Source: Bactericera cockerelli (lineage: Eukaryota > Arthropoda > Insecta > Hemiptera > Triozidae). Taken from it: a DNA stretch of 64,000 nt. The stretch's first letter is position 1; the number at the start of each line of letters is the position of its first letter. The notes under the pieces were generated by a model. The model was not told the DNA's origin, searched no databases, and saw only the letters and a list, made by a program, of their open reading frames with translations. The stretch covers positions 467,157-531,156 of the forward strand of contig JAMCCL010000015.1 in the NCBI GenBank assembly GCA_024516035.1, written 5' to 3'. Below, piece after piece: positions 1 to 64,000 of this stretch. A program made the translations under genes and the position numbers.

Positions 1-206
1 AGATAAAATAATAAAGATGACAATTCTTCTTATAAGTTTTACAAAACTTAGGGCGAAAATAATAGATGTTTTTGTGAAAGTTTCGAATTGCGTACTATCT
101 AAGATAGGGAAAACCGATGTTAAGCAATCACTGTCTATTCATTTCGGCTTTCAACTTTGAAACAGGCCGAACTGAAAGTTCAAGGGAAACAATCATACTT
201 TTTCAG

Positions 207-371
207 ATACCTTGGCGTCTCTAAAGTTCAAGATGTCGGAGAACATAGCCACCGAAACCATGAACATGAAACTGTGGAAGGGCTGCTTCAAGGAGAACCT
301 GAACAAGTTTGTGGAGCAGTTCACGGAGTCTATTACGGTGGACAGGAGACTGTACAAAGAGGACATTGCAG
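207..371 (+). CDS. argH: ASL exon 1 (coding from 233)
   Basis: A pyrimidine-rich tract ending TTTTTCAG at 199-206 looks like a splice acceptor, so an untranslated exon may lie further upstream, outside the window. The reading frame from ATG 233 gives 46 codons and ends ...LYKEDIA plus one G at 371. The donor is GGTAAG at 371-376. The last 31 nt of this exon plus the donor form the unit that is tandemly repeated downstream. Confidence 0.8.
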
Positions 372-3300
372 GTAAGCACTGGACAGGAGACTGTACAAAG
401 AGGACATTGCAGGTGAGCACTGGACAGGAGACTGTACAAAGAGGACATTGCAGGTAAGCACTGGACAGGAGACTGTACAAAGAGGACATTGCAGGTAAGC
501 ACTGGACAGGAGACTGCTTAAAGAGGACATTGCAGGTAAGCACTGGACAGGAGACTGTACAAAGAGGACATTGCAGGTAAGCACTGGACAGGAGACTGTA
601 CAAAGAGGACATTGCAGGTAAGCATTTGGATGAGGAAGCAAGTGGTTGGAGGACTACATATAAACAGGTTTTAGGTAAAAGGGAGAAGAAAATTGATTAT
701 GGAAAAAAAATGCATTGAGTAGTTTCCATACTATCAAATCACCTCACTACTTGGATCATTTGTATTTTAATTACTATTTTTTTTTTTTTTTAATAATTTT
801 AATGTTTTTAATGTTAAATTTTTGTACTTTATTACTTTGTATATTGGGTCCCCATGGGCACCTAAATTTTAATAATAATAAATAAAAAAAATTAACGAAC
901 TGATACCTTCAACATTTGAGTTTGACCAAATTGTTTAGGAATAATGAAATTATGTAGGAAAATATCAATTTAGAACTAATTTTGAGAAATGAATATATCC
1001 CCCAGGATCAATCGCTCACGTGACCATGCTGCACTCCTGCGGTCTGGTGAAGGAGGAGGAGAAGGAGATCATCATCAAGACCCTCAACGAAATAGAAGTG
1101 GACATAAGAGAAGACAAGATAGAACTGAAAACTGAACTGGAAGACATACACATGAACATTGAGTCTGAACTCATCAAGAGAATTGGTAAGTTAGTGAATT
1201 CTTCTTCATAATATTGAGGAATAAACCAAAGTGGGTATCTTTTTAATCCAGATTAAAATAGAAGAGCTGAGACGAGACGATAGAAATAAAAACTGAACTG
1301 GAAGACATACACATGAACATTGAGTCTGAACTCATCAAGAGAATTGGTAAGTCAGTGAATTCTTCTTCATAATATTGAGGAATAAACCAAAGTGGGTATC
1401 TTTTAAATCCAGATTAAAATAGAAGAGCTGAGACGAGACGATAGTTATAAAAACTTAACTGGAAGACATCCATATGAACATTGAGTCTGAACTCATCAAG
1501 AGAATTGGTAAATCAGTAAACTCTTCATATTAATATTGTAGAATAAAAGTGAGTATCTTCAAAATCCAGATTGAAATAGAAGTGGACATTAGAGATATTA
1601 TACATGAACTTTATACATGAATTAGATATATTATACATGAACATTGAGTCTGACCTAATCAGAATTGGTGGGTTAGTAAAAAAAAAAAAAATATTTTTAT
1701 TACAAAGTACACTCCTGGATGACAAAAAATGTTTTTAACTATTTATAAAATATAAAAAATGCTTTCCAAGTCTGAGGAACGAGGCACTGTGCCCATCACA
1801 GCAGAATATTGGAAAAGACATGAGGATTTTTTAATGAACTCACAAAAAAAGTCAGCAAGTTTCAGTCATCATAATAATATGGTTCAATAAGTATCAAATA
1901 AAAAAATGAGTTTTCCCCATAGTAACTTTCATCGGTAGACTTTCCAAATTTTTCCTGGTGTCCGCTTCAGAATTTCAAAAAAAAAAAATAAAAAAATAGA
2001 AATTGAGAGTTTTGCATATTTCTCATATTTTACAATTTCTATGATCATTGTTGAAAGAACGAGCTGAGATGAACAAGTGACACCTAATTCACTTCCCACC
2101 TCGGTTGATGAGTTTTCCGTCTCCTTCATGCAGTTTGAACTTGAGACAAATGAGACATTCTCGAGTTAGTCCCATGCGTGACGCAAAATTATTTCTGCCA
2201 CTTTTTAGCGCGTTTCCATTTTAGCAGGAATCCTATATACATAGTTTAATTATAAATGTAGAACACCCATACATATTACATATGGTGTTGTTTTCAAAGT
2301 AGGTTCCTTTTTCTCAATGAAACTTTCTTTTTATTATTATTTTTATAAAATTATATTATAATATCAGATGTACATTAACAAGACTTTTAAAAAGCTAAAA
2401 AATTGTAACGGGATTAAGAAATATTTCAATAGGAGATAATCTAGAGAGAAAATCCTGGTTTTTTCTATATTAGTAACCAACTCTGTGCGCCAGAGGGTCT
2501 TAACTCACCATTAATATCTGCTATGTTACTATACAATCAACACTCCTCTAAATTGGACCTTTTAAATAATGTAAATATCTTTAAGAAAGAATGTAAGCAA
2601 CAACTAGGTTTAGAAAATTAATCTTACCTAGGCTAAGTATTAAGTTCATGTAATTGCAGTGAAACACATTGCGTTTGAACATTAATTAAAAAAAAAAATT
2701 GAAAATGTCAAAAGAGATTTGGAGGGTCACCCGCTTTCGTAAATGGGCCATAAAATTGTGAATTTATTATTATTTTTTTTATTCAAAATATATTTTATTT
2801 TTAAATGAGAACAAACGCTTTGGACAGTTCCGAAACTCTAATTCTTTTAAAATAATACATGGATTAAGTCTAATCCAAGAAGAAGTAGAAGTTACTAATC
2901 CAGAGCTTTAATTACTAAGCATAATATACAAGTCATTGACTTGATTAACCCCGTCGTATATGACCATCCAGTTGAAAAACGACGTTGAAAATAATAATAA
3001 TAATAATCTGGTCATTCGCACCAGATAGGTTGTTGGTGTGTTTCTTAAAATAAAATGACACAGAGGCAAGAATCTTAACATTAATCTCAGAAGAATGAGA
3101 TTAGAAGACTCTCTGGATACGACTCGGGAGATTACTCACCATCTCAAAATATCGCGAATAAAAAGCAGCATTAATCATAAGAAGAAGTTTGTTGGTTTAA
3201 AAATAATTTATTATTTTTACTCATGTTTTGCCAATTATCGGAATATAAATTTACAGTGGTCGAATGACGTCCACTTTGAGATTTGTCAAACTGTTAGAAC

Positions 3301-4624
3301 TTGACTGACTAAAATATGTAAAACATAGTTAAAACACAACTAGAATACAACATAGTTAATACATAACACAAATACAACATAAAAATGATATTTTAGACTT
3401 AAAATCTAAAGAAAGTCGCATTCATTGGTAGCGATATAGACACAACACCCCATAACCTTTTAGCCCAACTAATATCACGTGATAATCGCCTAACTGTTTT
3501 CAGGTGACACCGGACGAAAACTCCACACAGGTCGCAGCCGCAACGACCAGATCGTCACAGACCTGCGGCAGTACACCCGCAAGCACACTGACGTCATCAT
3601 AGAGCTCCTCCTCAACATCATGAAGCACCTGACGGACCTGAGCGACAAACACGCCAAGACCATCATGCCCGGCTTCACCCACTTTCAGATCGCTCAACCC
3701 ATCTCGCTCGGCCACTACCTCCTCGCCTACGCCTGCATGTTCCAACGCGATATCAACCGACTCATCGACTGTCGGAAACGGGTGAACATCTGTCCCCTCG
3801 GAAGTGCAGCCTTGGCGGGCACCACTCACCACATCAACCGATACTTGACGGCCAAGCTTCTGGACTTTGAAAGGCCGTCGGAGAATTGTCTGGACTCCAT
3901 CTCGGACAGAGACTTTGTCATCGAGTTCATCTCCACCTGCTGCCTCATCGTCATGCATTTGTCTCGCATCAGCGAGGAGTTCATCATCTTCATGAACCCT
4001 CAGTTCAACTTCCTCATACTCCCAGAGTCGTTCCTCACAGGATCGTCCATCATGCCTCAGAAGAAGAACCCGGACGTACTGGAGTTGATTCGCGGAAAGA
4101 CAGGAAGGATTTACGCGAACCTAATCAACATCCTGACCACGATGAAGTGTCAGACGCTCGCGTACAACAAAGACTTGCAAGAGGACAAACTTCCTCTGTT
4201 CGACACGGTTGACAACATCATCATGTGTCTTGTGGCGTTTGGCAAACTCATTGAGAAGAGCATGTTCAACGAGCAGGAGATGTACGAGACAGCTATCAAA
4301 GGGTTCAGCATCAGCACGGATGTGGTCGACTATCTGGTCAAGAAAGGACTTCCGTTTCGCACGAGCCACGAGATTGTTGGTAGCATCATCAAGTACTGCA
4401 ACGAAAAACACAAGACCTTCTCAGACCTGAGTTTGGCCGAGTTGAAAACATTCCACAGTTATATTAAAGACGATATCATCGATATTTTGTGCATTGAGAA
4501 TTCCATCAAGTTCAAGAACCATATTGGTGGCACAGCTCCAGAACAGGTGAAGATATCTGTGCAGGGCTTCAGGTTTTACATCCAGAAGATTACAAATAAA
4601 TTGGAGTTCAAGTTTAGTGATTAG
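233..4624 (+). CDS. argH: Argininosuccinate lyase, bacterial-type, three coding exons
   Basis: This enzyme cleaves argininosuccinate to arginine and fumarate. Coding exons are 233-371, 1006-1185 and 3504-4624; joined they give 1440 nt, or 479 residues plus stop, slightly longer than the usual ~460. Both introns are GT-AG and phase 1. Residues 115-122 read TGRSRNDQ. The catalytic His lies in THFQIAQP (about 165-172), where bacterial enzymes usually have THLQxAQP. The family signature GSSIMPQKKNP starts at about 286 and holds the catalytic Ser. Segments such as NICPLGSAALAGT, LAYNKDLQEDK, DYLVKKGLPFR and GGTAPEQV resemble beta/gamma-proteobacterial ArgH more than animal ASL as I know these families. 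ATG 233 is chosen because it precedes the conserved LWKGCF block. The exons are far richer in G+C than their surroundings, so codon use is host-like. An AATAAA follows the stop. Inference: an ameliorated horizontal transfer with acquired introns. Confidence 0.9.
341..627 (+). repeat. 41-bp tandem repeat of the exon 1 end plus splice donor, 7 units
   Basis: Units start at 341, 382, 423, 464, 505, 546 and 587. Each carries the exon end (GACAGGAGACTGTACAAAG...) followed by CAG-GTAAG or CAG-GTGAG. The first unit is the real exon end. Because 41 is not a multiple of 3, later donors change the phase, and reading through meets a TAA at 455-457. Only the first donor keeps phase 1. The units are almost identical, so the expansion is recent or is being homogenised. 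Confidence 0.95.
628..1005 (+). other. ASL intron 1, remainder
   Basis: AT-rich intron sequence with a T run near 777-792. It ends in the acceptor TATCCCCCAG at 996-1005. No coding or RNA signal seen. Confidence 0.7.
1006..1185 (+). CDS. argH: ASL exon 2
   Basis: Codons run from the split glycine through SIAHVTMLHSCGLV to ELEDIHMNIESELIKRI and a final G. The donor is GGTAAG at 1185-1190. The block DIHMNIE matches the conserved ASL N-terminal domain. Acceptor and donor are canonical and the phase matches both neighbours. Confidence 0.88.
1253..1665 (+). repeat. Degenerate tandem copies of the exon 2 3' half with donor (pseudo-exons)
   Basis: Three further copies of the segment AATAGAAG...GAAGACATAC...ATGAACATTGAGTC...AGAATTGGTAAG follow exon 2. 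They start near 1257, 1418 and 1573, with periods of about 155-166 bp. The first two keep the donor (GGTAAG, GGTAAA). The last is scrambled and ends AGAATTGGTGGG. They carry internal substitutions and deletions and have no evident acceptor, so they are probably silent. Confidence 0.9.
1666..3503 (+). other. ASL intron 2, remainder
   Basis: About 1.8 kb of AT-rich DNA with no convincing coding region. A short piece at 2955-3006 (TATGACCATCCAGTTGAAA then an AAT repeat) resembles the 3' end of the 5S-headed SINE family found elsewhere in the window. The intron ends in CTGTTTTCAG at 3494-3503. Confidence 0.6.
3504..4624 (+). CDS. argH: ASL exon 3 (catalytic core and C terminus)
   Basis: This single long exon encodes residues 107-479, including TGRSRNDQ, the TH catalytic motif, the GSSIMPQKKNP signature and the C-terminal GGTAPEQV. 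It stays open for 1121 nt and stops at TAG 4622-4624. One long 3' exon with only two upstream introns fits a formerly intronless gene. Confidence 0.93.
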
Positions 4625-4696
4625 TTTACAAGAACTTTGACAATATTTAAAATTTAGTTATTGTTGTTAACTCCATGATACAAATTATTAGGAAAT

Positions 4697-4702
4697 AATA
4701 AA
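4697..4702 (+). promoter_or_regulatory. ASL polyadenylation signal
   Basis: AATAAA lies 73 nt after the ASL stop and is followed by GT/T-rich sequence (TGTGGTCT, ATGTTTATT). It is the likely 3' end signal. Confidence 0.6.
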
Positions 4703-5473
4703 TGTGGTCTAGAAATTTTTAGATGCATTTATGTTTATTCACAAACTTGGGAAACTCGGACATTTCTATGGTACCAGCATGGTTTGGACTTTTACAAAAA
4801 CGCAGTTAGCTGATCAATGTGTCAACCGGAGGGAACAAATCAAATAAATTCATTACTATATTTTTTAAATTAGTTTCCAAATTTACTGGATTTCTATCTC
4901 ATGTCTACTCTATATCTCTGTGGAACTAAGACAGTAATATTCTTCTGTTCGGAGAAATAAAATATAGCAAACCTCATGTATTGACAAAATCCCAAATATT
5001 GTCAATCTCAAACAAATCTAGCCATCTCATGTCCATCGACCCTCAGAGATACATCTAATTTGTTCATTTATTGCATTATGTGAGAATATTATGAGAGTAA
5101 ACGATATCTTCCGACCAACGTCTGAGATAAGATAAAAAACAGATTTTGGCAAGAACTCCGATTGTGTCTGCCAACGAACAAACACAGCACTTTTCGTTTT
5201 GGATTTCGATTCTGCGTGTCTTCCTATTTACAAAGTTTATCGACATTGACAGGTTATTGTTTTGTACTGGGCGACCAGAGTCTTCCTACATACGAGTATA
5301 CTCGTACATTAGTGGTGGAAGTGGTTAAACTACTACTCTGGAAGTTCACGATGTGTGGTGATCCCGTGTTTGCTTCGCTTAAAATGACCACATGATAATA
5401 GAACTAAACAACTGCTGGAACAATGGGACTCTCTAGTCCCGATGAGACAGTAAATTAATGTTTATTTCTATTA
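4703..5473. other. Intergenic, nothing recognised
   Basis: AT-rich sequence without a coding region, tRNA or repeat that I can name. Confidence 0.5.
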
Positions 5474-5702
5474 CAAGCAGGCTGTCGCCCGCTTTGCGGG
5501 CCGAGGCATGGCCGTGAAAGCAAAAAATCCTTTTTCGCCAATGGCAGGTGTTTGTAGTGGGAATTTCGAAAAATCCCCTCTTATTGCACATCTAGACTAT
5601 AAGACAAAGCTACCTACCAAATTTCAGCTTCCTAGGACACGGTTTGGGCTGTAGAGCGATGATGAGTCAGTGGTCAGTGACTTTGACATTTATATATAGA
5701 GA
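5474..5702 (-). mobile_element. Non-autonomous Helitron, family 1
   Basis: Read on the minus strand it starts TCTCTATATATAAATG after an A and ends with a GC-rich hairpin (GCCCGCAAAGCGGGC...) and a terminal CTTG, a one-base variant of CTAG. It matches the element at 12363-12571 over most of its length. There is no coding capacity and no target duplication, as usual for Helitrons. Confidence 0.75.
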
Positions 5703-6355
5703 TTAGCTTTTTTACTTGATTTTTTTTCCTACGGACTGAGTTTCTTTACTAGTGTCTTAATGTTGATTGTTAAAGTTGATTATCCATGGATAGTTCAGTG
5801 AGAGTTGACTATCTGTAGGTAAAGTTGAGTTTATACCCTGACTAAAATGAGTCAACCAACATCAAAAATCAATATCAACTGTTATCACTAAATTTGACTA
5901 AAGACACCAGTTCTCGTCCAATCACTAAATTTGAGCAACGTCCAGCGTGGTGAGGACATGAATTGGTGACCGTTTTTGTTTTTATTTGTCCAGTGAATGG
6001 TTGGTAGAACTTTCGTTGTAATATGAATGACCATGTAGTTGAAAGTAAAACCAAATAAACAGACAGTACGTCACTTAACTATGTACATGATGATGATTGA
6101 TGATGCTTTATAATTTCATGGGATGGAGCTTTAGGAATTTAATACCATAACTCTATCCAGCAATCAGCGATAAAATTGATTCAAAAGTGGTACAAAACAA
6201 ACATTCTCAGATTATAGGATGGTTGAGAGTGAAAACTCAAACATGTGAGATCTGTATTAGTAAGATTGAGAAGTACGAGGCAGAGAAAGAGAAGTATTAG
6301 GTGCGAGGATGGTGCAGGCTTGCTCAAATTTCATTGAAGATTATATTAATATCAT
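5703..6355. other. Intergenic, nothing certain
   Basis: AT-rich DNA. A short piece near 6015-6060 (GAATGACCATGTAGTTGAAAG) resembles the tail of the 5S-headed SINE family. Nothing else recognised. Confidence 0.4.
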
Positions 6356-6364
6356 TATGAAGAT

Positions 6365-6523
6365 AAGTTAACTTAAGTTATCATATTAAATATGTGTTAA
6401 TCACCTACGTGATATCACAACTACTCAAACTCGCTTTACTAAATCTACGCTGAAACCGGGGCTTGAACCACCGACCTCCAGATTACAAGTCCGCCGCCCT
6501 AACGATCAAGCTACCGAGGTCGG
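6365..6523 (-). mobile_element. tRNA-derived SINE, family B
   Basis: On the minus strand it begins ACCTCGGTAGCTTGATCG (A-box-like) and carries GGTTCAAGCCCC (B-box-like), then a body containing TTTAGTAAAGCGAG and a tail GTGATTAACAC. A 9-bp duplication TATGAAGAT flanks it at 6356-6364 and 6524-6532. This is a short (~160 bp) SINE with a tRNA-like head. It is not a tRNA gene because the acceptor arms do not pair. Confidence 0.8.
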
Positions 6524-6532
6524 TATGAAGAT

Positions 6533-6950
6533 TATTCAATGTACGAGTATGTAAATAAATAAATAATTCTTTTTTTAATTTAAAAATATGATTAATGATG
6601 CTGATGATTATACACATTTACATTTTTTAATAAACTAAAATAACATAACTATGAATTATGAAAAGACTTGTACAACGTCATGTTAGATTCAAAGATGACA
6701 TGAAATGTTCAGGCACACAAAGAAAAGTGTTGATAGGTAAATACTTGTGCAAAATACAAAATTAGATGATGTATTAGAGTTGAAAGAAGCCATAATATTA
6801 AAATAATTCTGTCATCAGATGATATTGTTCAGTTTATGTCATGAAATAATTTTATTCACAAATGAACTGTTGTGACACCACACGAATTTCCTTATCACTC
6901 AAAAATAAGTCCGCCACTGGTGACCCAACGGTAACATTAGCTAAGTAGGC
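6533..6950. other. Intergenic, mostly unrecognised
   Basis: AT-rich. The end (6871-6924, GTGACACCACACGAATTTCC...CCGCCACTGGTGAC) resembles the outer end of the interspersed repeat at 44037-44515, so it may be that repeat's left end, separated by the fold-back element that follows. Confidence 0.4.
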
Positions 6951-7143
6951 GGCCACAACGAGGACCCTGGCCTATACCCTCGACCCCAGACCCTGGTACC
7001 TACAGCTTAATATTGACAATTTTTAAGACTCCGTTGAATATAAGGGGCCACAACGGGGTCCCGAAAATTGTCTATATCAATCTGTAGGTACCAGGGTCTA
7101 CGGTCGAGGGTGTAGGGTATAGGCCAGGGTCCTCATTGTGGCC
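6951..7143. mobile_element. Fold-back MITE with ~55-62 bp terminal inverted repeats
   Basis: The left arm 6951-7015 (GGCCACAACGAGGACCCTGG...TACCTACAG) is the reverse complement of 7082-7143, apart from a 7-bp indel and a few substitutions. The central ~66 bp is AT-richer. The arms are unusually G+C-rich for this region. Confidence 0.85.
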
Positions 7144-7510
7144 ACGCACTAAGAATCAATGTCAAATTCATAATCAGCACCTCAAAATCATTGGATTTGA
7201 TATGTCACAAACCCCATCTAGTATGAATAGTAAAAAAGTTAGTTTTAGGGGACCGCCCCAATTTACCGGTAAATTGGGGCCGCATTCCAAAAAGGTCAAG
7301 ATATCAAAAAAATGATCAGACCACTATTATTTTTTTATTCCAATAGAAAGTTGTTCTCTAACTTTTTTTTTAGATATATCTCTTATCTAAAAAAAAGTTA
7401 GAGACCTGTTCACAGACATGCGGACAGACGGACGGACAGAATAAACCCTATTATTTTTTTGTAAGAAAAAGTTGTTCTCTAACTTTTTTTGTATCTTTAA
7501 CCAACCCAAA
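7144..7510. repeat. Interspersed repeat family J, copy 1
   Basis: Shares long blocks with 44090-44330 and 58440-58510: AATCAGCACCTC, GGATTTGATATGTCACAA, CCGGTAAATTGGGGCC, ATCAAAAAAATGATCAGA. It contains the short palindrome around CCCCAATTTACCGGTAAATTGGGG (7257-7280). No coding capacity. Confidence 0.75.
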
Positions 7511-8475
7511 GGAACGGCCCTTGCGGCCGCAGATTGCGACCGACTTAACCTAAACAATTTTTTTGGTATCCTGAGGCTATGATTCGTCCAGAAACGTGAA
7601 AAACTGGGTTCAAATCTTCAACGAATACAATACTTTATTTATTCAAGGATAAGGAATGTAAAAATACAACTTATTACAATGATAGATAATAATTGCAAGA
7701 AGTTAATCCCCCTCTTGTTCTGTTTGTTTATTTATTTATTCTGTTGAATTTGTTACTTAAGTTTTCTTGTTAGTGTTTATTCTAGTGGATATGTTACTTT
7801 TTGCGAATAATTTCCCAACAATGTTGCCAAGGTTCTAAAGGTTATGTCCAAAATTACAACGTGAGGCCATTTATTTCCAACTCCCCCTCAAATTAAATTT
7901 AATGACTTTGATTTTATTATTAAAAACTATTGCTGTCGGAAAATGCTCTACAAAATTTCTCTTTCGCTTGGTATCGCATGTGTTTTATGATATGTTGATG
8001 TCTTTTTTCAAAGACTTCCTCAAATCAAAAAGTTTTTTTTTTTAATCAGTATTTTTTGTGTTAGTTTAACCTTTAGAGTTTTTTTTTACATAACGAAATA
8101 GAGATAAAGCAAGACAACTCAATTTTTTTCCTTTGTCAGCGCTTTAACCCTAGAATCCCTAGATTGATCAGATTATATTATACAGTCGGAAAGCTCTTAG
8201 TTATTGGAACAGAGAATCGAAGCTTTCGGTACTGTAAGTCAGTGCCGGGGGAGCAGGGATGTTGGTATGTAGATGACAAGATAGGATGTGGAGGACAGTT
8301 AAAGTCTCGCCACATTGACAGGAGGGTGGAGGGGATCTTTTAAATAGGAAACTATATGAGTGGCGCGTGTGTGGCCGTATTCTACAAAGTACAACTTCTT
8401 CATATTTCCTGTCACTGTTAGAAGATTCCCAATTTTCAATTATTGGTTTGGTTCTTTTCAACATACGAATAAATA
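7511..8475. other. Intergenic, nothing recognised
   Basis: AT-rich, with several T runs. No supported coding region. Confidence 0.5.
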
Positions 8476-9143
8476 AAAAAACACTGCCAATTAAGGACAC
8501 AATACTTCCTCATGATTGTTTCACATTGCATACACGTGCCAATTTTGAGATATTATACTAAATCACTTGTATCTCCAAAACCGCTAAACCGATTTTCTTC
8601 AAATTTGTTTTATATGGTAGAATACCATTTTTCCTACAAATTCTAAAAAAAATCTGTATCGGCAAGTGGTGGACATTGTTTTTTGACTTTTTTGTCCAAA
8701 ATTTCGGTTTTTCTTAAATATCAGAGTCAAATTATAATCAATTAAAAAATAAATATAAATAGCCTATGTAAAACATCGGGTGTACCGTTCACGAGATATA
8801 AGCGTTTGAGTAAAAAGTTAGTGGTCAGGCGGCACATGGTCTCTTTCACCCAGAACCGCTTGTACAAATTTGATGAATTTAAAATGGGACCATCTACAGA
8901 ACGTCTCCTATATTATGTGTGCAAAATTTCATTAAAATCCGTTCAGTAGTTTCTGAGATTTGCGCGTTACAAGGAATATTTTTAACATACCGACGGACCG
9001 ACAGACCGACACTAAACCAAAGTTGCTCAGGAGGTTATGAAACGTCCAGAAATATGAAAAAACTCGGAGCAAAAAAAATTTTTTTTTTACAAAAACGAAC
9101 ACAATACTTCCGATTTCTAATATTAGAAATTTTCGGAAGTAAT
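8476..9143 (-). mobile_element. Interspersed hairpin-ended element, family I, inverted copy
   Basis: Starts AACACTGCCAATTAAGGACA and ends ...TTCTAATATTAGAAATTTTCGGAAGT. It is the diverged reverse complement of the elements at 29754-30483 and 40508-41250. It lacks their CTGT microsatellite and has only a short CCGACGGACCGACAGACCG remnant. Non-coding. Confidence 0.8.
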
Positions 9144-10039
9144 AAACAAATTAACAGGGAAACTATGTTGAGAAAGGGGCAAAATTGAAACCCTCATCTC
9201 TTTTTAATCATTGTTTCTTTGGATAGTCTTTTTAAGAACAGATGTTTTTGAGGATAATAATAAATTGTACCCTTTATTAATTTATTCAATGAAATCTTTC
9301 CTGTCACAAAATCCCGCCCAGTTCGAGATTCGAAATCTCTAACTTCAGATAAAGAGGCAAAGAACTCTCTTCACCACAGAGGTCGGGAAATAATAAGCAA
9401 AATTGTCACGTGACTTATAGTGACGTCACAGAGTTGACATTAGCGCAGCCACAAGCGTATATTGTGCCAATTTGCCATCATCCGAGGCAATTTACGACAA
9501 GATTAGCAACCATTTTGATGCGATTTTTTTTTTCCATCATCATTATTTACTAGATACGAGTATACAATGTATACGTATGCATATAAATTAACAATATATA
9601 CAATTATTTTACATAGATTCACATGGTTATACATCAAGCTCGCCGGGAGGCGAGCGCTCGTTAAGCAGCGCCAGCCTACCGGCCTATATTAACACGAAAC
9701 AGAGTTTATATGTATTTTGTTTTATTGTTTTCGCACACTTCCCGCAAACTTTTATCAATTTTTATTTCAAATTTGTAATGAGACGCGAAAATAGATTGTG
9801 TTTCACGAAAGCGCGAGGTTCCTACGTACAGTTAAAGTCGTTTTCTAGCCACGCCGAAAATCTTGAATTTCATGAAATTTTTCATACGGGTTTTTTTTTT
9901 TTTTTTTCAGACCAATTTTCTGTCAAGGGTACAGCAACGTGTGCTTATCGTGGAAAGACGTGAGCTACGTTTTTGGAAAGGAAATTTTTATCTCTGCATA
10001 CCTTTTATAGTTTCGAGTATTTATTTTTTATAGGATAGG
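9144..10039. other. Intergenic, nothing recognised
   Basis: AT-rich. 9640-9690 is a local G+C-rich patch (GCTCGCCGGGAGGCGAGCGC, a small hairpin). No gene supported. Confidence 0.4.
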
Positions 10040-10440
10040 AGATATAGCCTTCTAAAATAAAACCGGAAAGTTGCACAGAGCCGCCCCTGGTTATCTTGGA
10101 GCTGCGATTGTGGTATTTTTCAAAAGGTCTTACCATAGGAAAAAATATAAAAATATAACTAAAGTATTACACTGGACCGAACTTGAGTTATAGCCTTTGA
10201 AAGGAATACTTATAATGGAGCCCAGAGCCGTCTATTGTTATCCTAGAGATGTATTTCTGGTGTTTTTAGAAAGGTCTAGTCAAAGGGAATGAGATCACTT
10301 AATTTCAGATGGTTGAAACAAGTAGAAAAGTATTTAAAGTCCTCTAAAGGAATATCTATAATGAACCCTGGAGCCACGCCTAGTTATCCCACGTACATGA
10401 CTGAAGGTTCTTTCTAAAGGTCTAATTACGGAAAACTATA
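10040..10440. repeat. Three diverged ~140-bp tandem units
   Basis: Units near 10043, 10199 and 10336 share AGCC/TCCTTCTAAAGG-like starts, AGAGCCGCCCCTGGTTATC or GAGCCACGCCTAGTTATCC, and end AAAAGGTCTTACCATAGG or similar. They are strongly diverged. Function unknown. Confidence 0.6.
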
Positions 10441-10989
10441 ATATGATGTAAATAAAATTTTAGAAAAATCAACGACAGTGTGAGACACAAAAAGAAAAAA
10501 CTAAATTAAGATTAATGAGAGTAACAAAAAAATCTTCGCCTCACATAGAACTTAAAATATGGATAGGACCTTATCGTCTATGCTTCACCCAAGCTGCCAA
10601 CAGACCGCTTTATTAGATGGGGAATAATAACGTTTTATAAATTCACTAGCGGGCTACGCCCGCTTCGCGTGGCCAAGGCATGGCCACATTTTAGTTAAGG
10701 CATGGCCACCGCCGCTGCATAAGTTTTATGGTTATTGAAGCACTTCTTTATACACCAGGTTCTTTGTTATACCATCTGGCTGTAACACAATGAGAGACTT
10801 GGCAGACCTTACTCTTGAAAAAGCAACATAGAGCTGACCGTGGGAGAAGCAATCGTTCTAAGGACAATTCCAGCTAGCTCAAGAGTTTGCCCCTGTGCCT
10901 TATTTATCGTCATGGCAAAACATAGTTTTCTGGGGAATTGAATTCTTTTGAAATTAAAGTGGTAGTCGGAAATCACATTAGAACCCAAG

Positions 10990-11180
10990 AGAGAGATGGG
11001 AGGGCACTACAACGAAATCAGTAGGTGCCCTACAGCGCCGCACTTGAAGTAATGATATTTTTCGGTTCCAAGTGCGGTTAGCTTTTAGAGAAGGTGGGTT
11101 TTTAGTGGGTGAAAATCCCACACCCCAGGCAGGATCTGGGTGTCTTTGAAAGATTTTTTCCTGCCTTCCATTAAAAAAAA
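10990..11180 (+). mobile_element. Short poly(A)-tailed retroposon of unknown origin
   Basis: 191 bp flanked by a 10-bp duplication AGAACCCAAG (10980-10989 and 11181-11190) and ending in a run of A. I see no clear tRNA A/B boxes or 5S boxes in its sequence. It could be a new SINE head, a LINE 3' end or a retroposed small RNA. Nested in the Helitron helicase. Confidence 0.7.
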
Positions 11181-11220
11181 AGAACCCAAGTGCATAGTTG
11201 CTAATTAACAGATTAATTGA

Positions 11221-11305
11221 GTACACAAATAGCTCAGTGGTTAAGCACTCGCTTACGATGCGGAAGGTCCCGGGTTCGAACCCCCGCGCCGACAAAAATA
11301 ATCCT
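11221..11305 (+). mobile_element. tRNA-derived SINE-like insertion, family E
   Basis: Contains TAGCTCAGTGGTTAAGCAC (A box) and GGGTTCGAACCCCCGCGCCGAC (B box and T arm). The 3' acceptor strand is tRNA-like but the 5' strand does not pair with it, so this is not a functional tRNA gene. It interrupts the Helitron helicase. Related pieces lie at 17640-17740, 31490-31540 and 31868-31946. No clean target duplication found. Confidence 0.65.
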
Positions 11306-12052
11306 GTGTACATATACCGTTTCACCTGCTCCAGCCCCTGTGAATATAACTGCCTCGATAGTGTTTTTTTTTAAGGATGTAATTTGAAGCCGCGTGCCGT
11401 TACACAATTTCGGGGGTCTCAGATTTCTTAGTAATATTATTGGTGCTCCAACCTTAAGGCATAGCCGATGGGATGGCAAGCCAGGAGGATTTAGTGTATT
11501 AAGAAATTCGGTTGGGTAATGGATGGCTTCTTCCTCTTCCACAACAGTGTCTACGGATTCGTAAGTTGATAGTTCAGAAGGCATTCTTTTTAATAAGTCA
11601 TTATTAATTTCCAGAGCATTATCATTCTTTGGTGTTAGTATGGCCCTTATCTTTAGCCAAACAGGGACAACAACACTTGGGTCATCTAGATTGGGGTAGA
11701 TAGTGTCTAGGAAGGTGTTGTAATCGACTAATAACTGACAGTGTTCGGTAGGAAATACAATTTTTTTCATTTTGTTCAGGTAACTGTCCATCACCTATCC
11801 GAAGCAAAAGCTTCGAAAAAACGTCTGCATTTTGATCAGCGTGAAGGTGTACACGCATATATTCAACTTTAAAGAAAGAACAGTTATCTGTGGCCACAAA
11901 ATGGATGATTTTAAACATGCCTTCACTTCGTCAGCTCTTGTTCCACGTGGAACAACTGGTAAAGTTTGTCTAAAATCTCCAGACAGTAGCACAGTTTTAC
12001 CACCCATAAGATTTTTAACACCACAAATGTCTTGTAGAGTACGGTCCAGTGT

Positions 12053-12319
12053 TTTTTTTTTTTTTTTTTTTGTGGGGTTTAACGTCGCTTTCAACTGCCA
12101 TGGTCATATCACGACGGGGGTTTTACCCTCCATTCGCAGGAAACTCACAAACCTGCTACTCACATTGACCTCACCCAGCCTGAGTGGGGCCGGGAAAAGC
12201 CAGCGTCACGAGAATTAGAATTTGAATGGTCACCCATCCAAGTCTTAACCTCGCTGGATGTCGCTTAACTTCGGTGTTCTGAAGGGAACCGGTGTATTCA
12301 ACATGCCATCGACGCTGGC
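12053..12319 (-). mobile_element. 5S-rRNA-derived SINE, full length, nested in Helitron
   Basis: On the minus strand the first ~105 nt follow 5S rRNA: GTTGAATACACCGGTTC, GAACACCGAAGTTAAGCG (box A) and CTTGGATGGGTGACC (box C). Then comes a body with AGGCTGGGTGAGGTCAATG and GCGAATGGAGGGTAAAACC, ending in a long poly(A), seen as a T run at 12051-12072. A 13-bp duplication TACGGTCCAGTGT flanks it (12040-12052 and 12320-12332). It interrupts the helicase reading frame within LETLDRT. Confidence 0.92.
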
Positions 12320-12362
12320 TACGGTCCAGTGTCTCTAAGCCAGTTTTATGAGTCATTGTACA

Positions 12363-12571
12363 TCTTAATATATAAATGTCAAAGTCACTGACTGACTGAT
12401 CATCGCTCTACAGCCCAAACCGTAATACCTCGCGAGCTGAAAGTTGGTAGGTAGCTTTGCAATAAGACGGGATTTTTCGAAATTCCCACTACAACAGCTG
12501 CCATTGGCGAAAAAGGATTTTTTGCTTTCACGGCCATGCCTCGGCCCGCAAAGCGGGTGACAGCCCGCTAG
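12363..12571 (+). mobile_element. Non-autonomous Helitron, family 1, nested
   Basis: Starts TCTTAATATATAAATGTC directly after A 12362 and ends GCCCGCAAAGCGGGTGACAG then CCCGCTAG directly before T 12572. Removing it restores the helicase reading frame exactly (VYDE then CTMTHK) without extra bases. This is direct evidence for clean A/T insertion. It is the opposite-strand relative of 5474-5702. Confidence 0.92.
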
Positions 12572-13496
12572 TTCATCATATACGATGAACGTGAAATCCC
12601 TGAGGACTTTGGCCATATCACTTTGCTTTCCAATAATACAGCTTGGTGTATCTACTGAATTTAAATTGAGCGGCAATTTCAAAGCTGAATGAACAGTGCG
12701 GCCTCCTTCTATCAGTGTGGCGGCAATACCGGACGATGCAACAGCAATGGCAATATTTCCATATTTGCGTATTGTAGCTAACAAAAGGTTTATTAAGAAT
12801 GTTTTTCCAGATCCACCTGGAGCATCTAGGAAGAACAAATTATTACCTACAGAATCAAGAGATGAAGTGACGCTCTGAAGTACAGTTTCATACACGTATC
12901 TCTGTTCACTATTGAGTAATGGCACTTTTTCAGAGACGAAAGACCTCATTTGAAACGTGTTGTATGAAATTTCTGCCAAATAAGTTCTGTTGGTAATAAT
13001 GTTCACATTGCTTGCGCATCATCAAGTAACAAACCCATGGCTAGGCATGCAGCATGGAACGTAGGGTATTCAATGCCGCCTACCATTTTGAGGCTTCTGA
13101 ATGAAGTAGGTCCTCGCACTTTATGTAGAAGTAATCGTAGGTAGAAATATTCTGAGTCATTCGGATGTACGGTATAAATTTTACCAAGAACCTGGTCTTT
13201 TTTTACACCCGGATGTCCTGGAACAATTGATCTTTTTTTCCTTCTTTGGAACATGTTGTTTTTCCACACATAAAATGCTGGTACTTCATTATAAAAAAAG
13301 AGTCTTTGCAAATTCATCCTGGTTGCATAGTTGGAAAAACGCCATTAATGTTGTTTTAGGAGGGTTGTCAATTCTCTGTTGGACATTTTCGGTTGTAAAA
13401 ACTACCCTTTGTCCATTTTCAAAGTGGACGGCCAAATGTATGACAGGAGAGTATCTTTCATGAGTCGAAAAACATAGTATTCGCCATCCAGCTTGA

Positions 13497-14094
13497 CCAT
13501 AAGTTGAGAACCCCTATTTTCTTTTAAAATTTGTTTCTTATTATTCCCCTACATCACAAAAAAAGCTGTCTGCCAAATTTCAAGTCATTCGGCTCAACCG
13601 TTTTGAGAATCTTGCAAGATGCTAAAATGTCTACTTTTGTCCATAAGTTGAGGACCCCTGTTATCTTTGAAAAATCCTTTCATAGTAAGCTTCTTCATCA
13701 CTGAAAAAAGTTTTCTGCCTAATTTCAAGTCATTCAGCTCAAACTTTTTGAGAATCTGACAACACTCTAAAAATGACTTATTTTGACCATAAGTTGAGAA
13801 CCCCTGTTTCCTTAAAAAAAAAAATTCGTTCTTAGTACGCCCCTACATCATAAGGGGAAGCTTCCTGCAAAATTTCAAGTCGATCGGCCCAGCCGTTTAG
13901 GCTCTGCGTTGATTATCAATAAATGTTTATTTTTGGCCATAAGTTGAGAACCCCTGTTTCCTTAAAAAAATCCGTTCTTAGTACGCCCCTACATCATAAG
14001 GGGAAGCTTCTTGCAAAATTTCAAGTCAATCGGCCCAGCCGTTTAGGCTCTGCGTTGATTATGAATGAATGTAAATGGATTTTATATATATAGA
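13497..14094 (-). repeat. Four ~145-157 bp tandem units at the Helitron 5' end
   Basis: Units begin at CCATAAGTTGAGAACCCC near 13497, 13641, 13787 and 13937. They contain AAATTTCAAGTC.ATCGGC and GCCGTTTAGGCTCTGCG blocks. The last two units are the most alike. The outermost unit carries the Helitron 5' terminus. Confidence 0.9.
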
Positions 14095-14244
14095 TTAAAA
14101 GGTTTCTACATCAAGAGGTAAACTAGATCTATATTATTATTATTATGAGCAGTGTATAAAATATTGGCCAGTTAGAAGCAAAAATATTGATTTGCAGATC
14201 AAATGATAAATATAATAAAATATTATGTATTGAGCAGTATCTGT

Positions 14245-14400
14245 AGTGGTCGTCGACTGGTGTAGGTAAATTACAAAGTTTGAAAGGTGACCTGGGTTCG
14301 AATCCCGGCTAGGTAGATTTTTTTTTACTCTGTACTTTGGATGTCCGGTATTCTCGTGAGAAAAAAAAAAACAGTAGTTGCTAGTTTGAGTCAACCTCCT
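14245..14400 (+). mobile_element. tRNA-derived SINE, family C
   Basis: Contains GTCGACTGGTGTAGG (A-box region), GGTGACCTGGGTTCGAATCCC (B box) and the family body TAGATTTTTTTTTACTCTGTAC...CTCGTGAG. Compare 16864-17030 and 32300-32470. Confidence 0.75.
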
Positions 14401-15002
14401 ATGACCGTTTAATTTTGAACGAAGTGAGTATGGTTTAACTCGATCAACATTTATTTGTCACAATCTAATTATCCATCTACCTATGTATGAAACGTGATAT
14501 AAGTTGCATTTTTGTCCAATCGAGCTGAAATTTTCAGGGTATATTCCATGGATATTGCTTACCTATTAATTCATAATTATTAAATGTATATCTAGTACAA
14601 TTTCTCACTTCTTCTGTTTATATCTACCGATTGTGCTGAAATGACACCATGTTTAGCAACTCGAAGTTAGGCAAATATATGGGTCAACATTTCTGAACAC
14701 ATAATAATACTTGGCACTTTCATTTCTCTCTTTATTTTACCAAGATCGAATTGGTCATGTACGTAGGTACATAATATAATTAAAATTGTATTGTAAACAA
14801 AACCACGAAACAGAATTGTCCGTTTTTTAACGAGTTCATTACTAATTTTTCAATACAAGGTTAAAACACTAGTTGATTATTAATGAATTATTGTTAATGG
14901 ATTTTAAGATTAAATAGGTATGTTTTTTTCTTCATTATTATAAACTGGTTTAAGTCCCACAAAAGAAGCACCATTTATATCACACCAACCTCATTTTAAA
15001 AC
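14401..15002. other. Intergenic, nothing recognised
   Basis: AT-rich, no coding region or named repeat seen. Confidence 0.5.
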
Positions 15003-15265
15003 GATTGTGACCAGTTGATTGTATTTTGGTTTTAACGTCCTGATTTGAACTAGTCAGGGAACTAGTCAGGGGAGGGTTTTACCCTCCATTCGCTGGGAAT
15101 CGTTCCAGCTACCTACATTTACCTCACCCAGCCTGGAGGGCTGTGATTCCAGACTCACGTGTTTAGAGGGGAAAAAAATATTAGAAAAGCCTGCAACAAC
15201 CGGTAATGGAACTCGAAATGTCTGGACTACGGGCAGTAGTTACAACCATTACGCCACGGAGGCTG
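15003..15265 (-). mobile_element. tRNA-derived SINE, family A
   Basis: On the minus strand: CAGCCTCCGTGGCGTAATGG (A box), a decayed B box, CACGTGAGTCTGG, CAGGCTGGGTGAGG, GATTCCCAGCGAATGGAGGG and AGGACGTTAAAACC. A small internal duplication (AACTAGTCAGGG twice) is present. The body resembles that of the 5S-headed family. Confidence 0.8.
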
Positions 15266-15369
15266 GCCACTGACAGTCTAAATAAAGCATTTATTTGGAT
15301 CAATACTTTGGTATTTTGAATCGTAAATTACGTAGATTTCATTCAAAATTTACAAATAACTACCTACAA

Positions 15370-16000
15370 ATACAGGGCATCCATAAAGTCTCGCCCAAGC
15401 CCGGGTTTCTCGAAAACGACTCAATATATTAAAAAACGCTAAAACCCGTATATCTACACAGCCCCAGTCAGGCTGGAAATGGACCAACTTCAAAATCTTA
15501 AATAGAATGGTGTGTCTTGTGGAATATTGTCTAAAGGTGTCATTGAGACAATTTCATTACAACAAATTTCAGTGAGTTACGACTTGCCGTTCTTGAGATA
15601 CAGGGTCGGACGTCCTGCGTATCCATATATTTTGACGTATAACTTGTTAAACGTAAATTATAGAAAAATGAAATTTGTCGATAAGAACTCCTTATGGCAA
15701 GACCTGTCGAACAATTTATAACTCGACATACACTCTTGATGTTAGTTTCTGGTCGGTTTCGTCAGGCAGCCGGACGAACAAAAAGAAAATTATCGAAAAA
15801 ACAAATCAAGTTTTAACTTGTTCGAAAGGTTTTACCACAAGGAGTTATTATCAACAGACTTCATTTTTCTGGAAGTTACGGTTAACGAGTTATACGTCAA
15901 AATATATGGATATTAGGCAGGACGTCCGACCCTGTATCTCAAGAACGGCACTAGTTCAATATAAATTACCCAACATTTTATATGATTGTCTTATAATATT
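15370..16000. mobile_element. Fold-back element with ~130-bp inverted arms
   Basis: Arms at 15585-15714 and 15818-15950 are reverse complements at roughly 80-85% identity by eye. They share TGCCGTTCTTGAGATACAGG, GGACGTCCTGC and CCATATATTTTGACGTATAA. The outer left part starts near CAGGGCATCCATAAAGTCTC, which resembles ends of some arthropod DNA transposons. Borders uncertain. Confidence 0.7.
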
Positions 16001-16101
16001 ACTGCGTATCACAACAACCTAATAAAAGTCTTTTTTCTTTTATCTGTTGATCACTTTTTATTTCATCTATCAGAGGATTTCATCTAAATCAAAAAGTAGT
16101 G

Positions 16102-16616
16102 ATATCCCCCAAAAAACACTATGTGTAAAAATAGTCGTCAAGTGTTGGAATGATTAAAAAGAACTGATATCAAAAACGTCAATTTTCTATGTGTTGAAGG
16201 AATTATTTCACGTAATAAGTCTCTTGATAATTCAACCAAAATAATAGCCTCACAACAACAATACACCTTTGAGGAAACTTCGATTTGGTAATTTGAGAAT
16301 TTAACCAAAAAATAGCCACACAACAAAACAATGCTCTTGTAAGAACAATGGTTCTGTAATTATGCAACATTGTTCTTACAAGAGCATTGTTTTGTTGTGT
16401 AGCTATTTTTTGGTTAAATTCTCAAATTACCAAATCGAAGTTTCCTCAAAGGTGTATTGTTGTTGTGAGGCTATTATTTTGGTTGAATTATCAAGAGACT
16501 TATTACGTGAAATAATTCCTTCAACACATAGAAAATTGACGTTTTTGATATCAGTTCTTTTTAATCATTCCAACACTTGACGACTATTTTTACACATAGT
16601 GTTTTTTGGGGGATAT
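16102..16616. repeat. Near-perfect long palindrome, 249-bp arms, 17-bp spacer
   Basis: 16102-16350 and 16368-16616 are reverse complements; the only difference I found is near 16315 versus its partner (C against T). The ends are ATATCCCCC and GGGGGATAT. The spacer is GTTCTGTAATTATGCAA. Both arms encode the same short open frame by symmetry, which is not evidence for a protein. It is either a very young fold-back element or an assembly artefact. Confidence 0.95.
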
Positions 16617-16644
16617 AGATTTAAAAGAAATAGATAGGCAGTCG

Positions 16645-16863
16645 CGCTTGACATAGTGTCATTAGTGTGGTAATTCGTTGGTTCAAATCCTTCCCTATGG
16701 ATGATTTTTTCTTTCTTCATTTATTTCAGTGGGTGATTACACTGATCACAGTACAGCACACATGGCAGTTTGAGGGTTAGGTGTTGGAAAATGCTTTAAG
16801 CATTAAATTCGCCCTACTAAAGGTAAAGGCTACTAAAGGGTCTCTTATTATTTCATTGATTAA
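16645..16863 (+). mobile_element. SINE-like repeat, family F
   Basis: Has GTTCAAATCCTTCCC (B-box-like) and then TTGAGGGTTAGGTG.TGGAAAATGCTTTAAGCATTAA and CTACTAAAGG. This body is shared with 37640-37850 and 53870-54085. Confidence 0.7.
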
Positions 16864-17030
16864 GTAGTCACCGTGGCCACGTGAGTTAGAGCGCCAGGCA
16901 TTGCACGCATGGTGACCTGGGTTCGAGTCCCAGCGCAGTAGGATTTTTTCTGCTCTGTGCTTGGATGTTCGGGGTCCACTCATACCTCGTGAGGAAAAAT
17001 GAGTAGCTGCTTTAATGTGAGCACCGACCA
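16864..17030 (+). mobile_element. tRNA-derived SINE, family C
   Basis: Best-preserved C copy: ACCGTGGCCACGTGAGTTAG (A box), GGTGACCTGGGTTCGAGTCCC (B box), then CTGCTCTGTGCTTGGATG, CATACCTCGTGAGGAAAA and GAGTAGCTGCTTTAATGTG. It directly abuts the family F copy. Confidence 0.85.
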
Positions 17031-17371
17031 AGAAAGGATAGAAAATAATTAAATAAAAAGAAGAAGTCCTATAATTCTGTGCTACCCACTGAATATGTGA
17101 TATAATAACACAAAGAACACATATTTATTTATACATTTTATTGATTGTCATGATATATATGTACATCTGGTACATGCATAAATGATACAGGATTCGGCCA
17201 CATTAGATCGGATGAATTTAAAACGACCCTAGTGCACGACAGGCATAAGGAGAGATAAATTTAAAACAGGGACATTGAATTTAACAAATGAGTGCTCCGT
17301 GGGACTGCTCCGTTATTTTTAGCCTGTGCTTCTTTTTCTGTCGTTGGCTTTCTTGTAGATGAGCAATTTAT

Positions 17372-17640
17372 TTAATTAGCATCAGTTGCGGGGACTAATG
17401 GTTTAATTGTGTACATACGGGGTACCACGGAGACCCTAGTATTTTTAAGGTGAGTATTGGACAACCTTTTTTGTTTCGAAGCCATTAAACAGCAGCTAGC
17501 TACTGTAGACGCGTGTGGTCTGGCTTGTAGCTTGCCCATTCCATTGTATATCTCCCCTCTGATAGACGAGAAGTGACACAATACTTTCTAGTTCGGTGCT
17601 GGGTCAACCTGAGCGCATCGGAAGGTATCCCTTACAAACT
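17372..17640. repeat. Interspersed repeat family H, copy 1
   Basis: Shares GTAGCTTGCCC, TCTCCCCTCTGATAGACGAG, AAGTGACACAATACTT and GGTGCTGGGTCAAC with 59460-59610, and in reverse with 21425-21660. Non-coding, origin unknown. It runs into a degraded tRNA-like piece (family E, reverse) at 17640-17740. Confidence 0.65.
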
Positions 17641-17740
17641 CGGGACCTTCCGCATGGCATGTGAATATCTTCACACACTAAAGGGTCCAATGTGGCTGAG
17701 GAATCTTACCACTGGGCTAATCGTATTATTACCTTGTTGT

Positions 17741-18184
17741 TGATTAGGGGGCTATTTGCAAACAAGACGGAAATGTCGAGCTAAAACTAAGACCTTGGGG
17801 AGTTAAGCATGGAGTTTTCCACATCTTGCAGTGTTCTATCCCTGCCCTTGTAGGATCATCTCTTCCCACTCTTCCTTATCTTGATGAAAAGGATGGGGTC
17901 AATGCTTTAAAGTTTTTTTTTTTTTTTTACACTTTATTTTTTTTACAAAACAATCAACTATGAGTTAATGACAATAAAATAACTTGGAAAAATGTACAAA
18001 ATAATAAAGAACAATATTAATTTTTAATTACAATTGTTTTGTAATCCGGGGCGAAGTTAATGCCTTAGGCATTTTCTGCCACTCACTTAAAGTCAGACTT
18101 TTAGAGAGCCCTCTGATTAAAACATTTCTTGCTGCTGTTGCTGTTCATTTATAGCATTTCCAAATTACGTAATTGCGCCAAGCT
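17741..18184. other. Intergenic, nothing recognised
   Basis: Contains an 18-base T run near 17911. Nothing else identifiable. Confidence 0.4.
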
Positions 18185-18345
18185 TAAACTTGGACGGGGT
18201 GGTAATGACCATGATGCCCCAAGCCTGGAGGTCTGTGGTTCGAGTCCCAGGTACGCCAAATATTTATAGTTCGACGAGTTTTATTAACTGTGACATCGTG
18301 ATTATGATTACCTCAAATATGATATTGTAATACTATTATAGAACT
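18185..18345 (+). mobile_element. tRNA-derived SINE, diverged family B
   Basis: CCTGGAGGTCTGTGGTTCGAGTCCC (B-box region; the match lies at about 18225-18249), then a body with AGTTTTATTAACTG and a tail AAATATGATATTG, like family B tails. Confidence 0.6.
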
Positions 18346-18395
18346 TTCACATCAGAAACAGACAGACATCTACGAAATTGTCGGTCTAAAACTTA

Positions 18396-18546
18396 GGGCC
18401 GAATTATGAAACAGGATTAAATATCTAGGATTTGTTAATCCAAGCCACTATCACTTAATGCGCTGTTATTTGTTGAAATTCCTACCCGAGGGCGTGTTAA
18501 GGGATAGTTTAGGATTAATTAATCTAATACTGTTTCATAATTCGTT
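18396..18546. mobile_element. MITE, family K
   Basis: Terminal inverted repeats AGGGCCGAATTATGAAACAG and, at the right end, CTGTTTCATAATTCG, about 20 bp. The internal TGCGCTGTTATTTGTTGAAAT block is shared with 43530-43887. No coding capacity. Confidence 0.75.
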
Positions 18547-19384
18547 TACACAACACACGTGGGATGTCATAATATTAGAACAAATGCGAACATGGTGGAT
18601 TCGTCACACAATTCCGGAAATGTAGCCGTGGCTGCATCGTGTGGATTTAGGGAAATAAAATTAGGGCATTAGGGCACGCTTCAGCTCCCCGCTATGATTC
18701 AGACAAAACACTGGGCGAGAAATGTAATATTATTGTTTTTTATGCTTTCTGGGAGTATCTTGGATTTTTCTAAGCAGAGTGTTAGACGTTCCTATGCATT
18801 AAGAAAAATAAGTTTACAATATTGACAAATCACTTCCTCAATCATTATTCACATACAATCACAACAATTGAGTATGTATGTGAATCAGCAGGATCAGCAA
18901 GTATAGTTGTATACTTCATATGTATTGCCAAAACCTCTGCAAAAAAATACTTTTTTGATGCAGACTAATTTATTATTTACATTTTTATCTCTCTGGAGGG
19001 GGGGGGGGGGGGGCGTTTTATGAAATCCCAAAGGAAAACTTGTATGTATGTTATTTGTGGTGAAGCATAAAGCCTCTTCATATTTTTTTTGTGGGTAGCG
19101 CAGCATTTCTAATAGTGAAATATAAATATAAGTTCTTAGGAAAAACTTATAGTTATACACAACTCTTATATGACTTGCAGCCGTACTTTGCCTTTGGAGC
19201 GTGGTAGGTAGGTCGTATGCCCCTTTGATAATAAAGCCATAATTAGACCCTTAATCTACAAGAGATCTGCACTTTTAAAGCTAAACCAAATTTGAACCTT
19301 TACCAAGTGTTTTCTATCTTCAAATTATTTCGATTTCTAATAGCCTCCTGTACTTTTCGAACTCTATTACATTTACATTAATTT
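18547..19384. other. Intergenic with G homopolymer
   Basis: A G run at about 18998-19013 is the only notable element. No gene supported. Confidence 0.5.
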
Positions 19385-19525
19385 CTTTTTACTCTGGTAA
19401 TGCCGCCACTTACTCATACAAGGAAAAGTAACGACCTTACTCATACAAGGAAAACTTTGTCATGCCCCGATTACGTTTCGAACCTGCGACCTCAGAATTA
19501 GCAAACCGATGTCGAAGCCTTATTT
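19385..19525 (-). mobile_element. tRNA-like SINE piece, family D
   Basis: The reverse strand carries GGTCGCAGGTTCGAAACG (B-box-like) followed by a CATGACAAAG...CTTGTATGAGTAAG tail; the tail piece CCTTACTCATACAAGGAAAA is present twice in tandem. Confidence 0.55.
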
Positions 19526-19734
19526 TAAATATTATACACAAAAAGAACACCATTCCCACCTATGAAGTGATGTGCTGGGATGTAAAAAAAACTTAAAACT
19601 CGTAAAAGCAAGCAATATCAACACCACAATGGTCTGAGGATTACTTTGGAATTGCACAAGTGGTATTCCTTGTGTTTGCAAGTGTGTTATTGGGGCATAA
19701 TATTTTATTTATTATTTGTTTTCATTGTGTATTT

Positions 19735-19862
19735 GTTTTCTTGAGGGGGGAGGGGTCAATGTCACTCTCAACTTCGTGGTTATATCACGACGGGGATTTA
19801 CCCCTCCATTCGCTGAAAACTCACAAACCAGTTACTCAAATTAACCTCACCAGCCTGTTACG
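19735..19862 (-). mobile_element. Truncated 5S-family SINE body
   Basis: Contains TATCACGACGGGG, CCTCCATTCGCTG, AAACTCACAAACC and AACCTCACCAGCCTG in reverse, the body of the 5S-headed SINE. The 5S head is missing. Confidence 0.7.
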
Positions 19863-20341
19863 TTACCCAAGTTACCATAACAATATTAATATCCATCACT
19901 TTAACAACAACATTTTCAATTTTTCAAGTCCTCTTCTTTTATAAGTTAAGGAAGAAACTAGAAAAATTGTTTGGGTTTTATATATAAAAAGTCTACAGTT
20001 ATTATTACTATCATTATTAAAAAAATCAAAAGGTTGTGAATTTTCTCTCACAATCAAAGTTTAATTTTTTGGTCTGGCAAATAACGTAGCAATTATTAAC
20101 GTGTTCCCTGTTGAAGAACTATTTATTCACACTAAAGAGGCCGTAAAAATCATTATTGAAAAACTATTTACATTTTCAATAGAATCAATTTCAGTGGAAA
20201 GCGAACTGTTTTTGTTTATTTCCTATGTAAATTTTTTGCTCAAATCAAGCAACGCCTAGCTTCATGTAAATAAAGTATAGGGTAGACCTGGGCTGTCGGT
20301 CCAGTCTGGCATCATTGGAAAAAATTCAATATTGAAGTAAG
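19863..20341. other. Intergenic, nothing recognised
   Basis: AT-rich, no supported feature. Confidence 0.5.
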
Positions 20342-20360
20342 TGTCTGTGTGTGTGTGTGT

Positions 20361-20429
<69 letters not shown>

Positions 20430-20446
20430 TAGAGAGAGAGAGAAAA
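20342..20446. repeat. (TG)n (AG)n microsatellite
   Basis: About 70 bp of TG/TCTG dinucleotides followed by AG-rich repeats. Confidence 0.95.
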
Positions 20447-20485
20447 GATTGAGAGGGACATAAAATAAATTGTAGTCCTAGTGTT

Positions 20486-20563
20486 GAGGTGAGATTATGA
20501 AACAGTTAAGATAAGCCACTCAGGCCTCAAGGTTCAGTTATTTTATCTGTTTCATAAATCGGC
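20486..20563. mobile_element. Short MITE, family K-like
   Basis: GAGATTATGAAACAGTTAAG at the left mirrors TATCTGTTTCATAAATC at the right. It is about 78 bp and probably a deletion form of the K family. Confidence 0.5.
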
Positions 20564-21044
20564 GAGTAATGTGTGTGGGTCTCTTTTTTCCAACTGAATA
20601 TGAAATGAACGGCATGAGAAAGCTGAGTGATCCAACTTACCCCGCTTTCCATTATGAATTTCCTATAATGAGAACATAGATTTCATCACAACACAATAGT
20701 GAACTTGTTGTATGAATGGAACATAAAATTGCAAACATGTTTTACTGCAATTGTTACTCTCTCTCTCTTATTTTCTGTTCTTTTTCTGCTTCTTCTTCTT
20801 TTTACTGTTCATCTCTCCATATCTTTCCTTCTTATTTTTGATCTTATATAAAAAAAACGTAGGTATTAGGTAGGTGGGTGGTACGCAAATATAATCTATA
20901 TGGCTTTTTTTTTGGCTCAGTATCCAAGCACATTTTATACATATTTGATACCTAATACCTACCCAACATTCACATTTTTTTTTTTTTTTTTACCGTCCAA
21001 ATTCACACATGGTGGATGGATCTGAGTTAAGGAGGGTTGTCCGC
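20564..21044. other. Intergenic; small inverted repeat
   Basis: GTAGGTATTAGGTAGG (about 20860) is mirrored by GATACCTAATACCTACC (about 20948). T runs are present. No gene seen. Confidence 0.45.
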
Positions 21045-21412
21045 CAGCCTCCGTGGTGTAACAGTTATGACTACTGTCCGTCATGAGGTCCAGAGATCAT
21101 GAGTTCACATCCAAGATGGACAGAATTTTCAAAAGTTCTGTTCCCTCCGAACCTGCGCCCAGTCAGTAAATGACGCGTGGAACCTGCGCCAGTCAGTAAA
21201 TGACGCGTGGAACCTCGCCCAGTCAGTAAATAACGCGTGGAACCTGGGCCCAGTCAGTAAATAACGCGTGGAACCTGGGCCCAGTCAGTAAATGACGCGT
21301 GGAACCTGCGCCCAGTCAGTAAATGACGCGTGGAACCTGCGCCCAGTCTTGAGTGACTCAAATAAGGACTTCAAAACCAAATAGAATCAACTGGTCACAA
21401 TAGATCACAATA
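21045..21412 (+). mobile_element. tRNA-derived SINE, family A, with internal minisatellite
   Basis: Starts CAGCCTCCGTGGTGTAACAG, keeps the GAGTTCACATCC box and ends AAAACCAAATAGAATCAACT. The middle of the body is replaced by a tandem array (21150-21352). Confidence 0.8.
21150..21352 (+). repeat. ~30-bp minisatellite, about 7 units
   Basis: Units CCCAGTCAGTAAATGACG then CGTGGAACCTGCG repeat with small variants (TAACG, CTGGGC). It lies inside a SINE body. Confidence 0.95.
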
Positions 21413-21424
21413 GTGTTTACGCGT

Positions 21425-21660
21425 AACACCCTTTGAAGTCACTTCTCGCTCATCAGAGGGGAGACATAATACGGGATGGGCAAGCTACAACACAGACCAC
21501 CAGTAGCTCCTATTTCACGACTACGAAATACAAAAGGCCGTGAAACACTCATCTTCATTGGAAAAAAAAACCACGAAAAACATACTTACAAAGTTGGAGG
21601 TGCTGTTTCTGAAGGAGGCCATCTCCTCATTTCTCTTGAAGGAATCACTGGTTTATGAGC
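21425..21660. repeat. Interspersed repeat family H, reverse copy
   Basis: CACTTCTCGCTCATCAGAGG, GGGCAAGCTACAACACAGAC and AAATACAAAAGG are reverse-strand matches to 17372-17640. The short open frame inside is not conserved. Confidence 0.6.
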
Positions 21661-22469
21661 AACCTGTAGTAATGGTCATTTCTCAATGAAAATCTTGTAA
21701 CAGCTTAGCTGAACACCCGATGGTAACAATAAATAAAACCACTGATTTATGAAAACTTAGATACCTATTATCTTTTTTTACAAAACTAAACTTTTACGTG
21801 AAGGAAAAAACTGTATGGTGCCAATAACGGATTTATATTTATTAGAGAAATAACCAATGATTTATAAAAAATGTTCTGTGAAAAAACTTATTTTTTGGTA
21901 ATACCCCAGGTATGCTGATAGTGACTATTTTCTAAACATTCTTTAAAACTCTGTAGTATAAACAACCACTTGTTTATGAAAAGTTTCTAGTACCTCGTTC
22001 TAATACAAAAAATATTGGCAGGGATTGTCAGGTATAGAGATTTTCATTTATACAAAAAAAAATATGCTTATTAAATTCATTAGTACGAGTATGAACGGCA
22101 TTCACGACTTTTATTCGTACATTATGTGCGGGTTCTTAGACTCAATCACTAATATCTCCCTAATAAATATTTAATAAATTTTATTTAACAATATTTCAAG
22201 CTAAAATCCACACTTTTGTTCTTACACAATCAGAACAATGAAAAAAAAATTAAAACTTTTTTTAAAAAAACGCGAATAAGGTCACACTGGCTTCATGTCC
22301 GCATGAACTAGAAACTTAAACTCGTTACGCCATGAATGACGGACTCTGATCACCAACTATTTCGTTAAAGTGCCACGAAAAAAAAATCGTCCGCACAGAC
22401 GGGCCCAGCGCCTACAGACATGCTCTAGCCATGCAACACTTGTTTCGGCGTAACTGACGACCGCGACAA
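21661..22469. other. Intergenic, nothing recognised
   Basis: AT-rich. No gene or named repeat supported. Confidence 0.45.
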
Positions 22470-23074
22470 TTCGGAGATGTTTTCCTCCTAAGGGTCATAT
22501 GAGAGGCAGTGGTGTATCGTAGGGATAGAGAAAGGGTATAATTTGGAGTTGCTTTCCCTCCTAAGGGTCATATGAGAGGCAGTGGTGTATCGTAGGGATA
22601 GATAAAGGGTATAGTTTGGAGTTGCTTTCCCTCCTAAGGGTCATATGAGAGGCAGTGGTGTATCGTAAGGATAGATAAAGGGTATAGTTTGGAGTTGCTT
22701 TCCCTCCTAAGGGTCATATGAGAGGCAGTGGTGTATCGTAGGGATAGATAAAGGTATAATTTGGAGTTGCTTTCCCTGTTAAGGGTCTATATGTTAGAGG
22801 CTTTTAAGGTCTATGAGGGTGGTGTATGTAGGGATAGATAAAGGGTATAATTTGGAGTTGCTTTCCCTCCTAAGGGTCATATGGAGGAGGGATGCAGGGT
22901 GGTGGTATCGTAGGGATAGATAAAGGGTCTAATTTGGAGCTGTCTTTCCCTAAGGTTCATAATTATGTGAGACAGTATCCTATGGTAAGAGTAGATAAGG
23001 AATATAATTTGAAGTTGCTTTCCCCCTAATGGTCATATGGCGGGTAATATAAGGGAACGATATAGATAGGGCAA
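22470..23074 (+). repeat. 73-bp satellite array, about 8 units
   Basis: Units contain TTTGGAGTTGCTTTCCCTCC, TAAGGGTCATATGAGAGGCA and GTGTATCGTAGGGATAG. AGGGTCATAT recurs at 22491, 22564, 22637 and 22710. The first four units are nearly identical; later units (from about 22770) are rearranged. A final unit resumes at 23240-23300, after a SINE insertion. Confidence 0.95.
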
Positions 23075-23081
23075 CGTCCTT

Positions 23082-23250
23082 AGTAGCTTGATCGATAAGG
23101 CGGTAGACTGAGTGGACTCGTGACCGGAGGTCGGTGGTTCGAGTCCCAAGTGCAGCAAAGCTTTAGTTAGGCCAGATTTAGTAAGGCGAGATTGAGTAAT
23201 GATATCACAGCGTGATTAACTCTAATATGATAACTTTCAGAACAGATAAG
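23082..23250 (+). mobile_element. tRNA-derived SINE, family B, inside satellite
   Basis: TTAGTAGCTTGATCGATAAG (A box), GGTCGGTGGTTCGAGTCCC (B box), GATTTAGTAAGGCGAG and GTGATTAACTC. Satellite sequence lies on both sides. Confidence 0.75.
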
Positions 23251-23385
23251 GGGTATACTTTGGAGTTATTTTCCTCTGACGGTCATATGCCGGTCAAACG
23301 ACAGAGCCGTATGGTAAGAATTTCCAAAAGTAGACATCTATGACTGCGACTCATTGCTGATCATTCAGAGGCGAAGAGAAGTTGA

Positions 23386-23545
23386 GTCAGCGTCGAATCG
23401 ATGGCTCATTGAATACACAGGTTCTCATAGGAACACTGAAGGTAAGCAACATCCAGCAATGTGAAGACTTCGTGAAGCTGGCTATTCATCGACCAACCGA
23501 GGTTAAACGGTTTGTCAGTCCGTGTGAATGGAGGGTAAACCCGCC
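23386..23545 (+). mobile_element. 5S-derived SINE, degraded
   Basis: GTCAGCGTCGAATCGATGGC, TTGAATACACAGGTTCTC, CACTGAAGGTAAGCAACATC (box A) and a degraded box C, then GAATGGAGGGTAAACCC. Confidence 0.75.
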
Positions 23546-23832
23546 GCCTCGAGATGACTCGAGTAGACGGGTACAGGCATGGAGGAATATGTAATAGGTA
23601 ATGGACATGTCACATAAAAATCGACCATTTTGGATAGCTAGAACCAAGAGGAAATCACAACAATAATAAAATAATTATTCTTCTTTTATTTTACATGCTT
23701 CTTAACGTAAGAACGGTAGCCATATTGGATAGCTGTTATCAGTTTTTTTTTTAATGAGAAGCATGAGGCATTACGAGGAGTTCCGTATCATTTATTCATT
23801 ATTGGGTACAGGGTACCAACATGGTTTAATTA

Positions 23833-23985
23833 CTCGGTTGTTAAAGTTATCATATTAGTGTTAATCACTTTCTTGATATCACAACTTCTCAAACTCGCTT
23901 TACTAAATCTACGCTGAAACCTGGACTTGAACCACCGACCTCCAGGTTACAAGTCCGCCGCCTTATCGATCAAGCTACTGATGTC
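23833..23985 (-). mobile_element. tRNA-derived SINE, family B
   Basis: Reverse strand: AGCTTGATCGATAAGGCGG, GGTCGGTGGTTCAAGTCC and TTTAGTAAAGCGAG. A GTTTAATTA duplication flanks it (23824-23832 and 23986-23994). Confidence 0.78.
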
Positions 23986-24129
23986 AGTTTAATTAATTAC
24001 CCAGTAGTCCATTACATCTCCGCCACTAGAGGAGGTGATACGCTAAGATACAATGATGCCAAAAATAGACCTCTCCTCTCAGCTGATGACCGCTCAACCA
24101 TTTCTCTTCAATTTAGCTCTTAGATTTGC

Positions 24130-24360
24130 ACACTTTGCACTCTCGCTCTATCCTCTTCTCTTCTCTCTCTTTCTTCTTCTCTTTCTTTCTTTCTCTCTTT
24201 TTTTCTCTTCTTTTCTTTCCCCTCTTTCTTTCTCTCTCTTTTCTCTTCCTCACTTCTCATTTTTTGCTATTTTGTTATTATTTCTCATCCTCATTCTCAC
24301 ACTTTTGCTTTCTCCTCTTTCACTTATTTTTCTCTTCTCCATTCCTTGTCTCTTATGTCC
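24130..24360 (+). repeat. CT-rich low-complexity tract
   Basis: Long run of TTCTC/CTTT repeats. The overlapping Ser/Leu/Phe-rich frames are artefacts of composition. Confidence 0.85.
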
Positions 24361-24369
24361 ATCTTTGGC

Positions 24370-24605
24370 CAGCCTCTATGGCGTAACCGTTATGGCTACT
24401 GCTCGTCGTGCAGAGATCCTGAGTTCGATTCCCAGTTGGGGCGGACTCCCCAACTGGGAATCGCCAGTCCAACAGAAAATTCTGTCCCTCCAAACACGTG
24501 AAGCTGGCATTTCCGGTGAGGTTCATGTGGGTAGCTGGTACGATTCCGACAGAATGGAGGGTAAATTCAAAGTCCTGACTATCTTAAATTAAGGACGTTT
24601 AAACC
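24370..24605 (+). mobile_element. tRNA-derived SINE, family A, with internal palindrome
   Basis: CAGCCTCTATGGCGTAACCG (A box), GAGTTCGATTCCCAGTTGGG (B box), then TTCATGTGGGTAGCTGGTAC and GAATGGAGGGTAAATTC. Just after the B box a 16-bp arm CGATTCCCAGTTGGGG is followed, after 6 nt, by its exact reverse complement. Confidence 0.85.
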
Positions 24606-24821
24606 AAACCAAACTAATCACAAAAGATCTAAAAGAGGTCGGTGTGATAATTGGGGCTTCACTTGTGGAACTCCAACCCGTCTATAATAATAGCAATAAT
24701 AAATACCCATCTTTAATAATATCTCTCCTTCACCCTCTCTCTCTTTAACACAGTACTCTACATATAAGACAAATGTGAAGAGAATAATATATGACAAGTA
24801 AATTTGAAGTAAGTACATAAT

Positions 24822-24966
24822 TACAACCGACCTCAGTAGAGATAAGGCGGTGGATGGATTGATGGATAAGGCGGCGGACTGGTAACCTGGAGGTTGATGG
24901 TTCAAGTTGGAGTTGGAGTAGTTGAGACATCACGAAAGTGATTAACACAAATATAATAACTTTAAA
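24822..24966 (+). mobile_element. tRNA-derived SINE, family B
   Basis: ACCGACCTCAGTAGAGATAA, a partly duplicated GATGGATAAGGCGG head, TGGAGGTTGATGGTTCAAG (B box), and GTGATTAACACAAATATAAT tail. Confidence 0.7.
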
Positions 24967-25411
24967 AAATGTACATAATTAAGTTGGATTTTAATGACAT
25001 AAATAATGGCTGAAATTTCATATTGGAAACATACATAAAATTGTAAAATCTGGCTGAATTTTGTTATTTTCTTATCATCATCATAGGGTAGCATCAATTT
25101 GAACGAAGGTAGCCAGACAGTGGAGGAATGACTCAGCACTTCTACCACTGTCTTTATAATAATTGACAAGGGCCCCCAGAACCAAGCCAATGCTAGTCTA
25201 CTCCCTGTTTATAGTCCTCCAGCCAGACTGCTGGTCTACTCCCTGCTTATAATCCCCCAGCCAGACTTTCTTATTTTCTTATAGGAGCCTGTAAACTTTT
25301 ATTCTGAATCTGCAATGTGCAACCGATGAGGAGACAAACAAAAGAAAATGCTTATTTTGTAAAGTTCTTTATTGGATGAATTGGATCTTGAGTTGGTATG
25401 TAGTATAATTT

Positions 25412-25525
25412 ACTGACTTCAGTAGCTTAATCGATAAGGCGACAGACTTGTAACCAGTAGGTTGGTCGTTCAAGTCCAGGAATCAGTGTAGATTTAGTAA
25501 AGCAAGTAGTTGTGATGAGAGATAC
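25412..25525 (+). mobile_element. tRNA-derived SINE, family B, 3' truncated
   Basis: CTTCAGTAGCTTAATCGATA (A box), TTCAAGTCCAGGAATCAG and GATTTAGTAAAGCAAGTAG. Confidence 0.65.
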
Positions 25526-25579
25526 AGTTTTATTGTCAAACGAAGCTGCCCATAATCTATCAATACCCGAGTACCTACA

Positions 25580-26330
25580 TCTTTTTTTTATACACATATT
25601 TTCTTTTTCTTTCTTTAGGGAATTTGTTTTCTCTTTTCTTTCTTCATTTAGTTACAATAGATGTCAATTCTAACGCTCGCTTATAAATGTAACACCCACA
25701 TACTTGATCATAACTATGATTATATAATGGGTAATCAGGAAATTATTAGCCTTTTAAAACGAAGGGAAATAATATTTTTTTATATACACATGTTTTCTTT
25801 TTCTTTCTTTAGGGAATTTGCTTTCTGTTTTCTTTCTTCATTTAGTTAGAATAGATGTCAATTCTAACGCTCGCTTATAAATGTAACACCCAGATACTTG
25901 ATCATAACTATGATTATATAATGGGTAATCAGGAAATTATTAGCCTTTTAAAACGAAGGGAAATAAACGATTTAACCTTCCTTATAAAACTTTTAAAAAA
26001 TGAAATTTATTCGCCTGAATTACTTGGTAAGATCAATTTTAAAGTCAAAACAAGACCAACAAGATCAAATCATATTTTTAGTCTGAAACAACATAGAACG
26101 AATATAGGGGAATATTCCCCTATGAATAGAATTCAATTGTTAGGGAATAGAATAGGTGGAGATTTTGATTTGTTCCAAAGTAATGTTAAGGATATTGTTA
26201 AAACTATTTTTTAATTTTATTGATATTCTTAATTGTAATAACGATTTTTTTGTTTGTAATTTTATTAATGTAATAAAATGGAACGTAGTTCCCTAAATTT
26301 ATTTAAAAAAAAAAAAAAAAAAAAATTAAC
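25580..26330 (+). mobile_element. 5'-truncated LINE 3' end with internal 194-bp duplication
   Basis: The coding end of a non-LTR retrotransposon (25855-26214) is followed by a short 3' UTR and an A run at about 26306-26326. The segment 25590-25783 is repeated at 25784-25977 (period 194) with few differences, so the first 62-codon frame is a partial duplicate. No target duplication identified. Confidence 0.75.
25855..26214 (+). pseudogene. LINE reverse transcriptase, C-terminal end
   Basis: About 119 codons. It contains a pattern typical of the extreme C terminus of arthropod non-LTR reverse transcriptases: SLLKRREINDLTFLIKLL, then SPELLGKINFKV, TRPTRSN, HRTN and YSPMNRI. The palm domain is absent, so this is a 5'-truncated dead copy. 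Clade not assigned. Confidence 0.7.
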
Positions 26331-26911
26331 ACTGTCACAAATAATACTTTGTGATAATATTTTTAATAAATTCTTGGGTAGGTTGAATTTGTCAAAGAAA
26401 TGTATGACAATCTTGGATATTGTTCCTCGTCTACCAACAGTCCCAATACTTGAAAGTCTCTTTCACCATATTATGATTCCAGATATTTTCCCTTGAGATA
26501 TGGAATACAGCCATTGTATTTATCTCACATTTTTCTCTAGGAAGATCATGTCCTTGTAATACATCATTTCTTTCAAATCGAATTGTTGGGTCTTCAATAG
26601 CTTTGTTGGTGTGATTAAAGTGATTACCACAAATATCATAACTTTAACTTAACTTTTAGTATGATTTCTTGGTGATGAAGCACAAGGCCACTTTAAAATC
26701 ATTGTAGGTAGTGCAAAAGGGATAAAAAGGTAACTTTTCAAATGGGCAAAAGGGATAAAAAGGTGAATGACTGATTCTATAGTAGTCACATAATAATACT
26801 AGAAAAAGACATTTCCACCATCAAAACCACAAAAAACAACATGAAATATCTTGAAATGCCTTTTAAAATTGCCAAAATGGAAAAAATACATATTCATGAT
26901 GTCATATTTAA

Positions 26912-27189
26912 CACTTTGTGTGCCAAGCCCAAAATCGTGATTTTCCCCTGGGGCCACGATACAAAGGATTGTCTCTCAATATGCTTCAAAACTAGATAGG
27001 TGAAAACCAAGCACACTCTGATCATCCTCAGGAGGCCACGCTTCAAATTCTCAATACAAAATACACAGTAGTGTGGCCCATACTGAGACACAATGCTTCA
27101 AAGAGAGGTCTAGTGTCTCTCAAAATGAGAGACGTGGCCCCAGCGGGAAGTCGCTGTCGCTCATATTGAGCGACGTGGCACACAAAGTG
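26912..27189. mobile_element. piggyBac-like MITE with TTAA flanks
   Basis: TTAA at 26908-26911 and 27190-27193. Ends CACTTTGTGTGCCA and TGGCACACAAAGTG are exact inverted repeats. The internal sequence (GCCACG, GAGAGACGTGGCC) has no transposase. TTAA duplication is the piggyBac signature. Confidence 0.82.
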
Positions 27190-27264
27190 TTAACAAGTTG
27201 GATTTTTCAGTCTACAAATTCTTATGGGTTTTTTTTTTTAAACAAGGATTTCATCAGGCTCTGG

Positions 27265-27400
27265 GCTTCAGAGCCAATGGTAATGCTGCCACTAGTGTAA
27301 CTCATACAAATTTTCTACCTGGGTGGGATTCAAACCTATGTCAATGTGCGTACAAGCCTAGTGTAATACACCACTTGGCTCCAGTGACCTTGCACTAATA
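27265..27400 (-). mobile_element. tRNA-like SINE piece, family D
   Basis: Reverse strand contains GGTTTGAATCCCACCC (B-box-like) and a TTTGTATGAGTTACACTAG tail. Confidence 0.5.
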
Positions 27401-27445
27401 TATTGGATAGAGTATATAATATATTATGATTTGAGTTTGTCATTT

Positions 27446-27560
27446 GAGCTTTACTTGTGTTGCTATAATTATAGTAGGTACAGTAAAATTATTAAAAGTA
27501 TTTGACATTTACTTGTGTTGCTATAATTATAGTAGGTACAGTAAAATTATTAAAAGTATA
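27446..27560. repeat. 58-bp tandem duplication
   Basis: TTACTTGTGTTGCTATAATT...AAAATTATTAAAAGTA occurs twice in direct succession (27451 and 27509). Confidence 0.9.
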
Positions 27561-27699
27561 CATTTCTTTTAATCCTGCTGCATCTTCAAAACATACATAT
27601 CTGTGAGATTTGAGTTGAGACCCCCCCAGTCTCAAGGATACAACATGAATGATGGCAAACTGAATCTTTGTTTTTTTTTTTAATTTGTGTTCATCACAA

Positions 27700-27818
27700 T
27701 TGTAATATTGCAATTAATCAAACTAACTTTACTAAATTTATGCTTAACCTGGTACTTGAACCACTGACCTCCAGATGCCAAGTCTGCCACCTTATCAATC
27801 AAGCTTCTGAGGTCATTT
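27700..27818 (-). mobile_element. tRNA-derived SINE, family B
   Basis: Reverse strand: GACCTCAGAAGCTTGATTG, GGTCAGTGGTTCAAGTACC and TTTAGTAAAGTTAG. Confidence 0.7.
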
Positions 27819-28360
27819 CTACTTTCTATTATACTTGAAAGTTATAGAAAGTATTGTTTGTTGCAATCAAGTTATTGTTTCTGGACAAATTATCCCCGGG
27901 TTCAATTTAACCTTGCAACAATCTTGCATGTGTGTAAAAAGAGTATCTGTAATTGTATTTTATATTACTAATAGTAAGCAATATCTTTAGAAATTACTTG
28001 AGTGTTTTATATTTTTACTTTCCTTATCCTATTAGTAATAAGATGTATGTTTATAAAGGTTAAAATTTTGTACAAGTAAACATTTAAATCACTGAAATCC
28101 CATAAATGAAATAGAAGTGAAATGAAGTGTTAATTTCTTACCTGTTATCAAACAGCAGGATGTATTTATGTTCCTGTGTCCTGAAGCTGCTTTTAAACTT
28201 AAGGGACTTCTTTTTCTCCTTGGAGGTTGAACTGAGTGGTGTTTTGGAGGCTAAAGGACCCCCTTGTTGAAACTTTTTCATCACTTAGAGAATTTTTAAG
28301 ATTATTTTTATGTTAAAATAAAATAAAAAATGTTATGTTTCATCTTGAGACTGTTTTTCT
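27819..28360. other. Intergenic, nothing recognised
   Basis: AT-rich, no supported feature. Confidence 0.45.
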
Positions 28361-28514
28361 CCATTTGCAGGAAACTCACAAACCTGCTACCCACATTGAC
28401 CTTAACCAGCCTGGGTTGGGCTGGAATGCCAGCATCACGAAGTCCTCACCTCACTGGACGTTGCTTAGCTTCGGTGATTCTAAGAGAACCGGTATATTCA
28501 ATGCGCCATCGACT
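28361..28514 (-). mobile_element. 5S-derived SINE
   Basis: Reverse strand: GTCGATGGCGCATTGAATA, CCGGTTCTC, CACCGAAGCTAAGCAACG (box A), then the body with CCAGCCTGGGTT, shortened so that box C is lost. Confidence 0.78.
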
Positions 28515-28715
28515 TGAACGTTTTTAAGAAATGAGAACAAGGTACTTTTGAGAAGCTCAGAAAATTCAAAAAAAATTGCGGTTGATCAGTGATAACAATG
28601 CTTGACAGTGTTGTCGTTTGTATCTGTACGGATTTGTGGTACACGTACGGAAATCAAGGTTTCTTTACAAATCAATTTTGAGTCGTTTTTGTGTCAGTTG
28701 GTAGGTACTGAATTT

Positions 28716-28855
28716 TACTGTAACACCCGTTGTAACTACTGCCCGTATTTCAGAGATCCTGAGTTCGATTTCCAGACCAAACCAGTCAAGGTAGCTAACA
28801 CGATTCCCAGCCTAACTACCTCAAATCTGGACGTTAAAGGCAAATTGAATTAATG
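28716..28855 (+). mobile_element. tRNA-derived SINE, family A, shrunken
   Basis: GTAACTACTGCCCGTATTTC, GAGTTCGATTTCCAG (B box), then GTAGCTAACACGATTCCCAG and TGGACGTTAAAGGC. Middle body deleted. Confidence 0.65.
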
Positions 28856-29231
28856 GACATGAAAAAAGCCTACCTAGACAATGGATGTGACCGTACATTT
28901 CTACTTTTCTCACCACCGTGATAGTATCTGTAGTTGTACCTAACTCACGGACACGGAATTATTATTTTCGTTTATGTTATTGCACATTGCAGTCTTAAAT
29001 AAGATTCAAGGCGTTCATAAAATTTTAATTCGTAAATCAACTTCACATTTTCATTTTTACCTATTCTATGGATAAATATCAGAAGAAATGTGTGGGTTTT
29101 TGTTAAAAATCTTTTTCTGCTTTAATTTAATTTTTTTTGGTTGTTTGACCTATTGTAATAATATTTATACTAGCGCCTTATTTTATACTGCCCAGTGAGG
29201 AATGATGAGAGCCATTATTCCAGCGAGATTG
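28856..29231. other. Intergenic, nothing recognised
   Basis: AT-rich, no supported feature. Confidence 0.45.
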
Positions 29232-29330
29232 AATTTGAATGGTCACCCATCAAAGTCCTGATTTCGCTGGATGTTGCTTAACTTAGCAGTGACAGAACCT
29301 GAACTGATGTATTCAACATGACATCGACGC
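29232..29330 (-). mobile_element. 5S-derived SINE head only
   Basis: Reverse strand: AGCGTCGATGTCATGTTGAA, AAGTTAAGCAACATCCAGCG and TTTGATGGGTGACCATTCA. All three 5S promoter elements are recognisable; the body is absent. Confidence 0.78.
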
Positions 29331-29377
29331 TTCCTCAGAAGAACTTTGCAAGCCGTGGATCTCTTGTATTAATTTTA

Positions 29378-29740
29378 ACATAAATCTCCCTTGCCTTTAT
29401 CCCATAGTAGCTTATGTTGCTTTTGGGGTCGGCATTGTTCAACCTCATGGTTGAGGTTGGTAGGGTGGAGCACTTTTTTTTATGGCTGGATGCCCTTCCT
29501 AACGCCAACGATTCTATTTGGTTTTAACGACCTGATCTGGACGGGGGTGTTACCCTCCATTCGCTGGGAATCGTACCAGCTACCCACATTAACCTCACCC
29601 AGCCTGGGTAGGGCCGGAAATGCCAGCCTCACGTGTTTGGAGGGAACAGAATTTTCTTCGAAAAGTCTGCTCCAACCGGGATCGAACTCGGGATCTCTGG
29701 ACTACGGGCAGTAGTCACAACCATTACGCCACGGAGGCTG
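29378..29740 (-). mobile_element. tRNA-derived SINE, family A, full length
   Basis: Reverse strand: CAGCCTCCGTGGCGTAATGG, GAGTTCGATCCCGG, GGCTGGCATTTCCGGCCC, AGCGAATGGAGGGTAACACC, TTAGGAAGGGCATCCAGCC and a ~90 bp 3' tail. Flanked by a 13-bp duplication TGTATTAATTTTA (29365-29377 and 29741-29753). Confidence 0.9.
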
Positions 29741-29753
29741 TGTATTAATTTTA

Positions 29754-29901
29754 CTTCCGAGAAATTTCTAATATTAGAAATCGGAAGTATTGTGTTCGTT
29801 TTTGTAAAAAAAAATATTTTTTTGCTCCGATTTCAATTTTTTTCATATTTCTGGACGTTTCATAACCTCCTGAACAAATTTGGTTTTGTGTCCGTCTGTC
29901 G

Positions 29902-29947
<46 letters not shown>

Positions 29948-30483
29948 TAAAACGATTCCTTGTAACGCGCAAATCTCGGAAACTACTCGACCGATTTTAA
30001 TGAAATTTTGCACACATCTAGGAGACATTCTGTAGATGGTCCCATTTTAAATTCATCGAATTCATACCAGCGGTTCTGGGTGAAAAAGACCATGCGCCTG
30101 ACCACTAACTTTTTACTTAAATGGTTATATCTCGTGAACGGTACACCCGATTTTGATGAAATTTTGTATGTATATGCATATTATTGTTTTACACAGGCTT
30201 TTTAATTAATTATAATTTAACTCTGATATTTAAGGAAATCCGAAATTTTGGACAATAAAGTCAAAAAATAAGAACCACGACTTGCCGATACAGAATTTTT
30301 TGTAGAATCTAAAATGTAGAAAAAACGGTTTTCTACCAAATAAAACAAATTTGAAGAAAATCGGTTCAGCAGTTTTGGAGATACAAGTAACTTTCTATAA
30401 AAACTCAAAATTCGCACGTGTACACAATGTGAAACAATCACGAGGAAGTATTGTGTCCATAATTGGCAGTGTTTTTTTTATTT
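29754..30483 (+). mobile_element. Hairpin-ended interspersed element, family I
   Basis: Opens with CTTCCGAGAAATTTCTAAT and the mirrored ATTAGAAATCGGAAG, a near-perfect hairpin. It carries a (CTGT)n microsatellite (29896-29947), then AT-rich unique sequence ending AATTGGCAGTGTTTTTTT. ATTAATTTTA flanks both sides (29744-29753 and 30484-30493). No coding capacity. It resembles 40508-41250 closely over its whole length. Confidence 0.85.
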
Positions 30484-31187
30484 ATTAATTTTAACATATT
30501 AATTTTAACATAACTTAGGATAAAATAACCAACACTGTTCACACTCTACAATGTACATGAAATGACATTTGACATTTTCAAGTCACAAAATAAATGTTCA
30601 ATTTTCTTCATCACATATTTCTGGCCCGCTCACAACAACTCAAAATACATGATTTTTTTTTTAACAAAACATCATAGTGTATTTTGATAATATTCGCTCA
30701 TTTCTCTTTAATAACAGCAATGACTTTGACACGTTGTTTTGAACTAAGAATAAACAAAATATAATCATTACCTATCTAAAAATCCAAGTTGGAAAGATAT
30801 ATAGTTGTATCAGTGTGAATGACATATTAAACCGTAAACTGAAGTTAAGCAACGTTTGGTATGGAGGAGACATGGTCTGGTGCATCTTCAGTAAAAATCC
30901 ATAGGTCTTCAGAAAAAATTCTGTTGATTTATCGGTCCCACTCGAGCTTAGTGATACTATAATTATTTATCAGTAAATACTCGTATGTATAATTGTATAT
31001 ACCTATATGTATACAATACATTCATATATCCGTAGGTTCAAATAACAATAACAAAGTAAACTATGAAAATAATATAAATGAGAAAATAAAAATACCTACT
31101 CGTAAATGGATACATAATAACTAAATGGAGGTGTTATTTATTGCATATGGCAATCTCTTCAACACAAGTTTGAAATAATAAATGCGA
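30484..31187. other. Intergenic with a 5S-like fragment
   Basis: 30828-30870 (AACTGAAGTTAAGCAACGTT) is a short 5S box-A-like remnant. The rest is AT-rich with nothing recognised. Confidence 0.45.
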
Positions 31188-31327
31188 ATAAGTTATTATA
31201 TCTGTGTCATATTCGTGATGTCACAACTACTCAAACTAGCTTGACTAAATATTTGCTTAACTTGGGACTTGAACCACCGACCTCCAATTACAAATCCGCC
31301 GCCTTATCGATCAAGCTATTAAGGTCG
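31188..31327 (-). mobile_element. tRNA-derived SINE, family B
   Basis: Reverse strand: AGCTTGATCGATAAGGCGG, GGTCGGTGGTTCAAGTCCC and AGTCAAGCTAG. Confidence 0.75.
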
Positions 31328-31489
31328 GTAATTAATGTTAATAGCTAGTTAACTGTTAACCGGCAAAAAGCAGAACTGTTAACTTATTTGAATACTTTTT
31401 AGACTTCATTTACTAGGCTGAATCTGTTGAACCCCATATTGGTGAAAATGTTAGGAGATCATAGTAGCATCTTTTCCTGCTGTGGTTAA

Positions 31490-31722
31490 GCCTTTGCTTG
31501 CTTCGTGGAAAGTTCCAGGTTCAAATCCTAGAGCTTACATTGTAAGGGGATACCTTTGGTGTGATCGTGACATCGTCCTGGCCAGCATCAAAAAGGGAAG
31601 CGTTAAATCTCGTCTTGCCCTTCTGACCGGAGAATAGGGGGAGGAAATCCTTGCTGAACTCGGGACTCGAACCACCGACCTCCAGTTATGATCCACCGCT
31701 TTATCGATCAAGCTACTGATGT
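31490..31722. mobile_element. SINE cluster: family E piece then family B piece
   Basis: 31490-31540 carries GTGGTTAAGCC and AGGTTCAAATCCTAGAGC on the + strand (E). 31653-31722 carries TCGATAAAGCGG and GGTCGGTGGTTCGAGTCCC on the minus strand (B). Confidence 0.55.
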
Positions 31723-31867
31723 TTATTTAGTACATAGTATGATGATGTTACTAAAGCCATTTGGTCTCGCAACGTTTCATACTCTACTCTTCTTTACGGT
31801 ACTAATTAGATTGAACTCAACTGACTTCGCAACGCTTTGCAACGAGCGCACCAAAATTTATAAAAAA

Positions 31868-31946
31868 AAATTGTCGGCTCTGGGATTCGAACCCGGGACT
31901 ATCCGCATGGCAAGCGAGTATCTCACCACTGAACTAATCGTGCACT
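31868..31946 (-). mobile_element. tRNA-like SINE piece, family E
   Basis: Reverse strand: TAGTTCAGTGGTGAGATAC (A box), GCCATGCGGATAGTCCCGGG and TTCGAATCCCAGAGCCGAC. Confidence 0.65.
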
Positions 31947-32299
31947 TATTTATTATTATCAATGGTGAAAATGATGATGAAGATGTTGTTGAAGAGAGTG
32001 AAATTGCTGATGGTTGTGTTGATAATATCTTGCTTTGTCATTTGAGACGTGTCATGAGGTTAAATCCGTCTTTTTGAACATTTCGAGTGAGAAAAATGTC
32101 CTTTCGGTTCTTTACTTTGTATGTGGGTGAGCCATATGAGATGTTAAAATTATGATTCAATGGTTTTTCTTGTTAGAAATTTATCAAAACTATGCTGATA
32201 CAATGGGTTTTTTGTACTAGAAGGTATGATTTTTATTATGTTCTGGAACAGTATTTTTCGTTGTTAGTTTAAACATGACTCAATTGTTTATTAAGATGT

Positions 32300-32470
32300 T
32301 ATCATGTAAGTGGTGTACCGCACTAGTCTTGCACCCACGGGGACCTGGGTTCAAATCCCAGCTGGGTAGAAAAAAATTATTCTATACTTAAGATGTTTGG
32401 GAAATACTCATCATACCTCGTGAGGAAAAATGAGTAGTTACTTGTGTGAATAACAAGCAGGAGCGGTATT
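32300..32470 (+). mobile_element. tRNA-derived SINE, family C
   Basis: AGTGGTGTACCGCACTAGTC, GGACCTGGGTTCAAATCCC (B box), TACCTCGTGAGGAAAAATGA and GTAGTTACTTGTGTGAATAA. Confidence 0.8.
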
Positions 32471-32699
32471 ACCAGAGTATAAAGAAAATAATGTCCACAT
32501 TTCGAAAAGTAAAGGAGGCTCTTATTAATGCTGCTTTACCAAAAAAAGCTTTTTGTTTCACTACAAAGAAATCAAACTTTACGAAATAAATGTCGATCTT
32601 TCTTTGTGTTATTATGTCGCAATTTTTAGTGGGTAGCGCAGAATCATAGAACTTTACCACTTTAATTTACAATATCTTGTATTATTTTTTTGCCTATGA

Positions 32700-32882
32700 T
32701 TCTGCCACTGGTCGCTGCTTCACATTAAAGCAGCTACTCATTTTTCCTCACGAGGTATGAGTGGACCCCGAAGATCCAAGTACAGAGCATAAAAAATCCT
32801 CCCCCGCTGGGAATCGAACCCAGGTCACCATGTGTGCAATGCCTAGCGCGCTAACTCGCTCTGCCACAGTGCCTACTTACGA
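32700..32882 (-). mobile_element. tRNA-derived SINE, family C
   Basis: Reverse strand: CACTGTGGCAGAGCGAGTTAG, ATGGTGACCTGGGTTCGATT, GGATCTTCGGGGTCCACTC and CTCGTGAGGAAAAATGAG. Confidence 0.8.
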
Positions 32883-33027
32883 AATAAATATCGTAATATG
32901 TACCAACAAATCAATATTGAAGATCGACTCATGATTAATATAATGAGGAGTAATAATAATATCGCCTCCTTAACACTGCCCGATAAGGACTAATGAGTCC
33001 CATTATTCCAGCAGTATATTCTCCCAT

Positions 33028-33092
33028 TTGGGATTTTGATTACCTATATTACAATACTTTTGTAATGTAATCAAAATCCCAAATGGGAGAAT
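33028..33092. repeat. Perfect 26-bp inverted repeat with 13-nt loop
   Basis: 33028-33053 (ATTCTCCCATTTGGGATTTT...) is the exact reverse complement of 33067-33092. It directly adjoins a family D SINE piece (33093-33180, reverse strand, B box GGTTGCGAGTTCGAAACCC). Confidence 0.93.
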
Positions 33093-33180
33093 AACTTGTC
33101 ACGTCCCGACTGGGTTTCGAACTCGCAACCTCTAGATCACCAGACCGACGCCCCGACCACTGAGCTACTGGGAATTAGCA

Positions 33181-34216
33181 GTAGACAAACAAACTGCTTC
33201 CCAAGTTGACAAACGATTGACAATCTTCTGGCCCCCCCAAATTTTCCCAACACCACCCCTGGTGCGGGCAGAGGGCAACATAATTTATTTTTTCCTAGAT
33301 TTTCAACTAATTCGAGCGGCAGAGGCAGATTTCTGCCTGCTGAGTTCCAATTTCCAAGCTGCTATATTTAGACGTGTTCGCTGTTTCGTCTTCTCTCCAC
33401 TAGTGACGTCGATACCAGCTCAGATCTTCTCTTCTTGTACGAATTTGAAAATGTGAAATTTATGAAAATTTTCGAAATTTATGAAAATTTTCTTTCCCGT
33501 ATATTTTTTTGTGTTAGAAAATCTTCTCTTACCCATCTTGTTGGTCTCAATGCATTACTTCTGATGAGCATGTCATATGAATATTATTATTAGCTACATC
33601 TGATTTTTTTTCTTCTTCCTCTTCTTCTTTCATACAGGAAAAAATCTTACAAGATGTATATTCCGACAGATGCTGGACTCGGAGTTGGAATTATTATGTG
33701 ATTACATTAGGTACTTTACATTCTATAGGATAGGTAAAGTAAAAAAACATACTTGTGCATACGTAGGTTCATAAATTTGATAATGTATACATAAGGCCAA
33801 AACTTAAAATGTATATGTCCTAACTAAAGGCCATATTTATTGCCTCTGGCAATCTCTACCACCCAACCCTTGTCAGCGGGATCTGCTTTCCAAAGCGATA
33901 AATTCACCGGCGGCGGGCGACATTGTAAGACACTCGTAGGAGTTGAAAACAGATGGAGCATTCATATCGGCGTAAAATCTAGCGAGAAAAAAAACGAGAA
34001 AAAAGTTGGACGAAAAGAAAATTTATATTTTTATATTACGGGAACGATACATGGTTTATTTTTAACTCTTTCTTTCTTACTTAATATATTGGTTGCAGTG
34101 TCGACACACGCCTGGATTATAGTGCTATTCAGGTAACTAATGTAACATAATAGTCCAGACAAGGTTCGAATAAATAAATCAAATAAAGATCAAGAACCCC
34201 TCTTTAAATCTTGTAA
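33181..34216. other. Intergenic; LINE tail remnant
   Basis: 33815-33872 (TGTCCTAACTAAAGGCC...GGCAATCTCTACCACCCAAC) matches a 50-60 bp piece also found near 31135, 37285, 42140 and 53300. In reverse it reads TGGAAGAGATTGCC, which I associate with 3' ends of arthropod LINEs. The rest is unrecognised. Confidence 0.45.
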
Positions 34217-34425
34217 GTCAGCGTCTTTAGAATAACTGTTCTCGTTATGTCACCGAAGTTATGCAACACCCAGCGAGGATAGAACTTGGTTGGGTGACAA
34301 TTCAAATAGAATTACGTAATTACAAAACCCTCGAAAAGATGGCTATTCGCGACCCAGGATTTGTGAGGTTAATTTGTGAATTTCCAGCGAATGAGGGTAA
34401 TACCCCCGTCTCGCTCGAATAACCT
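34217..34425 (+). mobile_element. 5S-derived SINE
   Basis: GTCAGCGTCTTTAGAATAAC, GTCACCGAAGTTATGCAACA (box A), ACTTGGTTGGGTGACAATTC (box C), then the body TTTCCAGCGAATGAGGGTAA and TACCCCCGTC. Confidence 0.82.
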
Positions 34426-34440
34426 AGATGTTATCTTTAA

Positions 34441-35435
34441 CCCGTGAGTACACGCACATAGGGAAAAATTCTCACACGCTCGGCAAAAACGCTAGAACTT
34501 GATCGATATTGGTCCTAACCTGTAGGGACCTGGAGTAGCTGTTGATAATATGTTTATCTAGATGTATCCACAGTCCCTTGAGCTATTTTCAATTTCTGTT
34601 GCCCGTGATGTGGCGAAAAGTTCTGATCCGTCTGAAATGTGAGATTTTTTTTCATCGCGCGTGTACTGACGTAACTTTTTTTTGTTCGAGTTTTTTTTTC
34701 TGTTACTAACTATTTAGTTTAATTTAATTAATTATTTATAATAATTAGTTCTAATAATTAATTAATATAATAATAACAATTGTTTTATATAAAGAAATAT
34801 ATTTTTTTAAAGAAAATTAGTGTGTTTATCTACCAAATTCGTGATTGTTCACTATTGTTATAATAATTATTATAATGATTTTTAACTAACAAAATATAAA
34901 CTTTTAACTAACATTAATTAAATTTCTTTGTAATAATATTAGGTAGTTAGGTACCTTCCTACACTTTTTTTGCTAGATACTGAAATAATTAGTATTCTTT
35001 GTAATCTTTCTCCACCTACTATAATGGGTACCTACCTACCTACTTACCTCCTGGTATAATCTAAGTACATTTATTTTTTTTATCGTTTCTGTTTTTAGCT
35101 TTTAGAAGTACCTAAACAAATATAATTACATAATATTCTTGATTATAAGATATACTGTGAATTGCCCTACAAACTTATGTCACTATGGCTTACGTTGAAC
35201 AAATTTTGGAAAATAAAAAAAAAAATTCAAATCAGGGGTTCGAACTGCAACCATTTGGAAAAAAAATTGCTAAAATTACTTTAAATATCTTTTAAATACA
35301 TAAGTCAACTTAATGTATCTTAAAAATATTATATAACTCTTCAAGCAGAACGAAATACAATGCAAAACCAGGTGTGAGAATTTTTTTCATCGCGCGTGTA
35401 TTGACGTTCGGATTTTTAGCGCGTGTACTCACAGG
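34441..35435. mobile_element. piggyBac-like non-autonomous element
   Basis: TTAA at 34437-34440 and 35436-35439. Ends CCCGTGAGTACACGC and GCGTGTACTCACAGG are inverted with one mismatch. Subterminal CGCGCGTGTA.TGACG repeats occur near 34660 and 35392 and TCTCACAC.. is mirrored. The interior is very AT-rich and encodes no transposase. Confidence 0.82.
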
Positions 35436-35551
35436 TTAAGCAACAAAGAAAATCTTGTAACTATCTGTTGGATTCTTAATTTTCGGTTGGATTATAATTA
35501 AATTTTAATGAAATCAAGCAGGCTCAAGTGAATGTCATTCTTCAATGTTCC

Positions 35552-36075
35552 ATATCGTCGCTTAAGAAGAGGTACCTCGTAAGTCCGATTTTTGAACTTT
35601 TCAGGAGACAGTAAAAACTGATTATAAAATTGTGGGCAGGTTTAAAAAAAATAAAAAAATCAGTTTAACCATAAACATATACCTGTTTTATCGATTGAAA
35701 TTACTATTTTTTTGATAAAACTTGTATTTTTAGGAGATATCGGACATACGAGGTACCTCTCAAGTGATTCTTGTAAATTTTTCAGAAAAGCATGTGTGCA
35801 TTTTTTATAGAGGTACCTCGTATCTCTGATTTATTTTACACAATACACATATATGACTGATTGGAGATACGAGGTCTCACCAGAAATTTTCTTCAACACA
35901 AAAATATCGATTTACGAGGTAAACTTTAATCGATTATTGTGTCATTTTTTGTATTTGAATGGTCATATAAAACCGATTTTAAGAAATTCGATATTTTTTT
36001 CCGATTCCAACGATACCAAAAACGCAATATCGAAAAATTCGGACTTACGAGGTACCTCTTCTTAAGCGACGATAT
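35552..36075. mobile_element. Fold-back element with GAGGTACCTC palindromes
   Basis: The outer 37 bp, ATATCGTCGCTTAAGAAGAG and on, is exactly mirrored at the right end. The 10-bp palindrome GAGGTACCTC occurs near 35569, 35749, 35811 and 36048, with a diverged GAGGTCTCAC near 35870. No coding capacity. Confidence 0.85.
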
Positions 36076-37007
36076 TAAGTCACATACATATAAGGTAAGT
36101 TGTTTTGAAAAAGTGATCAATTTCGGGTAAAGGAAAAAAATCAACGGTGGGAAAATCCGAGTTTCCCCCAGTACAAACTTTCGCTTCGACACTGGTTTCA
36201 AAATATAAAATCTTACGTCCACTCAGATTTCCAAGCCTCCTCTGAGCATGCTGGCAGAAGGCGGGCAAAGGGCCAGCGCCCGATTATTTCAGCCTTTCAT
36301 ATTCATAGTTCAATTATCAGGGAACATAGATTACTTGCGAAGCCCTCACTTTTTTGAGAGACTATATCTCAAAAAGAAAGATGAGTGCAGATGGAAAAAA
36401 ACTAATATTTTTATCATAGCACATTTTTCAATTATAATATGTAGGACATTATAAGATGATTTTTTTTTTTTAATAAAAATAAAAAACATTAATTTTCAAT
36501 TTTGGAAAATTTTCATACCTCATTTTTTAAATGATCTAAGCAAAAACCACTATTTTTCATTTCTATATTTTGTAAACGACACGGAATGTTTCATGGCACA
36601 TTTTTTTGTGATTTCCCTTTTATTTTCTACGAGTAAGATTTTTTCTGAAAAATACAAAGCACCTCGCTTCTCCTGAAAAAATAAAATATGTAGGTACCTA
36701 CATAATTATTATGTATGTATAATAATTTAATACAATTATGAAAGAAAACCACAAAACATAAAAAATGTTGTATTTGAAAAAGCATGATTTTTTAATTCTA
36801 CCAAAAAATCTCATTACTCGAAAACTGTTTTCAATTTTGAAAATGGGAAAACTATGTTCATGTTTTGAGAACATCAAAGAGAGAAAAAACCAAAAATGAA
36901 TGTAACCAAAAAGTAATCGTGAATAAATTCAATATGCTGCTTGATGTGACATGAAAAGTCGATTGTTTATTTGGAAAATTTGTCGTCTATCTGCTGGCAA
37001 ACCTTAC
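36076..37007. other. Intergenic, nothing recognised
   Basis: AT-rich with many A/T runs. No supported gene. Confidence 0.5.
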
Positions 37008-37165
37008 GAGCTCAGCTAGCTACCCACAGTTACCTTACCTGGATGGGGATGTAATACCAGTAGAATAATAAGAGTTGAGGCCGGCACCAATCCATTTACT
37101 TTATAGTCAGCGTTGCTTAACTTCGGTGATCAGACCGTACCTAACTGATTATGTATTCAATTTCA
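37008..37165 (-). mobile_element. 5S-derived SINE, degraded
   Basis: Reverse strand: TTGAATACATAATCAGTTAG, GATCACCGAAGTTAAGCAAC (box A), then CCATCCAGGTAAGGTAACTG body. Confidence 0.7.
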
Positions 37166-37239
37166 GAATAAAGTTATAAGAAACGATATTACTATTATGT
37201 ATTAAACAAATTCAAAAGTTTTATTTACAATAAGGTACA

Positions 37240-37350
37240 TACTACATACAAAGTTTGAATCATAAATAAAGAAGAAAATAATACCAATGTCCTAACTAAA
37301 GGGCTAGATTATTGCGTGTGGCAATCTCTTCCACCCAACCATGGGTGGTA
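37240..37350 (-). mobile_element. LINE 3' tail remnant
   Basis: In reverse: GGTTGGGTGGAAGAGATTGC then AATCTAGCCCTTTAGTTAGG and ACATTGGTATTATTTTCTTC. The same ~55 bp recurs at 33815, 42140 and 53300. Confidence 0.5.
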
Positions 37351-37639
37351 GATTAGAGCGATATATCATGGGAATAATTCTAAATAACCTTCTTAATACC
37401 TACATGCGAAACTCTGTCTTTCATTTCTTGAGAGATGATTCTTTCATTATTTTAGAATTCTCGCTGTTGTTTTAATAAAAAAAGAGAAACCCGTACGCTG
37501 AGACGGAATAATGAAATGTCACACGGGGGAGTTATGTTTTGTTAGGAACAGGGAGAGAGGCGGTTTGTTATTATGTAGATAGGTTAATCGAGTAGGAGAT
37601 TTCCACTGCCCCAGAGCCGAAGATGGGGGGGTTATTGCA

Positions 37640-37850
37640 TAGGTGGTTGAAGTGGTTCAGGCGCTAGCTTGGTTATCCAGGTGGCTGAGAGATCCGATGG
37701 ATAGAATCCTACCCAATGCATGAAATTTTCCTCGTTTATTTAAGTATGTGACCACATAATAATAAGACTCTGAGGGTTAGGTGGTAGAAAATACTCTGAA
37801 CATTAACCTCGCCTGGTTACCTTCCACTAAAGAATCTTATTATTATTTTA
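37640..37850 (+). mobile_element. SINE-like repeat, family F
   Basis: GTTGAAGTGGTTCAGGCGC, AGATCCGATGGATAGAATCC, CCCAATGCATGAAATTTTCC, GAGGGTTAGGTGGTAGAAAA and CCTTCCACTAAAGAATC. Confidence 0.75.
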
Positions 37851-37904
37851 CTTACTTCATTCATTTATTTCACTTACTTCATTCATTTTTTGTATATTCT
37901 TCCT

Positions 37905-38400
37905 TCTCCTTCTACCGGGGTTGGCAGAGAGTTCGCCATTTGGATCTATCAGCTACACTAGACAAGGCGCTTCTCCAGGGGACTCCTCCCTTGCTCACTG
38001 CTTCCATTAAATTGTTCCCCCATGTTGTTCTAGGTCTCCCTCGTGGTCTTGTGCCATCTGTCCTAGCTTGATAGGCTAGTTTTGGGAGTCTTTGGTCGGG
38101 CATCCTCATCATGTGCCCAAACCAGCGGAGTTGGGAGCTTTGAATGGTAGTCAGGAGGGGTCCAACGATGAGGGAGTTTTTAATGTTTTGGTTTATATTG
38201 CGGTCTCTTCTTGTTTTACCTTCTGTTTTCCTCAGATATTTCATCTCGGAAGCCTGCAGCCTTGCTTTGTGCTTGCTGGTTAGAGTCCATGTTTCTGCAT
38301 TATAAGTCAGAGTAGGACGGTAGACGGTTTTATATGCAGTGACTTTAGTGTGCTTTTGAAACTTCTTTTTTGTTAATAAAAACCTCTGCTCATGGAGTTA
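37905..38400 (-). pseudogene. LINE endonuclease-RT protein, C-terminal fragment
   Basis: The minus strand encodes SLIVGPLLTTIQSSQLRWFG, HMMRMPDQRLPKLAYQA, GTRPRGRPRTTWGNNL and DRSKWRTLCQ, and stops at 37912. This is the typical C terminus of craniofacial-development-protein-2-like endonuclease-reverse transcriptases of invertebrate LINEs (RWxGHxxRM, RPRTTW, RxxWR). Similar coding continues upstream to about 38385 (TYNAETWTLTSKHKARLQ). 5' truncated; no RT palm present. Confidence 0.85.
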
Positions 38401-38684
38401 TAGCACCTTGTTGCTGCAGCAACTCGTCCATTATTATTTTGATTAATTCTGATTTTATAATTTGGTCCTTAAGCAGTAGAACTTGCCTTGTTAGTATTTG
38501 AACCCCGCCACTGCCACGAGTGTCAAAACACAGCCATGGAATGCGAGAAGGCTGAGTCAGCCCTGAGGAATGTTATGGAGGCGACGGCGGGGGGGCGACT
38601 GCATTGCTATCCTGTGACGCAGAGGCGATGACAAGTGGTCGAAACACTTTAAACGTAACATTATACTTAGTTGTGAATGATAGG
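38401..38684. other. Intergenic, nothing recognised
   Basis: A local G+C-rich patch at 38570-38600 (GAGGCGACGGCGGGGGGGCG). No gene seen. Confidence 0.4.
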
Positions 38685-38790
38685 CATTGCACACATGGTG
38701 GGTTCGATCTCCAGTAGAGCAGGACTTTTTCTGCTCCGTACATCAATGTTCAGGGTCCACACATGCCTCGTGAGGAATGCGAACATACAA
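38685..38790 (+). mobile_element. tRNA-derived SINE, family C, 5' truncated
   Basis: TAGGCATTGCACACATGGTG, GGTTCGATCTCCAG, CTTTTTCTGCTCCGTAC and TGCCTCGTGAGGAATG. Confidence 0.65.
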
Positions 38791-38959
38791 TGCGAACATA
38801 CAGTGTCCTTTTACTCTAACAATGTTTTCCTATACCTATTGGTATGGTTTTAAGATAAAAGAGACAATAACCTAGAAAATAACCCGATTATGCTTTCTGA
38901 TAGAATAAAAGTATTCCTTTCACTGGACAGCCAATAGGAAATATAAATAGGAATGTCCC

Positions 38960-39075
38960 AATCTGTCCCGGTAGCTAAGGGCTCAAAGAGACGGTTCTGG
39001 TAATCCAGAGGTTGCGGGTTCAAAACCCAGCCAGGATATGACCAATAATACTCCATTTTGGGATTTTGAACACAT
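38960..39075 (+). mobile_element. tRNA-like SINE piece, family D
   Basis: CCCGGTAGCTAAGGGCTCA (A box), GAGGTTGCGGGTTCAAAACCC (B box) and CTCCATTTTGGGATTTTGA, related to the stem at 33028-33092. Confidence 0.6.
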
Positions 39076-39401
39076 AAGAATACGTCTTGGGCTTACTACT
39101 GGAAAATTTAGACTCATAAGTCCCAATCAGGCAGTATAAATAAGGCGGTGATATGTATTATTGTTTCCTGTAATCACGAAGGGATGTAGGGCCTCAGAAG
39201 AGCCAAGAATTTGTGGGTTATATTCACTGTCTAATTATTCTAATTACTGCTTACCATAAAAATTCACCATCGACTAACTCTATGATGATGAATTTATTGG
39301 AGCACCAAATAAAGCATTGTAGTTTTCAATCTGAATCATGCCAATATGGCTCCACCTTGTCTATTGCTTCCAATTCTTTTCCACAATTATCTCTCTCTCT
39401 C

Positions 39402-39432
39402 TCACACACACACATATATACACACACACACT
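39402..39432. repeat. (CA)n microsatellite
   Basis: Short CT then CA/TA dinucleotide run. Confidence 0.8.
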
Positions 39433-39924
39433 TTGCCTGGAACATACAGGTCAATATTGAGTGCATCGACGTCCATACTTTCGACGTCTAAATATAAAAA
39501 AAAAAATGTTCAAATTCCATGTTCCGAGTCATAAGCAAGTTGAGCGCCTCACCACACTTACCGGAGTGGAGTGGACCTCGGGGGAATTGCGGTGAGCGGT
39601 GCCAAAAATAATTGCACTCGGTACGATTTACTGAAACTCGAATGTTTTTTATGATTCGAAAAATTGCGTAGATTTCTACTTAGATGAGTGACATGTTTTG
39701 CTTTTTTGTTTCATTGGGTCAAAAATAAACCTATAAAATCATTTATCCGTTTTGAATCTTGGAGATAGAGTTCAAGTGTTTGTCACATCTCTGGATATTT
39801 GTCACAATTAGAAAACGAAGTTAAAACCAAAATTAAAAAAAAAAGAATTCATTATCTGTAGAATAGTAGGCTAGAAAAAGATGAAGGAGGTTAATTTGGG
39901 GTTGTTTACCAGCTAATAGTGGGT

Positions 39925-39990
39925 ATAACCCTCTTTTTGATATGACCATGTACAGTTGAAAGTGACGTAAAACCCTAATCAACAACCAAA
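39925..39990 (+). mobile_element. 5S-family SINE 3' end fragment
   Basis: TAATAGTGGGTATAACCCTC, TATGACCATGTACAGTTGAA and AGTGACGTAAAACCC match the family's 3' end. Confidence 0.6.
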
Positions 39991-40299
39991 ATCCTATTGG
40001 GCTAAGGTGGTAGAGTAAGCTCCAGACTTTCACCTCGCACGTTCACTATTTATTACATCACTAATAAAATTCTTTATATTTTTGTATGATTGTCTTGTAG
40101 TGATATTATCTAATAAAAATCTTACAATAGAAAAGATTTCCAACTACATAGATAGAAAAGTCTTCAATGGTGGCATTGCTGGTGGTAGTATTAATAGAAA
40201 CTGTGTTCAAATTCCTATACCTACTCTTAAATTGTCACAGTTGTAAATTTAGATATGAGCCATGATGTCCACCGCTTCTTCTGAAGTAACTGCCTCTAC

Positions 40300-41880
40300 T
40301 GTCTGGTGTCCGAAATACCGAATGATGGATTAATCTTTTGTTTTTCAATGTCTACCACTTTTTGTTCTTCCAAGTCTTTTGCTTCTCATTCTTTAAAAGT
40401 AAAATCATTTCATTTCAATATAAAATTATGGATTAATTTTTTTGTGAATTTGTCTTCTTGGTTTTCTTATCCTTCTCGAAATTCTTTTTCTACACATTTT
40501 TCCATAATTTTACTTCCGAGAAATTTCTAATATTAGAAATCGGAAGTATTGTGTTCGTTTTTGTAAAAAAAAATATTTTTTTTGCTCCGATTTCAATTTT
40601 TTTTCATATTTCTGGACGTTTCATAACCTCCTGAGCAAATTTGGTTTTGTGTCCGTCTGTCGGTCTGTCGGTCTGTCTGTCTGTCTGTCTGTCTGTCGGT
40701 CTGTTAAAACGATTCCTTGTAACGCGCAAATCTCGGAAACTACTCGACCGATTTTGATGAAATTTTGTACACATCTAGGAGACATTCTGTAGATGGTCCC
40801 ATTTTAAATTCATCGAATTTGTGCTAGCGGCTCTGGGTGAAAGAGACCATGCGCCTGACCACTAACTTTTTACTTAAATGCTTATATCTCGTGAACGGTA
40901 CACCCGATTTTGATGAAATTTTGTATGTATATGCATATTATTGTTTTACACAGGCTTTTTATATTTTCTTTTTAATTAATTATAATTTGACTCTGATATT
41001 TAAGAAAATCCGAAATTTTGGACAATAAAGTCAAAAAATAAGAACCACGACTTTCCGATACAGAATTTTTTGTAGAATCGAGAATGTAGAAAAAACGATT
41101 TTCTACCATATAAAACAAATTTTAAGAAAATCGGTTCAGCCTTTTCGGAGATACAAGTAATTTAGTATAAAAACTCAAAATTCGCACGTGTACACAATGT
41201 GAAACAATCACGAGGAAGTATTGTGTCCATAATTGGCAGTGTTTTTTTACTTAATTTCAATGCCAGATGATGATTTTTTTTTTTTTTTCTTGGTTAATTC
41301 TTCTATTTTCTTCAACTTATTTTCCTCCCAAGTCTTATGCTACTCATTCTCTCTTTAAGTGTATAACTACTTCATTTTAATCTCGGTTGATGGATTCATT
41401 TTTTGTCTTCTTGGTTTTTAAATGCCAAAGCATTTGAAACATTTCCTCCTAAAATACTTCTTCCTTTTCTTTTAAATTTATATGTCTTCCACTTATTATT
41501 TTTTTCTTTTTCTTACTTCTTCATTTTAACACCAAATGATGGATTGATTTTGTCTTCTCAATTTTCAAATTTATTTTTCTCCAAGTCTTTTGCTACACAT
41601 TATTTCTCGTTACTTTTACTTTACTTCAATCCCGTATTGATGGATTAATTTTTTGTCTTTTGGTTTTCAAATTCTTCTATTTTTTCATCATCCACATTTT
41701 TCTTCCTCGTTCTCTAGATTTCAAATTCTTACACTCATTAATTATCTTCCATGTCATTGGCTACACATTCGTCCTAACAGTTTATTACTTAATTTTAATA
41801 TCGAACAATGGATACATTTTTGTCTTTTAGTATTTTCAATATCTTCTATCTTTCTCCTGTCATTAAAAAAATTGACATTC
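40300..41880. repeat. Diverged ~100-170 bp T-rich tandem repeat, interrupted
   Basis: GATGGATT.ATTTTTTGTCTTCTTGG-like units recur near 40320, 40430, 41385, 41537, 41635 and 41805, with CCAAGTCTTTTGCT.C.CATT between them. A family I element (40508-41250) splits the array. Confidence 0.65.
40508..41250 (+). mobile_element. Hairpin-ended interspersed element, family I
   Basis: Near-identical to 29754-30483: same opening hairpin around TTCTAATATTAGAA, the (CTGT)n tract (about 40652-40704), GGTACACCCGATTTTGATG, and the end ATTGGCAGTGTTTTTTT. No coding capacity. Confidence 0.85.
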
Positions 41881-42204
41881 TTTTAAGACCCATGAAAACT
41901 GTTCATTTCGAACAGCAAAATATTATGACGGAGGGGTCATGCAATCTTATCCATGCATTAACAATGCCAGGCTAAATATTCAAAGTATTAAAAATTCATT
42001 TTTAATATGCTTTTGTACTTGTTTTAAATTTCAATAAGTTTTCATCAATTTCTTTACAAACTTTTTCTTTATCATCATCATTATTTCCTGGTTCTATGCC
42101 TTCACCATTATTATCATGTTGTCACACAAACATAATAATAATGATGGTTGAGTGGAAGAGATTGCCGCAAGCAATAAACCCGTCCTTTAGTTAGGACATT
42201 AGTA
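41881..42204. other. Intergenic; LINE tail remnant
   Basis: 42140-42204 carries GAGTGGAAGAGATTGCCGC and TTTAGTTAGGACATTAG (+ strand), the same LINE-tail-like piece seen reversed elsewhere. The rest is AT-rich. Confidence 0.45.
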
Positions 42205-42346
42205 GTTATCATATTTGTATTAATCACTATCGTGATATCACAACTACTCAAACTCGCTTTACTAAATCTACGCTGAAACCGGGACTTGAACCACCGACCT
42301 CCAGGTTACAAGTCCGCTGCCTTATCGATCAAGCTACTGAGGTCGG
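42205..42346 (-). mobile_element. tRNA-derived SINE, family B, best copy
   Basis: Reverse strand: CCGACCTCAGTAGCTTGATC, GATAAGGCAGCGGACTTGTA, CTGGAGGTCGGTGGTTCAAG, TCCCGGTTTCAGCGTAG and GTGATTAATACAAATATG. A 14-bp duplication TTAGGACATTAGTA flanks it (42191-42204 and 42347-42360). It is inserted at the LINE-tail remnant. Confidence 0.9.
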
Positions 42347-42569
42347 TTAGGACATTAGTATTATTTTCTTCTTTGTTATTTATTTATTTTTCCAACTATT
42401 TTATCATTGATTTACTTTTTCTGAATTTTATACTGTAAATTACTTTCATCTTCAATAATTTTCTTCTTCTCTACTTTTGCCACTTCCTTTTTATCTTTTT
42501 CGTCATTTTTTTTTCTTTTTTAGCTACTTCTCATTCTTCCTCTAGTTCTCTCTCTTCCTTAATCTTCTC

Positions 42570-42854
42570 ACCTATCCACGACAGCACGCCAGAACATCCA
42601 AAGCGCACGCGCACACCACTCGTCACCATTTTCGAAATTCGACGGCCCAAATTTTTGGCACTTCTTTATTTTTCGAATCTTCTACATGGTGACCGCGTTA
42701 TCGTGAGTTGTGTGCGAGCGTGTTTAGTTTTTCACCCGTTTGTTGCGATTCTCGAAAAAAAGATTTCGAGATTGTTTTTTTTTTTAGTTTAGCTTCTTTC
42801 CGCCGATTTTAGTTTTAATTTTAATTGAACGACTTTTGAAGTAGACGCTTCAGC
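42570..42854 (+). promoter_or_regulatory. Paramyosin promoter and 5' UTR region
   Basis: This stretch is richer in CG dinucleotides than its flanks (CACGCCAG, AAAGCGCACGCGCACACC, GACCGCGTTATCG) and runs straight into ATG 42855 in an acceptable context (CAGCATGG). The start site cannot be fixed from sequence alone. The TATA-like ATTTTTCGAAT near 42670 is weak. Confidence 0.5.
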
Positions 42855-42968
42855 ATGGCATCTGTTTCAAAAACGACCAGATCATACAAGTACTCCTCGG
42901 GAGCCGGAGGAAATGCCGACGTCAGCATTGAGTACAGCGCTGACCTCAGCTCCTTGTCCAGACTCGAG
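42855..42968 (+). CDS. Prm: Paramyosin exon 1
   Basis: 38 codons from ATG to ...SSLSRLE, phase 0, donor GAG-GTAAGC. Encodes the non-helical head and the start of the rod. Followed by a 9.66-kb intron holding the Copia element. Confidence 0.93.
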
Positions 42969-45900
42969 GTAAGCTTTTGACTATAACATACTTGAAACGC
43001 TAAATATAGAAAATATCTTCATTCCCATAACTCAGTATTGTTGCTATTCCTGGCTAATCTCAGTAGCTAACAAGTTACCGTGGCCGAGGCTTGCACGCAG
43101 GGTGTCCTAGGATCGAGTCCCAACCGGGTAGAAAATTTTCTACTCTGCACTTTGGCTGTCTGAGATCCACTCATATCTCGCGAGAAAAATGAGTAGTTAC
43201 TTGTATGAGTAACAAGCAGTCGTGAAATTTACATCACAACGAAACAACATGTAGAAATAGACAAGGAAAGTCTCGTAAATCTCAAAGATTTGAGGACAAA
43301 CACTTTTTTATAATAAACAAAACACGATAGCTGATCCCATAAAATTTGAAGAATATTACAATGCAGGAAAGAAAAAAGAAAAACAATACACTGCCAATTA
43401 TTACTTCCTCGTGATGAGTTCACATTCTATACACATGCCAATTTTGAGATTTTATACGAAATTTCTGAAAACTCCGAAATTCCTTAACCGATAATATATT
43501 TTACGGAAGTAATAAGGATATCTTAGGGCCAAATTATAAAACAAGATTAGAGTTATGCTAAATAACTTAAATCGGGCTACAGTGCGCTGTGATTGGTTGA
43601 AACTCCGACTTGAGATCGAGTCTGGTGGTAGGATCACATGATATGGCAGAGCGACATATAATATGGCAATTTCCTTCGCCATACCGTGTGATCGGTCTTT
43701 ATTAACTTGAATATAGAAATATTTGGGCTTGTGGCGTCAAATTTTTTGTATGGTGCCATAGACGTAAGGCAGGTTCTATGGTACTCGACTACTCGTGTGA
43801 GTGTTTCATCACATGTTCATAACACACCTGGTCTACAAATTTGAAGTTCTATAGTTTAACTTTAATTATGTTTCATAATGTGGCCCACGAGCCATTTTGC
43901 ATAGTTGTTTGATGCTATTCTATTCGAACGGAAATAAAATAAAATTACCGAAAACGAACCAATCAGAAATGAACAATTTATTTGAGAAATAGTTAAATCA
44001 ATAAATACATAGTTGGAAGACTGTAGTAAAAAATCTGGTGTGAAAACACACGACTTTCTTTATCCCCCGAAAATAAGACGAATTCCGCGAATGGTGACTA
44101 AATATGCCTAATTCGTAATCAGCACCTCCAAATCATCGGATTTGATATGTCACAACCCCTATCTAGAATGAATAGTAAAAAAGTTAGTCAGAGCGGGTCC
44201 CCCCGAAAATACCGGTAAATTGGGGCCAAGGTCCAAAAAGTTCAAGCTATCAAAAAAATGATCAGAGGAGACCCCTATTATTTTTTTATTGTAAGAAAAA
44301 GTTGTGCTTATAATTTTTTTCTTGTCTCTTATAGTTTATCCAGAATCGCCAAACGGCGCGGCGGTAGGTGCCGGCATCGATTTTATCGAAAAGTTCCTTG
44401 TCGCGTCCTTTTCGCTCTTACCGTTCTTGAGATAACTTGTTTATAGACTCTCCATTACTTTTCTTTACACACTCTCCATTACTTTTCTTTCTATAGGATA
44501 AGGAAAGTAAAAAAGTGTATTGCCTAAGTCAGGCTACTCAAGATAAACCTACTCCTCTAGATAAAAACGATACATTGCGAAAGTCAGTACCTAATCGAAT
44601 TTATATTTTTCATACGAGGCGTAACGTAAACAAATGAGCACTATTTATTGCAACACATAGTCTGCCTTAACACATTCGTCAACCTTGTGGCCTAAATTAC
44701 CACATTGTGCCCTGAGACTTGAGTAGGGTTATTGCACACAAAAAATTAAGCTGTCTGTTCAAGTGTTCAATATAATCTATGCTTTTCGACTATGATTGTA
44801 TTGTCCGAGATAAGCAAAAGCGAGACTTGTAAAAAGTACCAGAACATGCACCTAAACTCTGAAACTTTCTCAGCTTGGTCATCTTTGAAAATCATTTCAC
44901 TACATTTCAAAATCAACATTACAAAAGAAATATTTCTTCCAGTCCACCATTCTGTGGCAGACTGCCTAGCATGTTGACCGTATTGCCTCTCTCGATGGCT
45001 ATCGACAATTTTTGTCGAAGATAGAATTTAGCCATCTTGTTTCCGGAAAGTGCCACCAGCTTTGTAAAATACTTTGTGAAATAAAATGAAATATCTAGGA
45101 TTTAATTATAAAATAAGATGACAACAAAAATACTTTACTTTCTGTGTCCATGTATGTGCTGATGTTGGAAGGATTGATATGGGTGAACCCTATGGACACC
45201 CAAAACCAGTATTGTGGGATCCTTACGTGTCCAGTGTGTAGTGTAGGCGGCTCCGATTTTTTTTCAAAAGTTTCGTGCTGCGTCCTCAATATATCTTTGT
45301 ATTTCAAGTCGCTAGCTTTTGCCGTTCTTGAGATATTTTGTTGACAGACATACCAATGACTGAAACTTTGGATTTAAGGTCTAGGACCCTGAAACCTGTA
45401 TTGCCACTGAAAACAGACTATCGAAAATTTTGGGTGATTTCATTACTTTCCTTTCTATAGGACAAGGAAAGTAAAAATTACTGATTCCAACAGGTTAAAG
45501 TCCCTGAATGCAAATAAAACAAACACATATCTAGGCCATCTGTTCTAAATCAAAACATTTCGCACAGAACTTTGTTGCTTAATTTTATTCAACTTGTGTA
45601 AACACTTCTTTCTACATTAGGACCAAACGTATTTATTGTTATAAATTGACAACACATTTGCTTACTGTACAATAAAAACTACAAAAAAGGTTTTTATTAA
45701 CATCACAATTCTTATAATAAAAAAAAACTCCACGAGAGAAAAACTACGTCTGGAAAAAAGCAGAAAAAAAAAGGACTCCTCTTAGAACAAAGAGAACCGC
45801 TCTTTTTACAAAAACAAAAGAACAACGAGCTCAAAAGTATTACCACCGTAAGGTGCTGCCATCAGTGACTATTCTTATAACTATCAAGGAGGTTCCACCC

Positions 45901-46240
45901 CAGTGGAATTGCAGTGGTGGTTATTTAAATTTTGTTAGTATTACCAACACTTCCCCTAAAATTTTAATAACCCTCCGACACTGATAAAAAATGAAAAAAT
46001 AAATAAATTTATCATAAATACTTCCCCTGATAATTAATACCCTCCTGCACTGGTATAAAAAAAATGTTTACTTCAATTGCCATAAAAAATATTTTCCTAT
46101 CATAAATACTTCCCCTGATAATTAATACCCTCCTGCACTGGTATAAAAAAAATGTTTACTTCAATTTCCATAAAAAAATATTTTCCTTATTAAGAGATAC
46201 ATATGTAACTACTTGACATAAAATGAAAATTAAAACCTTC

Positions 46241-46280
<40 letters not shown>

Positions 46281-49200
46281 ATGAAAAAAAAATTACTGTC
46301 AAGTATCTTCTAAGGTAATTGCACTTACAAACTAATTAATTACCCCCTTATTTTTAAATAGGAAAAATACAAATTGTAACTATTAATTATTATTATTAGT
46401 TTCTACTATTACAATCTTAATAATAATTAATTAAAAATCTCACATATCAGCTGATAATCTACAAATTCAGCACACAAGTACTACTTAACAGTTACAAATG
46501 ACATCGTAAATTTCAAGAAAAAATATTAAAAATGTACTTAATTAATGGACATTAAAAAATACAAGAATAATGTTCATATCCAATAAAATAATTTCACCAA
46601 AAATTACAATAATCCTAGTAGTTTTACTATTTCTTTTGTTTTAGGACCAGGTAAATTCTTAGTAAAAATATCAGCAATATTATTAGAAGATGGTACATAT
46701 TTATACAAGATAAACCCATCTTTTACTTGTTCTTTGCAGATGTGGTACTGTAAATCTAAATGTTTTGTTCTTTCTGTCAACAAATCATGTTTACTCAAAG
46801 TAATAGCACCCATATTGTCAGCATAAATAGTGGTAGGTTTAGGTATAAACTTATCTTGGAGCATTTCTGTAAACTAATTTCTTAACCACTTAAGTTCTAA
46901 TGCGGCCTCTGCCATAGACATGTACTCAGCAGCTACAGTACTTCTAGCAATGGTACTTTGCTTCATACTTTTCCAAATGATAGCTGCACCAGCTAAAAAA
47001 ATAACAATACCACTTATTGACCTGCGCTCTTCAACACAACCAGAACCACCCCAGTCTGCATCACAGTAAACTTCTACTGGTTTTCCTGTCTTCTGATATA
47101 CAAGTTTTAACTCTTTAGTACCATTTATATATCTAAGTAAATGTTTTACAGATCTCCAGTTACTTTCTGTGGGACATTGGTTATTCTGACTAACTTTATG
47201 TACAGCATAGGATAAATCAGGTCTAGTATTATTTGACACATACAAAATACTACCTACAGCACTCCTATACATAGTAGAATCAACTTTCTCATCATTATTT
47301 GATTCACAAGTTTTTGACATAGGCAATGGTGATGTACAGGCTTTACTGTCCTGTAAACCAAATTCACACAGAATTTTATTAATGAAATTTGCCTGAGAAA
47401 GTGAAACTTTACCATCATGTTGTTCAATTTGAAAAGATAACAAATTCTTAGCACTTCCAAGATCTCTTATGTTAAGAATAGAGCTTAATTCAGATTTAAA
47501 ACTAATAACATTTTCCTTAATTCCTATTACTAGCAAGTCATCTACATATAAACCAACAATTAAATCAGGTTTTACAAAAACACAGGGATCACTAATACAT
47601 TGTTTGAATCCTAACTGAATCAATACTTTAGTAACACAAGAATTCCAGTCTTTGCTGGCATTGGGTAGGCCATAAATACTCTTCTTGAGTTTACATACAT
47701 AGCCATGTCTACCTTTTCCCTTCTCTACATATAACTCGGGTTGTTCCATGTACGTTTCAACACTGATGGGACTATTGAGATATGCACTAGTCACATCTAC
47801 ATGGTCAATGACCCAATCATTTTCTACAGCAACAGCAATAAGAATTCTAACAGTTCTTCTCTTCATTACAGGACTAAAAGTACTCTCCCAGTCAAAACCC
47901 ATTGATTTCTTAAAACCTTGAGCAACTAGTCTAGCTTTAAATCTCTCAACATTACCAAATTCATCATTTTTGATCTTAAAAACCCACTTAGACCCTACTA
48001 CTTGTTTGTCTTTTGGTCTCTCAACAATCTCCCAAACATCATTGTCTACCATGTTACCAATTTCAAGATCCATTGCTTCTTTCCATTTGTCCTTGTCCTT
48101 TGAATTGATAGCTTCCTGACACGTCTTTGGTTCATAAGATAACACAAAATTTTCAGCATTGTCCTTGTCCTTGAAATAATCACATTCTGCTCCTGCCACT
48201 GCACAACAACCCTCTGAACACGTTTTGACACTCCTCACTCTCTTTGATCTCCGCAACACTGGTTGACTGCTTGTCTCTTCAGCATGATCAACAATTTGAT
48301 CAACACATTGATCATTTTGCACTTCCACCAACACAGCAGGAACATCTTCATTGTGCATAGGATTTGCCAACTCCTCCATCAACTCATCTACAGGAACTTC
48401 ATTGTTGTCAAACAGTACAGATTGTGCTAACATGTCGGAAATAAAGTCTTCTTGAATGATACACAACTTTACGTCATCAGGTTTCTTTTGTTTGAAAGGA
48501 AATACACTTTCATTGAATACAACATCACGTCTTATGATAATGCATTGACGTTCTTCACTCCAGAGTCTGTATCCATCCTTGGTATCTTCTGCATAACCTA
48601 TTAGTATGCATTCTTCTACTTTGGAATCAAGTTTGCCACTACTTGTCTTCTTGGCAAATGCTTTACATCCATACACCTTCATTCTACTCATGTCTTCTTT
48701 TGTCAACTTTTTATTCGTCCACAACTCATACGGAATTCGATTATCAATAGCGGATGATGGACATCTGTTTCTAATGTATGCAGCTGCCATCACTGCTTCC
48801 GCCCAAAATTTCTTAGAAACTCCAGATTGTACTAGCATACAACGCACCATCTCCATCAGTGTTCTATTGCTCCGTTCAGCTACTCCATTTTGCTGAGGAC
48901 AATAAGGTACAGTTTTGCGATGTGTTATGCCATGAGATTCCAAATGTGACTTGAAATCAGATCTGGTGTACTCCGTTCCATTATCTGACTGTAACGCCTT
49001 GATTTTAGTGTCAAGTTGGTTCTCAACCAATTTTTGATAATTCACAAATTCACTAAATGCATCAGATTTTGACTCCAGACATTTCACAGTTATGAATCTT
49101 GAATAGTCATCAATAAATGTCATAATGTAATGAGAACCTCCAAGAGAAGCAGGGGTAAACTTTCCCATTAAGTCACTGTGTATGATTTGCAACAGTGCAC

Positions 49201-52200
49201 TAGACTTATGTTCACTTTGTTTAGGAAAACTTATTTTACTAAACTTCCCCTGTACACAAACTTCACAAACAAGTTTATCTTCATCCTTCATTTCAAGTAC
49301 TGGCAATTTCCTCATTGCATCTTGATGCAAGTGGCCTAGTCTTTCATGCCATATCATATTTGAAACAGTTTTGCAAGCTGCTCCATTTTGTGATTTACTT
49401 TCAAAAATATGTGAAATTTTTTGATAGTATTCACAATATATACTCGATCCTTCTTTAAAGCTTTGAAAATTAGTTCATCTGACTGCAATACCACTGCTTT
49501 GTTGTCCATGAACACTGCACTTAAACCTTTATCAGTCAACTTTGACACAGATATGAGACCACACTCCAGATCAGGTACATACAATGCATCACGCAATGTA
49601 ACGGTCAAACCACCATCTGACTCGGGTGTTTTTATCACTACTGATCCTTTACCAGCAATAAAGGCTGTATCTCCATTTCCCATTCTGATTGTTCCAGATA
49701 CATTTTTATCCAAACTAGAGAAATCATCAATGGATGGGCTCATGTGGTCAGTGCAACAAGAATCAAGAAACCACTCCTTTCTCTTCAATGTGCTTGTTTT
49801 ACCAACAGAACAAAAAGCTTTGGCTTTTTCAACTTGATCTTGTTCATCAATAGTACTCACTGCTGATTTGGCTAGTCTTGCATTCTTGAAATGTTGTTTA
49901 GTGGAACTAAACTGCACATTTGAGTTGTAATTTGGCCTCACAGGGCACTCTTTTGAAATATGACCTACCTCTCCACAGGTGTAACACTTGTAAACTTTGT
50001 TATCACTTTTCTTCTTGCATTGAGAATAGTTTGGCTTCTGATTGTCACTCCTATCAGATTTGAAATTCTTGACATTTCTGGTAGATAGTGCTATGGATTC
50101 TGAATCCATTCTTGATTGTCGTTTCTCCTCTACAAGCAGCTTTGACATGACACTGTCAAGCTTCAGATTTTCCACATACTCCATGGAACGAATAAAGATT
50201 TCAAAATTGTCTCTTGGCAATCCACGCAACAGATACAAACACAACGTATGGTCACCAAGGTTGATGCCACATCTTTTTATCTTACGATTCAAATCCAACA
50301 GCTTAGAAATGTAGTTTGACATGTTCATGTTACCTTTCTTCAATGTAGATAAATCCTCTAGAAATTCAATTTGTTGTAGCAAACCAAATTCTTGATTTAA
50401 CGTCTCCAATGTAAGCCATGCTTTTTCAGCTGTTTTGAATTCTCCAATGTAATCTATGTGTTTGTCACTCACACTCAACAAAATCAAAGACAACGCTCTG
50501 GCGTTCTTCTTACGTTCTCCAGCAGTAAGAGTTTCAAATAGCTCCTCTCCTCCATAACCAGGTTCAATTGCCTCCAGACAGTCCTTCTGCTCCAGTAAGG
50601 CTTTGGCCTTGATGTGCCATGCAAAATAGTTGTCATCAGTCAGCTTCAGACCTTTCTCCATTTGTTCTGAGGAAGCCATAACTCCTTAGCTTTCACACAG
50701 ACCACAGGTACTCCTTCTGCTAACAACTCCTTGATGAACAAAGCATGAACAGAACCAACTCCTGATATTCTGATACTCACTTGTTCCTCCTCTCAGAGTG
50801 TAGTAGCTCTGGGCCCATAACCTGTTATAAATTGACAACACATTTGCTTACTGTACAATAAAAACTACAAAAAAGGTTTTTATTAACATCACAATTCTTA
50901 TAATAAAAAAAACTCCACGAGAGAAAAACTACGTCTGGAAAAAAGCAGAAAAAAAAAGGACTCCTCTTAGAACAAAGAGAACCGCTCTTTTTACAAAAAC
51001 AAAAGAACAACGAGCTCAAAAGTATTACCACCGTAAGGTGCTGCCATCAGTGACTATTCTTATAACTATCAAGGAGGTTCCACCCCAGTGGAATTGCAGT
51101 GGTGGTTATTTAAATTTTGTTAGTATTACCAACATTTATAACCTTATTTACATCAATCTTTACTATCGGACATTAATGTTTACATGTGCAATTGTACATA
51201 GTACAGGAACATGTGTATACAAACATAGAAGTTCATCATTTAAGATTTTTACATAAATTGAGTTTTTTACAACTTTCTATTTGAAGTTTGAACGTAAAAT
51301 TCTATCGATACTTCTGAAGAACTTGTTAATGCGAGAACCACAAGTCGGTGTGAGCTGAAATCTTGCATGGTTACCAATGACAAGCTCACGGAGGTTCTGT
51401 GCACTCAAAAAGTCCATTTTTCAAAAGTTGAGCTTTTAAATGAGCTTTTTTAAATACTGGCATATCTCGAAAAGTACAAGTCCCATCGAGCTGAAATTTA
51501 TTATGGTTCCTGATGATGATGATTCGAGTTGCAATTTTGGTAAAAAATTAGTAGCGAAAGTTTGAGTAGTTGTGGCATTACCAAAGTGATTTACACGAAT
51601 ATGATAACTACTAACATATTTTGATTTACTAAGAATTATCGAAAATCTTGAAATTGGGTACAATAATTTTCTTTTATCATAGTCCGGGATAGCTTGGGAA
51701 GTTTGATTTTTACCCATTCAAACATTCATATTATACAGCCTTATACAAGTAGTTGTTTATCAGCCTCCGTGGCGTAATGGTTGTGGCTACTGCCCGTAGT
51801 CCAGAGTTCCCGAGTTCAACTCCCGGCTGGGGCAGACTTTTCGAAGAAAATTCTGTTCCATCCAAACACGTGAGGCTGGCATTTCCGGCCCTACCCAGGC
51901 TGGGTGAGGTTAATGTGGGTAGCTGGTACGATTCCCAGCGAATGGAGTGTAACCCCCGTCCTAATCCAGGACGTTAAATCCAATAGAATCGTTGGCGTTA
52001 GGAAGGGCATCCAGCCGTAAAAAATGTGCCAAAACCAATCAACTTCAACCATGAGGTTGAACAACGTCAACCCTGCTTGAGCGGATAAGACAGAGTAAAA
52101 GAAGAAGAAGAAGATACAAGTAGTTGTTTGTGTTGGTGTAATTATGCGCTGTCTAGAATACTAGACTAGCGCCGTAACCACTCAACCTTTTCACAAACCT

Positions 52201-55200
52201 AGTTTTTTTTTTTTCGTCATTGGTCAACCTCTTCCTAATGGTTGAGGGGTTGAAGTTCTTGGAATAGTTCCACAGTTCACTTCTGGATGCCTTCCTAACT
52301 CCAAACCAGGAAGGGCGACAACGACTTGTGTTTTATGTTTTGTCCCGACCCTGCTGATTCTCTGTCTGTTTAACTTTACCCCTCTGTTCCCCAGCGAATT
52401 AACTAATTCCACCATAAATACACGTGTTAAAAACCTACCTCCCTTAGAAAGACAATGCATGCAGAATCTTCTAATAACATGACTTCATGTGTTACATTTC
52501 ACGACAGTTGAATCTTTCAGGACAATACCTACCTTCTTATTTTCTAATAAAATGGTAATGCAACGACAATTTTATTTACAGTATTATGGTTCCTATTCTA
52601 ATATTTGTTGTTTTTTGCTGTTTTCCAGGACAAAATCCGTCTCCTCCAAGAAGACTTAGAATCAGAGAGAGAACTGAGACAAAGGGTAAGTTAACTTGTG
52701 CTATGACATTATTGTTCACAAAAGCATTATATGTTTTTTTATGGCTTTAACGCTAGGATCTGGGTATTACAAAGGCAATCTTCAATAGTTTTAGCTGGTG
52801 ATCTATTAAGTCTAGTTGAGAAATCGACTGATTGGTTAGTGAGAAATCTATTGGTTAGTGCTAATTGGGTTCATGATTCAGCGGCAGTTTTGCAACATTA
52901 TTTAATTATGTTAATTCGAGCTCCGTGAATAATTATTGTTCAAAAATGAAGAAAAATAAAAATAAACGCGAACAAGATTCTATTTAGATTTAAATTTGGT
53001 CTGATCATTAATCAAGATTTATATTTTCAACTTTACAACGATTTTTTTTTCTCGTAGATTACTCAATCAATATTGAGGAGACCATTAAGTCTCACTAAAC
53101 AAGTAAACAATCTGGCGTAGAAATAGATTTTTATTGGAGAGTAAAGCTCATGCCGAAAAGACATGAACCACCCGGCTGTCTTCCCCAACTAATACCGGAT
53201 GCTTCTCACCAATGCTAAACCAATACCACTGTGGGACAGTTTATTGGAAATATTGGAAACAATACTGGAAAAAAATTGAAAAATAAAATATACACACATG
53301 TCCTAACTGAAGAGCGAGGTTATTGCCTTTGGCAATCTCTTTCACCAACATTTATAAAGAGTAAGGACACACCACAAGCCATCTGGAGGTCATAAAATGT
53401 GAATAGATAAAAGAATTGTTCCAGATAGCTTTCTCACTCTCATAATCCTCTAATCTCTTTTGCAACTGCACTCTAAATTCGGGGTTTGCTGCACAAAATA
53501 TCCATGTAAAAAAAACATTACATTTTAAAGGTGGTGGTGCTGGCGTAATGGACCCCTCTGATTGGGTTATTTTAACGAAATTTGACAGTTGAAAAGGAGA
53601 TTTGGGGAATTCGAGAGTAGATTGCTTTCTGGAATGATGGCATGGTGTTCTAACAAGATAACTTGACCCCTTGGAAGATAACTATCACTACTTTTATATG
53701 ATAAAACTCTTGTTGTGTCTTGTAAATTATCCCTGTTTTTAACGATGGTCTTTGTGTATAAACTGCAGTATAAATAAAGTAAGATGAGATAATAATGATT
53801 TATTTGCGATAAGTTAATTTTTTTTACAAAGTGTATGAATAAAGCATTTGTAATTGTAATAATATGAAATGGTGGTGTATTGTTAGTTAAGGCGCTAGTC
53901 AGGTAATTCAGGTAGCGTAGGGATCCGTTGATTCAAATCCCCACCCAATGCATGAATTTTTCCTCATTCATTTGAGTGTATGACCACAAAATAATAAGAC
54001 TATGAGGGTTAGGTGGTAGAAAATGCTTTGATCATTAACCTCGCCTGGTGGTTACCTTCCACTAAAGAGTATTATTATTTTTAAATGATGCACTAATACT
54101 ACCTATAAAATTAACTGTGCTTTGATTCCAGATCGAAAGAGAGAAGGCTGACCTCAGTGTGCAAGTGATTGGCCTGCAGGAGAGATTAGAAGAAGCCGAG
54201 GGTGGTGCCGAAAGTCAGGTAAGAATTAAACTTGAATTGTCAACACCAAAAAGTGTCTACCACCTCGATATTTACTGAGGCTGTGTCATGTGTTTCAAGA
54301 CAAAAGATTTTTTTCCAATTTACAAATAACACGCCAGTCGCAATTTAAATACACTTTTTGGTAGTTGTTGATTCTGAGACTACTGACTATTGAAAATCCA
54401 ACCTCTAAACACTCTAAACAGTGCCCTCTACTGTTTTAAATAAGTTGATAACAATAATTCCGTGAGGTACAGTACAGAACACGAGATGTAGCATTGTGCA
54501 TGATCTTTGGATGCGCAGTGCACGATTTTATCAAAATGCGGCTTGAGATTTCAATGTAAAGAGTGTGATCAGTATTTTTGAGTTGTAGAAAACCAGTTTG
54601 AACCTAGCACTGCCGCATTTTTCTCCTTCATTTGTATCCTAACTCGACGTGAGAAGTGAGTTTCATACGCCATCCTAAACTCCTTACCTAGGATTTTATT
54701 ATTATTATTATCTGACCTGGTTGCAGGGTTTTCAGTGAAACCCTTACAATTAACACTGTGACCTAATTAGATCTATTGTGACTGTGACCAGTTGATTCTA
54801 TTTGGTTTTAACGTCCTGATAGAGATAGATAATCAGGACGGGGGTTCGTTGGGAATCGTACCAGCTACCCACATTTACCTTTTCCATCAAGAGGTTTCTA
54901 TCAACCAGTTGAGAGGTGCACCAGCCACATTAACCCGAAGCACCCTTAATTGGGTGGGTAATCCAAACATCAGGATAGTATGCGCAGTAGTTATCTGACT
55001 GGGTGTAGGGTTACTCCATACAATTAACAATGCAAAATAATAATAAATACCCGGTGTACGGAAGTATATTTACGGGAATAGCCCTATTTACAATGTCAAC
55101 AGTAAAAATGTCAATAAATACAAAGATATTGTGATAAGAACCCCTAGTTGAGCAGTAGTTAAATTATAAATTGTTGTTCTAGTGGGAGATCAACAAGCGA

Positions 55201-58200
55201 CGAGACACAGAGCTGCAGAAGCTGCGCAAAGTGCTGGAAGATGTGCACCTGGAGAGCGAAGAGACAGCTGCCCTCCTCAGGAGAAAGCACCAGGAGGTGG
55301 TCAATGATTACCAGGAGCAGATGGACGCTCTGGCCAAGAGCAAATCCAGGTAAGAAAAAAAATCTTGTTGAAAAGGACTGTTATGCAAGTTAGAATTTAG
55401 TAGAAGTTATTAAAAACTAATAACGAAATCTAGGGGAAAAGAAAAACCTTTGGAAAGTATCGTGAAGTTCAAGATGGGAATTGTAAAGAATGTCGTTGAC
55501 AAAATCTAATGATTATAGACTTCTGAAAAGGGTAAATATCTAGTTAAAAAGGAAAGGGTTTTGAAAATGAATTGTGAAATCCAAGTTAAGAAAAAATACT
55601 TTAAGAATATCCTTGTAAAATCTTGATAGTTGAGAAAAGTCTTGGAAAGTTTTTTGAAAAAGGTGGAGCGTAGGCTATGCCAAATTTACACGTAATTTGG
55701 GTAAATGTACACGTAAACACAAACACTGCCCAATTTTGAGAACTTACGCATTTTTTAATCCATATCAAAGATCTATTTTGAAACCTTTGGAAATCTTATG
55801 TAGTTTTATTTTAATTCGAATCAGTGTTCTTATATGGATGCAATTCACCGTAAAATAAGACGTGTAAACCAACAGTTGCACTTCAATTTTTTGCATCAAA
55901 TTCATAACAAAACTACTTTGTTTATCCAATCCACCTTATTTTGGAAACTCCCATCCTCAAAGCAGACTAAACATTTTGTTCTGAACATCTGAAGTTTCGT
56001 CTGTTTTTGCATTTGCTTATGGTAACACATTTAAGTAATCAAATTTGAATTAGGGTTCTAGACAAAATAGATGTAAAAAGTAACAATTATTAAACCACGT
56101 TAATATCTTCACACCATGTCTGTGAATGACTCACTATATTGTTTTTAATAATAGTACTTTGCAAGAATTTGCAATTTTTTTTTTTAACTTAAAGAGTGTT
56201 AATGACTGGATCGAAGATCTTATGTTCAAAGCATACAAGGGTATTCGAGCAATCACAAGATTGGTCGAAGTTTTTTGTCTGATTTAATATTGTAGCAAGC
56301 ATAATCATAACAACTCGTTCATAAAAGAAAGTGCCAAAAAGGGAGCTGCACTCTGTATTGTTTTGTTATTTAATCTTTTCTTCACACTCCAAGTCCATCC
56401 AAAGTATTAAATTTGAAATCTCCTACTTGTTGTCCCATTTTTTCCAGTCGATAAAACATAGACCTATGATACGTGTTAACACATATGAGGAGGCAATCAC
56501 CTTAGAAATATTTCAAAAGTAAATTAAGTTGTCAACAGATTGTAAATTTCAAAGAAGAAATGTTCCTTCTCTTTTTGTAGGTGAAGCTATTTTTAGTTCA
56601 TAATATTCTCGTTGGTTTTTTCTGTGTTATCTTCTTTAGCATGTCTTTTTTGTTTAGTTCTGCTATTTTTATGTTTTTGGTTTAGAAGTCTTCTCTTCGT
56701 CTTTTTTGTTTAGGAATGCAGAACATTCCTAATTCTCCAAGTATTACTGTTTTATGACTTTCGTTTCAACATTCTTAGGTTTACTTGGTTCATCAACTTG
56801 AACTTTAGTTTTGCCTTGGTTCATCAACTTTGCCAATCTCTTCTTTGATATCATTATCTATTTTTTTTCAGGCTTAAACCATCATGATATATTTGTTAAA
56901 TGGTCTTCATTTTCAAGTGCTATTGGTCTTCATTTTCAAGTGGTTTAAATTTTTCTCTGTGTCACGTTTAGAACTTTTTGTCACGTTTAGATCTTTATTC
57001 TTTTTGATCAGTTTTGCATTCCTATTATTATTCTGAGAGGTCCGTTTTTTCTCAATGTCATTTGTTTCAGAATCAACTTTATTTTTTATTCCTGTCAATT
57101 ATATACAACTCTTTTTTTTATAGTTTTAATGCTTTTTTGGTTTAGTTTATCATAATATAATACACAACCGGTTTTTTTTTCATTGTTACTTTTTCTTTAA
57201 CTGTATACATTTGAGCATCACAATTCTTTCCTTTTTCCATATAGTTTTCCATCTAGTTCCATTAAACCTTTCACTTTTATTATTTTTGTTTAATAATAAA
57301 ATTAAATATTTTCTATTTTATAACGGAGGTCACGTTCTCACTCTGCCATCACTTTTCAAAGTGTCTGAGTCACCCGAAAATGTATTTCCATCTCTTTCGC
57401 TCTCAGGCGATCTATTTTTAGCCCGCTTTATGCTTATGAATTCTTCCCATATTATTATTCGAATATTTGCTAGTGAGAAAAGAGAGAGAGAGAGACATAG
57501 CGTAGTTTCAAGTCCCACCATATTTGACCAAGTCATCTAGAATTACCAGAGTCAGCTGCCTTGACTCTCTCTCACTCTTTCCCTGTTTCTCTCTTTCTTT
57601 CCATCATCATCATATCCCTTCCACTGGTTTCATTTAAAACGTTAATAACTCATTTGAGTTCAAAATCTTTTTGCTTTCTTCTATGTTATTCTGTTTCATT
57701 TTCGTCACCAAATCCATGTATGCCCACAAAATGTCGCTGATATTTCTAACACTTCTATGTTCATGCCATCATCCATATTTCACTATTTTCTTATATTACA
57801 TTTCAGAAAGAATATACGCCATCATTCTTATTTAATTTCTTTGGACTGTCCAAATTACCGCCTGCAATGCACAAAACATGTGCCATTAATTGTGGTTTGT
57901 AGAGTGGAAAAGGCATTCGGTATGTTGTTTTATGACGGCAATGCACTTTAGAACCTCTCATTTTGGAGTCCATCTGTATTCGTTAGGGCCCTATTGGGAA
58001 ATGGCATATTTAATGACAAAAAAATACTGCAAACGCTCAATGTTATTTTGACAGAAAAAATGGATGTGTTAACTTTCTATCATATTTTTCAATCTTTCTT
58101 CTATTCTTTCGCATTACATTTTTCACCAGGTCGTCAATTTTTAAAGGTTCCACAATGAGCAGTAAAGTAAGTATTCACTGAGATTATGCGATTGGCTTTT

Positions 58201-61200
58201 AGTGGGTGTTTCAACGTGTGGATGGGTTTGTCGCTTCCTTCAGCTCAGCATCCTACACATTGTCTAGTATTATTTGATGACTAAGGATTTATTGACTATT
58301 CTTTGTTTCACTATCTAGACTCTCCTTTAATTTATATATTTTTTTCAATTAGGGCGCTTTAACTTGTTAATTCCAAGTTGTTCGCGCCGGTTCCGATAGA
58401 GTTTCATATTAGATGGAGTAAATTAAGGGCGCTTTGACTAACTTTTGCATTATTCATCCTAGATGGGGGTTGTGACATATCAAATCAAATAATTGTGAGG
58501 TGCTGATTTGATATATTTGTTATCTGTTACCGTTGAGTCACCAGTGGCGGAATTCGACTTATTTTCGGGGGATAAGGAAAGTCGTGTGTTATCACACCAG
58601 ATAAAAAATAAGATAATCAAAATTATCAATATCAATGTCTGCATAACTTCTATGAACGTTTTCAAATTGTTGCCTTGTTTGTTCGCAGAGTGGAGAAAGA
58701 GAAAGCCAAATTCCAACAAGAAGTATACGACCTCCTGGCTCAACTCGAGAATGCGAACAAAGAAAAGGCAAGTTTCTTTTGTTGAAATAGAGAGCTCTAA
58801 ATCCTATGAGACCTTTTTAAAGTGAAATAAAAGAAAATGCCAATGCAGTTTGACGTACGATACCATCAAGTATACCATGAATAGGTATAATTATTTCAGT
58901 TAGGGTAGCGCAATCATCAGACAGGAACTATGATGGACCCCCGGTGAAATCGTCTAAAATCCATACTACAAAAATATTTTTCTAGGGCAGATTTTGAGGT
59001 AAATTTGATGTACTCCTGTTATCTATTGTGTATATGCAATGTGCAGTGTATTTCTTAGTTGGTGAATTTACTACAAGCATTGCCTGGAGGTAAATAAATA
59101 GCAATAAAGGGGGAAGAATGTTATAATTAGATTTTTAAACTAATTTTAAAAATCTAATGAAATTTTTTTAGACATCATCAATAATCTTTATAACTTAATA
59201 AGAGATTACCCAGAACGAAATCTAGTCTGGGCTCTTTTGAAAGACAATCCTAGATGCTCTGATGGTGGCTATTTGTGTGTGAGCCTGGATGCAACATAAA
59301 ATTTTAAGGAGAATAATTTACTAAAATTAATAAATAAGTCCAAAAACTTTGGCAATCCAAAGGGACAACCTCTCGAGCATCAGAGACACGCTTCCGTGTT
59401 CGAGGAAATGTTTTTATTTATTTTATTATAAAAAGAGTATTTCGTCTTATTTAATACTTAGCCATGAAACTGGAGCTACTGTAGACGTCTTTGGTGTGTG
59501 TTGCAGCTTGCCCCTACCAGTAGTATGCCTCCCCTTTAATGGGCGAGAAGTGACACAATACTTCCCAGTTAGGTGCTGGGTCAACACGAGCGTACCGGAA
59601 CGTATGTTACCAAATTTAGAATACAATTTTTTGGTCGTTCTATCAAATCTCTATATATAAAACAGAAAAAAGGACTACCTACCTATGTTTGTTTGTTTGT
59701 CCGGAGTTGTTTAGCCAAAACGGTAAGAGATAGCGAAAAATGTCTCAGAATTGACCCCCCCAAAACCATTATCGCTTTGTCCAGAAAAATTATAAAAAGT
59801 TCAAAAAGGCATTGCTGTCCAGCAGTACGGCCATGCCTTAGTAAATTTGAAATTTAGTCCCGTTGCAAAGCACGGGCAAACGGCTAGTACATAATAAAAT
59901 AGGAAATGTGTTTGATCTTTGAAATTTTAATTGAAAATACTGGTGTTTATAACAATTGTATATTTCCAATTCTCCAGAGCACACACGTGAAGCACATCGA
60001 GAAGCTGGAGGTGACCATTCTGGAGCTGAATGTCCGCATTGAAGAGATCAACCGCACTGTCATTGACATCACCTCCCACAAGACCAGGCTCTCCCAGGTG
60101 CGTGAGACACCCTGTATAAATATTCCAACTAGTCACTGTGGCTGACTGGTGTAGCGTACTAGGCTTTCACGCACCGCAAGACGCACGGTGACCTGAGTTC
60201 AAATCCCGGCCGGGTAGATTTTTTTTCATTTTGTACTTTACATCACCCGAAAAGTATACAGAAAATTCTACTCAATTGCAGGGTACTGAGTGATTTGTAC
60301 AAAGATATTAGGAATAGATTGTACCTTTAACAGAAATTGTCTTTCAGTTTTTGATGAAGTGTACTTCAGGTACACATTAAAACAAACACACGGAAAAATC
60401 GGCAACACCCATCTCCAACTGTGAAATTCCTAACCTGTGTTCTTTTCTTCACAGGAAAATCTGGAGTTGACCAAGGAAGTGCAGGACCTGAAGGTGAACC
60501 TAGAGAACTCCTCCTACCTGAAGAGTCAGCTGGCAGGACAACTGGAGGATGCCCGCAGGCGACTGGAGGATGACGAGAGAGTGAGTAAATTTAGGTTTAA
60601 TAGTGAGGTTTTGCAGAGTACGTACGTAATTTTCGGAAGACTAAATCAATCAAGGGAATGTGAGCATGTGCAGAAACGAGTTTTCGTCAGATATGGTCGA
60701 AAAGGTCAATTCAATTCAGTTAGCGTAACGTATCTCTGAACTGCGCAAAATGTCTAATAATAGACACGTAGACCCGAATCAATGAAAGGTGCTGTGGTGG
60801 ACACTGTTACTATCTCTATATATAAATGAGAAATATGGACGGGCTTTGTATCTTTGTATCTTTGTGTGCGGGAATTGTTTAGGCGAAACGGTAAGAGATA
60901 GCGAAAAATTGATGAGAGATGACCCCAAGTAAAATGGCCGTACGGTATCAGGAAAACTATCAAAAGTCCGAAATTCCAAACCGTCCTTGAGTTATGACCT
61001 TCCTTAAGTATTTCCTTGAGGAAGGGTCCGATTTTAAGACAGTCTTTGCCCTGGAACTTGAAATCTATCGCGAGGACCTATATTTTTTATTATTTAATAA
61101 CACATTAGACAAAATTAGCTTTCATATAATTCATTTTAAGCCACATTCTGACGTACCGTTCTGGAGATATAAGCCAGAATGTTCGAAATTTCGACCTTTT

Positions 61201-61615
61201 TTTCAGACTTTTCACGTTTTTTAGCAGATTCCAGCGCGGAACTTAAAATTTGTCGCGAGGACCTATATTTTTTATTATTTAATAACACATTAGACAAAAC
61301 TAGCTTTCATTTAATTCATATTAGGCTACATTCTGACGTACCGTTCTCGAGATAGAAGCCAGAATGTTCGAAATTTCGACCATTTTTCAGACTTTTCACG
61401 TTTTTTTTACAGATTCCAGCACGGAACTTAAAAGTTATCGCGAGGACCTATATTTTTATTGTAAAAACTGTCTGAGAACATCACATGATTTTATTTGAGC
61501 CCTTTGTAGCCATATTCTGACAAACCGTTCTCGAAATATGGGCCAGTTTACTATATTATCAATATCCGCTATGATAGATTTGGCTCGGGATTTTGAAATT
61601 TACAGCGATGATGGT

Positions 61616-61658
<43 letters not shown>

Positions 61659-62776
61659 TGATGTGTGTGTGTGGATGTGTGGATGGGTGTGTGTGTGTGT
61701 GTATATATGTGTGTGGTGTGTGTGTGGGTGGGTGTGTGTGGATGGGTGTGTGTATGTGTGTGTGATTGTGTTGTGTGTGTGTGTGTGTTTGGGTGGGTGT
61801 GTGTGTATGGGTGTGTGTGTGGATGTGGATGTGTGTGTGTGGATGTGTGTGTGTATGGATGGGTGTGTGTGTTGATGTGTGTGTGTGTGTTTGGGTGGGT
61901 GTGTGTGTATGGGTGTGTGTGTGGATGTGTGTGTGTGTGTGTATGGATGGGTGTGTGTGTTGATGTGTGTGTGTGTGTGAGGTGTGTATGTTGTGTGTGA
62001 GTGTGGTTTGTGATGTATGGGTGGTGTGTGTGTGACGGCTTGGCGAAGCGGGTGCAGCCCGCTAGTAGTATCATATTTCAGTTAAGTGATGGGCAGTTAC
62101 TATGGTGATAACAGCACTATAGTAACCTGTCTCTGCTATAGCGTCGTTCTTTATTTCGGGCTTTAATGTTTGGTCTCTGAAACATCCCAAGACAACTCTC
62201 TCAGCCAAGTGGTTGTCGTTAACTATCCGGAATTCAGAGAACCAAGGGATGTATGCACATGTTAGTCGTATTTTTCTTTCTAACTAAAATTTTTTTCCTG
62301 GTTAGGTTTTTTCCAAATATTTCCATTTTATTCCAAGGTCATTCGTGAAAGAAAAATGCGTTTGGTTACTTATAAAGATAAACAATGGACTTAACCTATA
62401 AAAGAACTGGAAGCAAGAATTTTCTACTTCCACTTTGGTTAACTTTGGAAGTGGAAATTTTTCCTCTTCCAAAAGAAAAATGACTTGCTTCCAGTTTGGT
62501 TCATTTTATTCCCGTTTGGTTAACTTTGGTTAGAAAGAAAAATACGGCAGTTGATAACCAATTCTCCTCCCACCTCCAGCGCCGCTCCCTGCTCGAGTCC
62601 CAACTCCACCAGGTGGAGGTGGAGCTGGAGAGTGTCAGAGTTCAGCTGGAGGAGGAGGCGGAGGCCCGCCTGGATCTGGAGAGGCAACTGGTGAAGGCCA
62701 ACGGAGACGCCCTGTCCTGGAAGAGCAAGTACGAGACCGAGGTGAACGCCCACATCGAGGAAGTCGAGGAGCTCAG
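42855..62776 (+). CDS. Prm: Paramyosin, N-terminal third (8 exons; continues beyond window)
   Basis: Paramyosin forms the core of invertebrate thick filaments as a long dimeric coiled coil. Exons: 42855-42968, 52629-52685, 54132-54218, 55183-55349, 58689-58767, 59978-60097, 60455-60580, 62580-62776, together 947 nt (315 codons plus 2 nt) of a protein usually near 880 residues. The head is a Ser/Tyr-rich non-helical stretch ([10 protein letters not shown]) followed by [19 protein letters not shown], then continuous heptads: [97 protein letters not shown]. All junctions join in frame and match insect paramyosins as I know them. Introns total about 19 kb and hold mobile elements. The exons are G+C-rich. 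Confidence 0.95.
43073..43216 (+). mobile_element. tRNA-derived SINE, family C, in paramyosin intron 1
   Basis: TTACCGTGGCCGAGGCTTGC, GTCCTAGGATCGAGTCCC, CTACTCTGCACTTTGGCTG, CTCGCGAGAAAAATGAG and TAGTTACTTGTATGAGTAAC. Confidence 0.75.
43381..43512 (-). mobile_element. Family I element, internally deleted
   Basis: CACTGCCAATTATTACTTCC at the left and TTACGGAAGTAA at the right are the two ends of the ~700-bp family I element, reversed, with most of the middle lost. Confidence 0.65.
43530..43887. mobile_element. MITE, family K
   Basis: Left GGGCCAAATTATAAAACAAG and right TTATGTTTCATAATGTGGCCC are imperfect inverted ends. The internal TGCGCTGTGATTGGTTGAAAC matches 18396-18546. Confidence 0.7.
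44037..44515. repeat. Interspersed repeat family J, copy 2
   Basis: GGTGTGAAAACACACGACTTTC at the left; AATCAGCACCTCC, GGATTTGATATGTCACAACC and CCGGTAAATTGGGGCC shared with 7144-7510; the right end TTCTATAGGATAAGGAAAG resembles 45450-45475. Non-coding. Confidence 0.7.
44516..45636. other. Paramyosin intron 1, mostly unrecognised
   Basis: 45095-45480 resembles a further J-type unit (CGGCTCCGATTTTTTTTC, CCGTTCTTGAGATA, TTTCTATAGGACAAGGAAAG). No coding region supported. Confidence 0.45.
45637..45949 (-). repeat. Copia 3' LTR
   Basis: 313 bp, bounded TG...CA when read on the minus strand (TGTTGGTAATAC...TATAACA). Differs from the other LTR by one base in an A run (9 A here against 8). Confidence 0.95.
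45950..46195 (-). repeat. Polypurine tract and its tandem copies
   Basis: The minus strand AGGGGAAG directly abuts the 3' LTR. Two further copies of ACTTCCCCTGATAATTAATA (+ strand) with ~87-bp spacing lie at about 46020 and 46107, inside a tandem duplication. A ~39-base T run follows at 46241-46279. Confidence 0.85.
46604..46873 (-). pseudogene. Copia RNase H C-terminal end after in-frame stop
   Basis: Same frame as pol. Contains [14 protein letters not shown] and [16 protein letters not shown], then [13 protein letters not shown], the usual Copia RNase H end, and stops at 46604. It is separated from pol only by one TAG codon. Confidence 0.9.
46874..49357 (-). CDS. Copia Pol: integrase, reverse transcriptase, RNase H
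   Basis: 827 codons. The gag-pre-integrase [12 protein letters not shown] is at the start, with Zn-binding CEVCVQGK. Integrase core: D62 (HSDLMG), D125 (QSDNGTEY) and E161, that is D-x35-[29 protein letters not shown] and YVDD near 600. RNase H: CDADWGG near 765 and [13 protein letters not shown]. The frame stops early at 46874-46876 (TAG) after ELKWLRN. The rest of RNase H continues in the same frame downstream. All catalytic residues seen are intact. Confidence 0.95.
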   Translation of the reverse strand: MIWHERLGHLHQDAMRKLPVLEMKDEDKLVCEVCVQGKFSKISFPKQSEHKSSALLQIIHSDLMGKFTPASLGGSHYIMTFIDDYSRFITVKCLESKSDAFSEFVNYQKLVENQLDTKIKALQSDNGTEYTRSDFKSHLESHGITHRKTVPYCPQQNGVAERSNRTLMEMVRCMLVQSGVSKKFWAEAVMAAAYIRNRCPSSAIDNRIPYELWTNKKLTKEDMSRMKVYGCKAFAKKTSSGKLDSKVEECILIGYAEDTKDGYRLWSEERQCIIIRRDVVFNESVFPFKQKKPDDVKLCIIQEDFISDMLAQSVLFDNNEVPVDELMEELANPMHNEDVPAVLVEVQNDQCVDQIVDHAEETSSQPVLRRSKRVRSVKTCSEGCCAVAGAECDYFKDKDNAENFVLSYEPKTCQEAINSKDKDKWKEAMDLEIGNMVDNDVWEIVERPKDKQVVGSKWVFKIKNDEFGNVERFKARLVAQGFKKSMGFDWESTFSPVMKRRTVRILIAVAVENDWVIDHVDVTSAYLNSPISVETYMEQPELYVEKGKGRHGYVCKLKKSIYGLPNASKDWNSCVTKVLIQLGFKQCISDPCVFVKPDLIVGLYVDDLLVIGIKENVISFKSELSSILNIRDLGSAKNLLSFQIEQHDGKVSLSQANFINKILCEFGLQDSKACTSPLPMSKTCESNNDEKVDSTMYRSAVGSILYVSNNTRPDLSYAVHKVSQNNQCPTESNWRSVKHLLRYINGTKELKLVYQKTGKPVEVYCDADWGGSGCVEERRSISGIVIFLAGAAIIWKSMKQSTIARSTVAAEYMSMAEAALELKWLRN
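49354..50679 (-). CDS. Copia Gag with zinc knuckle and protease
   Basis: 441 codons from ATG 50679. The N-terminal UBN2-like gag domain ([16 protein letters not shown]) is followed by a CCHC knuckle [14 protein letters not shown] at about 232-245 and a protease motif [10 protein letters not shown] at about 305-314, where families usually have DSG, so the Gly is a Cys. The frame ends at 49354, overlapping the start of the pol frame by four bases. Because Copia elements normally have one gag-pol frame, a one-base slip in the T6 run near 49417-49422 probably separates them. It encodes capsid and protease functions of virus-like particles. Confidence 0.93.
   Translation of the reverse strand: MASSEQMEKGLKLTDDNYFAWHIKAKALLEQKDCLEAIEPGYGGEELFETLTAGERKKNARALSLILLSVSDKHIDYIGEFKTAEKAWLTLETLNQEFGLLQQIEFLEDLSTLKKGNMNMSNYISKLLDLNRKIKRCGINLGDHTLCLYLLRGLPRDNFEIFIRSMEYVENLKLDSVMSKLLVEEKRQSRMDSESIALSTRNVKNFKSDRSDNQKPNYSQCKKKSDNKVYKCYTCGEVGHISKECPVRPNYNSNVQFSSTKQHFKNARLAKSAVSTIDEQDQVEKAKAFCSVGKTSTLKRKEWFLDSCCTDHMSPSIDDFSSLDKNVSGTIRMGNGDTAFIAGKGSVVIKTPESDGGLTVTLRDALYVPDLECGLISVSKLTDKGLSAVFMDNKAVVLQSDELIFKALKKDRVYIVNTIKKFHIFLKVNHKMEQLAKLFQI
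50809..50822 (-). promoter_or_regulatory. Copia primer-binding site (half-tRNA type)
   Basis: Immediately inside the 5' LTR the minus strand reads GGTTATGGGCCCAG. This complements the anticodon stem-loop of initiator tRNA-Met (CTGGGCCCATAACC), not its 3' CCA end. It matches the known Drosophila copia arrangement, in which a 5' tRNA fragment primes synthesis. Confidence 0.85.
50823..51134 (-). repeat. Copia 5' LTR
   Basis: 312 bp, same ends. It would carry the element's promoter on the minus strand, directed toward paramyosin exon 1. Confidence 0.95.
51135..51758. other. Paramyosin intron 1, unrecognised apart from a SINE tail
   Basis: 51567-51611 (GAGTAGTTGTGGCATTACCA...GAATATGATAAC) is a family B SINE tail on the + strand. 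Rest AT-rich. Confidence 0.5.
51759..52113 (+). mobile_element. tRNA-derived SINE, family A, full length with 16-bp duplication
   Basis: Head CAGCCTCCGTGGCGTAATGG (A box) and GAGTTCAACTCCCGG (B box). Body CACGTGAGGCTGGCATTTCC, CCAGGCTGGGTGAGGTTAAT, ATTCCCAGCGAATGGAG. Tail TTAGGAAGGGCATCCAGCC, ACCATGAGGTTGAA and (AAG)n. The exact duplication ATACAAGTAGTTGTTT lies at 51743-51758 and 52114-52129. Confidence 0.95.
52200..52410 (-). mobile_element. Family A-like SINE 3' region, diverged
   Basis: A T run followed by GGTCAACCTCTTCCTAATGG, TTGAGGGGTTGAAG, GGATGCCTTCCTAACTCC: reverse of the family A tail (GGAAGGCATCC). Confidence 0.5.
52629..52685 (+). CDS. Prm: Paramyosin exon 2
   Basis: 19 codons, phase 0 at both ends: acceptor TTTTCCAG, donor AGG-GTAAG. 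Encodes [19 protein letters not shown]. Confidence 0.93.
52686..54131 (+). other. Paramyosin intron 2
   Basis: Contains a LINE-tail-like piece (53296-53345, CATGTCCTAACTGAAGAGCG) and a family F repeat (53870-54085). The open frame near 52731-52928 has no recognisable relative and is not supported as a gene. Confidence 0.6.
53870..54085 (+). mobile_element. SINE-like repeat, family F
   Basis: GTTAAGGCGCTAGTCAGG, GTTGATTCAAATCCCC (B-box-like), CCCAATGCATGAATTTTTCC, ATAATAAGACTATGAGGGTT, AGGTGGTAGAAAATGC and ACCTTCCACTAAAGAG. Confidence 0.78.
54132..54218 (+). CDS. Prm: Paramyosin exon 3
   Basis: 29 codons, phase 0; acceptor TGATTCCAG, donor CAG-GTAAG. Encodes [20 protein letters not shown] and on to GGAESQ. 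Confidence 0.93.
54777..54882 (-). mobile_element. Family A SINE, 3' part, in paramyosin intron 3
   Basis: GTGACCAGTTGATTCTATTT, GGTTTTAACGTCCTGAT, CGTTGGGAATCGTACCAGC and TACCCACATTTACC. Head missing; a small AGATAGATAATCAGGACG insertion is present. Confidence 0.7.
55183..55349 (+). CDS. Prm: Paramyosin exon 4
   Basis: 55 codons plus 2 nt. Begins [20 protein letters not shown], ends ...ALAKSKS plus AG. Acceptor TTGTTCTAG, donor CAG-GTAAG. Confidence 0.93.
55350..58688 (+). other. Paramyosin intron 4
   Basis: 3.3 kb, AT-rich. 58440-58600 holds a family J piece (GGGGGTTGTGACATATCAAA, GAGGTGCTGATTTGATAT, CCAGTGGCGGAATTCG, GGGGGATAAGGAAAGTCG). Nothing else recognised. Confidence 0.6.
58689..58767 (+). 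CDS. Prm: Paramyosin exon 5, non-canonical GC donor
   Basis: 79 nt: completes an Arg codon and encodes [20 protein letters not shown] then NANKEK. The frame fits exon 6 only if the donor is AAG-GCAAGT at 58765-58773, a GC-AG intron with an otherwise perfect donor consensus. No GT nearby preserves the family sequence. Confidence 0.9.
59460..59610. repeat. Interspersed repeat family H, copy 3
   Basis: GTTGCAGCTTGCCCCTACC, TGCCTCCCCTTTAATGGGCG, AGAAGTGACACAATACTTCC, GGTGCTGGGTCAACACG. Matches 17372-17640. In paramyosin intron 5. Confidence 0.65.
59648..59887 (+). mobile_element. Non-autonomous Helitron, family 2, in paramyosin intron 5
   Basis: A|TCTCTATATATAAAACAG at the start; ends CCCGTTGCAAAGCACGGG hairpin, then CAAACGGCTAG|T. 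240 bp. The AGCCAAAACGGTAAGAGATA and GCGAAAAATG blocks are shared with the longer element at 60813-62065. Confidence 0.85.
59978..60097 (+). CDS. Prm: Paramyosin exon 6
   Basis: 40 codons, phase 0; acceptor TTCTCCAG, donor CAG-GTGCGT. Encodes [20 protein letters not shown] then [20 protein letters not shown]. Confidence 0.93.
60127..60250 (+). mobile_element. tRNA-derived SINE, family C, in paramyosin intron 6
   Basis: GTCACTGTGGCTGACTGGTG, ACGGTGACCTGAGTTCAAAT (B box) and CCCGGCCGGGTAGATTTTTT. It fills most of a 357-bp intron. Confidence 0.75.
60455..60580 (+). CDS. Prm: Paramyosin exon 7
   Basis: 42 codons, phase 0; acceptor CTTCACAG, donor AGA-GTGAGT. Encodes [20 protein letters not shown] and ends [10 protein letters not shown]. 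Confidence 0.93.
61035..61550 (+). repeat. Three ~185-bp tandem units inside the Helitron
   Basis: TCGCGAGGACCTATATTTTT recurs near 61068, 61253 and 61438; CATTCTGACGTACCGTTCT recurs near 61143 and 61329, with a diverged form near 61512. Confidence 0.92.
61616..62032 (+). repeat. GT-rich compound microsatellite/minisatellite
   Basis: (GT)n interspersed with GGATG and GGGTG motifs, including a higher-order unit of roughly 110 bp (TGGGTGGGTGTGTGTGTATG...) repeated twice. The Cys/Val- and His/Thr-rich frames here are artefacts. Confidence 0.95.
62267..62548. repeat. Possible small inverted-repeat element near exon 8
   Basis: CGTATTTTTCTTTCTAACTA (62268-62287) is mirrored by TGGTTAGAAAGAAAAATACG (about 62528-62547). 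TTTGGTTAACTTTGG also occurs twice between them. Too little to assign a family. Confidence 0.45.
62580..62776 (+). CDS. Prm: Paramyosin exon 8
   Basis: 65 codons plus 2 nt; acceptor CCACCTCCAG, donor CAG-GTGAGT. Encodes [20 protein letters not shown] and ends [11 protein letters not shown] plus AG. The next exon lies outside the window or was not found. Confidence 0.93.
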
Positions 62777-62924
62777 GTGAGTGCTGCTCTTCTCCTTTTT
62801 TTTACTAACGTCTACAGTCTACATTGTTACCCGATTCACACAAGATATTGTGAGTCACTAAATAACAGCAATAAGTGACGTGAGAGTACAATCATTACTG
62901 ATTTGCCTCATTAAATAAGGACAT

Positions 62925-63241
62925 TTTTTTTTTATCTTGATAATATCTGTGGATGGTGCCCTCCACTACGAATTTGATAGCTTCCTGAAAAAGATGGCAA
63001 ACACATTATCCAACAAGTGGACAAAACCTTACAATAGAATTGTTGGTTGGGTCAAAACAAAAGTACAGGTTGCTTTGATTCGGGCTGTTTCTCTCAGATT
63101 GAGAGGTTCAAGATATAAGTTGAGGAGATATGAAGTTGAAGATGGATGTGGTGTGCTTCAAATTTAGATAGAATTTGAAGATAGAAATGAATGTAATAAT
63201 TTTTAAATAAATTATAATTTCCATGTTTAAAAAAAATAAAT
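62925..63241 (+). mobile_element. 5'-truncated retroposon with 12-bp duplication, in paramyosin intron 8
   Basis: Flanked by AAATAAGGACAT (62913-62924 and 63242-63253) and ending in an (AAAT)n-type tail. It encodes an in-frame ~70-residue piece (62937-63167: SFLKKMANTLSNKW, then RIVGWVKTKVQVALIRAVSL and RLRGSR). This resembles C-terminal ends of invertebrate retroelement proteins with a GW/RxRxxxxLLRxxxxxxRG pattern. Family uncertain. Confidence 0.8.
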
Positions 63242-63253
63242 AAATAAGGACAT

Positions 63254-64000
63254 GGCTTTGATGATAGGGGATTTATGCATAAGTGTTTCTCTTTTATTAG
63301 GAAATATTAATTGACTTGTAGCTGCAGATCTTAGTCTGGGGTCTATATTTCTAAATTTAACTTTTTCAGCTACATAGGAGTGATGCGTGGGTCCTAGAAT
63401 TACTTTCAAATTTTCATAATAATAATAATACTCTTTATTGGAACTTGACCACCAGGCGAGGTTATTATTATTTTTTACCGTAAGGACGTTAAACATGTAA
63501 AAGACTCGCTAGAGGACTATAAACAGAGAACAAACTAGCCAACCCTAACAAGCCAAGCTGGCTTGTAGTTCTCAAAGGTTAAACGGCTTATAAAGATAAA
63601 GTCCAAGTTCTCACGATGTTTGATGGCACATCGGAATATGTGGCTCAGAACGAGCCAACGTTTTACTTAAGTTTGGCAAGAGACCATCACTCCCCCCCCA
63701 GCAGGTTCCAAGCTGGCTACAACAACAATCAATTAGAAAAGAACCTAGGGAACACTATCAATTTCGGAACCAACTGTTGTTGCACATAAGAAATATTTTG
63801 GAAATTTAAACAACATTGACATATTTTAGGAGTACTTCATCTTATTACTCTTCTTTTCAAAACAGCATAGTCCAGAGTTCTATTGTGTCCCAATAGTATC
63901 CTGATACGAGTGAATATCACGTACCACAAAAATCCTTTCTGTTCGTACACGTTTTTTTAACAATACATTATTTATTATTTAAATTAATTTAGGATCGATT
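63254..64000 (+). other. Paramyosin intron 8, remainder
   Basis: 63419-63470 (ACTCTTTATTGGAAC...CACCAGGCGAGGTTATTATT) resembles the reverse of the family F tail. A run of C (63693-63700) lies near the end. No exon recognised. Confidence 0.5.

Follow-up and report, generated by a model that had tools for sequence, protein, structure and literature searches.

The window, a 64,000-nucleotide stretch of the Bactericera cockerelli genome, carries a full-length psyllid-type argininosuccinate lyase (ASL) gene with two predicted introns, which is likely a gammaproteobacterial argH gene gained by an early psyllid and whose enzyme is predicted to release arginine and fumarate from argininosuccinate that the symbiont Carsonella makes (probability about 0.88). 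Psyllids feed on an amino-acid-poor diet and divide arginine synthesis with a tiny-genome symbiont, and a bacterial gene retained in the insect nucleus speaks to how such partnerships hold together. Horizontally transferred psyllid ASL, its bacteriome expression and its link with Carsonella have already been published for several psyllids, and the window gene adds another; what is new here is a pair of alleles, probably on two haplotypes, whose coding sequences differ by synonymous changes only (13 in all), a diverged paralog with no intron in common, and an array of 41-base units carrying splice donors.

The gene occupies exactly 233-4624, from an ATG at 233 to a stop codon that ends at 4624, and the joined exons (233-371, 1006-1185 and 3504-4624) encode, under predicted splicing, a 479-residue ArgH protein. 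Its features, including those shared with a copy on another contig (C5), are as follows.

233..371, forward strand: ASL exon 1, with 3' end CAG/GTAAGC, phase 1; the matching exon is found on C5
339..624, forward strand: 41-base tandem array of 7 copies (TRF), the unit being 33 bases of the exon-1 tail plus the splice donor
372..1005, forward strand: predicted intron 1, 634 bases, GT..AG, phase 1; 1031 bases in the C5 allele
1006..1185, forward strand: ASL exon 2
1118..1582, forward strand: 161-base tandem array of about 2.9 copies (TRF), the unit being the exon-2 tail plus the donor
1186..3503, forward strand: predicted intron 2, 2318 bases, GT..AG, phase 1
3504..4624, forward strand: ASL exon 3, with the Lyase_1 and ASL_C2 domains, the active-site blocks and the stop codon
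4697..4702, forward strand: AATAAA, a possible poly(A) signal

A sequence-only reading of this DNA had already proposed a 479-residue ArgH gene with introns at 233..4624, and the start, the stop and the three exons bear it out: the motif blocks that it quoted all occur in the translation, the introns are two GT..AG introns in our model, the C5 allele shows the same three exons, and an AATAAA at 4697 may be the poly(A) signal that it mentioned. Row P0004 switches to shared sequence at the junction of intron 2. Only exon 3 of the protein, with one upstream residue, was scored against the NCBIfam model TIGR00838 (argH), and it reaches 457 bits, above the curated cut-off of 279.5 bits, with 574 bits for the relative P0002; the Pfam domains Lyase_1 and ASL_C2 both match this exon. 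Alignment to duck delta-2 crystallin and to the Larsenimonas protein places in the window protein the blocks LHTGRSRNDQ, PGxTHxQ, SxMPQKKNPD and YNKDxQEDK, which are active-site blocks with catalytic roles.

The G+C content had also been called host-like, which holds when host exons are the standard. The ASL coding sequence (GC 0.489, GC3 0.72) is near that of the genome's own fumarase, read in two pieces (GC 0.52-0.59, GC3 0.60-0.73), whereas the 2-kb bins across the window are lower (GC 0.30-0.42). Copia and PIF1-like elements also lie within the window.

The most natural reading of the contig that holds the window (C99, 531 kb) is that it represents the other haplotype of a locus found on the 46-Mb contig C5. 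The C5 copy has the same three exons and all 479 of 479 residues identical, with 13 synonymous differences, which amounts to a synonymous divergence of 0.044; if the gene were neutral, the chance of seeing zero replacements would be about 1e-9. ASL is likely a gene that the insect cannot do without. At all points tested over about 0.5 Mb, C99 matches a single stretch of C5 with the order kept:

C99 bases 2501-3083: C5 at 44.256 Mb; the remainder of the 1000-base query is only an 83% match
The 10 kb preceding the window, and the ASL gene itself: both match C5 in order
Window 25800: C5 at 43.783 Mb
Window 58300: C5 at 43.749 Mb

The two copies could instead be a recent segmental duplication that left two near-identical genes of this clade in the insect, given that both are intact with identical proteins and that 0.044 is a high divergence for alleles. 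However, collinearity at every tested point is what an unpurged second haplotype would give, and we set true duplication aside on these matches as quite unlikely. The haplotype pair also bears on whether the gene is symbiont DNA or assembly contamination, as the bacterial type of the protein might suggest. We regard this as practically negligible: the window gene has two phase-1 GT..AG introns and a coding GC of 0.49, the elements noted above lie in the same window, and an allele with the same exons and protein is embedded in a contig of 46.3 Mb whose positions agree with C99 throughout, which disfavours a stray bacterial contig.

The best named matches of the protein are psyllid (Cyamophila willieti, 92%; Pachypsylla venusta, 87%), followed by bacteria at about 55%. 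In our trees eight psyllid ASLs form a single clade (support 100/100) with two subclades (100/98 and 100/97), the window protein falling in the former, and the whole clade groups with gammaproteobacteria at 98/91 and 98/90 in free trees. At the 54 diagnostic columns, defined as those parting 33 rows of the gammaproteobacterial clade from 5 vertebrate rows, the window letter is bacterial at 36, animal at 3 and other at 15; likewise, identity is 50-55% to the former rows against 36-39% to the latter. Collectively, the psyllid neighbours, the trees and the diagnostic columns favour the earlier suggestion of a bacterial-type argH in a sap-feeding hemipteran.

These results also address whether the gene is the insect's native animal ASL, evolving fast and drawn falsely towards bacteria. 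At 1.5-1.7 changes per column the stem leading to the psyllids is very long, the residue composition of several psyllid rows is unusual, and three AU runs on two alignments, in a set that lacks arthropod native ASL, did not reject a psyllid-plus-animal grouping (p = 0.0899, 0.282 and, with E. coli added, 0.0746; none below 0.05). The outcome that the sequence-only reading had named as refuting, a place among animal ASL, did not appear: free trees keep the gene away from animal ASL, but formal rejection of that grouping was not obtained. Against a native origin stand the gammaproteobacterial placement, the bacterial letters and identities, and the lack of intron positions common to the psyllid paralogs (see below), which fits an intronless ancestor; we consider a native origin very improbable. 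The remaining PF00206 matches in the genome were rejected as native ASL: the one on C3 is a fumarase, and the one at C7:3005289 is a fragment resembling purB.

The root of the psyllid clade among bacteria is not settled by trees without distant outgroups. In trees that lack Carsonella ArgH, grouping the clade with Halomonadaceae gave an AU p value of 0.038, and 0.279 (not rejected) with Johnevansia added. A review names the Carsonella lineage as the donor of psyllid ASL. No Carsonella or Portiera ArgH was found among 275 genomes of the Larsenimonas family, all of at least 1.7 Mb, and neither genus was among the 80 loci kept from at least 591 relatives in a contig scan; a profile search with the eight psyllid ASLs returned Ca. 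Johnevansia, Ca. Ruthia and Ca. Vesicomyosocius, and no Carsonella, among the best 120 of 8000 rows.

Under the transfer hypothesis, a gammaproteobacterial argH would have entered the genome of an early psyllid, Carsonella ArgG would supply argininosuccinate to the host, and the host ASL, presumably expressed in bacteriocytes, is predicted to split it into arginine and fumarate. ASL copies are described as up-regulated in the bacteriomes of B. cockerelli and D. citri in a published study (PMC10558732). The insect genome gave zero matches to ArgG (PF00764) in an exon-by-exon search, so that the absence is not proof. One paper reports both argG and argH for a Carsonella, and a review terms a Carsonella argH functional; the host ASL is therefore perhaps not the sole lyase.

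The genome holds a second, diverged ASL paralog, on contig C7, which is 59% identical to the window protein and shares 0 of 5 intron positions with the window gene. It belongs to the second psyllid clade, together with Diaphorina citri LOC103505009, Cacopsylla melanoneura and P0005; this clade is sister to the window's type (joint clade 100/100) and differs from it in an altered QEDK block (QECK or QEIK), the intron positions on C7 differing as well. The lack of common introns probably means that the gene had yet to acquire introns at the time of its duplication, or of a second transfer. Two independent transfers, both out of one symbiont lineage, in place of one transfer and a later duplication, would account for the unshared introns and would appear as one clade in a tree lacking Carsonella; yet the psyllid clade has full support and a long common stem, and a duplication that preceded intron gain accounts for them equally well, so that we find two transfers rather unlikely. 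With such paralogs, the order of intron gain after gene transfer can be worked out. Among the published titles and abstract openings surveyed, none describes psyllid ASL intron positions or donor arrays; the word "intron" is absent from PMC10558732, and in PMC12203342 it is confined to gene prediction.

The arrays listed above multiply the splice donors. Exon 1 has 7 donors in the window and 16 on the other haplotype, of which the first alone yields ASL, and both extra donors tested in the 161-base array lead to a premature stop. These observations come from the window's genome, the only one in which introns were read. Gain of the introns through tandem duplication of an AG/GT site was set aside for both arrays, since past the first junction the exon runs on with GATCAATC, not GTAAGC; this suggests that a donor already present was copied into the array, which would then postdate the intron. 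It is a long shot, though one we put forward, that the exon-1 array formed after an intronless bacterial gene gained its own introns in the insect and that its length controls a symbiosis gene: transcripts spliced at distal donors would run into premature stops, so that a longer or shorter array would tune the bacteriocyte's amount of arginine-finishing enzyme. With two alleles that encode one and the same protein, while one donor array is more than twice as long as the other, donor choice is testable.

The closest known systems are the ASLs of Pachypsylla venusta and other psyllids, which belong to the same enzyme family with the same inferred Carsonella role. The P. venusta protein (UniRef A0A0A1HAC9) is 87% identical over its full length and falls in the same 100/98 subclade, and P0003 from this species has an internal 20-residue tandem repeat, unlike the window protein. 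The ArgH proteins of Halomonadaceae and Ca. Johnevansia are of the same family, with 50-55% identity to the window protein; they come from bacterial genes, and in our trees the psyllid clade lies outside Halomonadaceae. According to a published account (PMC4607527), the argH of Bemisia tabaci is an independent transfer, from Enterobacteriales, and has a companion argG, whereas the genome studied here gave no argG match; the B. tabaci gene is likewise a bacterial argH with an intron in a sap-feeding insect.

The argininosuccinate lyase (ASL) gene consists of three predicted exons in a window that begins 467 kb into its contig (C99, 531,156 bases) and runs to the contig end, in a genome of 565 Mb in 1032 contigs:

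233-371, + strand: exon 1, open frame and splice sites, phase 1
1006-1185, + strand: exon 2, open frame and splice sites, phase 1
3504-4624, + strand: exon 3, open frame to the stop, TIGR00838 match

Joined, the exons make 1440 bases that encode 479 residues and a stop, and exon 3 scores 457 bits against the TIGR00838 argH model (cut-off 279.5). Both predicted introns are GT..AG and phase 1, with splicing predicted from the sequence. The sequence-only reading had placed a bacterial-type, intron-bearing ASL here, and its coordinates, protein length and motif blocks are all correct. Host-type mobile elements are also present in the window, and its further features are as follows:

46874-50685, - strand: Copia-type LTR retrotransposon, whose two overlapping open frames encode the domains copia gag, zinc knuckle, Pol beta-barrel, GAG-pre-integrase, integrase and RVT_2
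11234-13344, - strand: pieces with domain matches to PIF1 helicase and Pif1 2B, presumably as in a Helitron-type element
61559-62081, - strand: long TG/CA-rich low-complexity stretch, open in several frames (frame scan)

We found, among the best 120 of 8000 scored rows from a search space of 5.8 billion proteins, that the window ASL is 92% identical to Cyamophila willieti, 89% to the psyllid-like row P0004 and 87% to Pachypsylla venusta, with a next tier (Diaphorina citri, Cacopsylla melanoneura and the psyllid-like row P0005) at 60-64%. Within these 120 rows, every named one ranked above the bacteria is a psyllid, which makes a psyllid the likely source species; the rows below the psyllid tiers are mostly 51-56% identical, the named ones all being bacteria. 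In a maximum-likelihood tree of 55 rows, for which the program warned of long branches (E. coli, T. thermophilus, Arabidopsis) and odd letter make-up (psyllid rows), the eight psyllid ASLs, including a second gene of this genome, are monophyletic (100/100) and join the gammaproteobacteria (98/91), at a distance from the ASLs of duck and human. The same arrangement (100/100 and 98/90) came from a second, 51-row tree with four vertebrate rows, and a tree of 41 rows without distant outgroups kept the clade (100/100) and did not resolve its attachment point.

The bacterial affinity read from the sequence alone is consistent with this search and these trees, in which the window ASL does not fall among animal ASLs; the AU test does not reject a psyllid and animal grouping (p 0.0899 and 0.282; 0.0746 with E. 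coli added). The psyllid stem measures 1.5-1.7 changes per column, and the deep placement of the clade is therefore weak. We also made a model-free count over 54 diagnostic columns, at which five vertebrate rows agree on one letter and at least 90% of 33 gammaproteobacterial-clade rows (7 assigned by tree position) on a different one. The window ASL carries 36 bacterial, 3 animal and 15 other letters, and the second gene 29, 4 and 21, respectively; the controls carry 39, 8 and 7 (Geobacter, L041), 30, 8 and 16 (Nitrospira, L027), 28, 8 and 18 (Heliobacterium, L074) and 19, 13 and 22 (E. coli). This count helps the bacterial reading. Furthermore, the window protein is 50-55% identical to the 33 gammaproteobacterial-clade rows versus 36-39% to the five vertebrates, a low identity that alone is no mark of an animal protein, because E. 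coli ArgH likewise reaches just 39%.

Three of the eight PF00206 matches in the genome make up this second ASL, on contig C7 (23.43 Mb), with four predicted exons, each 73-87% identical to D. citri P0006, and 492 residues; the others are the window copy, a copy on the 46.3-Mb contig C5, two fumarase pieces (contig C3) and a purB-like match (C7:3005289). The window-type introns interrupt the glycines of DIAG|SIAH and KRIG|DTGR, and the C7 introns lie at LHTG|RSRN, ALAG|TTHP and LLTG|SSIM. Every one of these five introns is phase 1, and the two genes have no position in common. In row P0004 an unrelated stretch gives way to shared sequence where the second window-type junction lies, and the only part missing there from Cacopsylla row P0122 is the C7-type third exon, so that three or more of the five junctions are visible in other psyllid rows. 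Since bacterial argH is not known to carry spliceosomal introns, the five were likely gained separately, once an intronless gene had been duplicated or two transfers had taken place.

Two further differences were seen among the psyllid proteins. In the second paralog clade (the C7 paralog L130 and rows P0005-P0007), QECK or QEIK stands where the window ASL has its QEDK block, a possible activity change, and P. venusta ASL (P0003) has an internal 20-residue tandem repeat, real or an assembly artefact, that is absent from the other seven aligned psyllid rows.

The second copy of the window-type gene was located by sequence match:

C5, about 43,797,381-43,798,501, - strand: exon 3

Its protein is identical to that of the window (479/479 residues), and the coding sequences differ at 13 bases, all synonymous and 12 of them at third positions. 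Under neutrality, 13 changes spread over 299 synonymous and 1138 replacement sites would include no replacement with a probability of about 1e-9, which indicates strong purifying selection on the protein. C99 is best read as a second haplotype and not a second locus, because it shares its order with one stretch of C5 at every point tested: C99 2501-3083 matches C5 at 44.256 Mb (94% over the leading 583 bases of a 1000-base query, whose remainder matches nearby at 83%), the 10 kb upstream of the window and the gene region match the same stretch, and window positions 25800 and 58300 match at 43.783 Mb (98%) and 43.749 Mb (92%). The copies diverge by about 1-8% in the compared stretches, plus kilobases of indels; intron 2 spans 2318 bases on C99 versus 5110 on C5.

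The exon-1 donor lies in a tandem array:

339-624, + strand: 7 tandem copies of 41 bases, each the last 33 exon-1 bases plus 8 intron bases

Of the 16 donors on the C5 haplotype that match CAGGT[AG]AG, 11 sit in near-perfect 41-base units. In computed products, ASL is obtained from the first donor only, with premature stops for all six further window donors and all 15 on C5. The exon-2 tail is also tandem (161-base unit, 2.9 copies), and both further donors tested there lead to stops. Correct splicing would follow most simply from use of the cap-proximal donor. No comparable repeats were found in the three introns of the C7 paralog.

As for the donor, trees and AU tests contained no ArgH of the psyllid symbiont Carsonella. 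Ca. Johnevansia, which we take to be a relative of Carsonella, groups with Halomonadaceae (100/99) in the 51-row tree and is unplaced in the 41-row tree; neither tree joins the psyllid clade to Halomonadaceae. Constraining the psyllid ASLs to group with Halomonadaceae gave an AU p of 0.038, and 0.279 with Johnevansia included. Passages of the literature describe psyllid argH as Halomonadaceae type (PMC4607527) and Carsonella as donor of two P. venusta copies (Sloan et al. 2014, as cited in PMC5664097).

ASL converts argininosuccinate to arginine and fumarate. No candidate argininosuccinate synthase (PF00764) was found in the genome, while all 14 control genomes matched. The symbiont would likely make argininosuccinate, from which the insect ASL would then complete arginine. 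Published accounts, in the passages concerned, conflict on how far the symbiont can finish arginine alone: one Carsonella genome carries both argG and argH (PMC11842425), Carsonella argH is elsewhere reported to be without key catalytic residues (PMC12203342, citing Tamames 2007), a review regards a Carsonella argH as still functional (PMC5664097), and argH is reported missing from one Carsonella lineage (PMC13378792). All ASL copies are described as up-regulated in the bacteriomes of B. cockerelli and D. citri (part of PMC10558732).

Our literature search, chiefly of titles and abstracts, met no description of the unshared introns and allelic donor arrays of psyllid ASL. Bacterial-origin ASL in psyllids is itself a known phenomenon, already published, in the portions of the sources concerned, for three further psyllids besides P. 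venusta, D. citri and B. cockerelli (PMC10558732, PMC12203342, PMC5664097).
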